DNA of 64,000 bases from positions 5,726,501 to 5,790,500 of the forward strand of contig NZ_AP024452.1 in NCBI RefSeq assembly GCF_016865485.1, in the 5' to 3' direction. This DNA is from Luteitalea sp. TBR-22. GTDB lineage: Bacteria > Acidobacteriota > Vicinamibacteria > Vicinamibacterales > Vicinamibacteraceae. Each line of letters begins with the position of its first letter. Position 1 is the stretch's first letter. The position numbers were made by a program, and so were the translations under genes. Of the stretch, positions 1 through 64,000 are shown in pieces. Below the pieces are notes generated by a model that was given only the letters and a program-made list of their open reading frames with translations, ran no database searches and was not told the DNA's origin.

Positions 1-2419
1 GCCCCACCCGCGTGATGTGCGAGCCGACGTAGGCCACCTCCACCGACCAGTGCTGGCCGATCGCGCGCTGCATCGACGCCTGCCACTGCTGGACGTATCC
101 GGACCCCAGATCGCGATCGACCGCGAACACCCCTTGCCCGAGGCCGGCATCCGGCGTCGGGCCGACGGGCACGATGGTCGGGCCGTCGGCGAGCGTGAAG
201 GCGGGAGCCAGGCCGTCGAGGGTCCGCTGCGACACCGTCTGCACGAACGGGAAGGCGGGCGTGGTGAACGGCGTGGTGATCCCGGCCTGCTCGATCCACA
301 CGAGGCCGTAGCCGGCGCGCACGGCCGTCCGATCGTCCAGCCGCCAGGAGAACCCGAGCCGGGGACCGAGGTTCAGGTGGTGCAGCCGACGCGCCGCGCG
401 GGGCTCGCCGTCACGCCCCAGGTACACGAGGCGCTCGCTCGCCAGATCGAACACGGCGGCCTGGTCGTCGCGTTCGACCGACGGGAAGTTGAGCGTGTAG
501 CGCACCCCCGCGCTGATCGTGAGCTTCGACGAGGGCCGCCAGTCGTCCTGGACGAAGTACTCCTGCACATGGGCGCGGTTGCGAATCGGCCTTCGCTGCA
601 GGTCGATCGAGAACTGCTGGACCTGCCCGAGCAGGAAGCTCGCCAGCGGAGCTCCCGTGCCGGCCAGGCCCGGCTGATCGGTGAACAGGCTCGTGAAGGT
701 GAACGCCCCCGTCGGCGAGGCGGGCTGAACCACGTCGAGGCGACTCCACCGCAGGTCGGCGCCTGCCTTGAACGTGTGGGCACGACTGGTCCAGGTGAGC
801 GTGTCGACCAGGTGCGTGACACCGGTTTCGAAATCCGTCGCCGTGCCCGGCGGCGAGCCGAGCGCCTGGTACCCCGCAATGGCGATCGACGGCACGGTGT
901 CGGCAAACGCCAGCGCGGGCAACCCGGGCAGGCCCAGTGCCTCGCCGGCGGTCGCCCCCAGCGCGACGGCGCGACGCTCCACGGCACGCCGCGTGTCGCC
1001 GATGCGGAGTTCGTGCAGCACGCGCGGGGAGAGCAAGGCCTGCCACGCCGAGGCGAAGGCCCGGACCCGCGTGTGCTGCGGGCCGAGCGTCCCGGTCGCC
1101 AGCCCGCTGCCGTCAGGGAGGGGACTCACGGGGGCGATCCGTTCGTCGAAGCGGACGAGCCGCACGAAGGCACGGTCGCCACGCACGCCCAGTCGCTGGT
1201 CGACGCGCAGGCCCGCGAGGTCGCTGTCGGTGCGCTCGTCGGCGGTTCGGCGGTAGTTGTTGGCCGTGCCGGGGGAAGTGGGCAGTGGAAACCGCTCCAG
1301 GAGCCTGCGCGCGACGGGATCGATGCGCGGCTCCGGAATCGCATTGCCGACGAACGGCTGCCGCACCGTGTCGCCATCGACGATCGTGGCCGTCGCAGGA
1401 TCGAAGATGGCCGCCACGCGGCCGGCCACGGGCTCGGTGAAGACACCCGAGCGCTGCAACGCCGTCGGAACCGTGGACACGGCGGTGCGTCCGATCGTCT
1501 GGCGCAGCCCTTCGTAGTCCGCGAAGACGAAGGTGCGACCGGCCGAGACGGGCCCGCCGAGCACGCCACCGAACTGCTGCCGCCGGAACCGCGGCCGCGC
1601 CCCGCTCCGGGGCGCGAAGGCGTTGCGGGCGTTGAGCGCCTCATGGCGCGCGAAGTCGAAGAGGCTGCCGCGCCAGTCAGCGCCGCCGGCCCGGGTGGTG
1701 AGGTTCACGACGCCGCCATTGAAGCGGCCGAACTCGGCGGGCGGGCTGTTGGTCTCGACGCGAAATTCCTCGATCGCATCGATGTTGGGCAGGTACGCCA
1801 CCTGCCCGGGCTCCGGCTGCAACACGGAGATGCCGTCGAACAGGTACTCGTTGGTGCGAGGGCGGCCGCCGTTGATGCGCGGGAGCGCCGCCCCCGGTGG
1901 CAGGGCGACGCCTGGCGCGAGGGCCACGAGCGAAAGGAAGGATCGGCCGTTGAGCGGCAGCGCCGTGGCCGTCGTCCGGTCAACGACGTGCCCGAGCCCC
2001 GGCGTGTCACGCAGGAGAGGCGGGGCGCTGGTCACCGTGACGACGTCGGCCACCGCGGCGGGGCGGGCGACGAGATCCACGCGTCGCGTCTCGCCGACCA
2101 CGACCGCCACCGACGACGACGCGGCAAGTCCCGCCACGGCGACGCGAACGGCATAGATGCCCGGCGACAACCCCGTGATCACCCACGCGCCCTCCTCATC
2201 GGCGCGCGTCACGCGCTGCCAACCGGCAGCCTCGGTCGCAACGACCTTGGCCTGCGCCACGCGGGCGCCCTGCTCGTCCACCACGAGACCGGCGAGCCCA
2301 CCCGTGCCGACCTGCGCTGCCGCCGTCGCGGCGGCCATCAGCAGCGCCCCCACCGCGGTCAACATGCGTCCGATCGTCGAGGCCGGCACGACCGGGATGC
2401 TAGGACGGCCACTGACCAT
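1..2419 (-). CDS. TonB-dependent receptor, Oar-like, with carboxypeptidase-regulatory domain (partial, C-terminus off window)
   Basis: An outer-membrane receptor of the kind that imports large or scarce substrates with TonB energy; the ligand cannot be read. The reverse frame is open from 2419 to the window edge, about 806 residues. Residues 19-36 make a signal peptide ending in an Ala run. About 40-125 is a CarboxypepD_reg-type fold (GGLAGLVVDEQGA, VITGLSPGIYAV). A plug region follows with LPLNGRSF and RINGGRPRTNEYLFDG, and then barrel strands with FVQDDWR and GPRLGFSW. I see no TonB box. ATG 2419 was chosen because it supplies basic residues before the hydrophobic core; ATG 2365 is possible. 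It is divergent from the HTH-TOBE gene 45 bp away, so shared control, perhaps of molybdate- or metal-related uptake, is an inference. This type of receptor is highly expanded in Acidobacteria. Confidence 0.85.
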   Translation of the reverse strand, partial: MVSGRPSIPVVPASTIGRMLTAVGALLMAAATAAAQVGTGGLAGLVVDEQGARVAQAKVVATEAAGWQRVTRADEEGAWVITGLSPGIYAVRVAVAGLAASSSVAVVVGETRRVDLVARPAAVADVVTVTSAPPLLRDTPGLGHVVDRTTATALPLNGRSFLSLVALAPGVALPPGAALPRINGGRPRTNEYLFDGISVLQPEPGQVAYLPNIDAIEEFRVETNSPPAEFGRFNGGVVNLTTRAGGADWRGSLFDFARHEALNARNAFAPRSGARPRFRRQQFGGVLGGPVSAGRTFVFADYEGLRQTIGRTAVSTVPTALQRSGVFTEPVAGRVAAIFDPATATIVDGDTVRQPFVGNAIPEPRIDPVARRLLERFPLPTSPGTANNYRRTADERTDSDLAGLRVDQRLGVRGDRAFVRLVRFDERIAPVSPLPDGSGLATGTLGPQHTRVRAFASAWQALLSPRVLHELRIGDTRRAVERRAVALGATAGEALGLPGLPALAFADTVPSIAIAGYQALGSPPGTATDFETGVTHLVDTLTWTSRAHTFKAGADLRWSRLDVVQPASPTGAFTFTSLFTDQPGLAGTGAPLASFLLGQVQQFSIDLQRRPIRNRAHVQEYFVQDDWRPSSKLTISAGVRYTLNFPSVERDDQAAVFDLASERLVYLGRDGEPRAARRLHHLNLGPRLGFSWRLDDRTAVRAGYGLVWIEQAGITTPFTTPAFPFVQTVSQRTLDGLAPAFTLADGPTIVPVGPTPDAGLGQGVFAVDRDLGSGYVQQWQASMQRAIGQHWSVEVAYVGSHITRVG

Positions 2420-2451
2420 CGATCAAATCGACTTGAATCGAATCAGTGCAG

Positions 2452-2457
2452 TACAGT
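2452..2457 (+). promoter_or_regulatory. Candidate -10 element, leaderless type
   Basis: TACAGT lies 7 nt before the ATG at 2465, and no Shine-Dalgarno sequence is visible. A TTGAAT at 2433-2438 is too close (13 nt) to be a normal -35 element. Confidence 0.4.
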
Positions 2458-2464
2458 GCTCGAC

Positions 2465-2941
2465 ATGAGTCAACTTTCTGCGCGGGCAGCGGCAGCTCGA
2501 CTTGGGGTGGCGTACTCCACGCTGAAGCGGTGGATTCACGCCGGTCATGTCAGGACGATGCGGACCAGCGGTGGTCATCACCGCATCGCCGAGGCGGAGC
2601 TCGAACGCCTTCTCGCGCAGCGTCCGTCGCTGTCGAAGGTCGCTGCGGGGCCTCGCGATGACGATGGGCTGGGCGGCTTGAGTGCGCGCAATCGCTTGCG
2701 CGGCGTGATCGAGGAGGTGCGCGTGGACGGGTTGCTGGCACAGGTGCGCCTGCGCGTCGCGGGACAACCCCTCACGGCGATCATCACCGCCGATGCGGTG
2801 CGGGCCCTCGGGCTGCGGCGGGGAGACGAGGCGCTGGCGGTCGTGAAGTCCACTGAGGTCATGGTGGCCAGGGCGCCCCGATCGGCCCCCGCTTCGCCCC
2901 CGGGGCGGCGTCCCCTTGTGCGCGAGCGAGCTCATGCGTAA
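2465..2941 (+). CDS. HTH (MerR/excisionase-like) regulator with C-terminal TOBE molybdate-binding domain
   Basis: A 158-residue protein with two parts. Residues 1-55 form a winged helix of the MerR/excisionase sort (SARAAAARLGVAYSTLKRW, then GGHHRI), typical for DNA binding. Residues about 75-140 match a TOBE/Mop domain (LRGVIEEVRVDGLLAQVRL, ITADAVRALGLRRGD, VVKSTEVMVAR), the fold that binds molybdate or tungstate in ModE, ModC and Mop proteins. The tail is a basic, Pro-rich extension. It is likely a one-component oxyanion sensor. It stands divergent from a TonB receptor, whose promoter it could control, and moaE, moaD and a mocA-like gene occur elsewhere in the window. The ATG at 2465 is the only start that keeps the complete HTH. 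Confidence 0.85.
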   Translation: MSQLSARAAAARLGVAYSTLKRWIHAGHVRTMRTSGGHHRIAEAELERLLAQRPSLSKVAAGPRDDDGLGGLSARNRLRGVIEEVRVDGLLAQVRLRVAGQPLTAIITADAVRALGLRRGDEALAVVKSTEVMVARAPRSAPASPPGRRPLVRERAHA

Positions 2942-3022
2942 GCTCGGCGTCGTCCGCTGCCCCATACCGTGAGGCGTGCCTCCCGTGCCGTGGTGGCACG
3001 CTGCACGCATCCGCACACAGGC

Positions 3023-4708
3023 ATGAACGACCCTCGCAGTCGCGAAGAGCGCGTCCAGCACTACCTCGAGCGCATCGTCGCGGCGGGCGACTTCCCTGCG
3101 TTCACGGAACGGCTCCACGAGGTGATCGACGTCCTCCGCAAGGAGGAGACGCCGATGCAGGCCCTGGCCAACGTCGTGCTGGGCGACTACAGCCTGACCC
3201 TGAAGGTCCTCAGGACGGTCAACTCCTTCCACTACAACCGGTCAGGGCGGCACATCCTGTCGGTCACCCAGGCCATGGTCGTGCTCGGGGTGGAGGCAGT
3301 GCGCGACCTGGCGGGCAGCCTCGTGCTGCTCGAGCACTACGCGCGCAAGGCGCCGGCGCTGAAGCAGTTGATGGCGCTGTCGATGCTCACCGCCAGCCAC
3401 GCGCGCCTGGCCGCCGAGCACGTGGGCATGCCGAAGCCGGAGCAGGCGCACCTGGCGGCGATGTTCCGCAACGTCGGCGAGGTGCTGCTGGCCTGTCACT
3501 CCCCCGAGGACTACGCGGCGGTGCTCGCCCACCTCAAGCAGCATCGAACGACGCTCGGTGCGGCCGCACTGGCGGTGTTGCACTTCCGCTTCGAGGACCT
3601 CGGCGAGGCCGCCTGTCGGCACTGGGGCCTCGGTGGCTTCGGTGGCGCGCCGGCGCCCGGCGGTCCGACGACCGACATCGAACGGCTGGTCGGCTTCGGC
3701 CACGACCTCACCAATGCCGTGTACAGGCAGGTGCCCACCGAGTCGCCGCAGACGCTGACGTTGATCCTGCAGCGATACGGACACGGCCTCGACCTGACCG
3801 CCGACACGCTGCAGGGGATCCTCCGCGAGGGCTGCGCCGAGACCAACGAGATGTTCGCGAGCCTGGGCCTCTCGACGACCGACCTCAGGTTGAGCCGACA
3901 GGTGGACGCGGCGATGGCGAGCCTGACGCCCGCCGACACGGCGGCCGACCCCGACCGGACCGACGCGCCACTCGACACGCCCGAGGTCGAGATCGCGCAC
4001 GGCCCGGACTCGCCCGTGGCCCGCCAGCAGCTGATCGGCGAACTGGAGTTGGCGGTCACCAGCGACGGGCACTTCGAGGTCAACGAGATCCTGCTCACGG
4101 TGCTCGAGGCGATCGTCCGCGCCGGGCCGTTCTCGCACGCCGCCTTCTGCCTGCTGAACGACACGCGGACCGAGCTGGTGGGTCGCTTCGGCCTCGGCGA
4201 GAGCGTCGAGGCGTTCGTCAAGCGGCTGCGCTTCCCGGTGACGCTCGGACCGCAAGGCCTCGCCGTGGGCGGGGCGATCCTGCGGCGACTCGACCTGTTC
4301 GCGTCACTGGCACGCAATCCGGGGGCCGACGAAGCGCGCCTGCTTGCGCTCCTGGGGGCGCAGACGGTGCTCGTGCTGCCGCTGGTCATCGAGAACCGTT
4401 CCGTCGGCGCGATTGTCACCGACCGTGCCGCGGCCGAGCCGCCCGATGCGGCCACGGTCACCTTCGTGGTGCACCTGCGCGACCTCGCCGTGCGCGCGAT
4501 GCGACGGGCGCGCGCCCAGCGCGAGGACGCCGCGAAGGTCACGGCGCAACTCGGGCCGGAGGCACGCAGGGATCTGGTGCTGCGCCTCCTCAAGGGCGAG
4601 TCGATCGAGGCCGTGAGCCGCGAGAGCCGCGTGCCGGTGAAGGACCTCGAGGCCTGGCGGCAGGCCTTCCTCGACGCGGCAACGCGCGCGTTCACGCAGG
4701 GGCAGTAG
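3023..4708 (+). CDS. HDOD-domain signalling protein with GAF-like domain
   Basis: A predicted cytoplasmic signalling protein of about 561 residues. Residues about 15-215 form an HDOD domain (VVLGDYSLTLKVLRTVNS, VTQAMVVLGVEAVRDLA, AAMFRNVGEVLLACH), the catalytically inactive relative of HD phosphohydrolases. About 335-500 look like a GAF domain with two short hydrophobic strands (AAFCLLND, VLVLPLVIENRSVGAIV). The last 50 residues resemble a short helix-turn-helix (ESIEAVSRESRVPVKDLEAW). HDOD proteins usually act in second-messenger, motility or stress signalling; the partner is unknown here. A GTG at 2969 would add 18 residues, but ATG 3023 fits the start of the domain better. The 3' end overlaps the convergent glycosyltransferase gene by 17 nt. 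Confidence 0.8.
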   Translation: MNDPRSREERVQHYLERIVAAGDFPAFTERLHEVIDVLRKEETPMQALANVVLGDYSLTLKVLRTVNSFHYNRSGRHILSVTQAMVVLGVEAVRDLAGSLVLLEHYARKAPALKQLMALSMLTASHARLAAEHVGMPKPEQAHLAAMFRNVGEVLLACHSPEDYAAVLAHLKQHRTTLGAAALAVLHFRFEDLGEAACRHWGLGGFGGAPAPGGPTTDIERLVGFGHDLTNAVYRQVPTESPQTLTLILQRYGHGLDLTADTLQGILREGCAETNEMFASLGLSTTDLRLSRQVDAAMASLTPADTAADPDRTDAPLDTPEVEIAHGPDSPVARQQLIGELELAVTSDGHFEVNEILLTVLEAIVRAGPFSHAAFCLLNDTRTELVGRFGLGESVEAFVKRLRFPVTLGPQGLAVGGAILRRLDLFASLARNPGADEARLLALLGAQTVLVLPLVIENRSVGAIVTDRAAAEPPDAATVTFVVHLRDLAVRAMRRARAQREDAAKVTAQLGPEARRDLVLRLLKGESIEAVSRESRVPVKDLEAWRQAFLDAATRAFTQGQ

Positions 4709-5948
4709 GACCAGGGCCGAGGTGCGGCAGCACCTCGTGTGGCCAGGTCTCGTGCCAGCGCAGCGCGCCAGCGGCACGTGCCCCGGCGCCCAGGGCGTCG
4801 AGGGTGGTCTGGTCGGCATCGCGCACCACGCGCAAGGCGGCCACCAACGACGGAACGTCGGTGAACGTCAGGCCGTTGACGCCGGGCTGCACGAGTTCGG
4901 CCAGGCACGCCCCGTAATCGAGTGCCACGACGGGCACGCCCGCACCGAAGAGATCCATCACCTTCATGGGAAGGTCGAGCTTCGACGTGGAGTCGTGCAG
5001 GCTCAGGCCGGCGTCGGCCGATCCCACCGCTGACGGGTAGTCGTCGGCCTCGAGCCAGGCCGTGGCGAGCCGCACGCGTGACAGGCCGAGCGCGGCGACG
5101 CGCGCCTCGAACGCCGCACGCAAGGGCCCCGTACCGGTCGCGACGACGGCCAACCCGCGGATGCCGGCGCGCCACTCGGCGTCGAGCGACTGCGCCGCCT
5201 CGAGGAGCATCCCGAAGTCCTCGTCGGCCGTCCAACTCGTGGGACTGACGACCAGCCGCCACGCTCCATCGGCTTGGGCCACCCCCGCGGCCTCGAAGAG
5301 ACGCGCACGCATGTGCGCGCGCCGCTCCGGATCGGGTGCGCGGAACACCTGGCGCGGCCTGTCCCGGAACACCGAGCCCGAGAGGCTCCACTCAGCGCCG
5401 ACGTGCCGCGCCATGGCCTCCGACACGAAGAAGTTGTGATCGGCACGCCGCCCTGCCCAGCGCTCGACGGTTGCCGCCGCCCTGATCAGCGGATGTCGCG
5501 GCCCCAGCCGCAGCGCCAGCATCGAGGCCGTGAAGTTGTGCCAGTCGATCACGAGGCGGCTGCCGCGCAGCCGCGCCGCGAGCCACGCGACGGGAAGCGT
5601 CGGGATGCCCGGCGGGTTCTGCACGAGGACGACATCGGGGGCACGCCCCGACAGCAGCACACGGAGCAGGCGACCGGTGAGCCCCACGCCGCGCCAACCG
5701 GCCCGCAACGCCCACCCGAGGCGCGACGCGGGACGCGGCGCTCGTTCGTCGTCGTCGAGGGCGCACACCACCAGCGCGGGCACCCGAGCCTCGGCCGGCA
5801 GGGTAGACGATGCGTAGCCGACCAGATCGACGTGCCACCCATGCGCGACAAGCGACAGCGCGTGGTTCAGCATGCGCGGACTGCGCCCGATGTCCCCGAG
5901 GACGACGACGATGGCGCGCGGGTGGGCGCGTGCCTGGGGCGTGGGCAT
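4692..5948 (-). CDS. ALG1-like (GT33 type) beta-mannosyltransferase
   Basis: A 418-residue GT-B glycosyltransferase that follows the eukaryotic ALG1 pattern, the enzyme adding the first mannose to dolichyl-PP-GlcNAc2, along its length. Visible blocks are VLGDIGRSPRM (16-26), VQNPPGIP (109-116), LVIDWHNF (132-139), SPTSWTADEDF (235-245), GTGPLR (272-277), WLEADDYP (298-305) and LDLPMKVMDLFG (324-335). These are the signature blocks of ALG1 as I recall the human sequence, and ordinary bacterial GT4 enzymes do not have them. Unlike eukaryotic ALG1 there is no N-terminal membrane anchor. It is divergent from MurG-like, WecA-like and STT3 genes, which supports a role in building a lipid-linked glycan. 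Donor and acceptor are inferred; GDP-mannose would be expected by homology. Confidence 0.85.
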   Translation of the reverse strand: MPTPQARAHPRAIVVVLGDIGRSPRMLNHALSLVAHGWHVDLVGYASSTLPAEARVPALVVCALDDDERAPRPASRLGWALRAGWRGVGLTGRLLRVLLSGRAPDVVLVQNPPGIPTLPVAWLAARLRGSRLVIDWHNFTASMLALRLGPRHPLIRAAATVERWAGRRADHNFFVSEAMARHVGAEWSLSGSVFRDRPRQVFRAPDPERRAHMRARLFEAAGVAQADGAWRLVVSPTSWTADEDFGMLLEAAQSLDAEWRAGIRGLAVVATGTGPLRAAFEARVAALGLSRVRLATAWLEADDYPSAVGSADAGLSLHDSTSKLDLPMKVMDLFGAGVPVVALDYGACLAELVQPGVNGLTFTDVPSLVAALRVVRDADQTTLDALGAGARAAGALRWHETWPHEVLPHLGPGPTAPA

Positions 5949-5992
5949 GGCGGGCGCGCCGCACGCGTAGGCATCCGGTGTCCTATCTGGCG

Positions 5993-6011
5993 GCGTGGTA
6001 GGCTACCACGC
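5993..6011. promoter_or_regulatory. Perfect 8-bp inverted repeat in the divergent glycosylation promoter region
   Basis: GCGTGGTAGGCTACCACGC has 8-bp arms around a 3-nt centre. It also contains TAGGCT on the plus strand (5999-6004, about 16 nt before the GTG at 6021) and TAGCCT on the minus strand, so it may be a two-way -10 core, an operator, or both. No gene on either side has a good Shine-Dalgarno sequence. Confidence 0.4.
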
Positions 6012-6020
6012 ACCACCATC

Positions 6021-7121
6021 GTGACCACCATCCGGCGCATCGCGTTCGCCGTCGGCGACACCGCAGGACACGTGATGCCGGCGCTCGCGGTCGCCGAGGC
6101 GTGGACCGCGATCGCGCCCATCGACGTCCGCATCTTCGCGTCGCCCGGCGGCCCGGCCGCCGGCCTGGCCGCGCAGGCTGGTCACGCCGTCGAGATGGTG
6201 CCGGCCTCGGCGCTGGCGCGCGTCGGACTGCCCGGTCGCGTCGCCGCCCTGGCGCGCGTGGCGCGCGGCGTCCCTCGGGCGCGCGCCCGGCTGAGGGCGC
6301 ATGGTTCGCGGCTGGTGATCGGCACGGGCGGGTACGGTTCGGGTCCCGTCCTGCTCGCGGCGCGCAGCCTGGGCCTGCCCACGGCCCTCATCGAGCCCAA
6401 TGCCGTGCCCGGCCTGGCCAACCGCCTGCTGCGCCGCTGGGTGCAGCGGGCCTTCGTCAGCGCGGAGGCACCGCGCGCGTACTTCGGCGCCGACCGGGCG
6501 ATCGTCACGGGCACGCCCGTCAGTCCGTCGCTGGCGGCGCGACTCGCGGCCGGGCGTGTGGCGCCCGCCGGCGAGGTGCGCGTGCTCGTGATGGGAGCGT
6601 CGCGAGGCGAGCACTTTCTCGGCGAGGAGATGCCGTCGTTCCTCGCGGCGGTCCAGGCACGGGCCGGTCCGCGGCTGCGGGTGCGTCACCAGGCGGGTTC
6701 GCTCGACGCGGCCCGGCTCGCGGCCGCGTATGCCCAGGCAGGCGTCGAGGCGACCATCGAGCCGTTCCTGGCCGACGTGGCGGGCGCGCTGGGCGAGGCC
6801 GACGTGGTGGTCACGCGTGGCGGCGCGGTCACCCTCGCCGAGCTCGCGCTCGCCGGCCTGCCGGCGCTGATCGTGCCGCTGGCCGACGCAGCCGAGGATC
6901 ACCAGGCGCGCAACGCCGAGGCCCATGCGGCTCACGCGGCGGCGTTGTGGGCGCGGGAAACCGCGTGGTCGCGCGAGGCGCTCGCGGGTGCCTTCGCCGA
7001 ACTCATCGCGTCGCCGACCCGATGGCAGGCCATGTCGGAGGCGGCGCGCGCGCTGGCGCGGCCAGGCGCGGCGGCCGAGGTCGTGCGGCACTGCGAGTCG
7101 TGGATGGCCGGCCGATGGTGA
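6021..7121 (+). CDS. MurG/ALG13-14-like UDP-GlcNAc transferase (GT28)
   Basis: A 366-residue GT-B enzyme. Conserved GT28 features are the N-terminal glycine motif GDTAGHVMPALA (GGTGGH in true MurG), GTGGYGSGP, EPNAVPGLANRLL, a GASRGEHFLGEE block, and the C-terminal donor site VVTRGGAVTLAELALAGLP with DHQARNAEAH. In MurG this fold adds GlcNAc to an undecaprenyl-linked sugar. In eukaryotes ALG13/ALG14 is the corresponding two-subunit enzyme adding the second GlcNAc to dolichyl-PP-GlcNAc. The neighbours (WecA-like, STT3, ALG1-like) favour the second role. No mur genes adjoin it, but I cannot exclude that it is the cell's MurG. The GTG start at 6021 is the start that gives the family's normal N-terminus; the stop overlaps the next gene. 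Confidence 0.8.
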   Translation: MTTIRRIAFAVGDTAGHVMPALAVAEAWTAIAPIDVRIFASPGGPAAGLAAQAGHAVEMVPASALARVGLPGRVAALARVARGVPRARARLRAHGSRLVIGTGGYGSGPVLLAARSLGLPTALIEPNAVPGLANRLLRRWVQRAFVSAEAPRAYFGADRAIVTGTPVSPSLAARLAAGRVAPAGEVRVLVMGASRGEHFLGEEMPSFLAAVQARAGPRLRVRHQAGSLDAARLAAAYAQAGVEATIEPFLADVAGALGEADVVVTRGGAVTLAELALAGLPALIVPLADAAEDHQARNAEAHAAHAAALWARETAWSREALAGAFAELIASPTRWQAMSEAARALARPGAAAEVVRHCESWMAGRW

Positions 7122-8116
7122 CCACCTACCTCCTCGCGTTCCTCGTCGCGCTGGCGGTGTCGGCGGCGATCACGCCGCTGGTGGAACGCACCGCCGTGCG
7201 CGTCGACATCCTCGACCGCCCCGGCGGCCGCAAGCTTCACGCCTCGCCCGTGCCGCGCGTCGGCGGCGTCGGCGTGGCGCTCGGCCTGGCTGCCGCGCTC
7301 GGGGCGTGCGTGATGTTCGACGCGCACGCCGGCATCGGCACGGCGGGCCTCGAGGGCCTCCTGCCGACGATCAGCGGCGCCCTGCTGATCTTCGCGGTCG
7401 GCCTGTGGGACGACATCGACCCGCTCTCTCCCGCCCTCAAGCTGGTCGCGCAGGTCGCGGCGGCGGCCATCGTCGTCGGTGCGGGCATCGGGATCACGCG
7501 CGTCACCGTGCTGGGCACCACGTACGACCTCGGCGCCGCGGGGCCCCTGCTGACCGCGTGCTGGATCGTCGGCATCACCAACGCATTCAACCTGCTCGAC
7601 GGACTCGACGGGCTGGCCGGCGGCCTGGTGACGATCGCCGGCGCGACCTGCGCCACCGTGCTGATCGCGCGCGGCGAGCACGTCGGCGCGCGACTCCTGG
7701 TCGCCCTGGTCGGCGCGACGGTCGGCTTCCTCGCCTACAACCTGCATCCGGCCCGCATCTTCCTCGGCGACGCGGGCAGCCTGCTGGCCGGCTTCCTGCT
7801 GTCGGTCACCGCCATCACCGGGCAGCAGAAGGGCGCGACCACCCTGGCTGCCGGCGTCCCGCTGCTGATCTTCGCGCTGCCGATTGCCGACACCGGACTG
7901 GCGATCCTGCGCCGCGTCGTGCTCGGGCAGCGCGATTCGGCGCCAGGCATGCGGAGCCGCCTGCGCGCGCTCGGTCGCGTCGTCCGGCCCGACAGCGACC
8001 ACCTGCACCACCGCCTGCGCAAGGCCGGGCTGCCGCCGACGCAGACGGTGATCGTCCTGTACCTGCTCGCGTGCCTCTTCTCGGCGACGGCGCTCTACTT
8101 CATGGAGGTCCCGTGA
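7115..8116 (+). CDS. WecA/TagO-like undecaprenyl-phosphate GlcNAc-1-phosphate transferase
   Basis: A polytopic membrane enzyme of 333 residues (about ten hydrophobic segments) of the MraY/WecA family, which moves a sugar-1-phosphate from a UDP-sugar to a polyprenyl phosphate and so starts a lipid-linked glycan. Motifs are DRPGGRKLHASPVPRVGG near residue 35, GLWDDI, NAFNLLDGLDGLAGG (about 155-170), HPARIFLGDAGS and the cytoplasmic HLHHRLRKAGL near the C-terminus. The phenylalanine/leucine form of the NAFNLLDG block and the HLHHRL loop fit WecA/TagO/ALG7-type enzymes better than MraY. ATG 7115 overlaps the upstream stop; GTG 7118 would give an exact GTGA overlap. It is translationally coupled on both sides. 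GlcNAc-1-P as the substrate is inferred. Confidence 0.85.
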   Translation: MVTTYLLAFLVALAVSAAITPLVERTAVRVDILDRPGGRKLHASPVPRVGGVGVALGLAAALGACVMFDAHAGIGTAGLEGLLPTISGALLIFAVGLWDDIDPLSPALKLVAQVAAAAIVVGAGIGITRVTVLGTTYDLGAAGPLLTACWIVGITNAFNLLDGLDGLAGGLVTIAGATCATVLIARGEHVGARLLVALVGATVGFLAYNLHPARIFLGDAGSLLAGFLLSVTAITGQQKGATTLAAGVPLLIFALPIADTGLAILRRVVLGQRDSAPGMRSRLRALGRVVRPDSDHLHHRLRKAGLPPTQTVIVLYLLACLFSATALYFMEVP

Positions 8117-10356
8117 CCACGCCCGATCCGGCAGCGATGCCGGACGCGCCAACGCCAGAGGCGCCGCAGGTCGCGCATGCGCCGGCCTGGACCCTGGCCC
8201 TCGTGATCGTGGCGTTCCTCATCAGGCTGCTGCCACCCTGGCTGGCGGTCTTCGGCGAGGACCACGTCTCGTTCCTCGAGTCGGACGCCTGGTACCACAT
8301 GCGGCTCGTGGACGCGCTGCTGCACGACTTCCCGTGGCGCATCTGGCATGACGCCTACCTGGTCCACCCGGGAGGCGAGCCGGTCAATGCCGGCCCGATG
8401 TTCGACTGGCTGGTGGCGCTGCCGGCGTGGATCCTGGGGCTCGGCGCGCCCACGGCGCGCTTGACCGATGTGGTCGGCGCGGTGGTGCCACCCGTGATCG
8501 GCGCGCTGACGGTGGTCCCCGTCGTCGGCCTCGGCGCACGGCTGTTCTCGATGCGGGCCGGCCTGTGGGCGGGGCTGCTGTTTGCCGCGATGCCGGGACA
8601 GACGCTGCAGCGGTCGCTGCTCGGCTTCACCGACCACCACTGCGCGGAGACGCTGTTCAGCACGACGGCCCTGCTGTTCCTGGTGAGGGGCCTGGTGGAC
8701 TCGACGCACCGCCGACGCGACGCATTCCTCGCGGGCGGAGCCCTCGGGTTCTACCTGCTGACCTGGGGCGGCGGCGTGTTCATCGTGGTGCTCGTCGTCG
8801 CATGGGCGATCCTGGCGATGGCGGCGCGCATCTGGCGAAGCGCGGGCCTGGACGACATCACGACCGTCGTCACGCCGATGCTGGGCGTCGCCGGCGTGAT
8901 GGTGCTGCCGTGGGCGCGAACGCGGCCGCACTTCGCCTACCAGCTCGGCGCGATCGCCGGCGGCCTGCTCGTGCTCGTGGCACTGCGCGCGGCAGCCGCG
9001 CAGGCCAGCCGACGCGGCTGGAGCCGCGGCCGGTTGCTGGCGGCGCTCGGCGGGGCGGCGCTGCTCGCGATCGGCGTCGCGGCGCTGGCCATGGGCGACA
9101 GCCTCGGATCGCTGCGCGGCGACGTCGCCCGGGTGTCGCCGTTCCGCACCGACACGGTGGTGACCGAGGCGCGACCGCTGCTGGCATCACCGCGCCTGAT
9201 GAAACCTGTGCCCCTGTGGCGGGAGTTCGGCATCGGCACCGTGCTGGCGGCGCTCGGCGCCGGCGTGCTGGCCGGCGCCGCATCACCGGCCACCGGCGCT
9301 GCCCGCGGCCTGTTCGCGCTGTGGACGGTCGTGGCCCTTGGCGCAACCGTGGGCCAGGTGCGCTTCACGTACTACCTCGGGGTGAACGTCGCGTTGCTCT
9401 CGGGCGTCGCCCTCGAGCGCCTGCTCGCGACGACCGCGCGCCGGCCATCGCTGCGCCTCGCCGGTGCGGCCATCGCGGTCGCCGCCATCGTCGGGCCCGG
9501 TGCGCCGGAGTTACTGGCCATGCGCTCGTCGGTGGCCTGGCCCGACAGGAACTGGGTCGATGCCCTCACCTGGATGCAGGGCAACACGCCGGAGCCGTTC
9601 GGCGACCCCGCGGCATACCTGGCCAGCCACGTCGACAGGCCCTCGGCGTACGGCGTGCTGGCCTGGTGGGACTCCGGCTACTGGATCACGCGCATCGCCC
9701 GCCGGGTGCCGGTGACCAACCCGCGGCAGACCGCGATGCAGGACGTGGCGCGCTTCCTCGTGGCCACCGATGTCGCGGAGGCACGCCACGTGCTCGATCG
9801 CCTTGGCGCCCGGTACGTGATCGTCGACGCCCAGCTGCAGGTGCGGCTTCCGGGCGAGCGCCGGTTGCCGGGATTCTTCTCGGCGATCGAGCGGACCGCC
9901 GGTGGCGATGGCACGCCGCGCTGCGAGTCCTTCGTCGATCGGCGCAACGGCATGCGGACGGACCTGTGGTGCGCGCCCGAGTACCACCAGGCGATGGCGA
10001 TGCGGCTGTACCTGCACGGGGCCCGAGCCGTGACCGACGTGACGCCGGTGCGCGTGGTGCGGTTCCGGCGACGCCGCGGCGCCAGGGAGGTGCAGCACTC
10101 GTGGGACTTCCCCGATCTCGCGACGGCACGGTCGTTCGCCGCCGCGCAGGACGATCCCACGACGATCCGGGTGGTCTGCCCGGATCTCCTGCGAAGTTGC
10201 GTGCCGCTGCCGGCGCTGCCGGAGTTCGTGTCGCGGTACCGGTCGCTTGGCACCGAGGGCGCGGCGTTGAACGGACCCGCGCTCGTGCACGTGTTCGAGT
10301 ACCGGCCCGACATCGCACCGTCGGTACCGGCCAACGCGCCGACGACGCGGCACTAA
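8113..10356 (+). CDS. STT3/AglB-type oligosaccharyltransferase
   Basis: A 747-residue membrane protein that should transfer a lipid-linked glycan to asparagine at the outer face of the membrane. It has an N-terminal helix (about 27-47), then ESDAWYHMR with the putative metal-binding Asp58, GFTDHHCAE (Asp174, His175, His176, Glu179) in the form typical of archaeal AglB, and about a dozen hydrophobic segments to residue 470. A soluble C-terminal domain follows with the diagnostic WWDSGYW motif (518-524) and ITRIARRVPVTNP after it. I do not see a clear DK or MI motif further on. The GTG start at 8113 overlaps the previous stop as GTGA and has GGAGG at 8104-8108. Together with the three preceding glycan-assembly genes it suggests N-linked protein glycosylation. 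Confidence 0.9.
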   Translation: MTTPDPAAMPDAPTPEAPQVAHAPAWTLALVIVAFLIRLLPPWLAVFGEDHVSFLESDAWYHMRLVDALLHDFPWRIWHDAYLVHPGGEPVNAGPMFDWLVALPAWILGLGAPTARLTDVVGAVVPPVIGALTVVPVVGLGARLFSMRAGLWAGLLFAAMPGQTLQRSLLGFTDHHCAETLFSTTALLFLVRGLVDSTHRRRDAFLAGGALGFYLLTWGGGVFIVVLVVAWAILAMAARIWRSAGLDDITTVVTPMLGVAGVMVLPWARTRPHFAYQLGAIAGGLLVLVALRAAAAQASRRGWSRGRLLAALGGAALLAIGVAALAMGDSLGSLRGDVARVSPFRTDTVVTEARPLLASPRLMKPVPLWREFGIGTVLAALGAGVLAGAASPATGAARGLFALWTVVALGATVGQVRFTYYLGVNVALLSGVALERLLATTARRPSLRLAGAAIAVAAIVGPGAPELLAMRSSVAWPDRNWVDALTWMQGNTPEPFGDPAAYLASHVDRPSAYGVLAWWDSGYWITRIARRVPVTNPRQTAMQDVARFLVATDVAEARHVLDRLGARYVIVDAQLQVRLPGERRLPGFFSAIERTAGGDGTPRCESFVDRRNGMRTDLWCAPEYHQAMAMRLYLHGARAVTDVTPVRVVRFRRRRGAREVQHSWDFPDLATARSFAAAQDDPTTIRVVCPDLLRSCVPLPALPEFVSRYRSLGTEGAALNGPALVHVFEYRPDIAPSVPANAPTTRH

Positions 10357-10377
10357 CCCGATCCCCGATCCCCGACC
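10357..10377. repeat. Heptanucleotide tandem repeat, unit CCCGATC
   Basis: Three tandem 7-bp units (CCCGATC, CCCGATC, CCCGACC) fill the gap between the convergent STT3 and rsmH stop codons. Confidence 0.7.
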
Positions 10378-11304
10378 CTAGGCTTCGCGCCCCCTGATGG
10401 CCCACCGCAGCTTGGCCGACGCGGCGCGCCGGTTGGCGAACGTCTCGGCCCGGGCCGAGCGGACCACGGTGCGTGCGACGCGTGCATAGGTGCCGCGGCG
10501 GTGCCCCTCGCGGAACGCCTGCTTCACGCGGCGATCCTCGCCCGAGTGGAACGTGAGCACCACGACGCGCCCGCCCGGCGCGAGACACCGCGGCAAGGCT
10601 GCCAGCAAGTCGTCGAGCGCGCCGAGCTCGTCGTTGACCATGATGCGCAGCGCCTGGAAGGTGCGGCGCACCGACATCTTGATCTCGGCTTTGGGCAATG
10701 CGGGCAGGACGGCCGCCAGCGCCTGGCGGACCTGGCGCTCGAGTGCGTGGGTCGTGTCCGGCCGGGTGGCCGTGAGCCGCTCCGCGATCACGGCGGCGTG
10801 GGGCTCGTCGGCAAAGCGCGTGAGCACATCGGCGAGCGCGGGCGCCTCGAGGTGCGCGAGGAGATCGGCGGCCGGCGCGCCGGTCGTCGGGTCGAGCCGC
10901 AGGTCGAGCGGCCCCGGAAGCTTGTAACTGAACCCGCGCGCTGCGGTGTCGTGCTGCATGCCCGACACGCCGAGGTCAACGAGGATGGCATCGGCTCGCC
11001 CGTGGCCGGCCTCGGCCAGCACGTCAGGGAGGTGGCGGAAACTCGCGTGCTGCAGGGTGAGGATGTCGGGGCCGTGCCCCTCGGCACGCAGTCGTGCCTC
11101 GGTGCGGGGCAGCTCGATCGCATCGACGTCGAGCCCGAGCAGGTGGCCCCCCGGAGTCAGGCGCGCGAGGATCTCGCGCGCGTGGCCACCGCCGCCGATG
11201 GTGCAGTCGACCACGAAGGCGCCTGGCTCGGGCCGCAGGTGGCCGAGGACCTCGGCCACCATGATCGGCCGGTGCGACGCTACTTCGGGCGGACCATCGA
11301 CCAT
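10378..11304 (-). CDS. rsmH: 16S rRNA (cytosine1402-N4)-methyltransferase RsmH
   Basis: A 308-residue SAM methyltransferase that modifies C1402 in the decoding centre of 16S rRNA. Family marks are HRPIMVAEVL at the N-terminus, VVDCTIGGGGHA (SAM loop), LVDLGVSGMQHD followed by RGFSYKLPGPLDLRLD, the inserted helical domain, FQALRIMVNDELGAL, and VVLTFHSGEDRRVK near the end. It is the usual length. It normally sits beside mraZ and ftsL in the cell-wall cluster; here it stands alone between STT3 and a small secreted protein. The start at 11304 lies inside the 3' end of the upstream gene (25-nt overlap), so coupling is likely; ATG 11262 would remove the conserved HRP block. Confidence 0.88.
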   Translation of the reverse strand: MVDGPPEVASHRPIMVAEVLGHLRPEPGAFVVDCTIGGGGHAREILARLTPGGHLLGLDVDAIELPRTEARLRAEGHGPDILTLQHASFRHLPDVLAEAGHGRADAILVDLGVSGMQHDTAARGFSYKLPGPLDLRLDPTTGAPAADLLAHLEAPALADVLTRFADEPHAAVIAERLTATRPDTTHALERQVRQALAAVLPALPKAEIKMSVRRTFQALRIMVNDELGALDDLLAALPRCLAPGGRVVVLTFHSGEDRRVKQAFREGHRRGTYARVARTVVRSARAETFANRRAASAKLRWAIRGREA

Positions 11305-11645
11305 TCGACCGTGTTGCCCATGGCCGTGGCGTCGCCGGTGATCGCCTCGCCCTTGACCGTGCCCTTCATCTCGTACGCCATCGTGCCGCCCGAGGGACGC
11401 TCGCGCGTGATCACGAAAGCAATCGCATCGCCCTTGATGGTGCCGGACTCGATGGGCCACACACGGCCGCCCCCGAGGTCGAAACTGCCCTTCAGCGTCT
11501 CGCCCTCGACCTTGAGATCCACCTTGGCCTCGACGGTCCCCATCGGGCTGTTCATGGTGAACTTCCAGGCCCCGGCCGCTGGCGACTCGGCGCCGAGCAC
11601 GGTGGTAAGGGCGGCAATCAGCAGGGCGGTCAGGATGGTGCGCAT
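11280..11645 (-). CDS. Small secreted protein of unknown function
   Basis: A 121-residue protein with a clear signal peptide (MRTILTALLIAALTTVLGAES). The mature part is about 100 residues of alternating beta strands built around W-FTMNSPMG, LKVEGETLKGSFDLGG, IKGDAIAFVI and MKGTVKGEAITGDA, which looks like a small beta-barrel or lipocalin-like domain. A similar stretch is seen attached to or next to secreted hydrolases in Acidobacteria, from memory. ATG 11645 follows a good GGAGGA Shine-Dalgarno sequence and is better than the upstream in-frame ATG at 11669. It is co-directional with rsmH, whose start it contains, and with the DUF1080 gene upstream. No catalytic residues can be named. Confidence 0.7.
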   Translation of the reverse strand: MRTILTALLIAALTTVLGAESPAAGAWKFTMNSPMGTVEAKVDLKVEGETLKGSFDLGGGRVWPIESGTIKGDAIAFVITRERPSGGTMAYEMKGTVKGEAITGDATAMGNTVEWSMVRPK

Positions 11646-11699
11646 GTCGAGGTCCTCCGAGCGGCGCACGATGTGGCGCCCGCCTCTGGGACGCGATCC

Positions 11700-12866
11700 T
11701 CAGGGCAGGCGTTTCACGAAGACGTTGGCGAACTCCACCCGGCGGCCGGCCGGCACGATTGCGATGCGCCCCTGCGCGGGCAGTGCCTCCTGCGGCGCAT
11801 TGTCGACGAGCGCCTGCCCGTTGAGGTGCGCGGTCAGGCGCGTGCCCTGCACCCGCTGCACGAGGCGATTCCACTGCCCGGGCTTCTGCGCCGCGCCGTC
11901 CTGGCGCGGCACGACGATGGCCCGGACGCCCGGGAGCATGCGCGCGGTGGGCGCCGGCCCCGGTTGCAGCGCGGCGGGCTCGTCCTCGTCCACCCACCGC
12001 CAGTCGGCGATCACCTCGACGTCGCCGAAGGTTTCGGCAGAGAGCAGGGGCAGCGGGCGGCCTGTGGGGTCGGCCTCGTGGCTCAACGTCCAGTCCTTCG
12101 CCTTCCAGTACAGCGCACGGTCGGCCGGCACAATCCAGCCAGACAGGGTCTTGCCGTCGTAGAGGGCGCGATGCCCCTGGAACTCGGTGGCCACCTGCGC
12201 GGGGGTGATCGTGCCGGAGGGCGGCAGCTCGCGGATGCGGATGTTGCGGAAACGCACGGGCGCGCCCTCCGACTCCAGCGCGATGTAGCCCTTGCGCGGC
12301 GAGATGTCGTAGCCACCCGACACCTCCTTGCCGTTGACGGCGAGCTTGAGCGTTCCGTTGCGCGCCGTGATCCGGTAGTGGTTCCACTCGCCCGGCCCCT
12401 TGGCGCGGCGCTCGCTGGGCAGGCTGCGCATCGCGCCCTTGGGGTGCGGCCGGTCTGGCGTGAGGACGGCGCCGTGGATCGCGAAGACGTCGCCGTGACT
12501 GGTGTAGGTGTCGGAGTTGCGCCCGTCGAGCACCTGCACCTCGATGGCGCGCAGGAAGGGCTGGCCGCGCGCCGGCAGCGCGTCGGCCCACACGAAGACG
12601 CCGGCGTTGCCCATCGGCTGTTCGTGGAGGTACTCGAGCTCGAGCACGAAGTTCTCGTACATCCGCTCGGTGCGGATCTCGCAGATCGGCACGCCGGTGA
12701 CGGCGATGACCCCGTCGCGCACCGAGAAGGTGTCGGGGGCGCAGTTGATGTTCACCCACCCCGACAGGGTCCGTCCGTCGAACAGCGGGACGAACGGCTC
12801 GTCCTGGGGAGCGGCCGCGCCCATCGACAGGACGGCAGCCATCGTGACGGCGACAGGCATGCGCAT
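11700..12866 (-). CDS. Secreted protein with two DUF1080 (3-keto-disaccharide hydrolase-type) domains
   Basis: A 388-residue exported protein. After a signal peptide (residues 1-21) come two concanavalin-like beta-sandwich domains of the DUF1080 family: about 25-205 (PLFDGRTLSGWV, FVLELEYLHE, NAGVFVWAD, GEWNHYRI, VRFRNIRIRELP) and about 215-388 (LYDGKTLSGWIV, PGQWNRLVQRVQG, RVEFANVFVKRLP). Members act on 3-keto-glucosides or bind polysaccharides, and they are very numerous in Acidobacteria and Planctomycetes. Which sugar is bound is unknown. The second domain is more divergent and may have a supporting role. A TAGACT hexamer 7 nt before the start suggests a leaderless transcript. A secreted carbohydrate esterase gene is divergent from it. 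Confidence 0.8.
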   Translation of the reverse strand: MRMPVAVTMAAVLSMGAAAPQDEPFVPLFDGRTLSGWVNINCAPDTFSVRDGVIAVTGVPICEIRTERMYENFVLELEYLHEQPMGNAGVFVWADALPARGQPFLRAIEVQVLDGRNSDTYTSHGDVFAIHGAVLTPDRPHPKGAMRSLPSERRAKGPGEWNHYRITARNGTLKLAVNGKEVSGGYDISPRKGYIALESEGAPVRFRNIRIRELPPSGTITPAQVATEFQGHRALYDGKTLSGWIVPADRALYWKAKDWTLSHEADPTGRPLPLLSAETFGDVEVIADWRWVDEDEPAALQPGPAPTARMLPGVRAIVVPRQDGAAQKPGQWNRLVQRVQGTRLTAHLNGQALVDNAPQEALPAQGRIAIVPAGRRVEFANVFVKRLP

Positions 12867-12873
12867 GTCGCGA

Positions 12874-12879
12874 AGTCTA
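12874..12879 (-). promoter_or_regulatory. Candidate -10 element TAGACT, leaderless type
   Basis: TAGACT on the minus strand ends 7 nt before the ATG at 12866; no Shine-Dalgarno sequence is seen. Confidence 0.45.
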
Positions 12880-12947
12880 CAGGAAGGACCCGGCCGGGCC
12901 GGGGCCACTCGCCGCCGCCGTCGAGCCTCGACGCGGGGCAGGTCGGC

Positions 12948-12953
12948 GATACT
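12948..12953 (+). promoter_or_regulatory. Candidate -10 element GATACT, leaderless type
   Basis: GATACT ends 7 nt before the ATG at 12961. Confidence 0.35.
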
Positions 12954-12960
12954 TCCCCCG

Positions 12961-13764
12961 ATGCGCCAATCGCTGCTCACGCTGCTGGCCCTGTCGGGCC
13001 TCGCCATGTCCATCGCTGGCCAGGCGCCGGCACCGCCACCACCGGCACGCGAGGCGTTCCACCTGTTCCTGCTCGCCGGGCAGTCGAACATGGCCGGGCG
13101 CGGCAAGGTCGAGGCCAGCGACACCGTGCCGAGTCCGGGCATCCTCATGTTCGATCGCGGGCGCACGTGGGTGCCGGCGGTCGACCCGATGCACTTCGAC
13201 AAGCCGGTCGCCGGCGTGGGGCTCGGGCGCCCCTTCGCCCTGCGCGTGCTCGAGGCCAACCCCGGGGTCACCATCGGCCTCATCCCGACGGCCGTCGGCG
13301 GCACGCGCATCGACCTCTGGCAGCCGGGCGCGTTCGACGACGCCACGAAGAGCCATCCCTGGGACGACGCCATCGCGCGCGCCACCGCGGCGCTCCCGAG
13401 CGGCACGCTGAAGGCCATCCTGTGGCACCAGGGTGAATCGGACGCGACACCGGAGCTCGCGCCGGCCTACGAGGCAAAACTGCACGCGCTGATCGCGCGC
13501 TTCCGCACCACGCTGCGCGCGCCGGAGGTGCCCTTCATCGTCGGTCAGTTGGGCCAGTACCCGGATGTCCCCTGGGACGATGCCCGCCGCATCGTCGACG
13601 CGGCGCACCGATCGCTGCCCGCCAGGGTCGCCCATACCGCGTTCGTCGCCAGCGACGGCCTGGTGCACGGCGGCGACCGCATCCACTTCGACCGCGCCTC
13701 GTTGCAGGAGCTCGGCAAGCGGTACGCCGACGCCTACGCGCGCCTGGTTGCCCCGGCGCGCTGA
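12961..13764 (+). CDS. Secreted SGNH/SASA-type carbohydrate esterase
   Basis: A 267-residue exported esterase of the sialate O-acetylesterase (SASA, DUF303, CE6-like) group that removes acetyl groups from sugars. After a signal peptide (about 1-21) the catalytic serine lies in LLAGQSNMAG (Ser42); block III is TAVGGTRID, block with HQGESD is in the middle, and the Asp/His pair of the triad is in GGDRIHFD near the C-terminus. All expected residues are present and the length is normal for a single-domain enzyme. It probably works with the nearby DUF1080 protein on plant or microbial polysaccharides, which is inference from proximity only. Confidence 0.85.
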   Translation: MRQSLLTLLALSGLAMSIAGQAPAPPPPAREAFHLFLLAGQSNMAGRGKVEASDTVPSPGILMFDRGRTWVPAVDPMHFDKPVAGVGLGRPFALRVLEANPGVTIGLIPTAVGGTRIDLWQPGAFDDATKSHPWDDAIARATAALPSGTLKAILWHQGESDATPELAPAYEAKLHALIARFRTTLRAPEVPFIVGQLGQYPDVPWDDARRIVDAAHRSLPARVAHTAFVASDGLVHGGDRIHFDRASLQELGKRYADAYARLVAPAR

Positions 13765-13796
13765 TCGCCAACCGCCAGGACGCCGCAGCCGTGACA

Positions 13797-13824
13797 CGTC
13801 AAACGTCAGACGTCAGACGTCAGC
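13797..13824. repeat. Heptanucleotide tandem repeat, unit CGTCAGA
   Basis: Four 7-bp units (CGTCAAA, CGTCAGA, CGTCAGA, CGTCAGC) lie directly upstream of the -10-like TACCCT of the peptidase gene. The same unit recurs at 31018-31073 and, in part, at 39576-39596. Confidence 0.75.
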
Positions 13825-13826
13825 GT

Positions 13827-13832
13827 TACCCT
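13827..13832 (+). promoter_or_regulatory. Candidate -10 element TACCCT, leaderless type
   Basis: TACCCT ends 7 nt before the ATG at 13840 and directly follows a heptamer array. Confidence 0.4.
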
Positions 13833-13839
13833 TGTCACC

Positions 13840-15495
13840 ATGCCGAGCTCGACCTCCCTGCGCGTCGCCCGCTGGACGGCGGTCCTGTCCCTCGCCCTGT
13901 CACCCGGCCTCATCGCGCAGGACGTTCCCCTTCCCGACGCGGTGCGGGCTGCGGCCGACGGCATCACCGCGGCCTCGCTGGCGCGCGACCTCGAGTTCCT
14001 CGCCTCGGATGCCCTTCGCGGGCGCGACACGGGATCGCCGGGCTTCGATGCGGCCGCCGCGGACATCGAAGGGCGCCTGCGGGCGGCGGGCCTGACGCCC
14101 GCCGGCGACGAGGGCACCTATCGACAGCATTACGAGTTGCAGGAACTCCACGCGGGAACGAACGCGACAGTGACCATCGGCGGCCGTCCCTTCGTGTTCG
14201 GCAACGACTTCGTCCTGCGATCGTTTGCCGGGCCGATCAAGGGGCACCTGCCCGTCGTCTACGTCGGCCACGGATGGCGGGCGCCGTCGCGCGGCATCGA
14301 CCCGTGGAAGGACGTGGACGTGCGCGACGCCCTCGTGCTCGCCCACGGACCCCGCGCGATGCCGAAGGACGCACCCATCACGCAGATCGGCCGCGTTGCC
14401 GTCGGCGCGTCGTCGGTGTTCGCGGAGGCGAAGGCGCGAGGCGCGCTCGGCGTGCTGTTGCTGACGCCGTCGGACCCGAAGGCCGACTGGGCCGCGATGC
14501 GCGGCGCCAACGTGGTGCGCCGGGAGCTCGTGCCGGCGGTGCCGTCGGCGTACGCGGCCGTGCCGGTGACCTCGCTGCTGCTCGGGCGCCCCGCAATCGA
14601 TGCGCTGATGGCAGGCGAGGCCATCGATGGCGCCACGCTGCTGGCCCGAGGCGAGGCTGGTGACTACCCGCGCGCATTCCGCCTCCGCAAGCGCATCGCC
14701 GTCCACGTGCCGCTGGTGGGGGTGGCCTCGGAGCACCCGTACAACCTCGTGGCCCGCATCGAGGGCAGCGACCCGGTCCTCAAGGACCAGGTGATCACGA
14801 TCGCGGCGCATCTCGATGGCGCCGTCGGCACCCGGACCATCGACGGGGACCCGATCTACAACGCCGCCGACGACAATGCCACCGGGAGCGCCGGCCTGCT
14901 CGCGATTGCCGAGCACCTGATGAAGGGGCCGCGCCCGCGACGCACGATCGTCCTGCTCTGGGACAGTGGCGAGGAACGCGGCCTCTGGGGCACGCGACGG
15001 TTCGTGCACCAGCCGCCCGTGCCGCTCGACCGCATCGTCGCGCATGTCAACGTCGACATGATCGGCGCCACTCGGGCACCCGGACGCGCCGACGCCAACT
15101 CGGTGGACGCCACCGGCCCGCACGAGGTGTTCCTGATCGGACCCGGCGCGCTGAGCCCGAGCACCGATGCCCTGTTGCAGCGCGTCAACGCGGGGTACCT
15201 GAAGATGACCTTCAACCGGCGCGATGACCGGCCCGAGAGCGAGTTCTTCTACCCGCGCACCGACGCCGGACCGTACCTCGAACGCGGCATCCTCACCATC
15301 GGGTTCACCACGGGTTCGCATCCGCGGTACCACCTGCCTGCCGACGAGGCGAAGTATCTCGACCCGGCCAAGATGGAAGCGGTGACGCGCACGGTCTTCG
15401 CGAGCCTGTGGGCGCTCGCCAACAGCCCGGAACGCCCGCGGATCGAGACCGCCATCCCCGCCACGGTGCTGCGCGCCCCGGCGCCGGAACACTGA
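13840..15495 (+). CDS. Exported M28 family zinc aminopeptidase with PA insert
   Basis: A 551-residue exported metallopeptidase. Signal peptide about 1-26; residues about 140-255 are a protease-associated (PA) type insert; the catalytic domain has the M28 zinc ligands in AAHLDG, NAADDNATGSAGLL, WDSGEERGLWGT (general base and ligand Glu-Glu), VNVDMIG and HPRYHLPADE near the end. The first ligand motif reads HLDG where HxD is the norm, so it is retained. Such enzymes remove N-terminal amino acids from peptides in the periplasm. It is a single gene on its strand, followed by two convergent minus-strand genes. The start fits the signal peptide, and a heptamer array and a TACCCT element precede it. 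Confidence 0.88.
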   Translation: MPSSTSLRVARWTAVLSLALSPGLIAQDVPLPDAVRAAADGITAASLARDLEFLASDALRGRDTGSPGFDAAAADIEGRLRAAGLTPAGDEGTYRQHYELQELHAGTNATVTIGGRPFVFGNDFVLRSFAGPIKGHLPVVYVGHGWRAPSRGIDPWKDVDVRDALVLAHGPRAMPKDAPITQIGRVAVGASSVFAEAKARGALGVLLLTPSDPKADWAAMRGANVVRRELVPAVPSAYAAVPVTSLLLGRPAIDALMAGEAIDGATLLARGEAGDYPRAFRLRKRIAVHVPLVGVASEHPYNLVARIEGSDPVLKDQVITIAAHLDGAVGTRTIDGDPIYNAADDNATGSAGLLAIAEHLMKGPRPRRTIVLLWDSGEERGLWGTRRFVHQPPVPLDRIVAHVNVDMIGATRAPGRADANSVDATGPHEVFLIGPGALSPSTDALLQRVNAGYLKMTFNRRDDRPESEFFYPRTDAGPYLERGILTIGFTTGSHPRYHLPADEAKYLDPAKMEAVTRTVFASLWALANSPERPRIETAIPATVLRAPAPEH

Positions 15496-15577
15496 TGACA
15501 ACGGCCGCCGCGACCGGCCCCATCGACATTCCCCGTCGTCCGTCCTGAATGGGACGGCCTGGCTTCCAGCGACCCTG

Positions 15578-16819
15578 CTAGGCGATGTCGCGCAGCGCCG
15601 CGCGCGTCGCAATCACCGCGAACGCCGTGAAGAGGACCGCCGACGTGTCGCCGCTCCGGCCCGGCACGAACGCCTGCGCCAGTTCGAGCGCGAACACCAG
15701 GGCGACGAGCGCGGCAGGCCACGCCTGCGGCCACGCCGGCATGGACGCACGCCGCGCCCACTCCGCAGCGGCGACGGCCGACAACCCGGCCCAGCCGAAC
15801 AGCCAGGCGAACTCCAGTGCGCCGATCTGGCGGCCGAAGCCGACGCGCGGCCACCATCCGAAGCCGCGAGCGGCGCGGTGGCCCGACTCAGGGTGCAGTT
15901 CGTACGCCGCCATCACCATGACGACGCCAACAAGCAGCACGACCGGCCACACCCGGGCATTGCGCGACTCGCGACCGGCCCGAAGTGCAGCCATGCCGGC
16001 GATGGCCGCGATCAGGGCGGCCGTCATGCCGAACAGCTCGGCGTACGACAAGGGCACCCGTGCGAACACGAGCAGTTGGAGGAGCACCGAGGCAGCCGCC
16101 AACAACACCAGGCTCGCAGCGCCACCAGCCGCGCTGCGCACCACGAGCCGGCAGGAGGCGGCGATGGCCAGCCACGCGCCGGCGTGTCGCGCCAGGCGCC
16201 AGGGATCGAGGCCGTCGAGCGGATCGGCATGCACGAGGAAGCGCAGGTGGGACCGCGCCTGCCCGAGGTCCAGCGAGAACACCCAGGGCATCGTCTCCGA
16301 GCCGATCCAGAGCAGCGCGACGGCGAGCGTGCAGGCGCGCAGCCGGAGATCGTCGAGGGCCAGGCTGGGCAGGGCGCGCGGCCACCGGAGCACCATGACC
16401 AGGACGCCGACCGCGACCCCCACGCCGCCGCCGGTGGAATTGGCCAGCCAGTCGATGGCCGACGACACGCGGCGCGGCTCGCAGGCCTGCACGAGTTCCA
16501 TCGTCAGCGAGAAGAGGGACACGGCCAGCGCGCTGACGAGCGCGGCCAGGGCGATCCGCGACGCACGTCGCCGCGCCGGCCACGCCGCCACGACGCAGAG
16601 GGCGCCGAGCGGCACGTAGGCCACCACGTTCACGAGCAGGTCGCCGCGCGGGATGCGCTTCGGGACTTCGAGCACGTCGCCGCCGCAGGCCCACGTGCCG
16701 CCCGCGGCGAGCGACTGGTAGCCGATGAAGGCCGCGTAGGCGAGGAGGGCGAGGAGGCGGGTCTGCCTCCCGCGTTCACCGGGCGCCGGCGAGGGCACGC
16801 ACGCTGTCCCAGTGGACAC
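15578..16819 (-). CDS. VanZ-like membrane protein, duplicated domain
   Basis: A 413-residue integral membrane protein with roughly ten hydrophobic segments. The first half is a recognisable VanZ domain: DLLVNVVAYVPLGAL, then TMELVQACEPRRVSSAIDWL and ANSTGGGVGVAVG. The C-terminal part repeats the end of the pattern (FALELAQAFVPGRSGDTSAVL), so the protein seems to be two VanZ-like halves. The function of VanZ proteins is mostly unknown; one confers low-level teicoplanin resistance. The GTG start at 16819 (or GTG 16798) lies inside the M20 peptidase gene upstream, giving an overlap of up to 44 nt, so the two are probably translated together. Confidence 0.75.
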   Translation of the reverse strand: MSTGTACVPSPAPGERGRQTRLLALLAYAAFIGYQSLAAGGTWACGGDVLEVPKRIPRGDLLVNVVAYVPLGALCVVAAWPARRRASRIALAALVSALAVSLFSLTMELVQACEPRRVSSAIDWLANSTGGGVGVAVGVLVMVLRWPRALPSLALDDLRLRACTLAVALLWIGSETMPWVFSLDLGQARSHLRFLVHADPLDGLDPWRLARHAGAWLAIAASCRLVVRSAAGGAASLVLLAAASVLLQLLVFARVPLSYAELFGMTAALIAAIAGMAALRAGRESRNARVWPVVLLVGVVMVMAAYELHPESGHRAARGFGWWPRVGFGRQIGALEFAWLFGWAGLSAVAAAEWARRASMPAWPQAWPAALVALVFALELAQAFVPGRSGDTSAVLFTAFAVIATRAALRDIA

Positions 16820-18194
16820 GGACGAACTGCTGGAAGGCGGCCTCGAGGATGCGCTCCTGGTCGCTGTGCGCGCCGAAGCCGAGCTGCACGTCCTCGCGGT
16901 CGATCATCGGGCCGATGCCGTAGCACTGGACGCCACGCGCCCGCACCTGCGCCGAGTCGGTCGCGCCGGCCATCATCACCGGCAGCACCGGCACGCCGTA
17001 CGCGCGGGTGTGCACGTCCACGAGCACGCGCCATGCCTCGGTGTCCAGCCGCGACGGTGGCGCCGCGGGTCGCGTCGCCGTCGTGTCGGGCGGCACCACC
17101 TCCACCGCGGGGTCGGCGATCACCTCCCGCAACTGCCGCAGGAAGGTGGTGATGTCCTCGTCGGGCAGGGCGCGGATGTCGAGCGTCGCCTCGGCCTCCG
17201 ACGGAATCACGTTGCGCAGGTAGCCGCCCTTGACGATGTTGGGCGACACGCTGGTGCGCAGCAGCGTCGCCAGTTGCGGCGCATCGACCGCGAAACGATC
17301 GTAGGCGGCCTCGAGATCGCGCCCCTCGGCGACGGCGGCGTACCGCACCGCCTCGTCCGGTGCAACGAGGCGCGACAGGCCCGCGAAGTACGCGCGCGTC
17401 GTCTCGTTGAGCCGGAGGGGCGCGCGCCAGGCGCCGATGCGCGCGATTGCCTGCGACAGGTGCAGGATCGGGTTGGTCTGGAGCGGGACCGAGCCGTGGC
17501 CGGCGACGCCCCGCGCGACGATCCGCACCGTGTACGGGATCTTCTCCGTGGTGGTGATGGTCGCGTACCGGGCGACGCCGCCGGTGCGCACCACGCTGCC
17601 ACCCTCGGCAAGGCAGTACTCGGCATCGATCGTCGGCCAGTGGTTGGCGACCATGTGGTTGATGCCGAACGGCCCGTTGCCTTCCTCGCTGGCCTCGGCC
17701 AGGAAGATGACGTCGCGTTCGAGCCGCACCCCCTCGCGCTTCAGGCGCAGCATGGTCATCAGCCCGGCGACGACGCTCGGCTTGTCGTCGAGTGACCCGC
17801 GTCCGTACACGTGGCCGCCGTCGCGGGTGGCCGAGAACGGCCCGTGCGTCCACTTGGAGGCGTCGACCGTGACCGTGTCGGTGTGGCCCATGACCAGCAG
17901 CGGGCGCTTCGCGCCGTTGCCCTTCAGCCGCGCCACGAGGTTGGGCCGCGCCGGATCGCGCGCGAGTATCTCGACAGGAATGCCCTCGCCCTCGAGCACG
18001 CCCTTGAGGTACTCGACGACGCGGACTTCGTTGCCCGGGGGATTCTGCGTGTCGAGGCGCAGGATGGCCTGGAAGTGACGAAGCGCCTCGTCCTCGACGG
18101 ACTCGGCGGCGCGGGCGGGCGCGTCGCCTCGCAGGTGGGCGGAAGCGAGCGCGAGGCACACCCCGAGAGCCGCCAGGCGCAGCCGGTGCATCAT
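16776..18194 (-). CDS. Exported M20 family metallopeptidase
   Basis: A 472-residue exported di-zinc peptidase of the M20 (ArgE/DapE/carboxypeptidase) family. Signal peptide about 1-30 (LAALGVCLALASAHLRG). Zinc ligands and catalytic residues are visible in LLVMGHTDTV (His, Asp), GRGSLDDKPS (bridging Asp), AEASEEGNG (catalytic Glu-Glu) and FGAHSDQE near the C-terminus (last His). The dimerisation lid lies between (about 215-330, VARGVAGHGSVP, NVIPSEAEATLDIR). Substrate specificity cannot be read. Two tandem ATG codons occur (18194 and 18191); the first is given. The VanZ gene overlaps the 3' end. Confidence 0.87.
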   Translation of the reverse strand: MMHRLRLAALGVCLALASAHLRGDAPARAAESVEDEALRHFQAILRLDTQNPPGNEVRVVEYLKGVLEGEGIPVEILARDPARPNLVARLKGNGAKRPLLVMGHTDTVTVDASKWTHGPFSATRDGGHVYGRGSLDDKPSVVAGLMTMLRLKREGVRLERDVIFLAEASEEGNGPFGINHMVANHWPTIDAEYCLAEGGSVVRTGGVARYATITTTEKIPYTVRIVARGVAGHGSVPLQTNPILHLSQAIARIGAWRAPLRLNETTRAYFAGLSRLVAPDEAVRYAAVAEGRDLEAAYDRFAVDAPQLATLLRTSVSPNIVKGGYLRNVIPSEAEATLDIRALPDEDITTFLRQLREVIADPAVEVVPPDTTATRPAAPPSRLDTEAWRVLVDVHTRAYGVPVLPVMMAGATDSAQVRARGVQCYGIGPMIDREDVQLGFGAHSDQERILEAAFQQFVRVHWDSVRALAGAR

Positions 18195-18291
18195 GGCGCC
18201 ATTCTCAGGGCAACGGCGCCCCCGGACAACACGCGCGGGCGGGCCGGGTCGGGATGCCGCACCAGCCCTTGCGTGCCGCAGGCGGTCGCCC

Positions 18292-19074
18292 CTAGCCGAC
18301 GACCGTCGGCAGGCGCGCCGACAGCCAGGGGACCACGGCCGCGCACATGTCGGCAATGGCGTCCGTGAAGCGGTGATCGACGCCGGGCAGCGCGACCAGA
18401 TCCGGGCGGCCACCAGCGGCGGCGCGCGCGTCGATCGCATCGACGAAGGGCACGAGTTCGTCGGCCTCCCCGTGCACCAGCAGCCACGGGATGCGCACGG
18501 CGGCGGCTTGCGCGTGCAACGACCCGATCCGCTCGGCGTCGGCCTGCAGCGTGCGATTCCAGATGCAGCCGGGCTTGTCGAGCATGAGGCCCTCTCCCGG
18601 GACGAGGTGGCCGAACGTGCGCTGCATGAAGTCGCGCACGTGGAACATGCCGGCCAGCGAGACCAGCGCCGCGAGACGATCATCGCTGGCCGCCCGCAAC
18701 ACCCCCACCGCACCGCCCATGCTGTGGCCGGCGTAGGCGAGGCGCTCGACGCCCCACGCCTGCAGGGCGTCGAGCACGCTGCCGAGGTCGGCGGCTTCCT
18801 TGGTGGGCGTCACGTCCTCGAAGCGTCCCTCGGACCTGCCGTTGCCCGCGAACGACACGAGCACGGACGCAAGCCCTGCCCCGGCGAGCGCCTCGGCGAG
18901 CTCGGTCTGCCATGGCCGATCCCAGTGCGACGTCACGCCGTGGCCGATGACCACGACGGCCCGCGGCGGGGCGTCGCCCGCGGCGCCTGCCGCGGGCTGG
19001 TACGCCACGTCGAGACGCTCGCCCTGCGCGTTGCGGATCGGGAACGGCAGATCGCGTCGATCAGAAGCGGCCAA
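18292..19074 (-). CDS. Alpha/beta-hydrolase
   Basis: A 260-residue cytoplasmic alpha/beta-hydrolase. The oxyanion region is VVIGHGVTSHWDRPW, the nucleophile elbow is AGHSMGGAVG (Ser), the acid is in VHGEADELVP and the His in PGVDHRFTD, so the triad is complete. A small cap with aromatic residues lies between strands 6 and 7. The sequence resembles dienelactone hydrolase or acylaminoacyl-peptidase-like esterases, but the substrate is unknown. The best start is a TTG at 19074, which lies 14 nt inside the upstream lipoprotein gene; no ATG is available upstream of the first strand. It is probably co-transcribed with the lipoprotein. Confidence 0.8.
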   Translation of the reverse strand: MAASDRRDLPFPIRNAQGERLDVAYQPAAGAAGDAPPRAVVVIGHGVTSHWDRPWQTELAEALAGAGLASVLVSFAGNGRSEGRFEDVTPTKEAADLGSVLDALQAWGVERLAYAGHSMGGAVGVLRAASDDRLAALVSLAGMFHVRDFMQRTFGHLVPGEGLMLDKPGCIWNRTLQADAERIGSLHAQAAAVRIPWLLVHGEADELVPFVDAIDARAAAGGRPDLVALPGVDHRFTDAIADMCAAVVPWLSARLPTVVG

Positions 19075-19888
19075 CGCCCGTCCAGATCCCCGGCTCCTCG
19101 CCGGTGAACACGCGCCACGTCAGCGACGGCGTGCCGCAGTGGCCTGCGAGGATGTCGACCAGGTGCACGTCAGGCGAGCCCTGATCGGGGCCGGGACCGT
19201 AGTGGTACGCGATCTCGTCGCCTGCCGCGATCACCGGCAGGCCGCCATTGTCGGACGGACCGCGCGTCGGCTTGGCGTTGTACCCCCAGCGCGTGTCCAC
19301 CTTGCGCAGCTCGTCGACGATGTAGTCGAGCCAGGGGTTGTTGCGGTACTTCACGCCGCCCGGGCACGACTGCGCCATCAACTCGGGGCGCTCCGCGTTC
19401 TTCTGCTGGATGAACGCCCGGACATCCGGCAGCGGGAGACGCTGGCCGGCAGGCGGATCGGCCGTGCGCTTGGGCAGCCTGATCATCAGGCCTGTCGAGC
19501 CCCGCACCGCGCCGAAGCTGGCAACGATGTTGGTGCTGCCGTCGGCGACGGCGGTCACCATCCCACCGTTCGAGATCGTGGCGGCGGCCGAGTTCTCGGA
19601 CGACCACTGCGCCGAGCTGGTGCGGTCCTCGGTGGCGCCCGTCGACAGGGTGACGGTGGCGGTGAACTGAGCCGTGCCGCCGGCCGTGGTGATCTCGGAG
19701 GGCCCCGTCACCCGCACGGCGGTGACCGTCGCCGTCGTCGTGGTCGTCGTGGGCGTCGGCGACGTCACGCTCACCGTGCGCGTCTCCGTGCTGCCTCCGC
19801 ACCCCACCGCCAGCACCCCGAGGGCCACACACAGGCTGCCCGCTGCGCCCGCCATCCCGAACCGTCCGTGCATTCCGCTCCTCATCAT
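19061..19888 (-). CDS. Lipoprotein with BIG2 (Ig-like) domain
   Basis: A 275-residue predicted lipoprotein. The signal peptide ends in a lipobox (LAVGC, Cys about 30). A Thr-rich linker (TSPTPTTTTTTATVTA) is followed by a BIG2-type Ig-like domain at about 55-140 (ITTAGGTAQFTATVTLSTG, SSENSAAATISNGGMV, ADGSTNIVASFG). The C-terminal 120 residues are unlike anything I recognise; they contain conserved-looking Cys, Trp and His (SCPGGVKYRNNPWLDYIVDE, AGDEIAYHYGPGPDQGSPD) and could be an enzymatic or binding domain. Tandem ATGs at 19888 and 19885 occur; a GGAAAGACGG stretch precedes them. A perfect TATAAT lies about 40 nt upstream. Confidence 0.75.
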   Translation of the reverse strand: MMRSGMHGRFGMAGAAGSLCVALGVLAVGCGGSTETRTVSVTSPTPTTTTTTATVTAVRVTGPSEITTAGGTAQFTATVTLSTGATEDRTSSAQWSSENSAAATISNGGMVTAVADGSTNIVASFGAVRGSTGLMIRLPKRTADPPAGQRLPLPDVRAFIQQKNAERPELMAQSCPGGVKYRNNPWLDYIVDELRKVDTRWGYNAKPTRGPSDNGGLPVIAAGDEIAYHYGPGPDQGSPDVHLVDILAGHCGTPSLTWRVFTGEEPGIWTGVGRF

Positions 19889-19927
19889 CCGTCTTTCCGT
19901 CGCGTGGTCACCCCGTGTGACCCGGGA

Positions 19928-19933
19928 ATTATA
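19928..19933 (-). promoter_or_regulatory. Consensus -10 hexamer TATAAT for the lipoprotein gene
   Basis: TATAAT on the minus strand sits 39 nt before the ATG at 19888, leaving room for a leader with a purine-rich ribosome site. It is in an A/T-rich pocket. I see no matching -35 element at the usual spacing. Confidence 0.5.
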
Positions 19934-20031
19934 GGGAAAAAATTACGCCGACGCCCCATTTTTGACAGGAAAGAGCCTTGGGGGCCTGGCCATGGGACGA
20001 GCGCCGCACGAAGGCAGGCGCCGACTTCGCA

Positions 20032-20037
20032 TACCGT
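20032..20037 (+). promoter_or_regulatory. Candidate -10 element TACCGT, leaderless type
   Basis: TACCGT ends 6 nt before the GTG at 20044. Confidence 0.35.
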
Positions 20038-20043
20038 AGGGAC

Positions 20044-23000
20044 GTGGCCCGCTTCACTGCCCGACGGACGCTTCCCGGCCTGCTCGCCCTCGGCACGCTG
20101 GCCGGCATGCTCGCCCCCCGCGCCTCCGAAGGCCAGACCCTGCGCCTGGTGACCGTGAAGGCCCAGGCGCCCGACTCGGTCACGGCCCTGCGGGGCCAGC
20201 GCGTCGCCGTCTCCGCCGACGGCCGCTACGTGGCGTTCTGCTCGGCGGCTCCGCCGGCCGACCTCGTGCCGGGCAAGAACGTCCCGCCGGGCTCGGTGGC
20301 GACCCGCAACGTGTACGTGCGGGACATGGTCGCCAACGCGACCGAAGTGATCACCCTCTCGGCGACCGACCCGGGTACGACGAGCGACGGCGCCTGCCTG
20401 CCTGACGTGCAGATCACCCCGGACGGGCGGTACGTCGCGTTCAGGAGCAACGCGACCAACCTCCAGTCGGGCACCTGGTCCTACCCCGCCGACGAGAACT
20501 CCGGCTGGATCTTCGACCGGCAGACGCGCACCCTCGCGCTGGTGGACGTCGCCGTGCAGCCGTTCCACGCCGGCGGGGTCAAGGAGATGGTGATGAGCGA
20601 GAACGGCCGCTTCGTGGCGTTCTCGAGCCGGGGCACCGGGAGCCTCCGGCAGCTGGTGGCCAACTTCATCGACGCCAACGGCGAGTTGCCCGACCTCTAC
20701 GTCCGCGACATGCAGGCCGGGGTGACGCGCCTGGTGAGCCGCCATCACACCGATCCGAATCGTGGCTCGCCGGCCGGAGTCCCGACGACCACCAGCGAGC
20801 ATCCGGGCGTGTTCAGCGCCGACGGCACGGTGCTCCTCTTCGCGGCCGCCTTCGCCGAGCTCGTCCCGAACGGCCAGGCCGCCCGCAACCTGTACGTCTA
20901 CCGCTGGGCCAGCAACACCACGACGCTCGTGTCGGCCCGCACCGGCGAGGCGAACTTCGTCACGGGCGTGACCGTCCACGCCGACGACTCGCCCGGCGTG
21001 CCGAGCTTCTCGCTCACCGCCGACGGCGCCTTCGCCGCCTTCGCGGCGTCGACCACGCAGGGCGACCTGACCGCGCAGGCCACCAACGGCCGCCGTAACG
21101 TCTACGTGCGCGACATCCGCACCGCCACCGGCCCGACCACGCTGGTCAGCCTCACGCCCGCCGGGCTCGGCGGCAACGGCGATTCACTCCATCCGGTGAT
21201 CAGCCGGGGCGGGTCGGTGGTGGCCTTCGAGAGCCTCGCCACCGATCTCCTCAACGCGTTCGACGACACGGCCGGCCTGACCGACGTGTTCGCCAGGCCG
21301 ATGAGCGGCTCGGCGCTCGCCGGACCGGCCGAGTGGCTGACGCGCGACCACTCGGTCCCGTCGGGCGGCAACCAGCCGGCGACGCTCGAGGGCGTCAGCG
21401 CCGACGGACGCTACGTCGCCTGGCGCTCGCGCGCCACCAACTACGTCCACTTCTCGGTGGTCGCCGACACCAACGCGGCAGACGACGTGTTCGTGCGCGA
21501 CCGCGTCGCGGGTACGGTGAGCGTCAAGAGCGTGGTGCCGATCGGCGCCCCCTCGACGGCCGACGCGGCGAGCGGCTCCTCGACCCTGCTGGCCTCCGGG
21601 CACACCTCGTTCTTCAGCGAGGCGACCAACCTGCTCGTGACGCCGGCCACGACCGGGATCAACGTCTTCGCACCCGCCCCGGAACTCGCCGACCTGTCGC
21701 TGTCGATTGCCGATGCCCCCGATCCCGGGCTGGTCGGCAAGCCAGTCGTGTATGCCTTCACGGTGGCCAACCTGGGGCCGGCCGCGGCCACCGGCGTCGC
21801 CTTGCGCGTGCCGGTGCCCGACGGGGCCTCGACGCTCGTGGCGCAGGGCGGCCTGACGCCCGTGGGCGGGGCGATCACCTTCGACCTCGGCTCGATCGCT
21901 GCCGGTGCCACCGCCACCCGCACGGTGGCGGTGACCTACGGCGGCGCGCGCGTCGCGTCGGTGAGCGCGACCGTCACCGCGAGCCAGGCCGATCCGGTCG
22001 CCGGCAACGACACGGCGACGCAATCGACGGTGATCACCAGCGCGCCCGCGCTGCCGACGCTGACCGGCACGGTCAGTGGCCCGGGCGGCGGCGGGGTGCC
22101 CGGCGTCGCGTTGGCGCTCTCCGGCAGCGCCTCCGACACGACGATCTCGGCGGCCGACGGCAGCTACGTGTTCGGGAACATCCCCGTCGGCGGCACGGTG
22201 ACGGTGACCCCGAGCGCCACCGGATACACGTTCAGCCCGGCCTCGGCATCGCTGACCGACGTCGCCGGCGACCGCACCGCCGACTTCACCGCCACGTGCG
22301 CGCCCGCCATCTCGGGCCTGGTGCGCGACCGACAGGACGGCGAGCTCGGCGGCATCACCGTGGCGCTGTCGAACGGATCGACCGTGACCACGCTCACCGA
22401 CGCGAGCGGCCGCTACACGTTCACCGACGTGACGCCCGGCCAGTCGGTGACGCTCACGCCGAGCCGTCCCGGCTTCACGTTCGAGCCGGCCTCGGTGACG
22501 CTGACCACGGCCGCGTGCGGCACCACACCCGTGCCGTTCGTCGCCTCGTCGGGCGCCTACACGCGCTACTTCGCCGAGGGCGCGACCGGCTCGTTCTTCG
22601 ACACGTCGATCGCCCTGCTGAACGCCAGCGGCGTCGCGACGACGGCACGCCTCACGTTCCAGACCGGCACCGGGCAGGTGGTCACGCGCGACGTGCCGCT
22701 CGGGGGACTCCTGCGGACGACCGTCAATCCGAAGACCATCCCGGGACTCGCAGCGGCCGAATTCTCCACCGTCGTGTCCTCCGATCAGCCGATCGTCGCC
22801 GACCGCACCATGCGCTGGAACGCAACCGGCTACGGCAGCCACGCCGAGGCGAGCATCGCCGAGCCACGCACGCAGTGGTACCTGGCCGAGGGCGCGACGA
22901 CCGGCGGGTTCCAGTTGTTCTATCTGCTCCAGAACCCCAACGACGTGCCGACCGACGTGCAGGTGACCTACCTGCTCCCCGCACCGCGCTCGCCGATCAC

Positions 23001-23886
23001 CAAGACCTACCCCGTACCGGCGCGCTCGCGCCAGAACATCTGGGTCAACGTCGAGGATGCGGGCCTGGCGAGCGCCGAGATGTCGGCCGTCTTCACCGCC
23101 GGGCTGCCGATCATCGTCGAGCGGGCGATGTACCGCGACGGGCCAGGCCAGATGTTCGCGGCCGGCCACGAGGCCGCGGCCGTCCCCGGCCCGGCCAATC
23201 AGTGGTTCTTCGCCGAGGGCGCCACCGGGCCCTACTTCGACCTCTTCTACCTGATCGCGAACACCACGGCGTCGGCGATCACGATCGACGGTCGCTACCT
23301 GTTGCCCGACGGCACGGTGCTCACCAAGACGTACACGGTGCCCGCCTTCAGCCGCTTCAACGTCTGGGCCGACTACGAGGAGTTCGCCGGCCGGCCCGGG
23401 CTGCCGCTGGCCGACACCGCCGTGTCGGCGACCTTCACCGGCGTGGACGGCGCGGTGTTCGTGGCCGAACGCGCGATGTGGTGGCCAGGCGACGGCTCGC
23501 GGTGGTTCGAGGGCCACGTGTCCTCGGGCGCGCTGCGGTCGGGCACCAAGTGGGCCCTCGCGGGGGGCGAGGTGGGCGGCACGCGTGCCAGCGAGACCTA
23601 CATCCTGATCGCCAACACGTCCAACACCGACGGGACGGTGCTGGTGACCCTGGTGTACGAGGACGGGAGCACGAGCGTGTTCACGCGGCCGGTCAAGGCG
23701 AACTCGCGGACCAACGTCGCCGTGGCCAGCGAGGTGCCGGCAGCGGCCAACCGGCGGTTCGGCGCCATCGTCGAGAGCCTGGGCGCCACCCCGGCGCAGA
23801 TCGTCGTCGAGCGCGCGATCTACGAGAACGCCGGTGGCGTGACGTGGGCGGCAGGTTCGAACAACCTGGGCACGCGCCTGCGGTGA
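20044..23886 (+). CDS. Large modular exported surface protein (beta-propeller, DUF11, SpaA/Cna-B-like and W(Y/F)xAEG repeats)
   Basis: A 1280-residue exported protein. GTG 20044 gives a signal peptide (about 1-31). Residues about 35-550 repeat VSADGRYVAF-like blades (SADGRYVAF, TPDGRYVAFRS, SENGRFVAFSS, SADGRYVAWRS), i.e. a TolB/PD40-type propeller. About 555-675 is a DUF11/CARDB domain (DPGLVGKPVVYAFTVANLG). Two Cna-B-like domains follow (about 680-760 and 760-840; DGSYVFGNIPVGG, SGRYTFTDVTPGQ). The last 440 residues are four repeats of about 110 residues, each beginning YFAEG/YLAEG/FFAEG-A-T or a variant. It has several N-x-S/T sequons (VANATEV, RSNATNL, ASNTTTL), so it is a candidate client of the oligosaccharyltransferase encoded 10 kb away; that is inference. 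No enzymatic motif is seen. Confidence 0.8.
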   Translation: MARFTARRTLPGLLALGTLAGMLAPRASEGQTLRLVTVKAQAPDSVTALRGQRVAVSADGRYVAFCSAAPPADLVPGKNVPPGSVATRNVYVRDMVANATEVITLSATDPGTTSDGACLPDVQITPDGRYVAFRSNATNLQSGTWSYPADENSGWIFDRQTRTLALVDVAVQPFHAGGVKEMVMSENGRFVAFSSRGTGSLRQLVANFIDANGELPDLYVRDMQAGVTRLVSRHHTDPNRGSPAGVPTTTSEHPGVFSADGTVLLFAAAFAELVPNGQAARNLYVYRWASNTTTLVSARTGEANFVTGVTVHADDSPGVPSFSLTADGAFAAFAASTTQGDLTAQATNGRRNVYVRDIRTATGPTTLVSLTPAGLGGNGDSLHPVISRGGSVVAFESLATDLLNAFDDTAGLTDVFARPMSGSALAGPAEWLTRDHSVPSGGNQPATLEGVSADGRYVAWRSRATNYVHFSVVADTNAADDVFVRDRVAGTVSVKSVVPIGAPSTADAASGSSTLLASGHTSFFSEATNLLVTPATTGINVFAPAPELADLSLSIADAPDPGLVGKPVVYAFTVANLGPAAATGVALRVPVPDGASTLVAQGGLTPVGGAITFDLGSIAAGATATRTVAVTYGGARVASVSATVTASQADPVAGNDTATQSTVITSAPALPTLTGTVSGPGGGGVPGVALALSGSASDTTISAADGSYVFGNIPVGGTVTVTPSATGYTFSPASASLTDVAGDRTADFTATCAPAISGLVRDRQDGELGGITVALSNGSTVTTLTDASGRYTFTDVTPGQSVTLTPSRPGFTFEPASVTLTTAACGTTPVPFVASSGAYTRYFAEGATGSFFDTSIALLNASGVATTARLTFQTGTGQVVTRDVPLGGLLRTTVNPKTIPGLAAAEFSTVVSSDQPIVADRTMRWNATGYGSHAEASIAEPRTQWYLAEGATTGGFQLFYLLQNPNDVPTDVQVTYLLPAPRSPITKTYPVPARSRQNIWVNVEDAGLASAEMSAVFTAGLPIIVERAMYRDGPGQMFAAGHEAAAVPGPANQWFFAEGATGPYFDLFYLIANTTASAITIDGRYLLPDGTVLTKTYTVPAFSRFNVWADYEEFAGRPGLPLADTAVSATFTGVDGAVFVAERAMWWPGDGSRWFEGHVSSGALRSGTKWALAGGEVGGTRASETYILIANTSNTDGTVLVTLVYEDGSTSVFTRPVKANSRTNVAVASEVPAAANRRFGAIVESLGATPAQIVVERAIYENAGGVTWAAGSNNLGTRLR

Positions 23887-23904
23887 CGTGAGGCGCGGAC
23901 GCGT

Positions 23905-25200
23905 TCAGAAGGCCCAGGTCGTGACCTGCCCGCTGGCATCGATCCGCCGGACGAGGATGTCGTCGTTGACGTAGGCGGTCCCGTCGGGCGAGAAGCAGAG
24001 ATCGCGCGACTGCTGGAAGTACGCCAGCGACGAGGGGCCGTCCATCGGATGGTCGGCCAGCCACGTGCTCTTCGGAATCCGCGTGCCCGTGATCGGAACG
24101 ACCGTCGCGTTGACCTCGTCCACGCGCATCAGTTGCAGGGCGTCCCAACCGCGCTGCTCGAACAGCAGCAGGTCGCTGATGATGTGGATGCGTCCCTTCG
24201 CGTCCACGGCCATCGCGCGCACGCCATCGAGGTGTGCCTTCGCCGGGCTCACCCGACTCGCCTTCTTGGCAAACAGCACGCGTCGATAGGTGCCGTCCGG
24301 CCTGATGCGCCACACGAGCGTGTAGAGGTCGTGGACCGGACGCGCGACGGTGAAGGCGCCGGCCGCGACCAGTTCGCCGTGCGCGGCATCCCATTCGAGG
24401 TTGGACACGAGGGGCCGGTTCTCGGGCAGCGTCGCCTCGTTGCACAGCACGTCCGCGCCGAGGACGGTGGTGACCTGGCCGTCCTTCGAGATGCGGCGAA
24501 GCGCGCATCCCCGCTGGTCGGCGAGCCAGAGGTTGCCGTCGGGATCTTCCACCGGGCGATCCGCCTCGTCGAAGAGTGCGGCGGTCGCGGCGCCGTCACC
24601 CGAGCCGACGGTGCCCTGGTTGGAGCAGTCGCCTGCCGATCCCGCAACGCGCGAGACCAGGCCAGTCGGGGCGATGGACTGGATCGAGCCCCGACCCGCG
24701 AACAGGATGCGTCCGTCAGCGCCGAGGCCGAACCTGGTGGGCGCCGAGGACGACTCGTCGAAGGCCACGCCACAACTCCGCCGACCGCTTGCCGCCGTGG
24801 AGCGGACGTGCAGCGGCGTCACCGCGCCATCGACGGCAATCCGCCAGAACCCCGTGGCAACCGCTCGCGCTTCGGCATCGAATCCGGCGCGGCCGCTCAC
24901 GACGACGCTGCCGTCGGCCGCACAACGCAGGCTCTCCGCCCTGGCGAACAAGGGTTTGGCCGGATCCATGTACGGATTGGCGATGGTGACCGTGGGGCGG
25001 GTGTTCTCGGCGGCGAACTTCTTCCCCCACCCGGCCTGGACCGTGGCCGTTCGAGGCGCCGTGGCCACCCGCTCGTTCGCCGCGGGCGCCACGAACGGCG
25101 CCGCGCGCGGCGAGCGAGGCGCCGGTTGCGCGAGCGTGAGGGCGCTGGTGACCACGCAGCACGCGACCACCCATCCCATCTGCGCTCGAATATCGGCCAT
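23905..25200 (-). CDS. Exported NHL-like beta-propeller protein
   Basis: A 431-residue exported protein. Signal peptide about 1-24. The body consists of repeated blades of the NHL/SMP-30 type: LGADGRILFAG, EDPDGNLWLADQRGCALRRI, AVDAKGRIHIISD, CFSPDGTAYVNDDILVRRI, each ending in a residue pair before TV. There are Cys residues in SGRRSCGVAF, GDCSNQGT, QRGCALRR and LCNEA, so disulphides are possible. No enzymatic residues can be assigned; it is likely a binding or scaffold protein. It is convergent with the large surface protein and divergent from the porin gene. A TAGACT hexamer 6 nt upstream of ATG 25200 suggests a leaderless transcript. Confidence 0.7.
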   Translation of the reverse strand: MADIRAQMGWVVACCVVTSALTLAQPAPRSPRAAPFVAPAANERVATAPRTATVQAGWGKKFAAENTRPTVTIANPYMDPAKPLFARAESLRCAADGSVVVSGRAGFDAEARAVATGFWRIAVDGAVTPLHVRSTAASGRRSCGVAFDESSSAPTRFGLGADGRILFAGRGSIQSIAPTGLVSRVAGSAGDCSNQGTVGSGDGAATAALFDEADRPVEDPDGNLWLADQRGCALRRISKDGQVTTVLGADVLCNEATLPENRPLVSNLEWDAAHGELVAAGAFTVARPVHDLYTLVWRIRPDGTYRRVLFAKKASRVSPAKAHLDGVRAMAVDAKGRIHIISDLLLFEQRGWDALQLMRVDEVNATVVPITGTRIPKSTWLADHPMDGPSSLAYFQQSRDLCFSPDGTAYVNDDILVRRIDASGQVTTWAF

Positions 25201-25206
25201 CCGCGG

Positions 25207-25212
25207 AGTCTA
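25207..25212 (-). promoter_or_regulatory. Candidate -10 element TAGACT, leaderless type
   Basis: TAGACT on the minus strand ends 6 nt before the ATG at 25200; there is no Shine-Dalgarno sequence. Confidence 0.5.
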
Positions 25213-25267
25213 CCCCGTCAATGGCCCATGACGGAGTTCGCGTACAGCGACGAGACGGCACGGCCGA

Positions 25268-25273
25268 TATCCT
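25268..25273 (+). promoter_or_regulatory. Candidate -10 element TATCCT for the porin gene
   Basis: TATCCT lies 39 nt before the ATG at 25313 in the divergent 112-bp gap, which would give a normal short leader. No -35 element is evident. Confidence 0.3.
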
Positions 25274-25312
25274 TGGGAGCACGGCCTCCCGTCGCGCCCG
25301 ATCCACCCTTCC

Positions 25313-26752
25313 ATGCCGCGCCGATTCTCCCCATGCCTCGCCTTGCTCTGCACGTCGATCGTCATCGGCGCGGCCGGCGCGCGGCCGACGGCGCAGACGG
25401 CGACGCCCGCCCCGGTGACGCCTGCCCCTGCACCAGCCACGTTCGTGGTCGAGCAGCGAGGATACGGTCTGCGGCCTGAGCCCGAACCGCCGCGGTACGT
25501 GCGTCCCGCCGACAAGACCGGCGTGCCCGGTTTCGAGGGCCTCGATTGGCTCGACATCGGCCTCGAGTTGCGGTCGCGATACGAGCATCGCGTCGACGAC
25601 TACCGACGGCCCGTCTCGTCGGTCGACGACGTGGTGCTCTGGCGCACGCGGCTCTATCTCGGCGTCAAGAAGGGCCTCGGACCGCTGCGGTTCGCCATGG
25701 AACTGGTGGACTCGCGGCGCAGCGGTGGGCAGTTCGCCCCCGACGAGCGCGAGGTGAACCTGGTCGAGCCCATCCAGGCCTATGCCGAGCTGTACTTCGC
25801 CAGCGGCGCGGGCAAGGGACGCCCGGTGAGCATCAAGGCCGGGCGACAGGCCTTCGAGTATCTCGACAGACGCTTGCTCGCGCGCAACGAGTGGCGCAAC
25901 ACGTCGAACACCTTCGACGGCCTGCGCGCCACGGTCGGCAAGTCGTCGGCCGCCTGGCAACTCGACCTGCTGGCCGTTCGGCCGGTCCGGCGACTCATGT
26001 CCGGCCTCGACGACCCCGACGAGACGCAGTGGCTGGCTGGCGCCCTCCTGGAGCTCCGGCGGTGGTCTCGCGTGGCGATCCTGCAGCCCTACTACCTCCA
26101 CCTGTCGCAGGACGTGACGAGGCCGGGCTCCCGCATCGACCGCGACGTGCCGACCATCGGCCTGCGCAGCTACGGGCTGATCGGCAGGAGCGGGCTGGAC
26201 TGGGACGTCGACGTCGCCGGCCAGTTCGGCGACGACCGGCCGCGTCGCAATCGCGCGTCGGCCTTCGTGGTCGAGGGCGGGTACTCGCCGCGACACGCCT
26301 GGAAGCCGCGGTTCAGCGCCAACTACACGTACGCGTCTGGCGACAGGAGCCCCGGCGACCTGTCCAGCAACCGCTTCGAGCGGCTGTTCGGCTTCGCCCG
26401 CCCGTTCTCGGCCAGTGACTACATCCAGTGGGAGAACATCCAGGCCCAGAAGGCCCGGCTGGAGATCACGCCGACGCCGTCGCTCCGCATCGACACCGGC
26501 CTGAGCGCCTACTGGCTGGCCAGCGCGACCGATCGCTGGAACGTCGCCGGCCTGCGCGATCCGACCGGCCGCAGCGGCACCCACATGGGCAACGAGTTCG
26601 ACGTCCGGGTGCGATTTCCCGTCACGGCGCGCGTCGGCCTCAACCTCGGGTACGCGGTGTTCCGCCCGGGTGGGTTCACCCGGAGCGTCAGCGGCCGCGC
26701 CGACACGTCGCACATGCCCTACGCCGAAGTGACGCTGAACGCGTTCCGCTGA
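25313..26752 (+). CDS. Alginate-export-type outer-membrane porin
   Basis: A 479-residue exported protein resembling the Alginate_exp (AlgE-like) beta-barrel family. Signal peptide about 1-28, then a Pro/Ala/Thr-rich linker. The barrel begins near residue 80 with alternating strands such as LDIGLELRSRYEH, VVLWRTRLYLGVKKG, LRFAMELVDSRRSGG, IKAGRQAFEYLDRRLLARNEW and FDGLRATVGK. That arrangement (RYEHR, GRQ, LLARNEWRN, FDG) is characteristic of the family. It ends YAEVTLNAF-R, near the terminal aromatic typical of outer-membrane proteins. It would let sugars or other small molecules pass the outer membrane. The 3' end overlaps the convergent glycosyltransferase gene by 34 nt. Confidence 0.8.
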   Translation: MPRRFSPCLALLCTSIVIGAAGARPTAQTATPAPVTPAPAPATFVVEQRGYGLRPEPEPPRYVRPADKTGVPGFEGLDWLDIGLELRSRYEHRVDDYRRPVSSVDDVVLWRTRLYLGVKKGLGPLRFAMELVDSRRSGGQFAPDEREVNLVEPIQAYAELYFASGAGKGRPVSIKAGRQAFEYLDRRLLARNEWRNTSNTFDGLRATVGKSSAAWQLDLLAVRPVRRLMSGLDDPDETQWLAGALLELRRWSRVAILQPYYLHLSQDVTRPGSRIDRDVPTIGLRSYGLIGRSGLDWDVDVAGQFGDDRPRRNRASAFVVEGGYSPRHAWKPRFSANYTYASGDRSPGDLSSNRFERLFGFARPFSASDYIQWENIQAQKARLEITPTPSLRIDTGLSAYWLASATDRWNVAGLRDPTGRSGTHMGNEFDVRVRFPVTARVGLNLGYAVFRPGGFTRSVSGRADTSHMPYAEVTLNAFR

Positions 26753-27795
26753 CGCTCCACGTCGAGTCGCGCCAGGAGGCCCTCGCGGACGCCGGCCCAT
26801 CGCCTGCGCTTCACGCCGGCGAGATGCTGCGCCTCCGCACGGAGGCGCGCATGGTCGCGGCGGAGGCGGGCGATGCCCGCCGCGATTGCCTCGGGTTCGT
26901 TGGCGACGTGCACCGCGCCCTCGGGAAACGCCTCGCGCAGGATCGGCCAGTCGGACACGACGACGGGCACTCCCTGGTAGATCGCCTCGTACGCGCCCCG
27001 CAGCATGGTGTGGTCGTGCGTGGTCAGGTCGAGCACGGCGTCGGCGCCGACCACCATGCCGGCATATGCCGGCTCGGGAAGGAAGCCGGTCAGCGACACG
27101 TTGGCCGGCACGCGAGCGCGCATCGCGGCAGGCAGCGAGGACGAGTCGCCGGTGACGTGGAAGCGGACGTCCGGAAGACGTCCGGCAGCCGCGAAGATCG
27201 CCTCGACGGGTTCATCGGCGTCGAAGGAGCACACCACCGTCACGCTGAACGCCGCCTCGCGCAGGTGCGGCGTGGGCGCGTGGAACACGACGGGCACGTC
27301 GGGAACGATGGTCGCGTGCGCGCCCCAGCCGCGGATCATGCCGGCCAGGTGTTCGTTGGTGACCAGGGTGGTCGTGGCGCGCCGGCACACATGGCGCTGC
27401 AGCCACTGCAGCCGCCGCCATCGGGGCAGCACGAACGCGCAGGTGTGCGCATCGACGACGACCTGCGCGCCGTGCCACCGGGCGTAGGCCAGCGCCGGCA
27501 GCGCCGCGAAGACCGGTGGCGACATCACGCACACCGTGTCCGGGCGCTCGCGATGCAGCAGGCGGGCCGTGAGCAGCGCCTGCACCGCGTACTTCAGCAG
27601 GACCGTCGCCGGGTGGCTGCCGAGCCAGCCCGCATACACCATGAAGGACCGGCCACCGAGCTCCCGGGCGGTGTGGTCGGAGCGGCTGCAGTGCGGCGCC
27701 CACGACACGTAGGCGAGCCGGCGATCGGATCGACGCGCCCGGTCGGTATCGGTCGGGACGCCGCCGGGCGAAGGCACGGGGCCGTTGCCGGTCAT
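26719..27795 (-). CDS. Glycosyltransferase family 4-like protein
   Basis: A 358-residue GT-B glycosyltransferase. The N-terminal half has YVSWAPHCSRSD, FMVYAGWLGSHPATVLLKY, VCVMSPPVFAALPA and VVDAHTCAFV. The C-terminal donor half has VVCSFDADEPVEAIFAAA, FHVTGDSSSL, LTGFLPEPAYAGMVVGADAVLDL and YEAIYQGVPVVVSDWPILRE, the usual E-x7-E-like nucleotide-sugar region. Substrates are not known. The ATG at 27795 overlaps the stop of the upstream dioxygenase gene as ATGA, so the two are a translationally coupled pair and probably act on the same product. The 3' end overlaps the porin gene on the other strand. Confidence 0.8.
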   Translation of the reverse strand: MTGNGPVPSPGGVPTDTDRARRSDRRLAYVSWAPHCSRSDHTARELGGRSFMVYAGWLGSHPATVLLKYAVQALLTARLLHRERPDTVCVMSPPVFAALPALAYARWHGAQVVVDAHTCAFVLPRWRRLQWLQRHVCRRATTTLVTNEHLAGMIRGWGAHATIVPDVPVVFHAPTPHLREAAFSVTVVCSFDADEPVEAIFAAAGRLPDVRFHVTGDSSSLPAAMRARVPANVSLTGFLPEPAYAGMVVGADAVLDLTTHDHTMLRGAYEAIYQGVPVVVSDWPILREAFPEGAVHVANEPEAIAAGIARLRRDHARLRAEAQHLAGVKRRRWAGVREGLLARLDVERQRNAFSVTSA

Positions 27796-28535
27796 CGCAA
27801 CCCCGTTGCAAGCCGCGCCACCTTCTCGACGACGATGGACGGGTGCCACTTCGCGAGGCGGCCCCACGGGCCGAAGTGGACGATCCACGCGCGCCGCACG
27901 TCGCCGGTGCGATTGGGCCCGGTGTAGTGGAGCGTCAGCGGGTGATGCACGGTCAGGCCTCCGAGCGGCAGCGGGCAGACCACGGCCCGCGAGCTCTCGG
28001 CGTCCTCCACCGCCCGGACGTGGCCGTCCCCACGGCGCCCGTGCTCGAGGAGGCCCGCCGACTGGCTTCCGGGGATGAACTGCATGCACCCGCTTTCCAC
28101 CGTGACCGGCTGCAGCGGAATCCAGAAGTGGAACGTGCGCAGCAGGCGGCGATGGCCGTTGTACGCGTGGTCCTGATGCCACGGCGTCTCGGCGTCGTTG
28201 AAGGGCGCCTTGTAGATGGCGTGATCGAACGAATAGCCGACCGCGCGGCCACCGAGCGCCTCGGCCATTTCACGGCACCGGCGAAACGCCTCCGTGGCGC
28301 GAAGCCTCGGGTCGAGGCGGCTGGGCCGCTCGATCTCGGCGCTGCGCGGGGCGGCCCCGTTGGTCGGGCCGGCGGCGGCGAGGTCGCGGCGCACGTCGGT
28401 CGGCAGATGCCGGAAGCGGGTGAACAGGGGATCGAGCAGGGCCCGGACCTCCTCGATCGCGGCGGCGCCGAGCGCCTCGGGCACCACGAGGAAGCCATCC
28501 CGGGCAAACCTCGACATCTCCTCGCGTGACAACAC
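27792..28535 (-). CDS. Phytanoyl-CoA dioxygenase (PhyH) family protein
   Basis: A 247-residue Fe(II)/2-oxoglutarate-dependent oxygenase. The metal-binding triad is visible: PWHQDHAYN gives His120 and Asp122, and the distal His is in VHHPLTLHYTGPN; an Arg for 2-oxoglutarate may be in VRRAWIVHFG. The N-terminus (SREEMSRFARDGFLVVPEAL) is typical. PhyH enzymes hydroxylate lipids or secondary metabolites. The GTG start at 28535 is chosen since GAGAGGAG lies about 6 nt upstream; ATG 28517 is an alternative. It is coupled by an ATGA overlap to the following glycosyltransferase, which suggests hydroxylation followed by glycosylation of one compound (inference). Confidence 0.85.
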   Translation of the reverse strand: MLSREEMSRFARDGFLVVPEALGAAAIEEVRALLDPLFTRFRHLPTDVRRDLAAAGPTNGAAPRSAEIERPSRLDPRLRATEAFRRCREMAEALGGRAVGYSFDHAIYKAPFNDAETPWHQDHAYNGHRRLLRTFHFWIPLQPVTVESGCMQFIPGSQSAGLLEHGRRGDGHVRAVEDAESSRAVVCPLPLGGLTVHHPLTLHYTGPNRTGDVRRAWIVHFGPWGRLAKWHPSIVVEKVARLATGLR

Positions 28536-28679
28536 GCACGACTCCTCTCGAGCGCCCTTGTTACTCGCCGGGAGGGTGGCGACCGAGCGTGCTCCGCGCG
28601 ATGGCAGGCGCCGGCACAGGCGGCGGCCCCGGGGGCACATGGAGCCGGCCGCCCGGGGGACGCTATCAGAAGTGTGTAT

Positions 28680-28697
28680 CTGACAGCCAGATGTCAG
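28680..28697 (-). terminator. Hairpin after the Tm-1-like gene, possible weak terminator
   Basis: CTGACA and TGTCAG form a 6-bp stem with a 6-nt loop, 12 nt past the stop codon at 28710. There is no T-tract, so the call is weak. The rest of the 28536-28709 gap shows only GC-rich sequence. Confidence 0.25.
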
Positions 28698-28709
28698 GCG
28701 AGGCCGCGA

Positions 28710-29972
28710 TCAGCGACGGCCGGATCGCGTGCGGCTGCGCTGCGCCTCGATGAGCGCAATCAGGCGGTCCACCGCTTCTTCGACGAAGGCAGGATCCTCG
28801 GCGTGCAGGTCGCGTTCGATCACCTCGATCGACGCGGGCAGCGCGGCCTTCAGCGCCGTGAAGTATGCCGCGTCGCCCTTCGGATCGTTGAGGGGGCCGC
28901 CCGGCATCGCGTAGCTGCCAGTGCCGAGCTTCGGAATCATCAGCACCGCATTGCCGGTGGTGCCCTGCAGCCGCTTGCCGATCTCCCTGGCGACCATCCG
29001 GAGCTCCTTGACGTTCAGGCGCGGCGCGAGCACCACCTCGTTGTGCCACACGTGCGCGTGGTCCTTCCAGCGCTCGGGCAACTGGTGCGGCGTCGAGACC
29101 AGGATGCCGAGGTGTTCCGAGCCACCCGGGCACAGCACCTGCGGGAGGCCCAACGGGCCTGCCACCGACAGGCGCTCCTTGCCGCCGGCGCGCAGGCCGT
29201 GGAACAGCTCGTCGCTGATCTCGCCCATCGCGTAGTCGAACACGGCGCCGATGATGCCCTGCTTCATCATCAGCTCCATCGCGCGCCCGCCGGTGCCGAC
29301 CGCGTGGAACACGATCGACTCGTACCCGCGCTTGCGGAAGAGCTCGATCGCCAGCATCGTGCCGCGCGTGAGCACGCCGAGGTTGGAGATGCCGATGAGC
29401 GGCTTCGCGCCCCTGGCCCGCGCCGTCTTCAGGCCGACCTTCACCTGCGCCATGCCGTGCGCCGCGCCAGCCGCATTGGCGAGCACCTTGCGCATGAACA
29501 CGTTCAGGCCGAGGATGTCGCCCACCGAGAACATCATCGTGATGTCGGAGATGCCGACGTACGAGGACGTGTCGCCGGAGGCGACGGTCGACACCATGAC
29601 CTTGGGCAGGCCGTAGGGCAGGGCGCGCATCACGGCGGTGCAGGCGGAGGTGCCCTGCAGGCCGCCGAGGCCGATCACGCCATGCACCTCGCCTTTCGCG
29701 ATCCGCTTCAGCAGCAGCGCCGTGGCGCCGGCCGCCATCACGGGTTGCGCGGCCTCGCGCGACTTGCCCGACTGCAGGGTCGCCAGCGGCGTGCCGCCCG
29801 CCCTGGCGACCTGCGCGCGCGAGAGGTCGGCCCTGGTGGCCGGCGCGTTCATGACGCCGATGTCCACCAGCAGCGCACGGCTGCCCAGCGCTGCGAGCTG
29901 CTCGCGGAGGAACTCCGCTTCCTGGCCCTTGGTGTCGAGCGTCGCGAGGACGGCGATGACCTTCTTCGGCAT
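28710..29972 (-). CDS. Tm-1-like ATP-binding domain protein (UPF0261)
   Basis: A 420-residue protein of the UPF0261/Tm-1-like family. Characteristic stretches are VLATLDTKGQEAEFLR at the N-terminus, LLVDIGVM, IGLGGLQGTSACTAVM, STVASGDTSSYVG, HAVGTGGRAMELMM, CPGGSEHLGIL and IPKLGTGSYAMPGGPLNDP near the end. In plants and fungi this domain is the N-terminal half of Tm-1, the tomato protein that inhibits tobamovirus replication; the C-terminal half is a TIM barrel encoded here by the next gene upstream. The bacterial biochemical role is not established to my knowledge. It follows the TIM-barrel gene by 13 nt and is surely co-transcribed with it. Confidence 0.85.
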   Translation of the reverse strand: MPKKVIAVLATLDTKGQEAEFLREQLAALGSRALLVDIGVMNAPATRADLSRAQVARAGGTPLATLQSGKSREAAQPVMAAGATALLLKRIAKGEVHGVIGLGGLQGTSACTAVMRALPYGLPKVMVSTVASGDTSSYVGISDITMMFSVGDILGLNVFMRKVLANAAGAAHGMAQVKVGLKTARARGAKPLIGISNLGVLTRGTMLAIELFRKRGYESIVFHAVGTGGRAMELMMKQGIIGAVFDYAMGEISDELFHGLRAGGKERLSVAGPLGLPQVLCPGGSEHLGILVSTPHQLPERWKDHAHVWHNEVVLAPRLNVKELRMVAREIGKRLQGTTGNAVLMIPKLGTGSYAMPGGPLNDPKGDAAYFTALKAALPASIEVIERDLHAEDPAFVEEAVDRLIALIEAQRSRTRSGRR

Positions 29973-29985
29973 GGCGCGTCCTCCG

Positions 29986-30849
29986 CTACCTGTTGTCCGG
30001 GAAGCGCAGCGACTGGAACTCCTTCGCGGCGGCAGACACGGCCTTCTCGATCGGCAGGCGCTCGGTGGAGGAACCGGTCCAGAAGCCCTCGCACGAGGTG
30101 TGATCGAGGATGTACTGCGCGTCGGCCGGGGTCTCCATCGCCGCTCCGTGCGCCACGAGGAGGATGTCGGGCTTGATCTTGCGCAGCTTCTGGTTGGCCT
30201 CCTCGGTGCGGCGCGCCGTCTCCTCGATCGTCTCGCCCGAATCGTAGCCGCGCAGGCCGCCCTTGGTGGTGCCGGCGTGGAAGCAGAAGATGTCGGGCTG
30301 CGCCTCCTCGACCAGCCGGATGCTGTCCTCCTCGTCGAAGGCCAGGCCGATGGTCACCATGTCCATCTCGCGCCCGAGCTTCAGCAGGTCGATCTCGTTC
30401 TGCAGCGTGATGCCGGCGCTCGTGAGCACGCGCCGGATCTCGCTGTCCTTGTCCACGTACGAGATCGACGGGCCGATGTTGGACACCGAGTGCACGCCCA
30501 TGCGCAGGCAGTCGTCGAGCACCATCCGCATGTCCTTGAGCGGATCGTTGGCGTTCAGGCACGCGCAGATGAAGGCATCGCCCTTGATCGCCGGCATGAT
30601 GTCCTCGCGCGTGTAGTCAAGCGTCTGCCGGTTCGAGTCGAGGATCGGCCAGAGCATCGACATCGTGCCCATGCCGTTGGCGCGCAACCGGGCGCCCGAG
30701 AACGTGTTGATGCAGTCGACGCCCGCCGCCTCGAGCAGCTTGGCCACCAGGCCGCTGCCGGCGCTGGCGATGTGGATGGGCAGTCGCTTGGCCACCTTGG
30801 CGCGCAACTTCGACATGATCTCGGTGCGGGACGTACGCGGGACGATCAC
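29986..30849 (-). CDS. Phosphoenolpyruvate hydrolase family TIM-barrel protein (Tm-1 C-terminal half homologue)
   Basis: A 287-residue TIM-barrel protein of the PEP_hydrolase-annotated family. Recognisable segments are IHIASAGSGLVAKLLEAAG, FSGARLRANGMGTMSML, GVHSVSNIGPSISYVD, VTIGLAFDEEDSIRLVE, IFCFHAGTTKGG and LLVAHGAAMETPADAQYIL. Family members are often adjacent or fused to Tm-1-like proteins; the reaction is not known with certainty. GTG 30849 is chosen as the start: GGAGGAG occupies 30861 to 30855, 5 nt away. The first base of a 9-unit heptamer array (30861-30923) coincides with the start of that ribosome site, so changes in copy number would alter the leader. Confidence 0.8.
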   Translation of the reverse strand: MIVPRTSRTEIMSKLRAKVAKRLPIHIASAGSGLVAKLLEAAGVDCINTFSGARLRANGMGTMSMLWPILDSNRQTLDYTREDIMPAIKGDAFICACLNANDPLKDMRMVLDDCLRMGVHSVSNIGPSISYVDKDSEIRRVLTSAGITLQNEIDLLKLGREMDMVTIGLAFDEEDSIRLVEEAQPDIFCFHAGTTKGGLRGYDSGETIEETARRTEEANQKLRKIKPDILLVAHGAAMETPADAQYILDHTSCEGFWTGSSTERLPIEKAVSAAAKEFQSLRFPDNR

Positions 30850-30860
30850 AGCATCTCCTC

Positions 30861-30923
30861 CGGGAGTCGGGAATCGGGAGTCGGGAGTCGGGAGTCGGGA
30901 GTCGGGAGTCGGGAGTCGGGAGG
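30861..30923. repeat. Heptanucleotide tandem repeat, unit CGGGAGT, 9 units
   Basis: Nine consecutive 7-bp units, seven of them identical (CGGGAGT), with CGGGAAT and CGGGAGG as variants. It lies directly upstream of, and touching, the Shine-Dalgarno sequence of the TIM-barrel gene. Confidence 0.9.
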
Positions 30924-30936
30924 GGCAAGTTCGGCG

Positions 30937-31010
30937 GCAGCCTACAGCCTGCAGGCTACCGGTAGGCAGTGGCTGCAGCCTGCAGCCTGCAGGCGACCTG
31001 TCGCGTTGAA
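30937..31010. repeat. Palindrome-rich period-7 segment (GCAGCCT units)
   Basis: Two short runs of 7-bp units (GCAGCCT, ACAGCCT, GCAGGCT and GCAGCCT, GCAGCCT, GCAGGCG) contain AGCCTGCAGGCT palindromes. It joins the arrays at 30861-30923 and 31011-31073; with them it fills the 236-bp gap between genes. Confidence 0.6.
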
Positions 31011-31073
31011 CCTCAAACGTCAACCGTCAACCGTCAACCGTCAGACGTTAGACGTTAGACGTTAGACGTCAGA
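31011..31073. repeat. Heptanucleotide tandem repeat, units CGTCAAC / CGTTAGA, 9 units
   Basis: Nine 7-bp units in register: CCTCAAA, three CGTCAAC, CGTCAGA, three CGTTAGA, CGTCAGA. The array ends 12 nt before the stop codon of the lipoprotein gene at 31086. Confidence 0.9.
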
Positions 31074-31085
31074 GATGGTACTCGC

Positions 31086-32354
31086 TCAGGGGTCGAGCAC
31101 GTCGACCGACAGGATCCGCCACGCGTCCTGCTGGTGGGCCCACAGGAGGGCGAGCGCCGCGCCGGTCCGGCCGTCGCGCGGACGGAACTGGAACAGCACC
31201 TGCGCGTAGGCGTCGCCGGGCAGCGGCGCGGCGTCGGCCGAGCACACGAAGGCGCGGGCCTCACCGGGCGGCAGCGTGACCAGCGTGTACGCGCCTTCGT
31301 AGGCGTGCGAGCGCACCACCCAGTCGGGATCCCACGACTCGACCGGACCGATGACCGCCGAGAGGCGCGACGGTCGCCGGCCCTCCGCCGCCTCGCGCAT
31401 CACCTCGGCGAACCAGCGCCGCGTGTCGGACGACGAGCCCTGCTCGTTCTCCGCGTCCTCGTCGAGGTTGGCGCAGCTGACCGCCGCCGGCGACAGGAAG
31501 GCCAGCGCGTCCTCGATACGCCGGCGCACCAGCCAGTCCGACAGGAACTCGGCCGAGGCGTCGGCGACGTCGGCAAAGTCCGTGGCTCGCGAAGACGGCA
31601 GGGTGGCAGGTTCGGCCTGCGCCGCGACGCGGTCGGGGACCTGCGGCGCGAGCCCCTCAAGCAGGGCCTTCCACCACACGATGAGGCCGTCCCAGCGGCG
31701 CGCGTGCCGGCGGTCGTTGCCGCGCACGCGGACGTCGGAGTTGGCGGCGGTGAGGTGACCGTTGAACAGCCCCTGGGGCACCCTGGGGGACAGGTAGTCG
31801 ACGTCGATGTCGGCGCGGTCGCCGGCCTCGGTGGCCGACACCTGGACGCTGGGGAACCGGCCGCGCAACCGGTAATTGATCGGGTACCCCTTGTGGAAGA
31901 CCGCGTTGTCCTTGTCGCGGAAGAACTCGCGCGACGCGGCGATGGTGCCGATCGCGTCGGGCGCGAGCGCCACGTAGAGCCGGAACTGCTCGTCGCCCCG
32001 CCGGCCCTTCTCCTCGCCGGCCACCCGCTCGACGCGCGCGACGAGGTCGATGGCCGGGCCGAGGTCGCGTCCGTCCTCACCGGTCAGCCGCGTCCTGATC
32101 AGGCCGTGGGTCGCCGCCTCGAACGTCGTCTGGCGCGACACCGGCCACGAGGCGTAATGGGCCGCCGGCGTGCACCCCGCGGCGCCGCACGCCTCGGCCG
32201 CCATCGCATCGACCAGCCGCCGTTGCGCCGGCGCGAGCCGGGCATACGCCTGGCCCGCCGGGTCGGGGGCGAGGCCATCGGGCGCCCTCGGCGACACGAC
32301 ACAACCGGCCGACGTCAGCACCGCCACCAACGCCGCGCCGGCCCGGGCGGTCAT
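31086..32354 (-). CDS. Lipoprotein of unknown function
   Basis: A 422-residue predicted lipoprotein; the signal peptide ends in LTSAGC (Cys18). I do not recognise the family. Visible features are a first region with Cys-Gly-rich EACGAAGC and TFEAATHGLIRTRLTGEDG, then a strand-rich middle (VALAPDAIGTIAASREFF, GYPINYRLRGRFPSVQVS, ADIDVDYLSP) with polar residues DRRHARRWDGL, and a C-terminal domain with NTF2-like character (DWLVRRRIEDALAFLSPAA, AYEGAYTLVTLPPGEARAF, YAQVLFQFRPRDG, WRILSVDVLDP). The ATG at 32354 overlaps the amidohydrolase stop as ATGA, so it is expressed with that exported enzyme. Confidence 0.7.
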   Translation of the reverse strand: MTARAGAALVAVLTSAGCVVSPRAPDGLAPDPAGQAYARLAPAQRRLVDAMAAEACGAAGCTPAAHYASWPVSRQTTFEAATHGLIRTRLTGEDGRDLGPAIDLVARVERVAGEEKGRRGDEQFRLYVALAPDAIGTIAASREFFRDKDNAVFHKGYPINYRLRGRFPSVQVSATEAGDRADIDVDYLSPRVPQGLFNGHLTAANSDVRVRGNDRRHARRWDGLIVWWKALLEGLAPQVPDRVAAQAEPATLPSSRATDFADVADASAEFLSDWLVRRRIEDALAFLSPAAVSCANLDEDAENEQGSSSDTRRWFAEVMREAAEGRRPSRLSAVIGPVESWDPDWVVRSHAYEGAYTLVTLPPGEARAFVCSADAAPLPGDAYAQVLFQFRPRDGRTGAALALLWAHQQDAWRILSVDVLDP

Positions 32355-33847
32355 CGCGCGAGCCCCCGTCCCGGGCGCGCCGCCGTGACCTGCCCGTCCT
32401 GCCAGACGGGCGTCCCGTTCACCCACACCGCGCGGACGCCTGTGGGCAGGTCGCGCGGCGACTCGAACGTCGATCGATCCGCGATCGTCGCCGCGTCGAA
32501 GAGCACGAGGTCGGCCTTCTTGCCGGGCGCGATCCGGCCGCGGTCGGCCAGGCCGAGGCGGTCGGCAGGGAACGACGTCATCTTGCGGATCGCCTCGGGA
32601 AGTGTCAGCCAGCCCTGCTCGCGCACGAGGCGCCCAAGCACGCGCGGAAACGTCCCGGCGCCCCGCGGGTGGTTGTTGTTCACGCCGCCGTCGCTGGCCA
32701 CCATCACCCAGGGCTGCTGATAGAACGCCTTCAGGTCCGGCTCGGCCATCGTGTGCCCGATGATGCCCACCTCGTCGTCGGCGATGCGGATGAAGAAGTC
32801 GACCTCGCTGATCCCTTCCGCCGCCGCAGCCTCGCTGAGCCGCTTGCCCTGGTACTGCGGGTAGCGCGTCAGCCGCGTGAACTGGATGTTCCTGCCGCCG
32901 CCCACGTCGTCGAGCGCTTCCTTGACGCTGGCCGGGTCCTTGTACTGCTTGTTGGGCACGAGCACCTTGAGGTTCGACTGCCAGGCGAGGTACGGGTACG
33001 CGTCCGCCGTCACGTCCACGCCCCGGGCGCGCGCCGCCTCGACCAGCGCGACGACCTCGGCGGCCTTGCCCCACACACCGACGGTGCCCAGCTTGATGTG
33101 CGTGATCTGCGCCGGGATCCCGGCGCGCTCGCCGATGGCGATCGTCTCCTTCACCGCGGCCATCACCGCGTCGGCCTCGTCGCGGATGTGGGAGATGTAT
33201 ACGCCGTGGTGCCGCGCCGCCACCCTGGCGAGTTCGACGAGCTCGTCAGTCGCCGCATAGCTGCCGATCACGTACTCGAGTCCGGATGACAGCCCGAGGG
33301 CGCCGGCCTTCATCCCGGCATCGACGAGGGCGGCCATCCGCGCCACTTCGTCGGGGCGCGCGACGCGCCGGTAGTCGTCGCCCATCACCTGGGTGCGCAC
33401 GGTGGCGTGGCCGACCATGGTGCCGACGTTGACCGTTGCCGGCGCGGCGCGACGCGCCGCGAGGTAGGCACCGATGTCGGGGGGCGACGATCCATCGGGG
33501 CCGACGATCACCGTCGTGATGCCCTGCGCCACCTGGGTGGCCGCCGCGCGATCGCCGGCCAGGCCGTCGGTCGAGTGGTTGTGGACGTCGATGAAGCCGG
33601 GCGCGAGCACGAGGCCTCGTCCGTCGACGACCTGATCGCCGGCCTGCGGCGCCGCATCGCCAACGCTCACGATGGTGTCGCCGACGACGCGCACGCTGGC
33701 CGCGCGCAGCGGTCCTCCCGTCCCATCGGCGATCTGCGCGCCGGTGATGACCCAGCTGCCGGGCGACTGCGCGGCCGGGACCGCGCCCCCGCGACCCGAC
33801 AGGGCCAGGGCGACGATGACCAGCGAACGGAAGGCGAGGTGACGCAT
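32351..33847 (-). CDS. Exported D-aminoacylase / N-acyl-D-amino-acid deacylase-type amidohydrolase
   Basis: A 498-residue exported amidohydrolase. Signal peptide about 1-27. It starts with the small beta-sandwich (ITGAQIADGTGGPLRAASV), metal ligands are in PGFIDVHNHSTD, then SSGLEYVIGSYA, ISHIRDEAD, QITHIKLGT and ASDGGVNNNHPRGAGTFPRVL, and the C-terminal sandwich (GRIAPGKKADLVLFD, VRAVWVNGTPVW). This order is that of D-aminoacylases, which hydrolyse N-acyl-D-amino acids and related peptides; the exact substrate is open. ATG 33847 gives the signal peptide; TAGACT lies 8 nt upstream. It is divergent from the RCC1 gene through a shared 22-bp promoter and is coupled (ATGA) to the following lipoprotein. 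Confidence 0.85.
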   Translation of the reverse strand: MRHLAFRSLVIVALALSGRGGAVPAAQSPGSWVITGAQIADGTGGPLRAASVRVVGDTIVSVGDAAPQAGDQVVDGRGLVLAPGFIDVHNHSTDGLAGDRAAATQVAQGITTVIVGPDGSSPPDIGAYLAARRAAPATVNVGTMVGHATVRTQVMGDDYRRVARPDEVARMAALVDAGMKAGALGLSSGLEYVIGSYAATDELVELARVAARHHGVYISHIRDEADAVMAAVKETIAIGERAGIPAQITHIKLGTVGVWGKAAEVVALVEAARARGVDVTADAYPYLAWQSNLKVLVPNKQYKDPASVKEALDDVGGGRNIQFTRLTRYPQYQGKRLSEAAAAEGISEVDFFIRIADDEVGIIGHTMAEPDLKAFYQQPWVMVASDGGVNNNHPRGAGTFPRVLGRLVREQGWLTLPEAIRKMTSFPADRLGLADRGRIAPGKKADLVLFDAATIADRSTFESPRDLPTGVRAVWVNGTPVWQDGQVTAARPGRGLAR

Positions 33848-33854
33848 GCGCGGG

Positions 33855-33861
33855 TAGTCTA
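33855..33861. promoter_or_regulatory. Shared bidirectional leaderless promoter core TAGTCTA
   Basis: TAGTCT on the plus strand (33855-33860) lies 9 nt before ATG 33870; TAGACT on the minus strand (33861-33856) lies 8 nt before ATG 33847. The whole divergent gap is 22 bp, so both transcripts would have to begin at or near the start codons. Confidence 0.5.
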
Positions 33862-33869
33862 GTGGAATC

Positions 33870-35120
33870 ATGCGCATTCGCTTTGCCGTCCTCGCGGCGC
33901 TGTGTGTCCTGGTCACGGCAGCCGCGCGCCCGTCACTGCGGGCCGCGCAGGACCAGCCGTTGGTGGTCGTCAAGATCGTCGGCGATGACCACAAGCTGCT
34001 GCTCGACGGCGACGGCCGCGTGTTCGGCTGGGGCGACTTCCGCAAGGGACAACTCGGCCCGACTGGCGGCACCACGCGCCTCGGACCCGGCTATGGTCTC
34101 CCGGTGGCGATCGCCCTGCCGGAGCGCGCCATCGACATCGCCACCGCCAGCGACACGTCGTACGCCGTCCTCGCGAGCGGCATCGTTGTCGCGTGGGGCG
34201 CCGGGGCCAACGGCGAACTCGGCAACGGCACCATACGCGGGCTCGACGCCTCGAAGCCGTGGGAGAACGGACAACCTGCCCCGACGCGGGTCGGCGCGCT
34301 CACCGAGGTCATCGCCATCGTCGCGGGAGGCGCGAACGCGCTCGCCCTGCACGCCAACGGTACGGTCTCGGCGTGGGGATCGCGGGCCAACGGCCTCATC
34401 GGTGACGGGCGCGGACGCAAGACGCACGCCGATCCCCCTGCGCCGAGCGCGAGCACCCCGGTGCGGGTGCCGGGGGCCACCGACGTGGTCCAGGTGGCGA
34501 CGCACGGATCGCATGCGGTGGCGCTTGGCAAGGACGGACGCGTGCTGGCGTGGGGATCGAACGCCTCCGGTGCGCTCGGACGCGAGCCGCGTCAGGAGAT
34601 CGCCATCGATGCGGTCGGCGAGGTCCCCGGCCTCGGCGACGTGACGGCGGTGGCCACCGGCACCGGCGTGTCGATGGCCGTCAGGCGAGACGGCACGGTG
34701 TGGGTGTGGGGCGCCAACGTCCAGGGGCTCTTCGGCAACGGCGACCGGACGGACCCGCCGGGCGTCGGCTACGGCTACGAACTGACGCCCCGTCGCGTGC
34801 CCGGCGTGTCCAACGTGGTGGCGCTGTCGGTCGGCCTCACCGGCCGCCACGCGCTCGCGCTCCTGAAGGACGGCACGCTCCGCGGCTGGGGGAACACCGA
34901 CTGGGGCCAGATCGGCGCGGGGGTGTCTGGCGATTTCCAGCTGACGCCGGTCACGCCGAAGATCACCGGCGTCGTCCGCGTGCTGGCCGCCGGCAACAAC
35001 TCGTTCGCCGTGCGCACCGACGGGACCCTCTGGGGGTGGGGCGCAGGTGGCCGGACCGAGCACCCGTTCAAGACCAACGTGAAGCTTCCGCAGCGCGTCG
35101 ATCTGGCCCTGCCACGTTGA
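33870..35120 (+). CDS. Exported RCC1-repeat beta-propeller protein
   Basis: A 416-residue exported protein. Signal peptide about 1-26. Seven or so RCC1-type repeats follow, each with a VxAWGxNxxGxLGxG core: GRVFGWGDFRKGQLG, IVVAWGAGANGELGNG, TVSAWGSRANGLIGDG, RVLAWGSNASGALG, TVWVWGANVQGLFGNG, TLRGWGNTDWGQIGAG and TLWGWGAGG. In eukaryotes the fold serves as a Ran exchange factor; secreted bacterial copies are generally of unknown function and probably bind proteins or glycans. Two repeats contain N-x-S/T (GSNASG, AGNNSF is not one), so glycosylation is possible but unproven. It is followed by a convergent cytochrome gene 13 bp away. Confidence 0.85.
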   Translation: MRIRFAVLAALCVLVTAAARPSLRAAQDQPLVVVKIVGDDHKLLLDGDGRVFGWGDFRKGQLGPTGGTTRLGPGYGLPVAIALPERAIDIATASDTSYAVLASGIVVAWGAGANGELGNGTIRGLDASKPWENGQPAPTRVGALTEVIAIVAGGANALALHANGTVSAWGSRANGLIGDGRGRKTHADPPAPSASTPVRVPGATDVVQVATHGSHAVALGKDGRVLAWGSNASGALGREPRQEIAIDAVGEVPGLGDVTAVATGTGVSMAVRRDGTVWVWGANVQGLFGNGDRTDPPGVGYGYELTPRRVPGVSNVVALSVGLTGRHALALLKDGTLRGWGNTDWGQIGAGVSGDFQLTPVTPKITGVVRVLAAGNNSFAVRTDGTLWGWGAGGRTEHPFKTNVKLPQRVDLALPR

Positions 35121-35133
35121 CCCTGCGGCACCC

Positions 35134-36096
35134 TCAATGGTTCCCCTTCTCGACCGGAGGGAGTGTCTGCAGGAAGGCCCACACGGCCTTCAGTTCGGTC
35201 TCGCCCATCTGGCCGAGTTGCCGCCACGGCATCTGCGGCTTGATCTCGGTGCCGTCCTTGCGGCGGCCCTGCTGCATGGCCCGCAGGAAATCGGCCTCCG
35301 TCCAGCCCTTCAGGCCGGTCTCGTGCATCGTGAGGTTGGCCACGACCGGCATGCCGGGGTCGCCGGCGATGGCCCCGCCCGAGAAGCGGGGACCATGGCA
35401 GCCCGTGCACACCTGGGCGATGTGCTGGCCAAGCTCCTTCGAGGCAGCCAAGGGCGGTGGCTCGGCGGCATGCGACGCCTGGTGGTCGATGGTGTAGGTC
35501 ACCAGGGTCGCATCGCGATCGGTCGCCAGCAGGAACGAGAACAATGGCCCGAGTCGTACCGGTGGCATCTGGCGGTCCACCGGCGGCAGGCTGCGGATGT
35601 ACGCCACGATGTCGGACAACTCGTGGTCCGACATGGCGCGGAACTCGGTGACCGGCATCGACGAGGTCTTGCCGGAGTGGCGAATCCCGTGTCGCACCGC
35701 GCGATCCCAGTCGAGCGCGGTGAATCCCTGCGTGACGCTGCCCGGCCCGGTCGTCAGGTTCGGCGCGGCCCATACGCCGATGAAGGGACTGGAGATCACG
35801 GTGCTGCCCCCGAGGTCCCGTCCGTGACACGAGTTGCAGCTGTACCGCGTCTCCACCAGGTGTTTGCCGCGTCCGACCGCCCGCGCGAGCGCCTCGACTG
35901 CCGGATCGGCCCCCGGCGCCAGCGTCGACGCGTCAGCCGCCGAGAGCGGGAACGGGATGGCGAAGGTCGCGTCGTGCGTGGTCCACGTGTGCTCGTAGTA
36001 GTTGGAGGCGGTCAGGTACGCCCACGTCAGGACACCCACGCCGAGGGCCACGAGGATGCCCACGACGATTCCCACAATCCTCAGCCATTTCCGCAA
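35134..36096 (-). CDS. Membrane-anchored dihaem c-type cytochrome
   Basis: A 320-residue protein with an N-terminal membrane anchor (about 7-28, IVGIVVGILVALGVGVLTW) and two class I cytochrome c domains. Haem sites are CNSCH (about 87-91) and CTGCH (about 232-236); axial Met candidates are in SSMPVTEF of the first domain and PQMPWRQL in the second. Family members carry electrons between periplasmic dehydrogenases and the respiratory chain. No dehydrogenase partner is adjacent; it lies between a ThuA gene and an RCC1 gene. No specific regulator or promoter is evident. Confidence 0.87.
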   Translation of the reverse strand: MRKWLRIVGIVVGILVALGVGVLTWAYLTASNYYEHTWTTHDATFAIPFPLSAADASTLAPGADPAVEALARAVGRGKHLVETRYSCNSCHGRDLGGSTVISSPFIGVWAAPNLTTGPGSVTQGFTALDWDRAVRHGIRHSGKTSSMPVTEFRAMSDHELSDIVAYIRSLPPVDRQMPPVRLGPLFSFLLATDRDATLVTYTIDHQASHAAEPPPLAASKELGQHIAQVCTGCHGPRFSGGAIAGDPGMPVVANLTMHETGLKGWTEADFLRAMQQGRRKDGTEIKPQMPWRQLGQMGETELKAVWAFLQTLPPVEKGNH

Positions 36097-36204
36097 CGCG
36101 TCACTCCAGGTCTGTGGTGACGGGTCTCCTTCCCGCCCCCCACCATCAACGGTGAGTGACGCCCAAAGCGCACAGCCTCATGCGTGACCAGGACGTGCCG
36201 ACGG

Positions 36205-37233
36205 TCAGGGGCGGGCCGGGATCGGGCTGTCCCAGCCCGCCATGTCGGCGGGCTTGATGCCCTTCACGAACCCGTCGAACGCGAACGTCGTGGGCGTGAA
36301 CGGCCCGACGAACGCGATCGGGCCGTCAGGGCGGATGGCGGCCTCGAGCCCGACGGCCCACAGCGTGGCGTTGACGGCCATGCGCCTGAAGCCTGTGTTC
36401 AGCAGATCTTCCGACGCGCCGTGGGTGGTGGTGAACACGCGGCCCGGCTTCCCCCCGGCGAGCGCGTAGGTCCGGTACCACGCGACCGGCATCTCCTTCT
36501 TGTCGGCCGCCGGTGACGCGTCGGGCGTCATGCCGTCGAGGATGCGCCCGCGTGCGAGGACATGACTGCCGGCGATCGGGTCGGCCGTGTACCCGCCCGA
36601 CTGCACCCACACGTCGGAGACGCCACGCAGGATCGGGTGCGACGCCTCGCCGGGCTCGAGCACGAGCCTCGAGCTCTGCGCGTGATTCTTCCCGTAGTGG
36701 GACACCCACGTCTCACCGAGCACCTGCCGCCCGAACCCGCCCGCGAAGTCGGCAGACGGGTTGTTCCACGTGTACGCCCTGAACTTCGCGTCGGGCCGCT
36801 TGATCTGGAAGGCGTGCGTGGCCGTGCGGTACCCAACCACGGGGCCGCCACGCTGCAGGTAGTCGACGACGTGCTGCATCTGGGCGTCGGGGAAGTCCTG
36901 GAACCGCAGGGAGACCACCATCAGGTCGGCCGTGTCCAGCGCCTCGAGCCCCGCGATGTGCGAGCTGCCGGGCTCGATGAAGCCGGTCGATGGGTTCGTG
37001 GTGAACAAGACGCTGCAGGTGAACCCGTAATGCCTGGCGAGGATCCTGGCCAGTGCCGGCAGCGATTCCTCACTGCGGTACTCGTGGTCGCCGGCCAGCC
37101 AGACGATGTGCTTGCCGAGGCCAGGCCCCCGCTCGCCGCGGTAGACGACCAGGTGCGAGTTGTTCGCCTCCTGCCCCGCCACGGTGAGCGAGGCGAGAGC
37201 CGCCAGAAGGATCCCGGAGAGGAGGATGCGCAT
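36205..37233 (-). CDS. Exported ThuA-like domain protein
   Basis: A 342-residue exported protein with a signal peptide (about 1-20). The body is a ThuA (trehalose-utilisation) domain, a glutamine-amidotransferase-like fold: IVWLAGDHEYRSEESLPALA, DLMVVSLRFQDFPD, VVDYLQRGGPVVGYRTATHAF, SHYGKNHAQSS, HPILRGVSDVWV, PVAWYRTYALAGGKPGRVFTTTHGASEDLL and NATLWAVGLE. The typical nucleophilic Cys of amidotransferases is not present, as in other ThuA proteins. Proteins of this sort are common in Acidobacteria and Planctomycetes next to sugar-degradation genes; the activity is unknown. A TACGCT element lies 11 nt before the ATG. The 108-bp gap to the cytochrome gene shows nothing notable. Confidence 0.82.
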   Translation of the reverse strand: MRILLSGILLAALASLTVAGQEANNSHLVVYRGERGPGLGKHIVWLAGDHEYRSEESLPALARILARHYGFTCSVLFTTNPSTGFIEPGSSHIAGLEALDTADLMVVSLRFQDFPDAQMQHVVDYLQRGGPVVGYRTATHAFQIKRPDAKFRAYTWNNPSADFAGGFGRQVLGETWVSHYGKNHAQSSRLVLEPGEASHPILRGVSDVWVQSGGYTADPIAGSHVLARGRILDGMTPDASPAADKKEMPVAWYRTYALAGGKPGRVFTTTHGASEDLLNTGFRRMAVNATLWAVGLEAAIRPDGPIAFVGPFTPTTFAFDGFVKGIKPADMAGWDSPIPARP

Positions 37234-37244
37234 GTGAGGCGAGT

Positions 37245-37250
37245 AGCGTA
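37245..37250 (-). promoter_or_regulatory. Candidate -10 element TACGCT, near-leaderless type
   Basis: TACGCT on the minus strand ends 11 nt before the ATG at 37233. Confidence 0.3.
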
Positions 37251-37270
37251 CACCGCTGGTCGCGCGCCGC

Positions 37271-38533
37271 TCACCAGGCGATCGCCGCAGCGGTGGCGAC
37301 GGCCATCGCCATCAGGACGCCGCCGACGAGCAGGCGGAACGAGGCGCGTCCGAAGACGACGGCGAGCGCCGCCTTCAGCAGGGTGTTGGCGAGCACGCCG
37401 ATGGCAATCGCCCGCGCCGCGGTCTCGAGCGACAGCGCGCGGGCGACGTCGCGGGCCATCGAGAGCGTCAGCGCGTCGACGTCGGTCAATCCGAGCACGG
37501 CTGCGCTGGTGTACACGCCGGTCGCCCCCTGCGAGACGCGGGCCACGTGCACGAGCATCAGCACCACCTGGAACAGCACCGCCATCTGCAGCGCCGCCCA
37601 GAGCTGCAGCGGGTTGTCGTCGCCGGCAGGCGCGGGGTCGCCCGCGTGCCGGCGCGCCTGCCACGCACCGACGGCGCTCGCTAGGAGGGCCACGACGGCG
37701 GCCGGCGCCAGGTAGGGCACGAGCACCGGGACGAGCGCCGCATTCAGCACCGCCGTTGCGGCGAGCACGCGCGGATAGAGCACGGCGTTGGCAGCGATCG
37801 CGCCGAAGGCCAGCGGCCTGGCCAGGCCCGGCGTGGACGTACTGAGCCGGGCGTACGTCCAGGTCACGTTGGTCGACGACAGCAGGCCGCCGGCGACCCC
37901 GCCAATCAGGTAGCCCTGCCCCGTCCCGACCGCCTTTCGCAGGAGGTGGCCGAGGAAGCTCAGTCCCGAGAAGAACAGGACGAGGGCCCACACCTCGCGC
38001 GGGCGCACGCCGCCGAACGGCCCGAACGGCCCCTCCGGCAGCAGCGGCAGCACCACGAGGGCCATCACCGCGAACCGCGCCGCCGCCCGCAGGTCCATGT
38101 CGGCGATGCGCCGCACCCACCCGTGGAGCCGTCGCTTCTCGACCAGCAGCAGGCAGGCGATCGCGACGATCGCGCTGGCCACCTGCACCTGCCCGAGCCC
38201 CGCGAGCACCCCGGCCGTGATCGCGACGAGCGCCGCGACCTCCGTCGTGCCGTCGACATCGGCAGCACTCGCCCGCACGTATCCGGCGACGATGAGCGCC
38301 ACCGCGCCGGCCAGGAGCAGCGCGGCAGGCCAGGTGGCGCCGCCCGACCACAACCAGCCGGCCAGGCCGGCCACCAGGCCGAGCAGCGTGAAGGTCCGGA
38401 TGCCGCCGAAATGCGCCTGCGGCCCCTCGGCATGCCCCGACCACTGCCGCTCGACACCAATCGCCGCGCCACCGAGTGCGGCAATCAGGACACGGACCAT
38501 GTCGGGCGACAGCACCCGGCGATTGTCCCTCAT
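37271..38533 (-). CDS. MgtC/SapB-DUF4010 membrane protein
   Basis: A 420-residue integral membrane protein with about twelve hydrophobic segments. The N-terminal part is MgtC/SapB-like (LIAALGGAAIGVERQW, HFGGIRTFTLLGLVAGLAG) and the C-terminal part is DUF4010 (RPREVWALVLFFSGLSFLG, GGVAGGLLSSTNVTWTYA, AVLGLTDVDALTLSM). The combination is common in Gram-negative bacteria, its transport role being unclear; MgtC itself modulates ATP synthase and magnesium homeostasis. ATG 38533 is taken as the start; a GTG a few codons later is possible. It is divergent from a kinase-fold gene 55 bp away. Confidence 0.82.
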   Translation of the reverse strand: MRDNRRVLSPDMVRVLIAALGGAAIGVERQWSGHAEGPQAHFGGIRTFTLLGLVAGLAGWLWSGGATWPAALLLAGAVALIVAGYVRASAADVDGTTEVAALVAITAGVLAGLGQVQVASAIVAIACLLLVEKRRLHGWVRRIADMDLRAAARFAVMALVVLPLLPEGPFGPFGGVRPREVWALVLFFSGLSFLGHLLRKAVGTGQGYLIGGVAGGLLSSTNVTWTYARLSTSTPGLARPLAFGAIAANAVLYPRVLAATAVLNAALVPVLVPYLAPAAVVALLASAVGAWQARRHAGDPAPAGDDNPLQLWAALQMAVLFQVVLMLVHVARVSQGATGVYTSAAVLGLTDVDALTLSMARDVARALSLETAARAIAIGVLANTLLKAALAVVFGRASFRLLVGGVLMAMAVATAAAIAW

Positions 38534-38588
38534 CGGGTCGACTGATCCACGGTGAGCTGCTTCCCGGTCATCTGCCGCGTACAGGGAC

Positions 38589-39515
38589 ATGACTCCCCTC
38601 GCCACCGGACGCCCGCTCGGCCGCGACCTGCTCCTGACCGGCCTCGCCCTCATCGTCACCGTCGCCGCGGCCGCCCAGCCGGTGCCGCCGGACGGGCGTG
38701 GCGCCACCGCCCTCGCGCCGGCCCCGGGCCCCGGAGCCAGCGCCACGGTGGTCGCCACGGGCGCGGGGCCGCGCGACGCCGCCACGCCCACCGATCCCGC
38801 GTCACGCGAAGCCTTCCTGCGCACGGCGCGGATCGCCGAGGTCCGCGGCGTCAAGGTCGGCGTGACCGGCACCCGGCGTGCCACGCTGCAGGACGACACG
38901 GTGACCCACGACGCCAGCATCCAGCTGATCGACCAGGCGCTGCCACGGTTCCAGTCGGCCTCGCGCATCGAGCTGAACTTCCGTGACTACTGGGGCTACA
39001 ACGTCGCGGCGTACCGGCTGGCCGTGCGGCTGGCGCTCGACAACGTGCCGGTCTCGGTCGCCCGCCGCTTCCGGGGCGAGCCAGCGGCGTTCACCTGGTG
39101 GGTCGACGAGGTGCTGATGGACGAGCGGACGCGGCAGGCCCGGCAGGTGGCGCCGCCAGACGGGGCGGACTGGAACGCCCAGATCCACGTCCAGCGGGTG
39201 TTCGACGAGCTGATCGCCAACACGGACCGCAACCAGGGGAACCTGCTGATCGACCGGCACTGGAAGCTGTGGCTCATCGATCACTCGCGGGCGTTCAGGC
39301 TGAACACCGGCCTGCGCACCCCCGCCACGATCCGTCGGTGCGACAGGGCGCTGCTCGCGGCCATGAAGGCGCTGACCCGCGAGGCGGTGGACGCGGAGCT
39401 GGGCGACGTGCTGACCGGGATGGAGCGGGACGCCCTGATGGCCCGGCGCGATGCGCTGATCGCGCACGTCGAGGCGCTCGGACCGGCCGCCCTGTACGAC
39501 CGCACGCGAGAGTGA
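38589..39515 (+). CDS. Exported kinase-fold protein (HipA/PI3K-like C-lobe), paralogue 1
   Basis: A 308-residue protein with a signal peptide (about 1-29) and an Ala/Pro-rich linker to about 70. The C-terminal half has a kinase-like catalytic core: FDELIANTDRNQGNLLID (Asp213, Asn218) and LWLIDHSRAF (Asp231), matching the D-x4-N and metal-binding Asp of PI3/4-kinase- and HipA-like folds. Upstream, VTHDASIQ, YWGYNVAAYRLA and WWVDEVLMDE form the probable N-lobe, in which I cannot identify the ATP-binding Lys. A paralogue lies at 43173 and the two flank a two-component system. It should be exported, so a periplasmic phosphotransferase like the Fam20 group is conceivable but speculative; the family name is not known to me. 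Confidence 0.7.
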   Translation: MTPLATGRPLGRDLLLTGLALIVTVAAAAQPVPPDGRGATALAPAPGPGASATVVATGAGPRDAATPTDPASREAFLRTARIAEVRGVKVGVTGTRRATLQDDTVTHDASIQLIDQALPRFQSASRIELNFRDYWGYNVAAYRLAVRLALDNVPVSVARRFRGEPAAFTWWVDEVLMDERTRQARQVAPPDGADWNAQIHVQRVFDELIANTDRNQGNLLIDRHWKLWLIDHSRAFRLNTGLRTPATIRRCDRALLAAMKALTREAVDAELGDVLTGMERDALMARRDALIAHVEALGPAALYDRTRE

Positions 39516-39540
39516 CACGTCGCCGATCGCGATCGGCCCT

Positions 39541-39596
39541 TCGGCGTTCGGCGTTCGGCGTTCGGCGTTGAACGTCAAACGTCACCCGTCAACCGT
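39541..39596. repeat. Heptanucleotide tandem repeat, units TCGGCGT then CAAACGT
   Basis: Eight 7-bp units in constant register: four TCGGCGT, then TGAACGT, CAAACGT, CACCCGT, CAACCGT. The unit sequence changes but the phase does not. Confidence 0.85.
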
Positions 39597-39633
39597 TATG
39601 TTCCTCCCCCGGTGCTACACTGCCGCCGAACTG

Positions 39634-41106
39634 ATGAGTCCAGTCGATGTGCTGCTGTGGGCGACGGCTTCGGCGTGCCTCACGCTGGCGCTGGTGCACC
39701 TGCGCATCTGGTTCGGCGAGCGGGACCGCCTCAGTCACCTCGGCTTCGCCATCGTCGCGGTCGGCGTCGCGGGCTTCGCGCTGTCCGAGCTCCGCATGAT
39801 GCACGCCGCCACGGCCGACCGATTCGGCATGGCGCTGCGGCTGGTGCACGTCCCGATCTTCGTGATGGTGGTCGGCATCATCCTGTTCGTCAGCGATCTC
39901 TTCCGCACCGCCCGTCCCTGGCTCGCGCACGTGGCGTGGGTGAGCAACCTCGCGACGCTGGTGGTGCTCGGCTCGAGCCCCTACGGCGACTACGAGCGCA
40001 TCGATGCCATCGAGCGGGTGCGCTTCCTGGGCGCCGACGCGGCGCTGGTCACGGGGCCGACCAGCCCCTGGCACTGGGTCGGCCAGGCCGGGTTCGCGAT
40101 GCTCACGCTCTTCGTGCTCGACGCGGCCCGGCCGCTGTGGCGGTCCGGCGATGCCCGCCTGCGCCGGCGGGCGCTCCTCATCGGCGGCACGCTGACGACC
40201 TTCGTGGTGTTTGCCGCGGGCGAGGCCGCCCTCAACTTCGGTGGCGTGATGCGCAACCCGTTGATGTCGGCGCCCTTCTTCCTCCCGGTCCTGATGGCGA
40301 TGGGATTCGAGTTGAGCGACGACGTGCTGCGGGCGTCGCGGTTGACGCGCGCGCTACAGGACAGCGAGGCGTCCTTGCGCCAGAGCGAAGCGCGCATGCG
40401 CGACGTCGCCTCCGAGGCGCAGCGCCTCAGCGGACGCTTGATCCACGCGCAGGAAGAGGAGCGCAGCCGCATCGCGCGCGAGCTGCACGACGACCTGTCG
40501 CAGCGCCTCGGCGTGATGTCGCTGCAGCTCGAGCTGCTCCGCCGCAGCTCCGACGAGGCGACACGCGACGAGCAGGTGGCGCGCCTGGCCACCGACATCC
40601 GGGGCATCGCCACCGAGGTCCACACGCTGTCGCACCGCCTGCACCCGGCCAAGCTCGATCAGCTCGGCCTGGCGACGGCCGCTCGCGCCTGGTGCCGCGA
40701 CATCGGCGCCGAGGGGGGACGCCTGATCGAGGTCAGCACGACCGGCGTGCCGGCCGAGGTCGCGCCCGACACGGCGCTGTGCCTGTATCGCATCCTGCAG
40801 GAGACCACCCGCAATGCGACGCGCCACAGCGGCGCCACCAGCGTCGACGTCGTGCTCTCGCAGCAGGCCGGCCAGTTGTGCCTGGTCGTGCGCGACGACG
40901 GGCACGGGTTCGACGTCGGGCAGGCCCAGCGCGCCGGCGGCCTCGGACTGGTGAGCATGCGCGAGCGGGTCCGGTCGCTCGGCGGCACGCTCGCCATCCA
41001 CTCGGCGCCCGGCGAGGGGACCCGCGTGGAGGCGCGGGTGCCACTCGCCCTGCGCCACGACGACGCGGACGGCAGCCCGGAGGTGGCCACGCATGCGTCC
41101 ACGTAG
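39634..41106 (+). CDS. Membrane sensor histidine kinase, NarL/DegS (HisKA_3) type
   Basis: A 490-residue histidine kinase. About seven hydrophobic segments fill residues 1-230 (a 7TM-type sensor input); a coiled linker follows (LRQSEARMRDVASEAQ). HisKA_3 has the phospho-acceptor in ARELHDDLSQRL (His285), then SHRLHPAKLDQLGL. The HATPase_c domain has RILQETTRNATRHSGA (N box), VRDDGHGFD (G1) and GLGLVSMRERV (G2). The start at 39634 is preferred to ATG 39598 because TACACT at 39616-39621 looks like the promoter. The 3' end overlaps the response-regulator gene by 14 nt. The signal is unknown. Confidence 0.88.
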   Translation: MSPVDVLLWATASACLTLALVHLRIWFGERDRLSHLGFAIVAVGVAGFALSELRMMHAATADRFGMALRLVHVPIFVMVVGIILFVSDLFRTARPWLAHVAWVSNLATLVVLGSSPYGDYERIDAIERVRFLGADAALVTGPTSPWHWVGQAGFAMLTLFVLDAARPLWRSGDARLRRRALLIGGTLTTFVVFAAGEAALNFGGVMRNPLMSAPFFLPVLMAMGFELSDDVLRASRLTRALQDSEASLRQSEARMRDVASEAQRLSGRLIHAQEEERSRIARELHDDLSQRLGVMSLQLELLRRSSDEATRDEQVARLATDIRGIATEVHTLSHRLHPAKLDQLGLATAARAWCRDIGAEGGRLIEVSTTGVPAEVAPDTALCLYRILQETTRNATRHSGATSVDVVLSQQAGQLCLVVRDDGHGFDVGQAQRAGGLGLVSMRERVRSLGGTLAIHSAPGEGTRVEARVPLALRHDDADGSPEVATHAST

Positions 41107-41746
41107 GTTCCGGATCCTCCTGGCCGACGACCATCCGATCCTGGCCGAATCGTTGCGCGTGCTATTGTCGCAGCATTACGAGGTGGTGGGCAGCGTCACA
41201 GACGGGCACGCGCTCCTGAAGGCGGCCGAGGAGATGCAGCCGGACATCATCGTGTCCGACATCGCCATGCCGGGCCTCAACGGGCTGGATGCCGCGACCC
41301 GCCTCCGCCAGAAGCTCCCGCGGGTGCGCCTGCTCTTCCTGACGATGACCCTCGACCAGGACGTCGCCGCCGAGGCGATCAGGCGCGGCGCCGACGCGTA
41401 CGTGGTGAAGTCGGCGCCGGTCTCGGAGCTCTTCGAGGCCATCGGGCAGGTGCTCGACGGACGGCCCTACATCACGCCGGCCATCACCGAGGAGCCGGCC
41501 GGCGTGTTCATCGAGCGGGCCCAGAAGGCCGTGCGGTCGACGCTCACCGTGCGCCAGCGCGAGGTCCTGCAACTGCTGGCCGAGGGGCGGTCGATGAAGG
41601 AGGCCGCAGCGGTGCTCGACCTGACGCCACGCACCATCGCGTTCCACAAGTACTCGATGATGGAGCAGCTTGGCGTCAAGACGACCGCCGCCCTCATCCA
41701 GCACGCGGTCGCCCTCGGCCTCGTGACCCCGGGCTCCCGGGCCTGA
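41093..41746 (+). CDS. NarL/FixJ family response regulator
   Basis: A 217-residue response regulator. The receiver domain (about 6-120) has the acidic pair Asp12-Asp13, the phospho-acceptor Asp56 in VSDIAMPG and Lys in YVVKSAP. The LuxR-type HTH domain covers about 150-210 (LTVRQREVLQLLAEGRSMKEAAAVL, TPRTIAFHKYSMMEQLG). It is the cognate partner of the overlapping histidine kinase gene and will act as a transcription factor. The target genes are unknown; the exported kinase-fold paralogues on each side are candidates. Confidence 0.9.
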   Translation: MRPRRFRILLADDHPILAESLRVLLSQHYEVVGSVTDGHALLKAAEEMQPDIIVSDIAMPGLNGLDAATRLRQKLPRVRLLFLTMTLDQDVAAEAIRRGADAYVVKSAPVSELFEAIGQVLDGRPYITPAITEEPAGVFIERAQKAVRSTLTVRQREVLQLLAEGRSMKEAAAVLDLTPRTIAFHKYSMMEQLGVKTTAALIQHAVALGLVTPGSRA

Positions 41747-41854
41747 ACCACCCGCCGACCGCCACCGCGGCCCGACGCGAGACGTCCCGGGCGCACGTCG
41801 CCCTGTCAGTTCTTACAGTTCAGGCGCGGATGCCGCCGCCCTACGCTGCCCACC

Positions 41855-42247
41855 ATGCCCGCGCCACCGTTCCGCGTCGTCGTGGCCGACGACCATCCGC
41901 AGCTCGTCGAGTCGCTCCGCGCGCTGCTGGCGCCGGCCTACGACGTGGTCGCCACGGCGCACGACGGCCACGGCCTGCTGCGCGCGGCGCTCGAGCACCA
42001 CCCGGACCTGATCGTCGCCGACATCGCGATGCCGGGGCTCAACGGCCTCGACGCCGCCTCGCAGGTGAAGGCGCGGCTGCCGGGCGTGCGGCTGGTCTTC
42101 TTCACGATCGACGAGGACCGCGACACCGTGGCCGAGGCGTTGCGCCGTGGCGCCGACGCGTATGTCGTCAAGAGCGCCGGTGTCGGCGCCCTGATCGACG
42201 CCATGCGCGACGTCATGGCCGGCACTCGTCGCGTCAGCTGGAGCTGA
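41855..42247 (+). CDS. Orphan receiver-domain protein (paralogue of the adjacent response regulator)
   Basis: A 130-residue protein consisting only of a receiver domain. It is closely similar to the N-terminal half of the response regulator 110 bp upstream: the same ADDHP start, phospho-acceptor Asp56 in VADIAMPGLNGLDAAS and GADAYVVKSAG. The HTH is missing. It probably arose by partial duplication and may act as a phosphate sink or competitor for the same histidine kinase. It stops at a TGA (42245-42247), after which the same frame stays open for 43 codons. Confidence 0.85.
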   Translation: MPAPPFRVVVADDHPQLVESLRALLAPAYDVVATAHDGHGLLRAALEHHPDLIVADIAMPGLNGLDAASQVKARLPGVRLVFFTIDEDRDTVAEALRRGADAYVVKSAGVGALIDAMRDVMAGTRRVSWS

Positions 42248-42379
42248 CGGGTCAACGCGCCTGCCTGTGTCGAGAACGGGCGCGGCCTGGCCACCGCCGG
42301 CGGGATCGCGGTGCCGACCACCTACGAGGTCACCCACTACGGTCCCGTCTTCGCCGGGACCTTCCACTGGGGCCGCTGA
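42248..42379 (+). pseudogene. In-frame coding-like extension after the receiver stop (possible gene remnant)
   Basis: The reading frame of the receiver gene continues for 43 codons after its TGA and ends at TGA 42377-42379. The encoded tail ends in THYGPVFAGTFHWGR and looks like beta-strand coding sequence rather than noise, but no start codon or ribosome site belongs to it. It could be the 3' remnant of a lost gene (including a lost HTH replacement) or a rare read-through tail. Support is weak. Confidence 0.2.
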
Positions 42380-42405
42380 GGCCCGAGTCGCCAAAGGACG
42401 ACACC

Positions 42406-43014
42406 ATGCGTACTGCTTGCTCGCTCGCCCTGGCCGCGCTGGCCGCGCTGGCCAACTTCGCTCCGACCGTCCTCGCGCAGAACGCCGAGCAGCTCCAGAT
42501 CTCGGCGTTCGCGATCAGCCTGGGCACCACCGCCACAGGCGCATCCGCGATGGTCGACATGCAGATCACCAACTGGTCGACGGCCGCCGAACGAGCGCGC
42601 CTGATCGACACGATGATCCAGAAGGGCCCCGACGCCGCGCTTCGCGAACTGCAGAAGCTGCCCGTCAAGGGCCGGTTCCGCCTGCCGTCGCTGATGGGCC
42701 CCGACCCCTCGCAGCTGCGACTCGGCCACGACATCCGCTACGCCTTCCAGACGCCACTGGAAGACGGCGGCCGCCGCATCATCGTGATCACCGACCGCTA
42801 CATCGGGTTCCGCGAGGCCCGCAACCAGCCGCGCACGGTCGACTACCCGTTCACCCTGATGGAGCTGCGCGTGAATGCGCGCGGCGAGGGCACCGGCAAG
42901 GCGTCGGTGGCCACCAGGATCACCTTCGACAAGAAGAACCAGAAGATCGAGCTCGAGAACTGGTCCAGCGAGCCGGTCCGCCTCAACGAGGTGAAGGTGT
43001 CGCCGAAGAAGTAG
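42406..43014 (+). CDS. Exported protein of unknown function
   Basis: A 202-residue exported protein with a signal peptide (about 1-25, ending VLAQ). The family is not known to me. The mature part begins IS AFAISLGTTATGASAMVDMQ, has the segment RLIDTMIQKGPDAALRELQ (helical) and KGRFRLPSLMGPD, then beta strands (LGHDIRYAFQTPLEDGG, RRIIVITDRYIGFREARN, YPFTLMELRVNARGEGTG, VATRITFDKKNQKIELENW) ending in basic KVSPKK. AAAGGACG before the ATG is a good ribosome site. Similar small exported proteins recur in Acidobacteria genomes, from memory. Confidence 0.7.
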   Translation: MRTACSLALAALAALANFAPTVLAQNAEQLQISAFAISLGTTATGASAMVDMQITNWSTAAERARLIDTMIQKGPDAALRELQKLPVKGRFRLPSLMGPDPSQLRLGHDIRYAFQTPLEDGGRRIIVITDRYIGFREARNQPRTVDYPFTLMELRVNARGEGTGKASVATRITFDKKNQKIELENWSSEPVRLNEVKVSPKK

Positions 43015-43172
43015 GAACCCGGCGAGGAGCTCCTGCACGCGTCGACGGAGGCGCGGCGGGCGCGGTCCATGTGGACGCGGTCGAGTGATACGTTGCCGGA
43101 CGACGTCGGGACGCGCGACCACGCCGGCATCGCCGGACTCGAGCGGGTGTTCCGACGCCACGGGGGACACGC

Positions 43173-44072
43173 ATGCATCGTTTGATTCTCGTGATGGCCC
43201 TGGCGGCCGCTGCGCCTGCGCCGTGGGCCGAGGCCCCACCGCCGCCGGTGCGCGAGCCGGCGACCGCCGGTGCGGCCGCCCCGGCGCCGCCGACGCGCCA
43301 GGAGCAGGAGCAGTTCCTCCGCGAGGCCGACATGGTCAAGGTCCGCGGCGTCCGCAAGGGCATCACCGGCACGCAGCAGGCCACGATGAGCGACGGTACG
43401 CGCACCCACGACGTGAGCATCCAGGCGGTGAACGAGTCGCGCTCCAACGTGCGACTCGCACACGGGTTCGAGCTGCAGTTCCGCGACTACTGGGGCTACA
43501 ACGTCGCCGCCGCCAGACTCGGCGCGATGATCGCCTTGCCGATGGTGCCGCCGTCGGTCGAGCGAAGATTCCGCGGCGACGCGGCGGCATACACCTGGTG
43601 GGTCGACGACGTGCTGATGGACGAGATGCAGCGGCGGAAGGACCACCGCCCGCCACCGAACATCGTCGCGTGGAATGCCCAGCAGTGGATGATGCTGGTC
43701 TTCGACGAGCTGATCGCGAACGTCGACCGCAACCAGGGCAACATGCTGATCGACACGCGATGGCGCCTCTGGCTCATCGATCACTCACGGTCGTTCCGGA
43801 CCAACGCGACCCTCAGGAACCCGCGCGCCCTGCTGCACTGCGACCGCAAGGTCTTCGAGCGGCTGCAGACCCTCACCAGGGCATCGCTGCAGGAGGCACT
43901 CGGGGCGTACCTCACGGGCTGGGAGATCGACGCGCTGCTGAAGCGCCGCGACGCGCTCGTGGCCAGGTTCACGGCGCTGGGCCCGCGCGCCCTGTTCGAC
44001 CTGGAGTCCGTCGTGCGGCGCGCCGCCCGCCCGCCAAAGGCGTCAGCCGCGCCCCCGGCAGGCCGCCCGTAG
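43173..44072 (+). CDS. Exported kinase-fold protein (HipA/PI3K-like C-lobe), paralogue 2
   Basis: A 299-residue paralogue of the protein at 38589. Signal peptide about 1-20, Pro/Ala linker to about 45. The conserved parts are THDVSIQAVNE, FRDYWGYNVAAARLGAMI, YTWWVDDVLMDEM, FDELIANVDRNQGNMLID (Asp185, Asn190) and LWLIDHSRSF (Asp203). The sequence between the motifs is clearly diverged from paralogue 1, so the duplication is old. It ends in a basic Pro/Ala tail. All catalytic residues that can be recognised are kept in both, which argues for activity. Function and substrate are unknown. Confidence 0.7.
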   Translation: MHRLILVMALAAAAPAPWAEAPPPPVREPATAGAAAPAPPTRQEQEQFLREADMVKVRGVRKGITGTQQATMSDGTRTHDVSIQAVNESRSNVRLAHGFELQFRDYWGYNVAAARLGAMIALPMVPPSVERRFRGDAAAYTWWVDDVLMDEMQRRKDHRPPPNIVAWNAQQWMMLVFDELIANVDRNQGNMLIDTRWRLWLIDHSRSFRTNATLRNPRALLHCDRKVFERLQTLTRASLQEALGAYLTGWEIDALLKRRDALVARFTALGPRALFDLESVVRRAARPPKASAAPPAGRP

Positions 44073-44100
44073 CCTGTCGGCGGCGTGCGGCGCCCGAGGG

Positions 44101-44106
44101 TAGACT
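44101..44106 (+). promoter_or_regulatory. Candidate -10 element TAGACT, leaderless type
   Basis: TAGACT ends 6 nt before the ATG at 44113. Confidence 0.5.
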
Positions 44107-44112
44107 CGCCTC

Positions 44113-45711
44113 ATGGGGTGGCTGCGGCGCGTCGGCGGCTTGCTGGTGGGCCTGGTGGTCGCGGGCGCCGCGACGCCTGCGCACGGACGCACGCAAACGG
44201 CAGCGACGGCGAGCGGTGTCCTGCGCGTCACGGTGACGATCGGCAGCGAGGGCGCCACCACGCCCGTCCGCCGGCACGCCCTGCTGGTGAGCGACACCCC
44301 GCCGAGCCGCGCACCATGGCGCTTCCTGACGGGCGCCGACGGGACCGGCAAGGTCACGCTCCCCGCCGGCACCTACACGGTTGAATCCGAAGAGCCCATC
44401 GCATTCTCCGGCCGCACCTACGAGTGGCGGCAGGAGGTGACGATCACCGCGGGTCAGGACACGGTGCTCGTCCTGACGAGCGCCAACGCCGAGGTCGGGG
44501 AACGTGCCCCCGACACCACCGAAGCAGGCGCCAATCGGGTGCTCGACGCCTGGGACCTGCTGCTGCGATGGCAGGACACCGTCGTGCGCGTCTGGACGCC
44601 GACCCGCCATGCCTCGGCCGTCATCGTCGGCCCGGGCCTGGTCGCCACGGCGCAGCGTGTGGTCGGCACCGACACGACCGCCCAGGTGCAGGTGTCGGCC
44701 TCGGAGAAGGTGTCGGCGCGCGTCGTCGCCACCGATCCGGGGCGCGAGGTCGCGATCCTCGCGGTCGCCCCGGGCGTGCTGAAGGATCGGCCCGAGCTCG
44801 CCCTGGGCTGCGACGGACCGCCGGCGACACTCGAACGCGGCGATCGCGTGTCGGCGCTGAGCCTGCCGCTGCGCGGCCAGCCCAACACGGCGACGGGCAC
44901 CGTGCGACGCGTGAAGACGGGGCCGCTGCTGGCCGAGTTCGACTACTCGCTGGGCAGCGTCGGCGGGCCGGTGTTCTCCGCCGGCGGCGTGCTCATCGGC
45001 CTCACCTCGCTGGCCGAGGGTGGCGGCGACGACGCGCACATCGAGACCCCGATCGTGTCGAGGGCAGCGGTGTGCGAGGCGGTGGCGTCGGCGAGGACGG
45101 CCACCGTGGAGACTGCGCCGACGCTCCTGCCCGTCGAGCCGGACGCCTACGTCACCGAGGCCGACCTCAAGCAGGCCATCGAGAAGAAGCGCGGCGGCCT
45201 GGCGCCGTACCAGGTGTCGACGGCCGGCTTCGACGTGTCGGTGGTGACGCCGCTTGCGGCGCACGCCGGCGCGCAGGGCTCCTTCGACTTCGGGCAGTGG
45301 TCGGCCTACGTGGCCAACTACCCTTCGGTGCTCCTCGTGCGGGCCACGCCGCGGCAGGTCGAGAGCCTGTGGCTCAAGGTGGCCAGGGGCGCGGCGATGA
45401 CGCAGGGCATCGCGTTGCCTCCCCTCACGCACTTCGCCCCTGGCTTCGCGCGGATGCGCGTGCTGTGCGGCGCGAAGGAACTGGTGCCGGTGCACCCGTT
45501 CGTCGTCGAGCGCCGGACGTCGGAGACCGAGGCGATCCGCGAGGGGATGTACGTCTTCACGCCCGATGCGATCGGCCCGCACTGCGGGAGCGTGACGATC
45601 GAGGTGTGGTCGGAGAAGGCGCCCGACAAGCGTGAGGTCGTGACGCTCGACGCGCCACGCCTCACCCAGATCTGGAACGACATGGCGCCGTTCCGCGCGT
45701 CGGCCCGTTAG
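44113..45711 (+). CDS. Exported trypsin-fold pseudoprotease
   Basis: A 532-residue exported protein (signal peptide about 1-25). Residues about 30-125 are a strand-rich domain with a carboxypeptidase-regulatory look (RFLTGADGTGKVTLPAGTY). About 145-320 follow an HtrA/trypsin-like fold closely, yet every member of the triad is replaced: VATAQRVVG has Arg182 where His is expected, DPGREVAIL has Glu212 for Asp, and GSVGGPVFSAGG has Val283 for the nucleophilic Ser. The C-terminal 200 residues are unassigned. It is therefore probably a binding or regulatory protein rather than a peptidase. Leaderless-type TAGACT upstream. Its stop overlaps the convergent S1 gene by 4 nt. Confidence 0.75.
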   Translation: MGWLRRVGGLLVGLVVAGAATPAHGRTQTAATASGVLRVTVTIGSEGATTPVRRHALLVSDTPPSRAPWRFLTGADGTGKVTLPAGTYTVESEEPIAFSGRTYEWRQEVTITAGQDTVLVLTSANAEVGERAPDTTEAGANRVLDAWDLLLRWQDTVVRVWTPTRHASAVIVGPGLVATAQRVVGTDTTAQVQVSASEKVSARVVATDPGREVAILAVAPGVLKDRPELALGCDGPPATLERGDRVSALSLPLRGQPNTATGTVRRVKTGPLLAEFDYSLGSVGGPVFSAGGVLIGLTSLAEGGGDDAHIETPIVSRAAVCEAVASARTATVETAPTLLPVEPDAYVTEADLKQAIEKKRGGLAPYQVSTAGFDVSVVTPLAAHAGAQGSFDFGQWSAYVANYPSVLLVRATPRQVESLWLKVARGAAMTQGIALPPLTHFAPGFARMRVLCGAKELVPVHPFVVERRTSETEAIREGMYVFTPDAIGPHCGSVTIEVWSEKAPDKREVVTLDAPRLTQIWNDMAPFRASAR

Positions 45712-46904
45712 CGGCCCTTCAACGCGTCGCGCAGCTTGTCGGCGAGCGAGCCCAGCCCGCCCGACGGGGCGGCCGTGGCCCGAGCGAGCGCCGCCGCATC
45801 ATCGGCGGCATCGGCCGCCAGGCTGGCGGTCGTCGTGCCTTCGGCGACGAGCGTCACGCCGATGCGCTTCTTGTCGGGCTCGACGGTGAGCACCTGGAAA
45901 TGGCCGGCCTGTCCGGCCTGCACCGTGCGTCTCCAGGCGCCGCGCTGGCCCGGCGGAAACGTCGACGCGTGCGCGAGCGCCTCGATGCCAGGGGCAATCT
46001 CGACGAAGGCGCCGAACTCGGCCAGGCGCGTGATGCGTCCGGGCACCACCTGGCCGACCGCGAACGACTCGCCGGCCTTCACCCAGGGGTCCTCCAGCAA
46101 CTGCTTGAGTCCGAGCGAGATCTTGCCGGAGGTCTCGTCGACGCGGAGCACCTTCACCGTGATGTCGTCGCCGGCCTTCAGGCCGGCCTGCGACGCGTCG
46201 GCGATGCGCGACCACCCCATCTCCGACACGTGCAGCAGGCCCTGCACCCCGCCGCCGAGATCCACGAAGGCCCCGAAATCGCGCACCGACGCGACGCGTC
46301 CGCCGAGCACGGCGCCGGGCACGATCGTCTTGCGCACCTCCTCGGCGCGCGCCGCCTGTTCCTCCTCGAGGATCGCCCGACGAGACACGACGATGCTGCG
46401 ACCTTCGTCGCGGAACTCGGTGATGCGGAAGACGTAGGCGCGCCCGACGTGGACCTCGGGGTTCTCGGTGCGGATCACGTCGATCTGCGAGAACGGGCAG
46501 AACGCGCGACTGCGGGCGACCTTGACCTCGTAGCCGCCCTTGATGACGCCCTGCACGGTGCCCTCGACGGGCAGGCGCGCGTGCCAGGCCTCGGCCAGCT
46601 CCTTGTCGGTGGCCGCCTTGCGCGCCAGCTTGCGGGAGAGCGTGATCCCGCCCGCGGTATCGATCACGACGGCCTGGATGCGGTCGCCGACGGCGACCTC
46701 CAGCGTGCCCTGGTCGTCCTTCAGTTCAGCCGTCGGCACGACGGCTTCGCTCTTGCCGCCGACGTCGATCAGGGCCACTTCATCGCCGATGCCGACGACG
46801 GTTCCCTCGATCGCCTGGCCCTTGGTGAAGCGGCTGGCGCGCTGCGACGCCTCGAACAATGCGGCGAAATCGTCTTCCGGATGGAAGTCTTCAGGCTCGG
46901 TCAT
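45708..46904 (-). CDS. Protein with four S1 RNA-binding domains (ribosomal protein S1-like)
   Basis: A 398-residue cytoplasmic protein with four S1 (OB-fold) domains at about 28-95 (GQAIEGTVVGIGDEVALIDVG), 107-180 (EGTVQGVIKGGYEVKV), 196-265 (GGRVASVRDFGAFVDLGGG, GLLHVSEMGWSRI) and 280-350 (PGRITRLAEFGAFVEIAPG). The third domain is the most canonical. The tail is Ala-rich and acidic. Bacterial S1 has four to six such domains and binds mRNA upstream of start codons; this could be the S1 protein or a paralogue. That is of interest here because many genes appear leaderless. TAGTCT lies 10 nt before ATG 46904. Confidence 0.82.
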   Translation of the reverse strand: MTEPEDFHPEDDFAALFEASQRASRFTKGQAIEGTVVGIGDEVALIDVGGKSEAVVPTAELKDDQGTLEVAVGDRIQAVVIDTAGGITLSRKLARKAATDKELAEAWHARLPVEGTVQGVIKGGYEVKVARSRAFCPFSQIDVIRTENPEVHVGRAYVFRITEFRDEGRSIVVSRRAILEEEQAARAEEVRKTIVPGAVLGGRVASVRDFGAFVDLGGGVQGLLHVSEMGWSRIADASQAGLKAGDDITVKVLRVDETSGKISLGLKQLLEDPWVKAGESFAVGQVVPGRITRLAEFGAFVEIAPGIEALAHASTFPPGQRGAWRRTVQAGQAGHFQVLTVEPDKKRIGVTLVAEGTTTASLAADAADDAAALARATAAPSGGLGSLADKLRDALKGR

Positions 46905-46914
46905 ACGAAGCACC

Positions 46915-46920
46915 AGACTA
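46915..46920 (-). promoter_or_regulatory. Candidate -10 element TAGTCT, near-leaderless type
   Basis: TAGTCT on the minus strand ends 10 nt before the ATG at 46904. Confidence 0.45.
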
Positions 46921-46930
46921 GCGCAGAACG

Positions 46931-46958
46931 GTGCGGGGGCCGGGGGCCGGGGGCTGGC
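46931..46958. repeat. Heptanucleotide tandem repeat, unit GGCCGGG
   Basis: Four 7-bp units (GTGCGGG, GGCCGGG, GGCCGGG, GGCTGGC) in the divergent gap between the S1 and dam-type genes. Confidence 0.65.
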
Positions 46959-46994
46959 GCCGCGGTCAGGGTCGGGGCGGCCCTTGCCAGGCAG

Positions 46995-47014
46995 CCGTCG
47001 CCCTTGGGCGACGG
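46995..47014. promoter_or_regulatory. Perfect 9-bp hairpin/palindrome upstream of the methylase gene
   Basis: CCGTCGCCC, TT, GGGCGACGG: a perfect inverted repeat 65 nt before the GTG at 47080. It may be an operator for the methylase gene or an RNA hairpin of a terminator lacking a T-tract. Confidence 0.35.
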
Positions 47015-47067
47015 TCGGGGAGCGTTCCGCCCGCGCCGGAAGGAGTCGTGCACACGTGGGAACCCTG

Positions 47068-47073
47068 TAGGAT
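47068..47073 (+). promoter_or_regulatory. Candidate -10 element TAGGAT, leaderless type
   Basis: TAGGAT ends 6 nt before the GTG at 47080. Confidence 0.4.
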
Positions 47074-47079
47074 GGCGCA

Positions 47080-47892
47080 GTGCCCGTCCCCATCGCCGAG
47101 CCGCCGACCACCGTGGCGACGCTCCCGCCGCCCCTGAAGTGGGCCGGTGGCAAGCGCTGGCAGTTGCCGCTCCTGCAACCGTTGTGGGCGCCGCATCGCC
47201 ATCGTCGCCTGGTGGAGCCCTTCTGCGGTGGGCTGGCCGTACCCCTGGGACTGCGCCCGGGGCAGGCCCTGCTGAACGACCTCAACCCGCACTTGATCAA
47301 CTTCTACAAGTGGGTGCAGCGAGGCCTGCGCATCACCGTGCGCCTCGACAACGACCGGGAGCTCTACTACGCGCACCGCGCGCGGTTCAACGCGCTGCTG
47401 GCCGACGGCGGGAGCGAGTCGCACGAGGCGGCCTCGCTGTTCTACTTCCTGAACCGGACCGGCTACAACGGGCTGTGTCGGTTCAACCGGCGCAACCGGT
47501 ACAACGTGCCGTTCGGTCGCTACCGGTCGATTCCGTACCTGACCGACCTCGACGCCTACCGTGAGGTCCTCGGCCCGTGGACCTTCACCACGCAGGAGTT
47601 CGACGAGATCCCGCTGCGGCCTGACGACTTCGTGTACGCCGACCCACCCTACGACGTGGAGTTCCGGCAGTACGCATCGCGCGGCTTCACCTGGGACGAT
47701 CAGGTTCGAACGGCCGAGTTTCTCGCCGCGCACCGTGGGCCGGTCATCCTGGCCAACCAGGCGACCCCGCGCATCCTCGAGTTGTACGGGCGCCTCGGAT
47801 TCGCCTTGCGGATCGTCGACGCCCCTCGACGGATCAGCTGCAACGGCAATCGCGCCCCGGCTCGCGAGGTGCTGGCGACACGTAACGTCTGA
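47080..47892 (+). CDS. dam: DNA adenine methylase, Dam/D12 class
   Basis: A 270-residue N6-adenine methyltransferase of the D12 class. The SAM-binding motif is LKWAGGKRW (19-27) with EPFCGGLAVPLGL (46-58), and the catalytic motif IV is DPPY (188-191) in VYADPPYDVEF. FLNRTGYNGLCRFNRRNRYNVP... is split here as FYFLNRTGYNGLCRFN, the target-recognition region of Dam/DpnM-like enzymes, so GATC is the likely site (inference). No restriction endonuclease gene is adjacent, which suggests an orphan methylase used in repair or regulation. The start is GTG with a TAGGAT element 6 nt before it; a 9-bp palindrome lies upstream. Confidence 0.85.
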   Translation: MPVPIAEPPTTVATLPPPLKWAGGKRWQLPLLQPLWAPHRHRRLVEPFCGGLAVPLGLRPGQALLNDLNPHLINFYKWVQRGLRITVRLDNDRELYYAHRARFNALLADGGSESHEAASLFYFLNRTGYNGLCRFNRRNRYNVPFGRYRSIPYLTDLDAYREVLGPWTFTTQEFDEIPLRPDDFVYADPPYDVEFRQYASRGFTWDDQVRTAEFLAAHRGPVILANQATPRILELYGRLGFALRIVDAPRRISCNGNRAPAREVLATRNV

Positions 47893-48028
47893 CCGACGGG
47901 TCGGACCGGTCAGGCCCGATGCGTCGATGGCGAGGCGCCTGCCGGCAGATCGACATCGCGCCCTGGCGCGACTTCTGGCGCGCAACAGATACTTTTACTC
48001 GCGCTCACGTATACCTTCTACCAAGAGA

Positions 48029-48673
48029 TCACAACCTCTGCTTTCCTCGTAGTGCTTCGTACTCTTCGGGCGTGTCGACGTCGGTCAGCACACCGGGGTC
48101 GTCGACAGGCACGTCGAGCACGTGCCCCTTCGCAGCCAGTGCCCGCACGAGGGCGCGACCTCCGACAGTCGGGTCGGCCGTGTCGAGCATCGCCGCGGCG
48201 GCGCGCCGCCAGATCACGGGATGGCCGTGCTTTCCGTGGATTTCCGGCCGGATCACCAGCGAATCGCTCGACGCGGCACGTCCGGCCAACAGGCGCACCG
48301 TGTCGGGGCGCACCGCCGGCACATCGACCAGCGTCACCGTCGCCCAGTCGACGGCGTGCTCGGAGAACGCCCACCGCAAGCCTGCCTGCAGTGACGCAAG
48401 CTGGCCCTCCTCATGGCGCGCGTTGTACAGAACGAGGACGTCAGTGCCAGCGAAGACCGGGGCGATTCGGTCGTGGTGGGCGCCCGTCACGATCGCCAGC
48501 GGCGCGAGCCCGGCGTCGCGTAACGTCTCGATCACGTGTGCCCCGAGCGTCACCCCTGACCGCGTCCACGGCAGCAGTGCCTTGGGCTGACCCATCCGTA
48601 AGGAACGGCCTCCCGCCAGAACGATTCCTGGCATAGCCGGGAACTGCGCTTGCACCTTTTGCGTCCTACTCAT
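48029..48673 (-). CDS. MocA-like molybdenum cofactor nucleotidyltransferase
   Basis: A 214-residue NTP-transferase. The P-loop-like signature VLAGGRSLRMGQPKALLPW starts at about residue 18, followed by VTLVDVPAVRPDTVRLL (metal-binding Asp), HGHPVIWRR and the C-terminal DVPVDDPGVLTDVDTPEEY. This is the pattern of MocA/MobA-like enzymes that add CMP to molybdopterin cofactor; MocA serves xanthine-dehydrogenase-type enzymes. It may also be a sugar nucleotidyltransferase, but the DVDTPEEY ending is typical of MocA. ATG 48673 is given; ATG at codon 14 is an alternative. It fits the moaE/moaD and TOBE genes of this window. The 136-bp gap to the methylase gene is A/T-richer than average and has no recognised feature. 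Confidence 0.8.
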   Translation of the reverse strand: MSRTQKVQAQFPAMPGIVLAGGRSLRMGQPKALLPWTRSGVTLGAHVIETLRDAGLAPLAIVTGAHHDRIAPVFAGTDVLVLYNARHEEGQLASLQAGLRWAFSEHAVDWATVTLVDVPAVRPDTVRLLAGRAASSDSLVIRPEIHGKHGHPVIWRRAAAAMLDTADPTVGGRALVRALAAKGHVLDVPVDDPGVLTDVDTPEEYEALRGKQRL

Positions 48674-48689
48674 ATCGTCAAGGCTGTCA

Positions 48690-48705
48690 GAGGGTGAAGA
48701 CCCTC
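48690..48705 (+). promoter_or_regulatory. Hairpin in the leader region of the cold-shock gene
   Basis: GAGGGT and ACCCTC pair around a GAAG tetraloop about 200 nt upstream of the cold-shock start. The 235-bp gap 48674-48908 holds this and a TATCGT at 48673-48678. Long structured leaders are known for cspA mRNAs, so it may be part of a regulated leader. Confidence 0.25.
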
Positions 48706-48908
48706 GTGCGGGCGGGTCGCCATGGGGCCCGACAGGGAAGTGCCACCGCTGCCTGCATCTGCTGCCTCAGACACGCCGGGGGAAATCGGCCATGGTGCGT
48801 ACGGGACGCGCCAGTCTCCCGGCAAGCCAATCCTCGCATGCGGCGCCCATCGCCCTTGCGGGGCCGCCCTGCACACGACGTGACGGGCGGGACATCGGAG
48901 GTCACGGT

Positions 48909-49115
48909 ATGCCGTCGGGAACCATTGCTCGCCTGCTCATCGACAAAGGCTTCGGCTTCATTCGCGATGAAACGGGCGTTGAACACTTCTTCCATCGCAG
49001 CGCCGTTCGCGGCGCCGTGTTCGAACTGCTGCGCGAGGGTCAGCGCGTCGAGTTCAACGCCGAGGACTCCGGCAAGGGGCCCCGCGCTGGCGACGTACGC
49101 CTGCTCGACGCCTGA
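48909..49115 (+). CDS. Cold-shock domain protein
   Basis: A 68-residue single cold-shock domain (OB-fold) that binds single-stranded RNA or DNA. RNP1 is KGFGFIRD (13-20) and RNP2 is EHFFHRSAV (25-33). The start ATG 48909 has GGAGGT at 48897-48902, one of the best ribosome sites of the window. An upstream in-frame ATG at 48792 lacks a ribosome site and would add unrelated sequence. A strong terminator follows. It is monocistronic and stands divergent from mocA-like. Confidence 0.92.
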   Translation: MPSGTIARLLIDKGFGFIRDETGVEHFFHRSAVRGAVFELLREGQRVEFNAEDSGKGPRAGDVRLLDA

Positions 49116-49141
49116 CGCGCCGAGACGTCTCGCCTGAACTG

Positions 49142-49188
49142 AGAGGGCCGGCCTTCCCCCACACGGGGATGGCCGGCCCTCTTCTTTT
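49142..49188 (+). terminator. Strong intrinsic terminator of the cold-shock gene
   Basis: AGAGGGCCGGCC (49142-49153) pairs perfectly with GGCCGGCCCTCT (49171-49182), followed by TTCTTTT. The loop of 17 nt itself has CCCC/GGGG pairing. Confidence 0.9.
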
Positions 49189-49250
49189 GGTCGGCGCGCC
49201 GCCATGAGCGAGAGCGCGCGTCAGCGGAGCTGGCGCGCCCTCGAGTCGAA

Positions 49251-49346
49251 TGGCGGAAGCCCCTGGGAGTCGAACCCAGCCATCCCGCATGGCGGGACAC
49301 CACCGGTTTTGAAGACCGGGAGGGCCACCGGGCCCCGTTGGCTTCC
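49251..49346 (-). tRNA. selC: Selenocysteine tRNA (anticodon UCA)
   Basis: A 96-nt tRNA on the minus strand with encoded GCCA 3' end. The acceptor pairs GGAAGCC with GGCTTCC; the D-stem is GGGCC/GGCCC with a tiny loop; the anticodon stem CCGGT/ACCGG holds loop CTTCAAA with anticodon TCA at 49312-49310; the long variable arm has TCCCGC/GCGGGA; the T-arm is CTGGG-TTCGACT-CCCAG. The long acceptor/T-arm, long variable arm, UCA anticodon and small D-loop are diagnostic for tRNA-Sec; it reads UGA when SelB and a SECIS element are present. It lies alone between the cold-shock terminator and the HAD gene. selA, selB and selD are not in the window. Confidence 0.95.
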
Positions 49347-49376
49347 AGGTGAACTCTGTGTGCCCCTTGTCCCTGG

Positions 49377-50069
49377 TTACGCGCCCCTGAACACCCGCAC
49401 CACCTCTTCCACGTCGCTGAGATCGTGGAACACGACGTCGGCCCCGGCAGCCGTGAGCGCCTCGCGATCGAACTGCCCCGTGGCGACGCACACCGAGCGC
49501 GCGCCTCCCACCCTCGCCACCTCGACGTCGTTCGGCGTGTCGCCGATGATCACGACGTCGCGCGGGTCGATCGTCTCACCCGTGCGTGCCTGGTACCTCT
49601 GCAGCGCGACCGGCAGCAGGTCGTTGCGATGCACCGCGTCCTCGCCCCACGCGCCCCATGGGAAGTGCTTCCAGAGGTCGAAATAGCCGAGCTTTATCTC
49701 TGCCGACACGGAGAAATTGCCGGTCAGCAACGCGATATGCCAGGACGGATCGCCTTCCAGCGTCGCGATGAGCTGGCGCACGCCGGGCAGCACGCCGGGG
49801 CCACCGCCCACCCGCTCGAGTTCCTCGCGCAGGATGACGCAGTAGTTGTCACGGATGCGCGCCTGCAGGTCGGGCGTGATCTCCGAGCCGTCGATGGCAC
49901 GGACCGCGTCGCGCAGGATGATGCTGTCGGTCCGCCCCGCCACCGGAATGCCCTCCAGCGCGTGGTCGACGCCCATGGTCACTTCCACGGCGCGCTTCAT
50001 GGATCGATACCCCGACCCACCGGTCGTGATGAGCGTGCCGTCGATGTCGAACAGGAGTAGCGTGGGCAT
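49377..50069 (-). CDS. HAD-superfamily hydrolase, phosphoglycolate-phosphatase-like
   Basis: A 230-residue HAD phosphatase. Motif I is LLLFDIDGTL (Asp8 nucleophile, Asp10), a C1 cap follows (TGGSGYRSMKRAVEVTMG), motif II is IALLTGNFS, motif III is in KLGYFDLW/ARTGET and motif IV is VVIIGDTPNDVEVA. Gph-like enzymes remove phosphate from 2-phosphoglycolate or similar small phosphates. ATG 50069 sits 40 nt after the ABC-like gene and is likely co-transcribed with it, but TACACT at 50093-50088 may also be an internal promoter. The 3' end lies 30 nt from selC. Confidence 0.83.
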   Translation of the reverse strand: MPTLLLFDIDGTLITTGGSGYRSMKRAVEVTMGVDHALEGIPVAGRTDSIILRDAVRAIDGSEITPDLQARIRDNYCVILREELERVGGGPGVLPGVRQLIATLEGDPSWHIALLTGNFSVSAEIKLGYFDLWKHFPWGAWGEDAVHRNDLLPVALQRYQARTGETIDPRDVVIIGDTPNDVEVARVGGARSVCVATGQFDREALTAAGADVVFHDLSDVEEVVRVFRGA

Positions 50070-50109
50070 CAGGTGAGCTCGTCCGTCAGTGTACAGGCAC
50101 GGGCGCGCC

Positions 50110-50799
50110 TCACCCGATCGGCGTGAGCGCGCCGGTCCCGGGGTGCAGCTGCAGGTGACGCGTCGCGACACGCCGCGCGAACTCCCGGTCCTGGCTCACC
50201 GCGAGCACGGTGAGGGCCCGCGCCGACGCCACCCGCGCCACGTCATCGGCAAAGGCGGCACGGTCGGGCGCCTCGAGGGCGGCCGTCGGGTGCTCCATGA
50301 GCAGCAGCGACGGATCGAGCGCGATGGCGCGCGCCAGGTGCACGCGCATCCGCACCGGCACCGGCGCCTCGTGCAGCGGCCGCGCGATCCACGCCTCGTC
50401 GATCCCGGCCTCCCGCGCGATCGCGTCCACCTTGGGCACCAGCTCGTCGTCCACCGGATCGACGAGCGCCGTCAGCGACAACGCCACGTTGTCTCGCACC
50501 GTGAACGCGTCGAGCAGAAGGGCGCGCGCCGTCACCACCCCGAACGGATCGAGCGAGGCGAGCCACGTGTCGGCATCGGTGATCGCCGTCGTCGGACGCC
50601 CGAAGACCCGCACCTCGCCCTGATCCGGGAGGGCGAATCCGTTCACGAGGTTGGTGACCACTTCCGCAGCGACGACGTCGAGGCCACTGACGACGACACG
50701 GTCGCCTGCGTGCAGGACGAGATCGAGGAGGCGAAGGGGACGGAGGCCGCGGTAGTCCTTGATGACGCCGGTGCACTGCACCACCGGGACTTCGCTCAC
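50110..50799 (-). CDS. Degenerate ABC-type ATPase homologue
   Basis: A 229-residue protein with the overall length and order of an ABC ATPase, but with its nucleotide sites eroded. The Walker A position reads SGLDVVAAEVV (38-48) with no GKS/T. The signature region is HEAPVPVRMRVHLARAIALDP instead of an LSGGQ block, though the ARAIALDPSLLL that follows is normal. Walker B reads SLLLMEHPT (usual LLLDEPT), and the H-loop position has Gln (AVSQDREF). So it probably does not hydrolyse ATP in the normal way. The GTG start overlaps the Fur-ferritin stop as GTGA. Context of erpA and a Fur fusion suggests an accessory role in iron or Fe-S handling (inference). Confidence 0.65.
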   Translation of the reverse strand: MSEVPVVQCTGVIKDYRGLRPLRLLDLVLHAGDRVVVSGLDVVAAEVVTNLVNGFALPDQGEVRVFGRPTTAITDADTWLASLDPFGVVTARALLLDAFTVRDNVALSLTALVDPVDDELVPKVDAIAREAGIDEAWIARPLHEAPVPVRMRVHLARAIALDPSLLLMEHPTAALEAPDRAAFADDVARVASARALTVLAVSQDREFARRVATRHLQLHPGTGALTPIG

Positions 50800-51749
50800 G
50801 TCGTGGCCTCGGGACGGCCCCGGTCGCGGCGCGTCAGGTTGCGGTACTCGCGGATCAGCAGCTCGAGGTGCTCGCGTTCCTCGTCGGCGAACTCGAGGAA
50901 GATGCGCTTGCCTTCGGAGTCCTCGAACTTCTCGCCGTAGCGCTTGAAGAACCGGTGCGACCCGCGCTCGCACTTGATGCCGAGCATCAGGGCGTCCTTG
51001 TCGCTGGTCACGCTCCGCAGCGCGTCGACGCCGGCCGAGAACAGCCCGTTGGCCGCGCCCTTGAAGAACAGGAACGGCGGCTGCTGCTCGAGGTCAGGCT
51101 CGGCCTCCAGCAACTGGGTGTACCGACGCTCGAGCCGCTCGAGGTGGTCGTCCTCGTCGGTCGACAGCCGTTCGAAGATGGCGCGGGCCCGCGCGTCGCG
51201 GGTGATCGCGGCCGCGCGGGTGTAGAACTCGCGGCCCGAGCGCTCGGTGGCGATGGCGATGCGCAGGGCATCGCGCGCGAACAGCGCCTCGGTGGAGGCC
51301 TGCCGGGCCGCGGGGCGCCCGGTCTTGCAGGCCTCGCACGTGCCGTACAACTGCACCACGGCGTGGGAGACGGTGAAGGAACGGGCCTCGGCCACTTCCT
51401 CGAGCAGCTGCTCGATGTCCGAGCTCAGGAACTCGGTCGACTGGTTGCAGGACTTGCAGATCAGGTGGAAGTGGCGCGGATGCCGGTAGCTGTGCTCGTA
51501 CCGGAAACGTCCCTCGCCGAAGTCGACCTTGCGCGCGATCCCTGCCGCCTCCATCCACGCCAGCGTGCGGTAGACGGTGGCGCGGCTGATCCGGGTGTCT
51601 TCCTTGCGGATCAGGTCGACGAGGTCATCGGCCGTGAGGTGCCCCTCCTGGCGGAGGAACACGTCGACGATACGGTCGCGCTTGCTCGACCGCTTGCTGC
51701 CCGCCGGGCGCAGGCTGTCGATGAAGGCTGCCGGTGACTTCTCTGGCAT
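50796..51749 (-). CDS. Fur-family regulator fused to a ferritin-like (rubrerythrin-type) domain
   Basis: A 317-residue two-domain protein. Residues about 20-145 are a Fur regulator: the winged helix (LTADDLVDLIRKEDTRISRATVYRTL is split as TADDLVDLIRKED and ISRATVYRTLAWME), HPRHFHLICKSCNQSTEF with metal-binding His and Cys, and CEAC as the second half of the structural zinc site. About 155-310 form a four-helix ferritin-like domain with the two E-x2-H type repeats (AIATERSGREFYTRAAA, STDEDDHLERL, GIKCERGSHRFFKRYG, FADEEREHLELL). That carries the di-iron ligands. It could sense iron or peroxide directly. It is coupled by GTGA to the ABC-like gene and follows erpA by 97 nt. Fur domains normally end where this protein continues. 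Confidence 0.85.
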   Translation of the reverse strand: MPEKSPAAFIDSLRPAGSKRSSKRDRIVDVFLRQEGHLTADDLVDLIRKEDTRISRATVYRTLAWMEAAGIARKVDFGEGRFRYEHSYRHPRHFHLICKSCNQSTEFLSSDIEQLLEEVAEARSFTVSHAVVQLYGTCEACKTGRPAARQASTEALFARDALRIAIATERSGREFYTRAAAITRDARARAIFERLSTDEDDHLERLERRYTQLLEAEPDLEQQPPFLFFKGAANGLFSAGVDALRSVTSDKDALMLGIKCERGSHRFFKRYGEKFEDSEGKRIFLEFADEEREHLELLIREYRNLTRRDRGRPEATT

Positions 51750-51846
51750 GGTGAGCTGCCCCGCGAGTCCGGAGGGAGCAGGGCTCGGCGGCGGACCGGC
51801 GAGCGCGGCGGTCCCGACGGGACGGGACCGCGGCGCGGGCGCGGCG

Positions 51847-52176
51847 CTAGACCGAGAACGACGACCCGCATCCGCAGGTCGACTTGGCGTTGGGATTCTT
51901 GATGGTGAACCCGCCGCCCGACAGGTTGTCGACGAAATCCACCTCGGCGCCCTTGAGGTAGCGCACGCTGATGGGATCGACGAACAGGCGCACGCCGTTG
52001 GACTCGACGACCTTGTCGACGTCGGCCGTCGGGGCGGTGTCCTCGATCATGAGGCCGTACTGGAAGCCCGAACAGCCGCCGCCCTGCACGAAGACACGCA
52101 GGCCGGCCTGCGGCTTGCCTTCCTCGGCGAGCAGTTCGCTGATCTTTTCGGCCGCGACGGGGGTGACGTTGATCAT
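51847..52176 (-). CDS. erpA: Iron-sulphur cluster insertion protein, ErpA/IscA type
   Basis: A 109-residue A-type carrier that delivers Fe-S clusters to apo-proteins. The three conserved cysteines are in GGGCSGF (Cys35) and CGCGSSF (Cys101, Cys103). The N-terminus (MINVTPVAAEKISELLAEE) and the segment NLSGGGFTIKNPNAKSTCG match the family. ATG 52176 is preceded by AGGAG about 10 nt upstream. It is the first gene of a minus-strand group with the Fur-ferritin fusion, a degenerate ABC ATPase and a HAD phosphatase, which makes an iron/Fe-S theme likely. Confidence 0.92.
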   Translation of the reverse strand: MINVTPVAAEKISELLAEEGKPQAGLRVFVQGGGCSGFQYGLMIEDTAPTADVDKVVESNGVRLFVDPISVRYLKGAEVDFVDNLSGGGFTIKNPNAKSTCGCGSSFSV

Positions 52177-52284
52177 GGGTGTGAAGACTCCTGGGTACCT
52201 CATGGCAGTATAGCGACCGGTTCGAGCCGCGGGCAACCGCCCGGACGGCCGGGCCACGCGCGGCCACCGCCGCGTCCAACCGTC

Positions 52285-53718
<1,434 letters not shown>

Positions 53719-53748
53719 CCGCAGCGATCGTTTGAGGAGGACCGCCCC

Positions 53749-54639
53749 ATGCCGCGCTTCGACCGACGCCTGATTGCCGTGGCCAGCTGCCTGTTGGCGA
53801 TGCTGGCCTGCAACCGCCCCGCATCGGACGGGGGCAACGCGCCGGCGCCGGCCGCGCCCGCCCCAGCCCCGGCGGCGCCCGCGCCGGGCGCCGCACCGGC
53901 CGCTCCCCCCGCCGCGGCACCCGCACCGCAGGCGCCGCTCACCGGCACGCCGGCCACGCCTGCAGCGCCCGAGGCCGCTCCGGTCGCCGCGCAGGCCCCT
54001 GCGCCAACCGCGCCACCGAGCGGGGCAACCGCGCCACCTGCCGCCGCCCCTGCCGCCCCGCGGGCGCCCACCGCTCCCGCGGCGCCGGTCCGTCCGGCGC
54101 CGCCGCGCGAGATCACCATCCCCGCGGGCACGCCCCTGCAACTGGCATTGCTCACCGACGTCAGCTCGGACGGCAGCGCGGTGGAAGACCGCGTCAGCGC
54201 CCGCGTCACGGCGCCCGTGCGTTTGGAAGGCGCCACCGTCATCCCTGAAGGCTCCCGGGTCGGCGGCGAAGTCACCTACGTGCAGGGCAGCGCCAAGGTG
54301 AAGGGCCGCGCGTCCCTCACGGTGCGCTTCCGCACCATCACGGTGGGCGAGCGTTCCTACGACCTCGACGCCGAGCCGCTTCGGCGGGAGGCGCGGGGCA
54401 CCAAGGCCAAGGACGCCCGCAACATCGGCATCGGCGCCGGCGCCGGCGCGGTCATCGGCGGCATCATCGGCGGCCGCAAGGGCGCCGGGATCGGTGCCGC
54501 CGTCGGCGGCGCGGGCGGCACGGGCGTCGTGCTCGCCACCAAGGGCGAAGAAGTCCGACTGCCGGCGGGCACGCCGGTCACCACCCGTCTCGAGGCGCCG
54601 CTGGTCGTCGAGATGCGCGTGACCGGACCACCGCGCTAG
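53749..54639 (+). CDS. Lipoprotein with Ala/Pro-rich spacer and glycine-zipper domain
   Basis: A 296-residue lipoprotein; lipobox LAMLAC. A spacer of about 95 residues made mostly of Ala and Pro could cross the peptidoglycan. The C-terminal part has strands IPAGTPLQLALLTDVSSDG, VEDRVSARVTAPVRLEGA, VIPEGSRVGGEVTYVQGSA and a glycine-zipper (AGAVIGGIIGGRKGAGIGAA, split here), as in a family of acidobacterial proteins related to conjugal TrbI/VirB10-type or OmpA-linked lipoproteins. GAGGAGG at 53734-53740 is a good ribosome site. Probably it contributes to envelope structure. Co-directional methyltransferase genes follow 13 bp later. Confidence 0.75.
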   Translation: MPRFDRRLIAVASCLLAMLACNRPASDGGNAPAPAAPAPAPAAPAPGAAPAAPPAAAPAPQAPLTGTPATPAAPEAAPVAAQAPAPTAPPSGATAPPAAAPAAPRAPTAPAAPVRPAPPREITIPAGTPLQLALLTDVSSDGSAVEDRVSARVTAPVRLEGATVIPEGSRVGGEVTYVQGSAKVKGRASLTVRFRTITVGERSYDLDAEPLRREARGTKAKDARNIGIGAGAGAVIGGIIGGRKGAGIGAAVGGAGGTGVVLATKGEEVRLPAGTPVTTRLEAPLVVEMRVTGPPR

Positions 54640-54652
54640 GTCGGCCGTCTAC

Positions 54653-55486
54653 ATGGGAATGATGGGGATCGAGCGCCTGTCGGGCCTGGTGTCGAGCGCC
54701 ATGTCGGCCGCGCTGCTCTGCGCGGCGTCCGCGGCGTCGGCGCAGGCACCACGTGAACAGACGCCGGTGCGGCCGCAAGGGCTGATGGTCGCGCCGCGCG
54801 GGTCGACGCCGACCGCCAGTGCTGGGGCGCCGCCGCTCCCACCGCCCGCCTTGCCGCCTCCGGCCAGACCCGAGGGGACCCGGCAGGTGGCGACGCCATC
54901 GCAGCAACGCGGTCACGGCCGCCTGTTCCAGCCGCAGGACCTCGGCATGCTCGAGGGCCCCGACCGCGAGGCATGGCAGAAGCCTGACCAGGTGATGGAC
55001 GCGCTCGGCATCGGCGACGGCTCGGTGGTGGCCGACCTGGGAGCGGGCGGAGGCTGGTTCACCGTCCGCCTGGCCAAGCGGGTCGGCCCCAACGGCGTGG
55101 TGTACGCCGAGGACATCCAGCCGCAGATGATCGAGGCCATCCAGCGGCGCGTCGACCGCGAGGGCCTCCACAACGTGTCGGCCGTGCTCGGCGAGGCCGA
55201 CCACCCGGCGCTGCCGGTGGGGCGGCTGGACGCCGCGTTGATGGTGGACACGTTCCACGAGGTGGAGGACACGCGCTCACTCCTCACCAACGTGCGGGCG
55301 GCGCTCAAGCCCGGCGGCCGCCTGGGCATCATCGAGTACCGCACCGAGGGCGGTGGCCCGGGCCCCTCCCGCGAGGAGCGCATCCAGCCCGGACAGGTGA
55401 TCCGCGCCGCGGAGGCAGCAGGATTTCGCCTGATGCGCCAGGAGCAGTTCCTGCAGTTCCAGTACCTGTTGATCTTCACGCGCTGA
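54653..55486 (+). CDS. Exported class I SAM-dependent methyltransferase
   Basis: A 277-residue protein with a signal peptide (about 1-31) and a Pro-rich linker (PPLPPPALPPPARP), then a Rossmann methyltransferase: motif I VVADLGAGGGWFTVRLAKRV, acidic VYAEDIQPQMIEAI, motif II/III ALMVDTFHEVEDT and LKPGGRLGIIEYR. The tail EAAGFRLMRQEQFLQFQYLLIF is typical. Exported methyltransferases with a VDTFHEV motif are common in Acidobacteria and some proteobacteria; how SAM would reach the periplasm is unclear, so the signal peptide is odd. Start: ATG 54653; ATG 54659 or 54662 would also work. Confidence 0.75.
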   Translation: MGMMGIERLSGLVSSAMSAALLCAASAASAQAPREQTPVRPQGLMVAPRGSTPTASAGAPPLPPPALPPPARPEGTRQVATPSQQRGHGRLFQPQDLGMLEGPDREAWQKPDQVMDALGIGDGSVVADLGAGGGWFTVRLAKRVGPNGVVYAEDIQPQMIEAIQRRVDREGLHNVSAVLGEADHPALPVGRLDAALMVDTFHEVEDTRSLLTNVRAALKPGGRLGIIEYRTEGGGPGPSREERIQPGQVIRAAEAAGFRLMRQEQFLQFQYLLIFTR

Positions 55487-55518
55487 GGCGGGCGTTTCAC
55501 TCGCACGCGCCGCCGGGC

Positions 55519-55524
55519 TACCCT
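55519..55524 (+). promoter_or_regulatory. Candidate -10 element TACCCT, leaderless type
   Basis: TACCCT ends 8 nt before the ATG at 55533. Confidence 0.4.
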
Positions 55525-55532
55525 AGCCGCGC

Positions 55533-56405
55533 ATGTCCACCTCGACACTTCGCCTGGCGAGCGCCCTGGCCGCCCTCCTGGTGGCCGGCGGCGGCCTGGC
55601 CCTGGTCTCCAGGCGGCCTGTCCCGCCCCGTCCGCCGATCGCACGCCGGGGAGCGCCGCTCGACGAACTCCGGCAGCGCCTTTACGACGCGGTGCAGCCC
55701 GTGCGGCTGGCCAACTGCACGCTGGAACGCTTCGGCGAGGCCCACGACGGCGGGTACCTGATGTGCGGCAACCTGCTGGCCCCGGCAGCCGGTTACTCGT
55801 ACGGCATCTCCGGCTACGACGGCTGGGGCTGCCAGATGAGCAAGCGGTTCGGCATCCCCGTGCACCAGTACGACTGCTTCGATCCGCGCCGGCCGTCGTG
55901 CGAGGGCGGCGACACCCGCTTCCACGGGGAGTGCGTCGCCGGCGAGGCGTCGGTGGACCCGTCGGGCCGTCCCTTCGACGCGGTCGCCGCGCAGGTGACC
56001 CGCAACGGCGACCCGGGCAAGCGCCTGGTGATGAAGATGGACGTCGAGGGCGCCGAGTGGGCCAGCCTGCTCGCGGCGCCGCGCGAGGTGCTCGAGCAGA
56101 TCGACCAGTTGACGATCGAGCTGCACCTGAACGGCCCCGACCTCTGGACGAAGTGGCTGGTGGTGTCCAAGCTGAGGGACGTGTTCCACGTCGCCCATCA
56201 CCACGTGAACAACTACGGCTGTCGCGACGACCTGGCGCCGTTCCCGTCGTGGGCCATCGAGGTCCTCTTCGTGAACAAGCGCCTGGCCGTGGCCGTGCCT
56301 GGCGGTCCGCCGATCGTCCGGCCGCATCCCCTCGACGCCCCGAACGATCCGACCCGCCCGGATTGCCAGTACGCGCCAGGCACCCGCCCCACGGGCATTC
56401 GCTGA
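55533..56405 (+). CDS. FkbM/METTL24-like methyltransferase with N-terminal membrane anchor
   Basis: A 290-residue protein with an N-terminal hydrophobic helix (about 8-26). The remaining part resembles the Methyltransf_21 / METTL24-like group: LERFGEAHDGGYLMCG, YSYGISGYDGWGCQMSKRFG, VHQYDCFDP, LVMKMDVEGAEW and SWAIEVLFVNKRL. The DVEGAEW motif is the characteristic FkbM block. Substrates of this group are mostly unknown; sugars or lipids are likely. It follows another methyltransferase gene by 46 bp, and TACCCT 8 nt before the start indicates its own leaderless promoter. Confidence 0.72.
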   Translation: MSTSTLRLASALAALLVAGGGLALVSRRPVPPRPPIARRGAPLDELRQRLYDAVQPVRLANCTLERFGEAHDGGYLMCGNLLAPAAGYSYGISGYDGWGCQMSKRFGIPVHQYDCFDPRRPSCEGGDTRFHGECVAGEASVDPSGRPFDAVAAQVTRNGDPGKRLVMKMDVEGAEWASLLAAPREVLEQIDQLTIELHLNGPDLWTKWLVVSKLRDVFHVAHHHVNNYGCRDDLAPFPSWAIEVLFVNKRLAVAVPGGPPIVRPHPLDAPNDPTRPDCQYAPGTRPTGIR

Positions 56406-56408
56406 CCC

Positions 56409-57287
56409 ATGGCGCGATACGGTGACCGCGTCGTGATCGTGACGGGCGGCTCCAGGGGCATCGGCGAGGGCGTGGTGCGCGCCTTCGTCGAGGCGGGATC
56501 CCGGGTGACCATCGCCGACATCGACGCCCCGACGGGCGAGGCACTGGCGCGTTCGCTGGGAGGGGCCGCGACCTTCGCACGCCTCGACGTGCGCAGCGAC
56601 GAGGAGGTCGGCGCGCTGATCGCGGACGTGGTGGCTCGCGAGGGCCGGCTCGACTGCCTGGTGAACAACGCCGGGACCCACCCGCCGCACCTGGCCATCG
56701 ACGACATCACACCGGCCGCGTTCCGCGAGCTGCTGGCCCTGAACCTGGTGAGCCAGTTCGTCGCTTGCCGCGCCGCGCTCCCCCACCTGCGGGCGACGCG
56801 TGGCTGCATCATCAACATGGGCAGCCTGGTGGGCTCACTCGGCCAGGCCCACGCCGTCGACTACGTCACGACCAAGGGCGCCATCGCCGCGATGACCAGG
56901 GCGCTGGCGATCGACGAGGCGCGCCACGGCGTGCGGGTCAACTGCGTGTCGCCCGGCAACATCGACACGCCCCTCTGGCAGTCCTTTGCCGAGCGGGCCG
57001 CCGATCCGGAGGCCGTGCGCCGCGACGGCGCGCAGGCGCAGTGGATCGGCAGGCTCGGCACGATCGACGAGGTCGGCCGCCTCTGCGTGTTCCTGGCTGC
57101 CGAGGCCACGTACACGACAGGCGTGGACCACGTGATCTCGGGCGGCGCCGAGCTCGGTTACGGGAGGAAGGAGACCGCGCCCACGAGCGTCAGTGCGCCT
57201 CGTACGGCTGCAGTTGCTCCTTCACCACCGCCTGGTCGCCGACCACCACCATCGTCATCTTCGCCGGATCGAGATACTTCTCGGTGA
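56409..57287 (+). CDS. Short-chain dehydrogenase/reductase with an extra C-terminal tail
   Basis: A classical SDR: cofactor motif VTGGSRGIGEG (12-22), NNAG in CLVNNAGTH, Ser in MGSLVGS, and YVTTK (Tyr, Lys). The usual fold ends near residue 255 at HVISGGAELGYGRKE. The reading frame then continues for 37 residues of low-complexity, Pro/Ser/Arg-rich sequence (TAAVAPSPPPGRRPPPSSS) into the antisense of the M16 peptidase gene, a 98-nt convergent overlap. The tail looks like non-coding read-through: either the ancestral stop was lost or the true end is extended without function. ATG 56409 is 3 bp after the upstream stop. Confidence 0.83.
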   Translation: MARYGDRVVIVTGGSRGIGEGVVRAFVEAGSRVTIADIDAPTGEALARSLGGAATFARLDVRSDEEVGALIADVVAREGRLDCLVNNAGTHPPHLAIDDITPAAFRELLALNLVSQFVACRAALPHLRATRGCIINMGSLVGSLGQAHAVDYVTTKGAIAAMTRALAIDEARHGVRVNCVSPGNIDTPLWQSFAERAADPEAVRRDGAQAQWIGRLGTIDEVGRLCVFLAAEATYTTGVDHVISGGAELGYGRKETAPTSVSAPRTAAVAPSPPPGRRPPPSSSSPDRDTSR

Positions 57288-58587
57288 CGCGGCGGATGTC
57301 GTCGGGCGTCACCGCCTGCAGCTGCTGGACGTAGGTGCGCAGGTAGTCCTCGGGCAGCCCGTGCTGCCGCTGGAACAGCAGCTGGTTGATGATGCCGCTG
57401 CGCGAGGAGTTCTGGAGCACGAACACCCCGGACAGATAGGCCTTGATGCCGTCGAGTTCGGCCACCGGCGGCGCCTCGGTACGCAGGCGATCGATCTCGA
57501 AGAAGATCTCCTTCATCGACGCGCCGGTCACCGCCGTGGTGACGTCGGCGACCTGCGCCCAGTGCGCGACCTTCTGGCGAGGCGTGAGCGAGCTGTTCGG
57601 GGAGTACGTGTAGCCCTTCTGCTCGCGGATGTTGGTGGTCACGCGCGAGGCGAAGGACCCGCCGAGCAGCGCGTTCATCACCCGCAGCGCCATGTAGTCG
57701 GGATGTGACGGGTCGACCACGGGAAGGCCAAGGTACAGCGTGGACTGCGCCGCCTTCGGCCTGTCGATCACCGTCAGCGAGCGCGTGACGACGGGCGTCG
57801 CGACCGTGCGGCGCGGCGCGGTCCCGGCCGCCCACGAGGCAAAGCTGGCCCGGACGGCGGCGCGCACGGCGGCCGCGTCGAAGCGCCCGACCACGTACAG
57901 GTGCGCCCGCGAGGCGCCGAAGTGCGCGGCGTGGAAGGCCGTCACGTCGCCGTGACCGTAGCCCTCGAGCATCGCCTCGGTCGGGAAGATCCGCCCGTAG
58001 GGATGATCGCCGTACATGACGCGGGAGAACGCCTCGAAGGCCTGTGCCTGGGGCTGCGACTTCTGCAGCGCGAGATTGCGTCGCAGGTCGGCCTTCAGGC
58101 GGGGCAGCTCCGCAGCCGGCAGCGCCGGGTGCTGCACCACGTCGGCGATCACCGGCAGGGCGTCGGCCACGAACTCGGACAGCACGTCGGTGCGCACGGT
58201 GGTCGCATCGAGTCCCACGCCCACCGTCAGTCCGCCACCCATCCGTGCAAGGCGCTCGGCGATCGCGGCGGCCGACTGGGTGGTGGTGCCTTCCTTCATC
58301 AGCTGCCCGGTGAGGTCGGCGAGCCAGACCTGCTGCGGCCCCTCGTCGGCGTTGCCGACGTCGACGCTCAGGTGGATGGTCGCCTTGGGCACCGTGCCAT
58401 AGGGCACCAGCGTGACGCCGAGGCCGTTGGGCAACGAGAACGTCTCGGCGGCAGGCACGGTGAAGGGCCGGGGCGCCCCGGCGGCGGGCGGCGCCTGCCG
58501 TGACTGGGGCTGGGCGAGGGCCACGCTCGACACGAGCAGGAGCGCGGCGGGCGCGAGGACGATCGTCGGCATCCGCATGGCGTTCAC
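57190..58587 (-). CDS. M16 peptidase-like protein without zinc motif (inactive partner)
   Basis: A 465-residue exported M16B homologue (signal peptide about 1-25). It aligns in overall design with its neighbour: FSLPNGLGVTLVPYG, LSVDVGNADEGPQQ, and GGSFASRVTTNIREQKGYTY (the Arg/Tyr pair). The HxxEH zinc motif is absent; WLADLTGQLMKEG stands at its place. In mitochondrial processing peptidase and many bacterial pairs such an inactive subunit assists an active one. The GTG start overlaps the active partner's stop as GTGA. The 3' end overlaps the SDR gene on the opposite strand. Confidence 0.85.
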   Translation of the reverse strand: MNAMRMPTIVLAPAALLLVSSVALAQPQSRQAPPAAGAPRPFTVPAAETFSLPNGLGVTLVPYGTVPKATIHLSVDVGNADEGPQQVWLADLTGQLMKEGTTTQSAAAIAERLARMGGGLTVGVGLDATTVRTDVLSEFVADALPVIADVVQHPALPAAELPRLKADLRRNLALQKSQPQAQAFEAFSRVMYGDHPYGRIFPTEAMLEGYGHGDVTAFHAAHFGASRAHLYVVGRFDAAAVRAAVRASFASWAAGTAPRRTVATPVVTRSLTVIDRPKAAQSTLYLGLPVVDPSHPDYMALRVMNALLGGSFASRVTTNIREQKGYTYSPNSSLTPRQKVAHWAQVADVTTAVTGASMKEIFFEIDRLRTEAPPVAELDGIKAYLSGVFVLQNSSRSGIINQLLFQRQHGLPEDYLRTYVQQLQAVTPDDIRRVTEKYLDPAKMTMVVVGDQAVVKEQLQPYEAH

Positions 58588-59984
58588 TCCTGGGCGGCCG
58601 CGGCCGCCTGGCCCGGCTCCACGAGGAGCACGGTGCGATTGGTGCGGCGCAGGTACTCCCGCGCGGTCTTCTGCAGCAGGGCCGGTGTGACCTTCCGGAA
58701 CTCCGCTTCGAGGCCGTTGATCCGCGCCGGATCATCGTCGAAGAGCGCGAACGAGGCGAGCAGGTCCGCCGCGCCGAAGCCGTTCAGCTCCGTCAGCGAG
58801 TCGTACAGCGACGACCGCAGCTTGACGAGCGCGCGATCGACGGTGGCCTGATCCAGGGGCTTGTCCTGGAGGCGGGCGATCGCGGCGTCGAGACTCTCGA
58901 GGATCTCGTCGGCCTTGTGGGTCGGCTCATGGATCAAGGAGCCCAGCCAGAGCATCGGGCCGGCGTAGTTGAACATGTTGCCGAGCAGGTTGATGCCGCC
59001 GTCGATGCTGCCGGCGTAGCCCTTCTTCTTGACGAGTTCCTGGTGCAGCAGGCTGTCCTCGCCCTGCAGCAGGATCTGGTCGAGCAGGCCCATCGCGTAG
59101 AACTCGGGCGTGTTGCGCGCCGGCATGTGGTAGCCGAAGGCCAGCGCGGGCTTGCGCGCCAGGGCGTCCTTCTTGGTGAAGCGCTTCTCCGCGCGCTGGC
59201 GCGGCTCGGTCAGGTCGGGCTGCGCCGACGGCTTCGGCCCCGTGATCGGGCCGAAGTGCGTGTCGATCAGCGCCCGCGCCTTCGACTCCTCGAAGTCGCC
59301 GTAGACCACCAGGACGGCATTGGCCGGCGCGTAGTAGGTGCGGAAGAAGTCCTGCACGTCCTTCAGCGTGGCCGCCTCGAGATCCTTCAGGTCGCCATAG
59401 AAGTTGTGGGCGTTGTACCAGTTGGTGTTGGCGTACTGCGGCAGGTCGAGCCACGGGAACCCGCCATAGGGCTGGTTCAGCACGTTGACCTTCACCTCGT
59501 TGCTGACCACGCCCTGCTGGTTGGTGAGGTTGTCCTGAGTGATGTCGAGACCACGCATCCGGTCGGCCTCGGCCCACAGCGCCGTCTCGAGCGCATGGGC
59601 CGGCAGCACCTCGAAGTAGTTCGTGAAGTCGAAGCGGGTGGACCCGTTCAGGATTCCCCCGCTGCGCTGCACGAGGCGGATGAACTCCATCTTCCCGAGG
59701 TTGGCCGAGCCCTGGAACATCATGTGCTCGAACAGGTGCGCGAACCCGGTGCGGTCCTTCGGCTCCACGCGGAAGCCGATGCGGTAGTACACGGCGACGA
59801 CCACGGTCGGAGCCGTGGTGTCGCGCGAGAGCACCACCTTCAGGCCATTGGGCAGCGTGTAGTAGGTGACCGGGACGTTGTACGTCGACGACGCGGCCGG
59901 CTGCGCCAGCGCCGGCGTCGCGGCCGCCGCGACCATCGTCGCCGTCAGGGCCAGGCTGGCCGTGGCCAGCAGACGTGTGAACAT
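58584..59984 (-). CDS. M16 zinc peptidase, active subunit
   Basis: A 466-residue exported M16B peptidase (signal peptide about 1-28). The inverted zinc motif is FAHLFEHMMF, with His83, Glu86 and His87; the third ligand Glu is in the following helix. YTLPNGLKVVLSRD and FRTYYAPANAVLVVYGDF are family landmarks. It most likely forms a heterodimer with the downstream inactive homologue and degrades peptides in the periplasm. ATG 59984 follows GGAGGA; an ATG 45 nt upstream lacks one. It is the first gene of the two-gene operon. Confidence 0.9.
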   Translation of the reverse strand: MFTRLLATASLALTATMVAAAATPALAQPAASSTYNVPVTYYTLPNGLKVVLSRDTTAPTVVVAVYYRIGFRVEPKDRTGFAHLFEHMMFQGSANLGKMEFIRLVQRSGGILNGSTRFDFTNYFEVLPAHALETALWAEADRMRGLDITQDNLTNQQGVVSNEVKVNVLNQPYGGFPWLDLPQYANTNWYNAHNFYGDLKDLEAATLKDVQDFFRTYYAPANAVLVVYGDFEESKARALIDTHFGPITGPKPSAQPDLTEPRQRAEKRFTKKDALARKPALAFGYHMPARNTPEFYAMGLLDQILLQGEDSLLHQELVKKKGYAGSIDGGINLLGNMFNYAGPMLWLGSLIHEPTHKADEILESLDAAIARLQDKPLDQATVDRALVKLRSSLYDSLTELNGFGAADLLASFALFDDDPARINGLEAEFRKVTPALLQKTAREYLRRTNRTVLLVEPGQAAAAAQE

Positions 59985-60113
59985 GCGTCCTCCAACGATG
60001 GCGGTCAGGGTCGGGCGCGCCATCAGCACCAGATCACACTACGGCTGGACAGGCGCGCGCGTTCGGATGTGACCAATGGCCGGGCTGGAGGGACGGCCGT
60101 GGCCGCCACACGC

Positions 60114-60146
60114 AAAAAGGGCGTCCTCCCGGGGAAGAACGCCCTT
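60114..60146 (-). terminator. Intrinsic terminator of bioY
   Basis: On the minus strand AAGGGCGT and ACGCCCTT form an 8-bp stem around a 14-nt loop, followed by TTTTT. It lies 25 nt past the bioY stop at 60172. Confidence 0.8.
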
Positions 60147-60171
60147 GCAAGGGACGAAAGGCGCCTGCCGT

Positions 60172-60777
60172 CTAGCGCGTACGGGCGACCAGTTGCCACA
60201 CCGACGGGAGCACGCCGGCGGCCAGCACCAGCTTCAGCAGGTCGGCGATCGCAAACGGTGTCGCCGCCGACGTCGCGGCGTCGACGCCCAGGGTGGCCGA
60301 CAGGCCGGCGACGCCACCCGCGTACACCACCACGAGGCCGGCGAGCATCGCCAGGAACGAGGTGAAGTAGCGGCGGTCGAAGCGGCGCTCCGCGAGCATC
60401 CCGGTGAGCCAGGCCGCGGCGGGATAGGCGAGCAGGAACCCGCCCGTCGGCCCGAGCAGGCGGGCGAACCCGGCCGGCAGGGTCGGCGACGCGGCGAACA
60501 CGGGCAGGCCCGCCACACCGGCGATCAGGTAGAGCACCTGCGCATACGCGCCGAGGCGCGACCCCAACGCCGCCGCGGCCAGCAGGACCACCATGGGCTG
60601 CAGCGTGAAGGGAATCGGGTCGAACGGTATGCTGAACTGCGCCGCCATGGCCGTGGCGGCCGTGGCAGCGACGACGACGGCCCCACGCAGGAGACGCGAG
60701 GAGCTGCGGTCGGAGAGAACGTCGAAGAGAGTGGTTCCGGCAAGGAAGCCGAGTGGCATCCGGCTGGCTGCGTACAT
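60172..60777 (-). CDS. bioY: Biotin transporter substrate-specificity component BioY
   Basis: A 201-residue integral membrane protein, the S component of the ECF biotin transporter. Six hydrophobic segments; family marks are FSIPFDPIPFTLQPMVVLLA, LGSRLGAYAQVLYLIAGVAGLPVF, GPTGGFLLAYPAAAWLTG and the final FAIADLLKLVLAAGVLP. The EcfA/EcfT partners are not adjacent, as is frequent. TAAGAT 8 nt before ATG 60777 points to a leaderless mRNA; ATG 60759 is another possible start. It is divergent from thiD with only 18 bp between the starts. Confidence 0.9.
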   Translation of the reverse strand: MYAASRMPLGFLAGTTLFDVLSDRSSSRLLRGAVVVAATAATAMAAQFSIPFDPIPFTLQPMVVLLAAAALGSRLGAYAQVLYLIAGVAGLPVFAASPTLPAGFARLLGPTGGFLLAYPAAAWLTGMLAERRFDRRYFTSFLAMLAGLVVVYAGGVAGLSATLGVDAATSAATPFAIADLLKLVLAAGVLPSVWQLVARTR

Positions 60778-60785
60778 GGGTGGGG

Positions 60786-60791
60786 ATCTTA
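60786..60791 (-). promoter_or_regulatory. Candidate -10 element TAAGAT, leaderless type
   Basis: TAAGAT on the minus strand ends 8 nt before the ATG at 60777 in the 18-bp bioY-thiD gap. Confidence 0.45.
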
Positions 60792-60795
60792 CGGC

Positions 60796-61584
60796 ATGGT
60801 CACGGCACTGACAATCGCGGGCAGCGACTCCGGCGGGGGCGCCGGCATCCAGGCCGACATCAAGACGTTCGAGGCGCTGGGCGTCTTCGGCACGTCCGCC
60901 CTCACGGCCATCACGGCCCAGAACACCAGGGGCGTGCGCGCCGTCGAGATCCTGTCGCCTTCCATGGTATCTGCGCAAATACTTGCAGTAATTGAGGATA
61001 TCGGCGCAGGCGCGATCAAGACCGGAATGCTCGGCACCCATGACGTCGTCGAGACCGTCGCTGCGACCCTCCGTGACTGGCCGGCAATTCCCCTGGTCGT
61101 CGACCCGGTGATGGTCGCCAAGAGCCGCGACCGATTGTTGAGCGACGACGCGGTGCAGGGGTTGGTGAGGCACCTGCTGCCGCTGGCGGCGGTGGTGACG
61201 CCGAACGGCCCCGAGGCCGAAGTGCTCACCGGCCACCCCGTCCGGACCCCGGCCGACGCACGGGACGCGGCCCGCCGGCTCCATGACATGGGACCGGCCG
61301 CCGTGATCGTCAAGGGCGGGCACCTCGAGACGCCAGACGTTGTCGATGTGCTGTTCGACGGGACCGACTTCCACGAAGTCCGCGGCCCCCGCCACGCCAC
61401 CCGCCACACCCACGGCACCGGGTGTACCTTCGCGGCGGCCATCGCCGCGCACCTGGCGCTGGGGCATTCACTGCCCGATGCGTTCCGGCGGTCGCGAGCC
61501 TATCTGGATGGCGCGATCCGCCACGCCCCCGGCATCGGCCACGGCGCGGGACCGGTGGCGCACTTCTGGAACCGGGCAATTTGA
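60796..61584 (+). CDS. thiD: Hydroxymethylpyrimidine/phosphomethylpyrimidine kinase ThiD
   Basis: A 262-residue ribokinase-like kinase that phosphorylates HMP and HMP-P in thiamine synthesis. The N-terminus TALTIAGSDSGGGAGIQADI is canonical. Others are GVFGTSALTAITAQNT, AIKTGMLGTHDVVETVA, VVDPVMVAKSRDRLL, VTPNGPEAEVLTG and the anion hole/catalytic HTHGTGCTFAAAIAAHLALG. The start ATG 60796 is fixed by the family's N-terminus. There is no room for a TPP riboswitch upstream, since bioY starts 18 bp away. It is followed by an inverted-repeat element. Confidence 0.93.
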   Translation: MVTALTIAGSDSGGGAGIQADIKTFEALGVFGTSALTAITAQNTRGVRAVEILSPSMVSAQILAVIEDIGAGAIKTGMLGTHDVVETVAATLRDWPAIPLVVDPVMVAKSRDRLLSDDAVQGLVRHLLPLAAVVTPNGPEAEVLTGHPVRTPADARDAARRLHDMGPAAVIVKGGHLETPDVVDVLFDGTDFHEVRGPRHATRHTHGTGCTFAAAIAAHLALGHSLPDAFRRSRAYLDGAIRHAPGIGHGAGPVAHFWNRAI

Positions 61585-61704
61585 GATTTGAAAATTTGAA
61601 ATTCCGGCGGCTCGGCCTTCCGGCCTTCGCTCGTGCGTGGCGTCCCGAGGGCGCGGGGCCAAAGGCCCGCGCCGCGGGAATTCCGAATTTCAAATTTCAA
61701 ATTG
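61577..61704. repeat. Inverted-repeat element with AATTTGA heptamer arms
   Basis: Two A/T-rich arms, GGCAATTTGAGATTTG (from 61575) and the complementary CAAATTTCAAATTGCC (61691-61706), each a period-7 run of AATTTGA, enclose a 70-bp GC-rich core with a hairpin (GGCGCGGGG and its partner around AAA). It occupies the thiD-moaE gap and resembles a small non-autonomous (MITE-like) or REP element. The left arm overlaps the last thiD codons. Confidence 0.6.
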
Positions 61705-61713
61705 CCAGGGTCG

Positions 61714-61719
61714 TATACT
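61714..61719 (+). promoter_or_regulatory. TATACT hexamer just before moaE
   Basis: TATACT ends 3 nt before the ATG at 61723 and 6 nt before a TTG at 61726. If it is a -10 element, the transcript would start at or inside the first codon. Confidence 0.3.
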
Positions 61720-61722
61720 GAG

Positions 61723-62229
61723 ATGTTGCTGCCCTTCGCGATCACCAGCGCACCGCTCGACGTCGCCGGGATCTCGGCGCTGGCGCAAGTCCGCCACGCC
61801 GACCGGGCACGCGAGGCCGATGCCGAGGGCCCCGGCGCACTCATCCTGTTCGTGGGCGTGGTACGAGGCCGGCACCAGGGACAGGACGTCCGCGCCCTGA
61901 CCTACGAGGCCTACGAGCCGCTGGCGGTTGCCTCGTTCGAGCGGATCGCCCGCGAGGCGGCCGACCGCATCCCGGGCGTGGAGATCTGCCTGCACCACCG
62001 GGTGGGCACGCTGGAGGTCGGCGAGCCGTCGATCGTCATCGCGGCCGTGGCGGCGCACCGGGCCGAGGCGTATGCCGCGTCGCGCTTCGCCATCGAGCGG
62101 GTGAAGCAGATCGCGCCGGTCTGGAAGCGGGAGCACCTGATGGACGGCGCCTCGTGGGTCGAGGGTGCAACGGTGCACCCCGACGACCCGGAGCCGCTGG
62201 CCGAAGCGTGGAGGCGGGCGTGGGCGTGA
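61723..62229 (+). CDS. moaE: Molybdopterin synthase large subunit MoaE
   Basis: A 168-residue MoaE, which with MoaD converts precursor Z (cPMP) to molybdopterin. The pattern is ILFVGVVRGRHQGQDVRALTYEAYEPLA, HHRVGTLEVGEPSIVIAA, AHRAEAYAASRFAIERVKQIAPVWKREH and the catalytic lysine region KREHLMDGASWVEGA. It overlaps moaD (GTGA), so the subunits are made at a fixed ratio. MoaA/MoaC are not in the window. ATG 61723 is given; TTG 61726 cannot be excluded in view of the promoter position. Confidence 0.92.
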   Translation: MLLPFAITSAPLDVAGISALAQVRHADRAREADAEGPGALILFVGVVRGRHQGQDVRALTYEAYEPLAVASFERIAREAADRIPGVEICLHHRVGTLEVGEPSIVIAAVAAHRAEAYAASRFAIERVKQIAPVWKREHLMDGASWVEGATVHPDDPEPLAEAWRRAWA

Positions 62230-62459
62230 CGGTGCGCCTGTTCGCGCGCTTGCGCGAGATAGCGGGCGCCGAGGAACTGGCCCGCCCCGCGGCGCCCACG
62301 GTGGCCGACGTGTGGCAGGCACTCGTGGCCGAGTGGCCGGCCCTCGAGCCGTACGCCGGCAGCCTGTCATGCGCCGTCAACGCGCAGTACGCGCGGATGA
62401 CGACGCCGGTGAACGACGGCGACGAGATTGCGTTCCTGCCCCCTGTGAGCGGGGGGTAG
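62226..62459 (+). CDS. moaD: Molybdopterin synthase sulphur carrier subunit MoaD
   Basis: A 77-residue ubiquitin-fold protein. It starts VTVRLFARLREIAGAEEL and ends FLPPVSGG, where the terminal Gly-Gly is thiocarboxylated and inserted into MoaE. GTG 62226 overlaps the moaE stop as GTGA; in-frame GTG 62220 is an alternative. MoaD is normally 75-85 residues, so the length is right. It completes the two-subunit molybdopterin synthase. Confidence 0.93.
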   Translation: MTVRLFARLREIAGAEELARPAAPTVADVWQALVAEWPALEPYAGSLSCAVNAQYARMTTPVNDGDEIAFLPPVSGG

Positions 62460-62461
62460 TT

Positions 62462-62578
62462 GGGGCTGGGGGTTGGGGGCAAGCCGCAGCATGCTCTGAG
62501 CCCTGGGCCTTGAGCCGTCTGTTCCAAGCCCTGTGCCGGGAGCCCTCAGCCCTGAGCCTTGAGCCCTGAGCCTTTCTT
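62462..62578. repeat. Degenerate heptanucleotide repeats, units GGGGCTG then CCTGAGC, up to the prfA start codon
   Basis: About three G-rich 7-bp units (62461-62482) are followed by twelve units of a degenerate CCTGAGC array in constant register from 62495 to 62578 (CCTGAGC, CTTGAGC, CCTGGGC, CCTCAGC and others). The array ends on the base before the prfA ATG. Confidence 0.8.
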
Positions 62579-63664
62579 ATGTTGGACAAGCTCGCGTCCG
62601 TCGAGGCGCAATACAACTACCTGATGGGCCTGATCGCCGACCCGGCGGTGCAGGCCGACGCGCAGGCGTACCGGACGCACACCAAGACCCTGTCGGAACT
62701 GCAGGAGTTGGTGGACGCGTACCGCTCCCTCAAGTCGCTGGAGGAGCAGTTGGCGCAGGCCCGCGAACTCGCCTCCGGTGGCGATGCGGACATGGCGGCC
62801 TTGGCCAAAGAAGAACTCGCCGACCTCGAGCCCCAGCACGGCAAGCTGCTCGAGCACGTCAAGTTCCTGCTCATCCCGAAGGATCCCAACGACGCCAAGA
62901 ACGTCGTCCTCGAAGTGCGGGCCGGCACGGGCGGCGAGGAGGCGGCGTTGTTTGCCGCCGAACTGTTCCGCATGTACGCGCGGTTCGCCGAGCGGCAGGG
63001 CTGGAAGTTCGAGGTGATGTCGACCAGCGAGGCCGATGCCGGCGGCATGAAGGAAGGCATCGCCACCATCGAGGGCAAGCAGGTCTACAGCCACCTCAAG
63101 TACGAGAGCGGGGTCCATCGCGTCCAGCGCGTGCCGGCGACCGAAGCGGCGGGCCGCATCCACACGTCGACGGCGACCGTGGCGGTGCTACCCGAGGCCG
63201 AGGACGTCGACGTCGTGATCCACGACAAGGACCTGCGCATCGACACGTTCTGCTCGAGCGGCCCGGGCGGACAGTCGGTGAACACGACCTACTCCGCGGT
63301 GCGCATCACGCACATCCCCACCGGCGTCGTGGTGTCGCAGCAGGACGAGAAGTCGCAGATCAAGAACAAGGCGAAGGCGATGAAGGTGCTGCGGTCGCGC
63401 CTGTACGAGATGGAGATGCGCAAGCAGCAGGACGCCATCGCCAAGGACCGCAAGAGCCAGGTGGGCACCGGCGAGCGCTCGGAGAAGATCCGGACCTACA
63501 ACTTCCCCCAGAGCCGCATCACCGACCACCGCATCAACTTCACGACCCACCAGCTGTCGGCCGCCATGGACGGCGACCTCTCCGAGCTCATCGACCAGGT
63601 GACGACGTTCTACCGATCGGAGCTGCTCAAGGACGCGAGCCGGACGGAAGCGGTGGACGCCTGA
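62579..63664 (+). CDS. prfA: Peptide chain release factor 1
   Basis: A 361-residue class I release factor that reads UAA and UAG. The catalytic GGQ is in SSGPGGQSVNTTYSAVRITH, with RVPATEAAGRIHTSTATVAV before it and KSQIKNKAKAMKVLRSRLYE and RVRTYNFPQ-like (IRTYNFPQSRITDHR) segments, the order of RF1. ATG 62579 gives the normal N-terminus. There is no Shine-Dalgarno sequence: the ribosome site region consists of heptamer repeats. In a selC-containing organism RF2, not RF1, competes at UGA. Its stop overlaps the beginning of prmC. Confidence 0.95.
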   Translation: MLDKLASVEAQYNYLMGLIADPAVQADAQAYRTHTKTLSELQELVDAYRSLKSLEEQLAQARELASGGDADMAALAKEELADLEPQHGKLLEHVKFLLIPKDPNDAKNVVLEVRAGTGGEEAALFAAELFRMYARFAERQGWKFEVMSTSEADAGGMKEGIATIEGKQVYSHLKYESGVHRVQRVPATEAAGRIHTSTATVAVLPEAEDVDVVIHDKDLRIDTFCSSGPGGQSVNTTYSAVRITHIPTGVVVSQQDEKSQIKNKAKAMKVLRSRLYEMEMRKQQDAIAKDRKSQVGTGERSEKIRTYNFPQSRITDHRINFTTHQLSAAMDGDLSELIDQVTTFYRSELLKDASRTEAVDA

Positions 63665-64000
63665 GCGGCGCCACGCTCCGTGACGCGGTCGGCCGGGCGC
63701 GGCAGCGCCTGCTCGGCGTCGGCTTCGACGAGGCCCACGCCCGCATCGATGCCGAGGTCCTCGCGTTGCACCTGCTCGGCTGGGACCGCACGGCGCTCAT
63801 CACCCGTCCCGACGAGGCGGTGTCGGACGCCTTCCTCGAGGCCTACGACCGCCTGATCACCCGGCGCAGCCTCAACGAACCGGTCGCCTACATCGTCGGG
63901 AGCCGCGAGTTCTACGGCCGCCCCTTCCGCGTCTCGCCGGCGGTGCTGATTCCCCGTCCCGAGACGGAACTGGCCGTCGACGCCGTCCTGGCCGCCTTGC
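63661..64000 (+). CDS. prmC: Release factor glutamine methyltransferase PrmC (partial, runs off the window)
   Basis: The first 113 codons of PrmC/HemK, which methylates the GGQ glutamine of release factors, fittingly downstream of prfA. The N-terminal helical domain is visible (LRDAVGRARQRLLGVGF, IDAEVLALHLLGWDRTALITR, EPVAYIVGSREFYGRPF, VLIPRPETELAVDAVL). The catalytic NPPY lies beyond the window. No ATG, GTG or TTG precedes the domain in this frame; the only candidate is CTG at 63661, which overlaps the prfA stop as CTGA. Either it is a rare CTG start or the start lies further in. Confidence 0.85.
   Translation, partial: MSGATLRDAVGRARQRLLGVGFDEAHARIDAEVLALHLLGWDRTALITRPDEAVSDAFLEAYDRLITRRSLNEPVAYIVGSREFYGRPFRVSPAVLIPRPETELAVDAVLAAL

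Follow-up and report, generated by a model that had tools for sequence, protein, structure and literature searches.

A putative two-locus pathway for N-linked protein glycosylation with an ALG1-like glycosyltransferase in Luteitalea sp. TBR-22

Gene layout at two loci

Can an acidobacterium assemble a lipid-linked glycan by eukaryote-like early steps and transfer it to protein? The question is raised by four genes of Luteitalea sp. TBR-22 (NZ_AP024452.1), which lie in a 64,000-nucleotide stretch of DNA analysed here as a whole (the window). A preliminary description of the window had taken them for an N-glycosylation locus, and its four open reading frames and their overlaps are essentially as described. 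The features of this locus (locus A, window coordinates) are as follows.

4692..5948, minus strand: ALG1/GT33-like glycosyltransferase, 418 aa; ATG at 5948; generic GT4-type Pfam domains only
5949..6020, no strand: divergent intergenic region, 72 bp; presumed site of both units' promoters
6021..7121, plus strand: MurG paralogue (GT28-type), predicted second-GlcNAc transferase, 366 aa; GTG 6021, TGA 7121; TIGR01133 profile and clade
7115..8116, plus strand: WecA-type polyprenyl-phosphate HexNAc-1-phosphate transferase, predicted initiating enzyme, 333 aa; ATG 7115, TGA 8116; PF00953
8113..10356, plus strand: STT3/AglB-type oligosaccharyltransferase, 747 aa; GTG 8113; profiles, motif alignment and model

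The MurG-like and WecA genes overlap by 7 bases, and the WecA stop (TGA 8116) overlaps the STT3 start (GTG 8113) by 4. The starts of the divergent ALG1-like and MurG-like genes are 72 bases apart. A promoter and terminator scan found none, with no sigma-70-like match in 5949..6020. Comparison of two window proteins with PHROGs gave no match, and sequon counts in window proteins were uninformative on N-glycosylation.

No flippase or later transferase lies within this cluster, as had been observed, but both were found elsewhere in the genome at a second locus (locus B, genome coordinates).

193013-194776: ABC transporter, putative flippase; adjacent to GTp
194844-195962: extra glycosyltransferase GTp; adjacent to the ABC transporter

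In profile searches of the complete genome this transporter is the best ABC match (468 bits; next, 179) and the adjoining GTp is the only one of its kind (376 bits). The transporter exceeds the cut-off for ABC_tran (113 bits), falls under that for ABC_membrane (24.8 against 28), and is far below those for PglK (240 bits; cut-off 1000) and MsbA (276 bits; cut-off 602). Both families are those found in related ALG1-like clusters, and we infer that locus B serves locus A.

Enzymes of locus A

By sequence, the opposite-strand protein is remarkably close to eukaryotic ALG1. Every comparison with yeast Alg1 uses a provisional sequence rather than a database entry; this sequence aligns with the window protein at 231 bits and 35% identity over 384 aa, a closer relationship than the preliminary description, which called the gene ALG1-like, could show. 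Searched against 1032 gene calls, the provisional sequence matched the 33 ALG1-like ones (some on duplicated contigs) and no other, and a profile of the bacterial proteins picks it up at 358 bits. Similarity to it is near full-length and far above that of other GT4-type enzymes, consistent with membership of GT33/ALG1. Identity to 21 bacterial relatives is 37–46%. A PDB sequence search with the protein and with a 22-row profile returned no chain at 1e-3, and the best PDB structure matches of its AlphaFold2 model (pLDDT 92) are GT-B folds. In viral contigs 46 stretches matched the ALG1-like pattern, none of them a relative. The predicted role of the enzyme is to attach a first hexose, probably mannose, to GlcNAc or GlcNAc2 on the lipid carrier.

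The STT3 protein looks like an apparently intact AglB-type oligosaccharyltransferase, in agreement with the earlier assignment: it exceeds the cut-offs for PF02516 (82.3 bits; 24.5) and the AglB core PF22627 (74.6 bits; 27), and its motif residues are kept in a 14-row alignment. It reaches 416.8 bits with archaeo_STT3 (TIGR04154), below the curated cut-off of 450, and aligns with Archaeoglobus fulgidus AglB at E 4e-47. The best PDB matches of its predicted model are AglB, then human and yeast STT3, then PglB. Across 14 rows, the window protein included, D174, E352, R417 and W518-W519-D520-G522 are invariant, and D58, R64, H175, H176 and E179 nearly so; D58, D174-H175-H176, E352 and WWDSG (518–522), all of them conserved, align with AglB. 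STT3 motif classes are given as two DXD, TIXE and WWDYG in the available text of PMC8342417. Our comparison covered DXD-type, TIXE Glu and WWDYG, and the assignment of window residues to these classes is our own reading of the alignment. The 450-bit cut-off of TIGR04154 is exceeded by L008, L009 and L010, and also by L090 (483 bits) and L092 (498 bits). At 1e-3 this profile matches in 143 of 396 genomes, 3 of them over the cut-off; we rejected the weak matches as oligosaccharyltransferases, most of those shown being below about 35 bits over short stretches.

The WecA label was correct for the protein at 7115..8116, with PF00953 at 133 bits (cut-off 27) and the enterobacterial-type TIGR02380 at 120.6 bits (cut-off 326, not reached). 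For the protein labelled MurG/ALG13-14-like, MurG is the best profile (TIGR01133, 210.9 bits), while the equivalog cut-off of 250.25 is not reached. It is not the only MurG of the genome, a reading we rejected on a separate MurG of 300 bits at genome position 5914191. The MurG-like protein carries unusual GxTAGH and xE(P/A/C)N motifs; we rejected this pair as the mark of a new acceptor because the MurGs L146, L147 and L150 deviate too. Judged by profiles, the statement that the cluster mirrors the eukaryotic pathway was too broad: only the ALG1-like gene of locus A is eukaryote-like, the WecA and MurG-like proteins being of bacterial and the oligosaccharyltransferase of archaeal type.

Recurrence of the gene set in other bacteria

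ALG1-like relatives are rare and occur in Acidobacteriota, Rokubacteria, Myxococcota-type and other bacterial genomes. The gene set recurs in several phyla: within the available DNA, at least one partner gene accompanies the ALG1-like gene at 15 of 21 loci (MurG-like 9, WecA 9, STT3 6, GTp 12 and ABC 11, ten of the last at ≥764 bits and L086 at only 194). Since these loci supplied the seeds of the ABC and GTp profiles, the independent test is provided by four loci found afterwards. These have ABC (4/4), MurG-like (3/4), GTp (3/4), STT3 (3/4; 131–172 bits, partly aligned) and WecA (1/4). L090 and L092 each bring together ABC, GTp, WecA (split in L090), MurG-like, ALG1-like, STT3 and GTq genes, and in L038 WecA and the ABC exporter are joined in one ORF. 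None of the five partners accompanies the ALG1-like gene at six of the 21 loci (L075, L076, L077, L079, L091 and L093); L076, the sole one of these with annotated neighbours, lies among dehydrogenase and amidohydrolase genes.

A strong AglB (290 bits, a cut picked after the scores were seen) is present in 9 of 15 ALG1-positive and 1 of 381 ALG1-negative genomes (Fisher p 8e-14); at 100 bits the counts are 9 of 15 and 25 of 381 (p 3e-7). Both tests treat related genomes as independent, though they are not so, and few candidates were scored per genome (2 in one search, 4 in the other). In the phylum sample a strong AglB is missing from the other 6 of the 15 ALG1-positive genomes, 6 of 17 genomes with ALG1-like loci (17 of 21 searched) gave no STT3 at E 1e-15, and the same-genus genomes G125 and G362 have neither an ALG1-like gene nor a strong AglB.

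Proposed pathway, alternatives and known systems

We consider it likely that these genes encode an undecaprenol-based bacterial pathway of N-linked protein glycosylation, split over two loci, with early steps that resemble the assembly of GlcNAc-GlcNAc-Man. Support for a role in such a pathway is fairly good, coming from gene identities by profile, STT3 motif conservation, the separate MurG, recurrence in several phyla and co-occurrence of ALG1-like genes with strong AglB. Every substrate, the step order, the sugars and the sequon are predictions. WecA would make Und-PP-GlcNAc, the MurG paralogue would put a second GlcNAc on it, and the ALG1-like enzyme would add the first hexose, probably mannose. 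GTp of locus B may lengthen the glycan and the ABC transporter flip it, after which the AglB-type STT3 would transfer the glycan to the asparagine of N-x-S/T sequons in exported proteins.

The glycan itself might differ. The ALG1-like enzyme may use GlcNAc-PP-Und itself, or another disaccharide, as acceptor for the hexose, with the MurG paralogue optional; we lean somewhat against this but regard it as a serious contender. No second MurG was found at E 1e-20 in 13 of the 15 ALG1-positive genomes (phylum sample), nor in G319, so a chitobiose step is not common to all ALG1-like clusters and GlcNAc2-Man stays a tentative assignment. L125, L126, L127 and L129 (ALG1-like, WecA, GTp, ABC) are in such genomes, and GTp is present both with and without a MurG-like gene. 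Against this, the ten MurG-like proteins, from the window and nine other ALG1-like loci, form one clade (100/100) apart from 16 other MurGs, and the nine outside the window, from several phyla, all adjoin an ALG1-like gene, having been sought only around ALG1-like loci and in 16 genomes.

According to the available text of Lombard 2016 (PMC4973528), archaea lack Alg1, its closest prokaryotic relatives could not be determined and it is possibly a eukaryotic innovation. In our unrooted tree, the provisional yeast Alg1, the single eukaryotic row, falls beside the window protein with weak support (62/54) and a program warning about the meeting of two long branches; at this support we rejected any claim as to which way the gene passed between bacteria and eukaryotes. 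Entry of the gene into bacteria from eukaryotes, to which this placement weakly points, is rather unlikely: a single eukaryotic row is not enough to root the tree, and the bacterial proteins, which come from several phyla, are diverse and have a cassette in common. A bolder view, that several bacterial lineages build Man-GlcNAc-GlcNAc on undecaprenol for N-glycosylation and that eukaryotic ALG1 descends from the cassette enzyme, we likewise hold to be doubtful. Because Lombard 2016 could not place Alg1 among prokaryotes, a bacterial family so near it and clustered with an oligosaccharyltransferase makes its origin testable, by rooted phylogeny and enzyme assay.

O-antigen and exopolysaccharide pathways also contain WecA, GT4 and MsbA-type ABC proteins, and one ALG1-like subgroup has no detected STT3. 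A cassette for a surface polysaccharide or glycolipid, with STT3 incidental or using a non-protein acceptor, is nevertheless improbable given, in searches that covered the five partner families, the STT3–WecA overlap at locus A, the recurrence of STT3 within the cassette at other loci and its conserved WWD-G and TIXE-like residues. That the MurG-like gene is simply a second copy working in peptidoglycan synthesis is very improbable, since, despite its bacterial MurG type (TIGR01133, 211 bits), it overlaps WecA, groups with its counterparts at ALG1-like loci and coexists with the 300-bit MurG.

The proposed N-glycosylation pathway shares with the eukaryotic ALG pathway (ALG7, ALG13/14, ALG1, STT3) the same series of enzyme types and an ALG1-like protein aligning with the provisional yeast Alg1 over nearly its whole length, but differs in its bacterial-type WecA and MurG-like proteins (by profile), putative ABC flippase, AglB-type oligosaccharyltransferase and presumed undecaprenol. 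Campylobacter-type Pgl systems (PglK, PglB) share the bacterial setting, and their PglK is matched by the ABC exporter of locus B at a score far below cut-off; they start with PglC-type rather than WecA-type enzymes, and the window STT3 model is nearer AglB than PglB. Sulfolobus acidocaldarius (AglH, Agl24, AglB), as described in the available text of PMC8993221, likewise combines a chitobiose-type start with AglB; there Agl24 is a near relative of Alg14/13 and only a distant one of MurG, whereas the window protein is MurG-type by profile and its cluster includes the ALG1-like gene that archaea are stated to lack (PMC4973528). No report of bacterial GT33 proteins or of acidobacterial N-glycosylation turned up among titles and abstract beginnings in the open-access literature; the pathway would extend N-glycosylation to such bacterial groups, possibly with a eukaryote-like core glycan of use in glycoengineering. 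The window STT3 resembles TIGR04154-type AglB, its relatives L090 and L092 passing the cut-off that it approaches at 417 bits, but differs in its bacterial host and gene neighbourhood.

Oligosaccharyltransferase and ALG1-like protein

The host genome is a single contig of 6.47 Mb, with the window at positions 5726501–5790500. The four cassette genes are open reading frames whose reading-frame overlaps were confirmed, and their G+C content (0.73–0.77) is close to that of the window (0.71). We read them as parts of a putative undecaprenol-based bacterial N-glycosylation system with presumed substrates and sugars.

4692–5948, minus strand: ALG1-like protein
6021–7121, plus strand: MurG-like protein
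7115–8116, plus strand: WecA
8113–10356, plus strand: STT3/AglB oligosaccharyltransferase

The 3′ end of the ALG1-like gene overlaps that of an HDOD-GAF protein gene (approximately 3020–4708, plus strand) by 17 bases (4692–4708). The sole tRNA found in the window is a selenocysteine tRNA with anticodon tca (49251–49346, minus strand).

Both its Pfam domains and its alignment to A. fulgidus AglB identify the window STT3 as AglB-type. The predicted model (pLDDT 81) has its best PDB matches in AglB, followed by eukaryotic STT3 and then PglB. The preliminary description had recognized the enzyme by its motifs; the motif residues are kept across the 14 aligned rows, and the protein retains its catalytic residues. 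It is the only match to PF02516 in the host genome.

Pfam assigns the ALG1-like protein generic GT4-type domains only, and the top PDB folds for its model are GT-B enzymes with 10–18% identity among the matches listed. Aligned ALG1-like relatives share the blocks GD(L/I)GRSPRM, QNPP, DWHN, SPTSWTxDEDF and SSSGLDLPMK. A provisional, non-database copy of the yeast Alg1 sequence is matched by the bacterial ALG1-like profile at 358 bits and aligns with the window protein at 231 bits (35% identity over 384 residues). When compared with 1032 gene calls, this provisional sequence matches the 33 ALG1-like proteins and none besides.

MurG-like protein and PF00953 relatives

The MurG-like protein, described at the outset as a GlcNAc transferase akin to MurG and ALG13/14, is not the sole MurG of its genome: a MurG scoring 300 bits is encoded at genome position 5914191, and the two proteins are 38% identical. 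In a phylogenetic tree, the window protein clusters (support 100/100) with nine MurG-like proteins that are encoded at other ALG1-like loci, separate from 16 other MurGs. The loop changes seen in the MurG-like proteins are not diagnostic.

Two further PF00953 proteins are encoded in the host genome. The one at 5918197 lies 3 kb from the 300-bit MurG and is taken, by its position, for a putative MraY; the other is at 4642513. Among the 15 ALG1-positive genomes sampled from the window's phylum, a search at E 1e-20 found no second MurG in 13, nor was one found in genome G319, and the ALG1-like enzyme therefore need not act on chitobiose everywhere.

Distribution of ALG1-like genes

Scanning genome_contigs (84,980 species per the tool description) with two narrow peptide patterns returned 21 ALG1-like loci, all bacterial by title. 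Divergent members would escape such patterns, possibly also in archaea. The distribution is rare and patchy. At E 1e-20 an ALG1-like protein is present in 15 of 396 sampled genomes of the window's phylum, and the search of this sample found none in G125 and G362, two genomes of the same genus. Further phylum samples gave 2 of 95 genomes in the phylum of L092, a Rokubacteria locus, 3 of 395 in the sample around L084 and 3 of 377 in that around L089. STT3 was detected in 11 of 17 genomes with ALG1-like loci, and a strong AglB match in nine of the 15 ALG1-positive genomes of the window's phylum. The ALG1-like tree contains a clade of ten rows (support 99/97) that corresponds to the group without cassette or STT3.

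Gene neighbourhoods and a candidate flippase locus

Five partners were scored around the 21 ALG1-like loci, including an ABC transporter (ABC; putative flippase) and an extra glycosyltransferase (GTp).

Partners near the 21 ALG1-like loci
MurG-like: 9 (L078, L080, L082, L084, L086, L089, L090, L092, L095)
WecA: 9 (L081, L083, L085, L086, L087, L088, L090, L092, L094)
STT3: 6 (L078, L080, L084, L090, L092, L094)
GTp: 12
ABC: 11 (match weak in L086)

None of the five occurs at six of the loci. Some loci are short stretches (for example L079, 5.1 kb). At L076 (5892–14173), an ALG1-like gene without cassette partner is flanked by molybdopterin dehydrogenase, aldehyde dehydrogenase and amidohydrolase genes.

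L084 carries ALG1-like, MurG-like, GTp, ABC and a further gene labelled GTq, with an adjoining oligosaccharyltransferase that scores 80 bits for PF02516 and 24.3 bits for the PglB-core family PF21436 (cut-off 23); WecA is absent from the stretch examined. GTq is found in seven of the loci compared, which comprise L038, L046, the window locus, L075–L095, L103 and L121–L132. The cassette pattern recurs at four loci found later; one of them, L176, has an STT3 that matches weakly, together with WecA, MurG-like, ALG1-like, GTp and ABC. L046 (from genome G379, of the window's class) and L094 (JAIBCN010000120.1, a Vicinamibacteria bacterium) have identical profile scores. Two loci have unusual WecA genes.

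L038, 406–3357, plus strand: WecA and ABC exporter in a single open reading frame of 984 residues
L090, 5002–5852, minus strand: WecA in two open reading frames

The first, at a locus that also has ALG1-like and STT3 genes, is possibly a fusion of initiating enzyme and flippase. The second, where the rest of the cassette is complete, could reflect a frameshift or an assembly error.

The ABC protein of the L087 cassette has its best match in the window's own genome at 468 bits (runner-up 179), and the L087 GTp has a single match there at 376 bits. The two matches are adjacent at genome 193013–195962 and have the convergent arrangement that L087 also shows. This gene pair, locus B, could supply a flippase and an extending transferase, and we infer that it serves the window genes.
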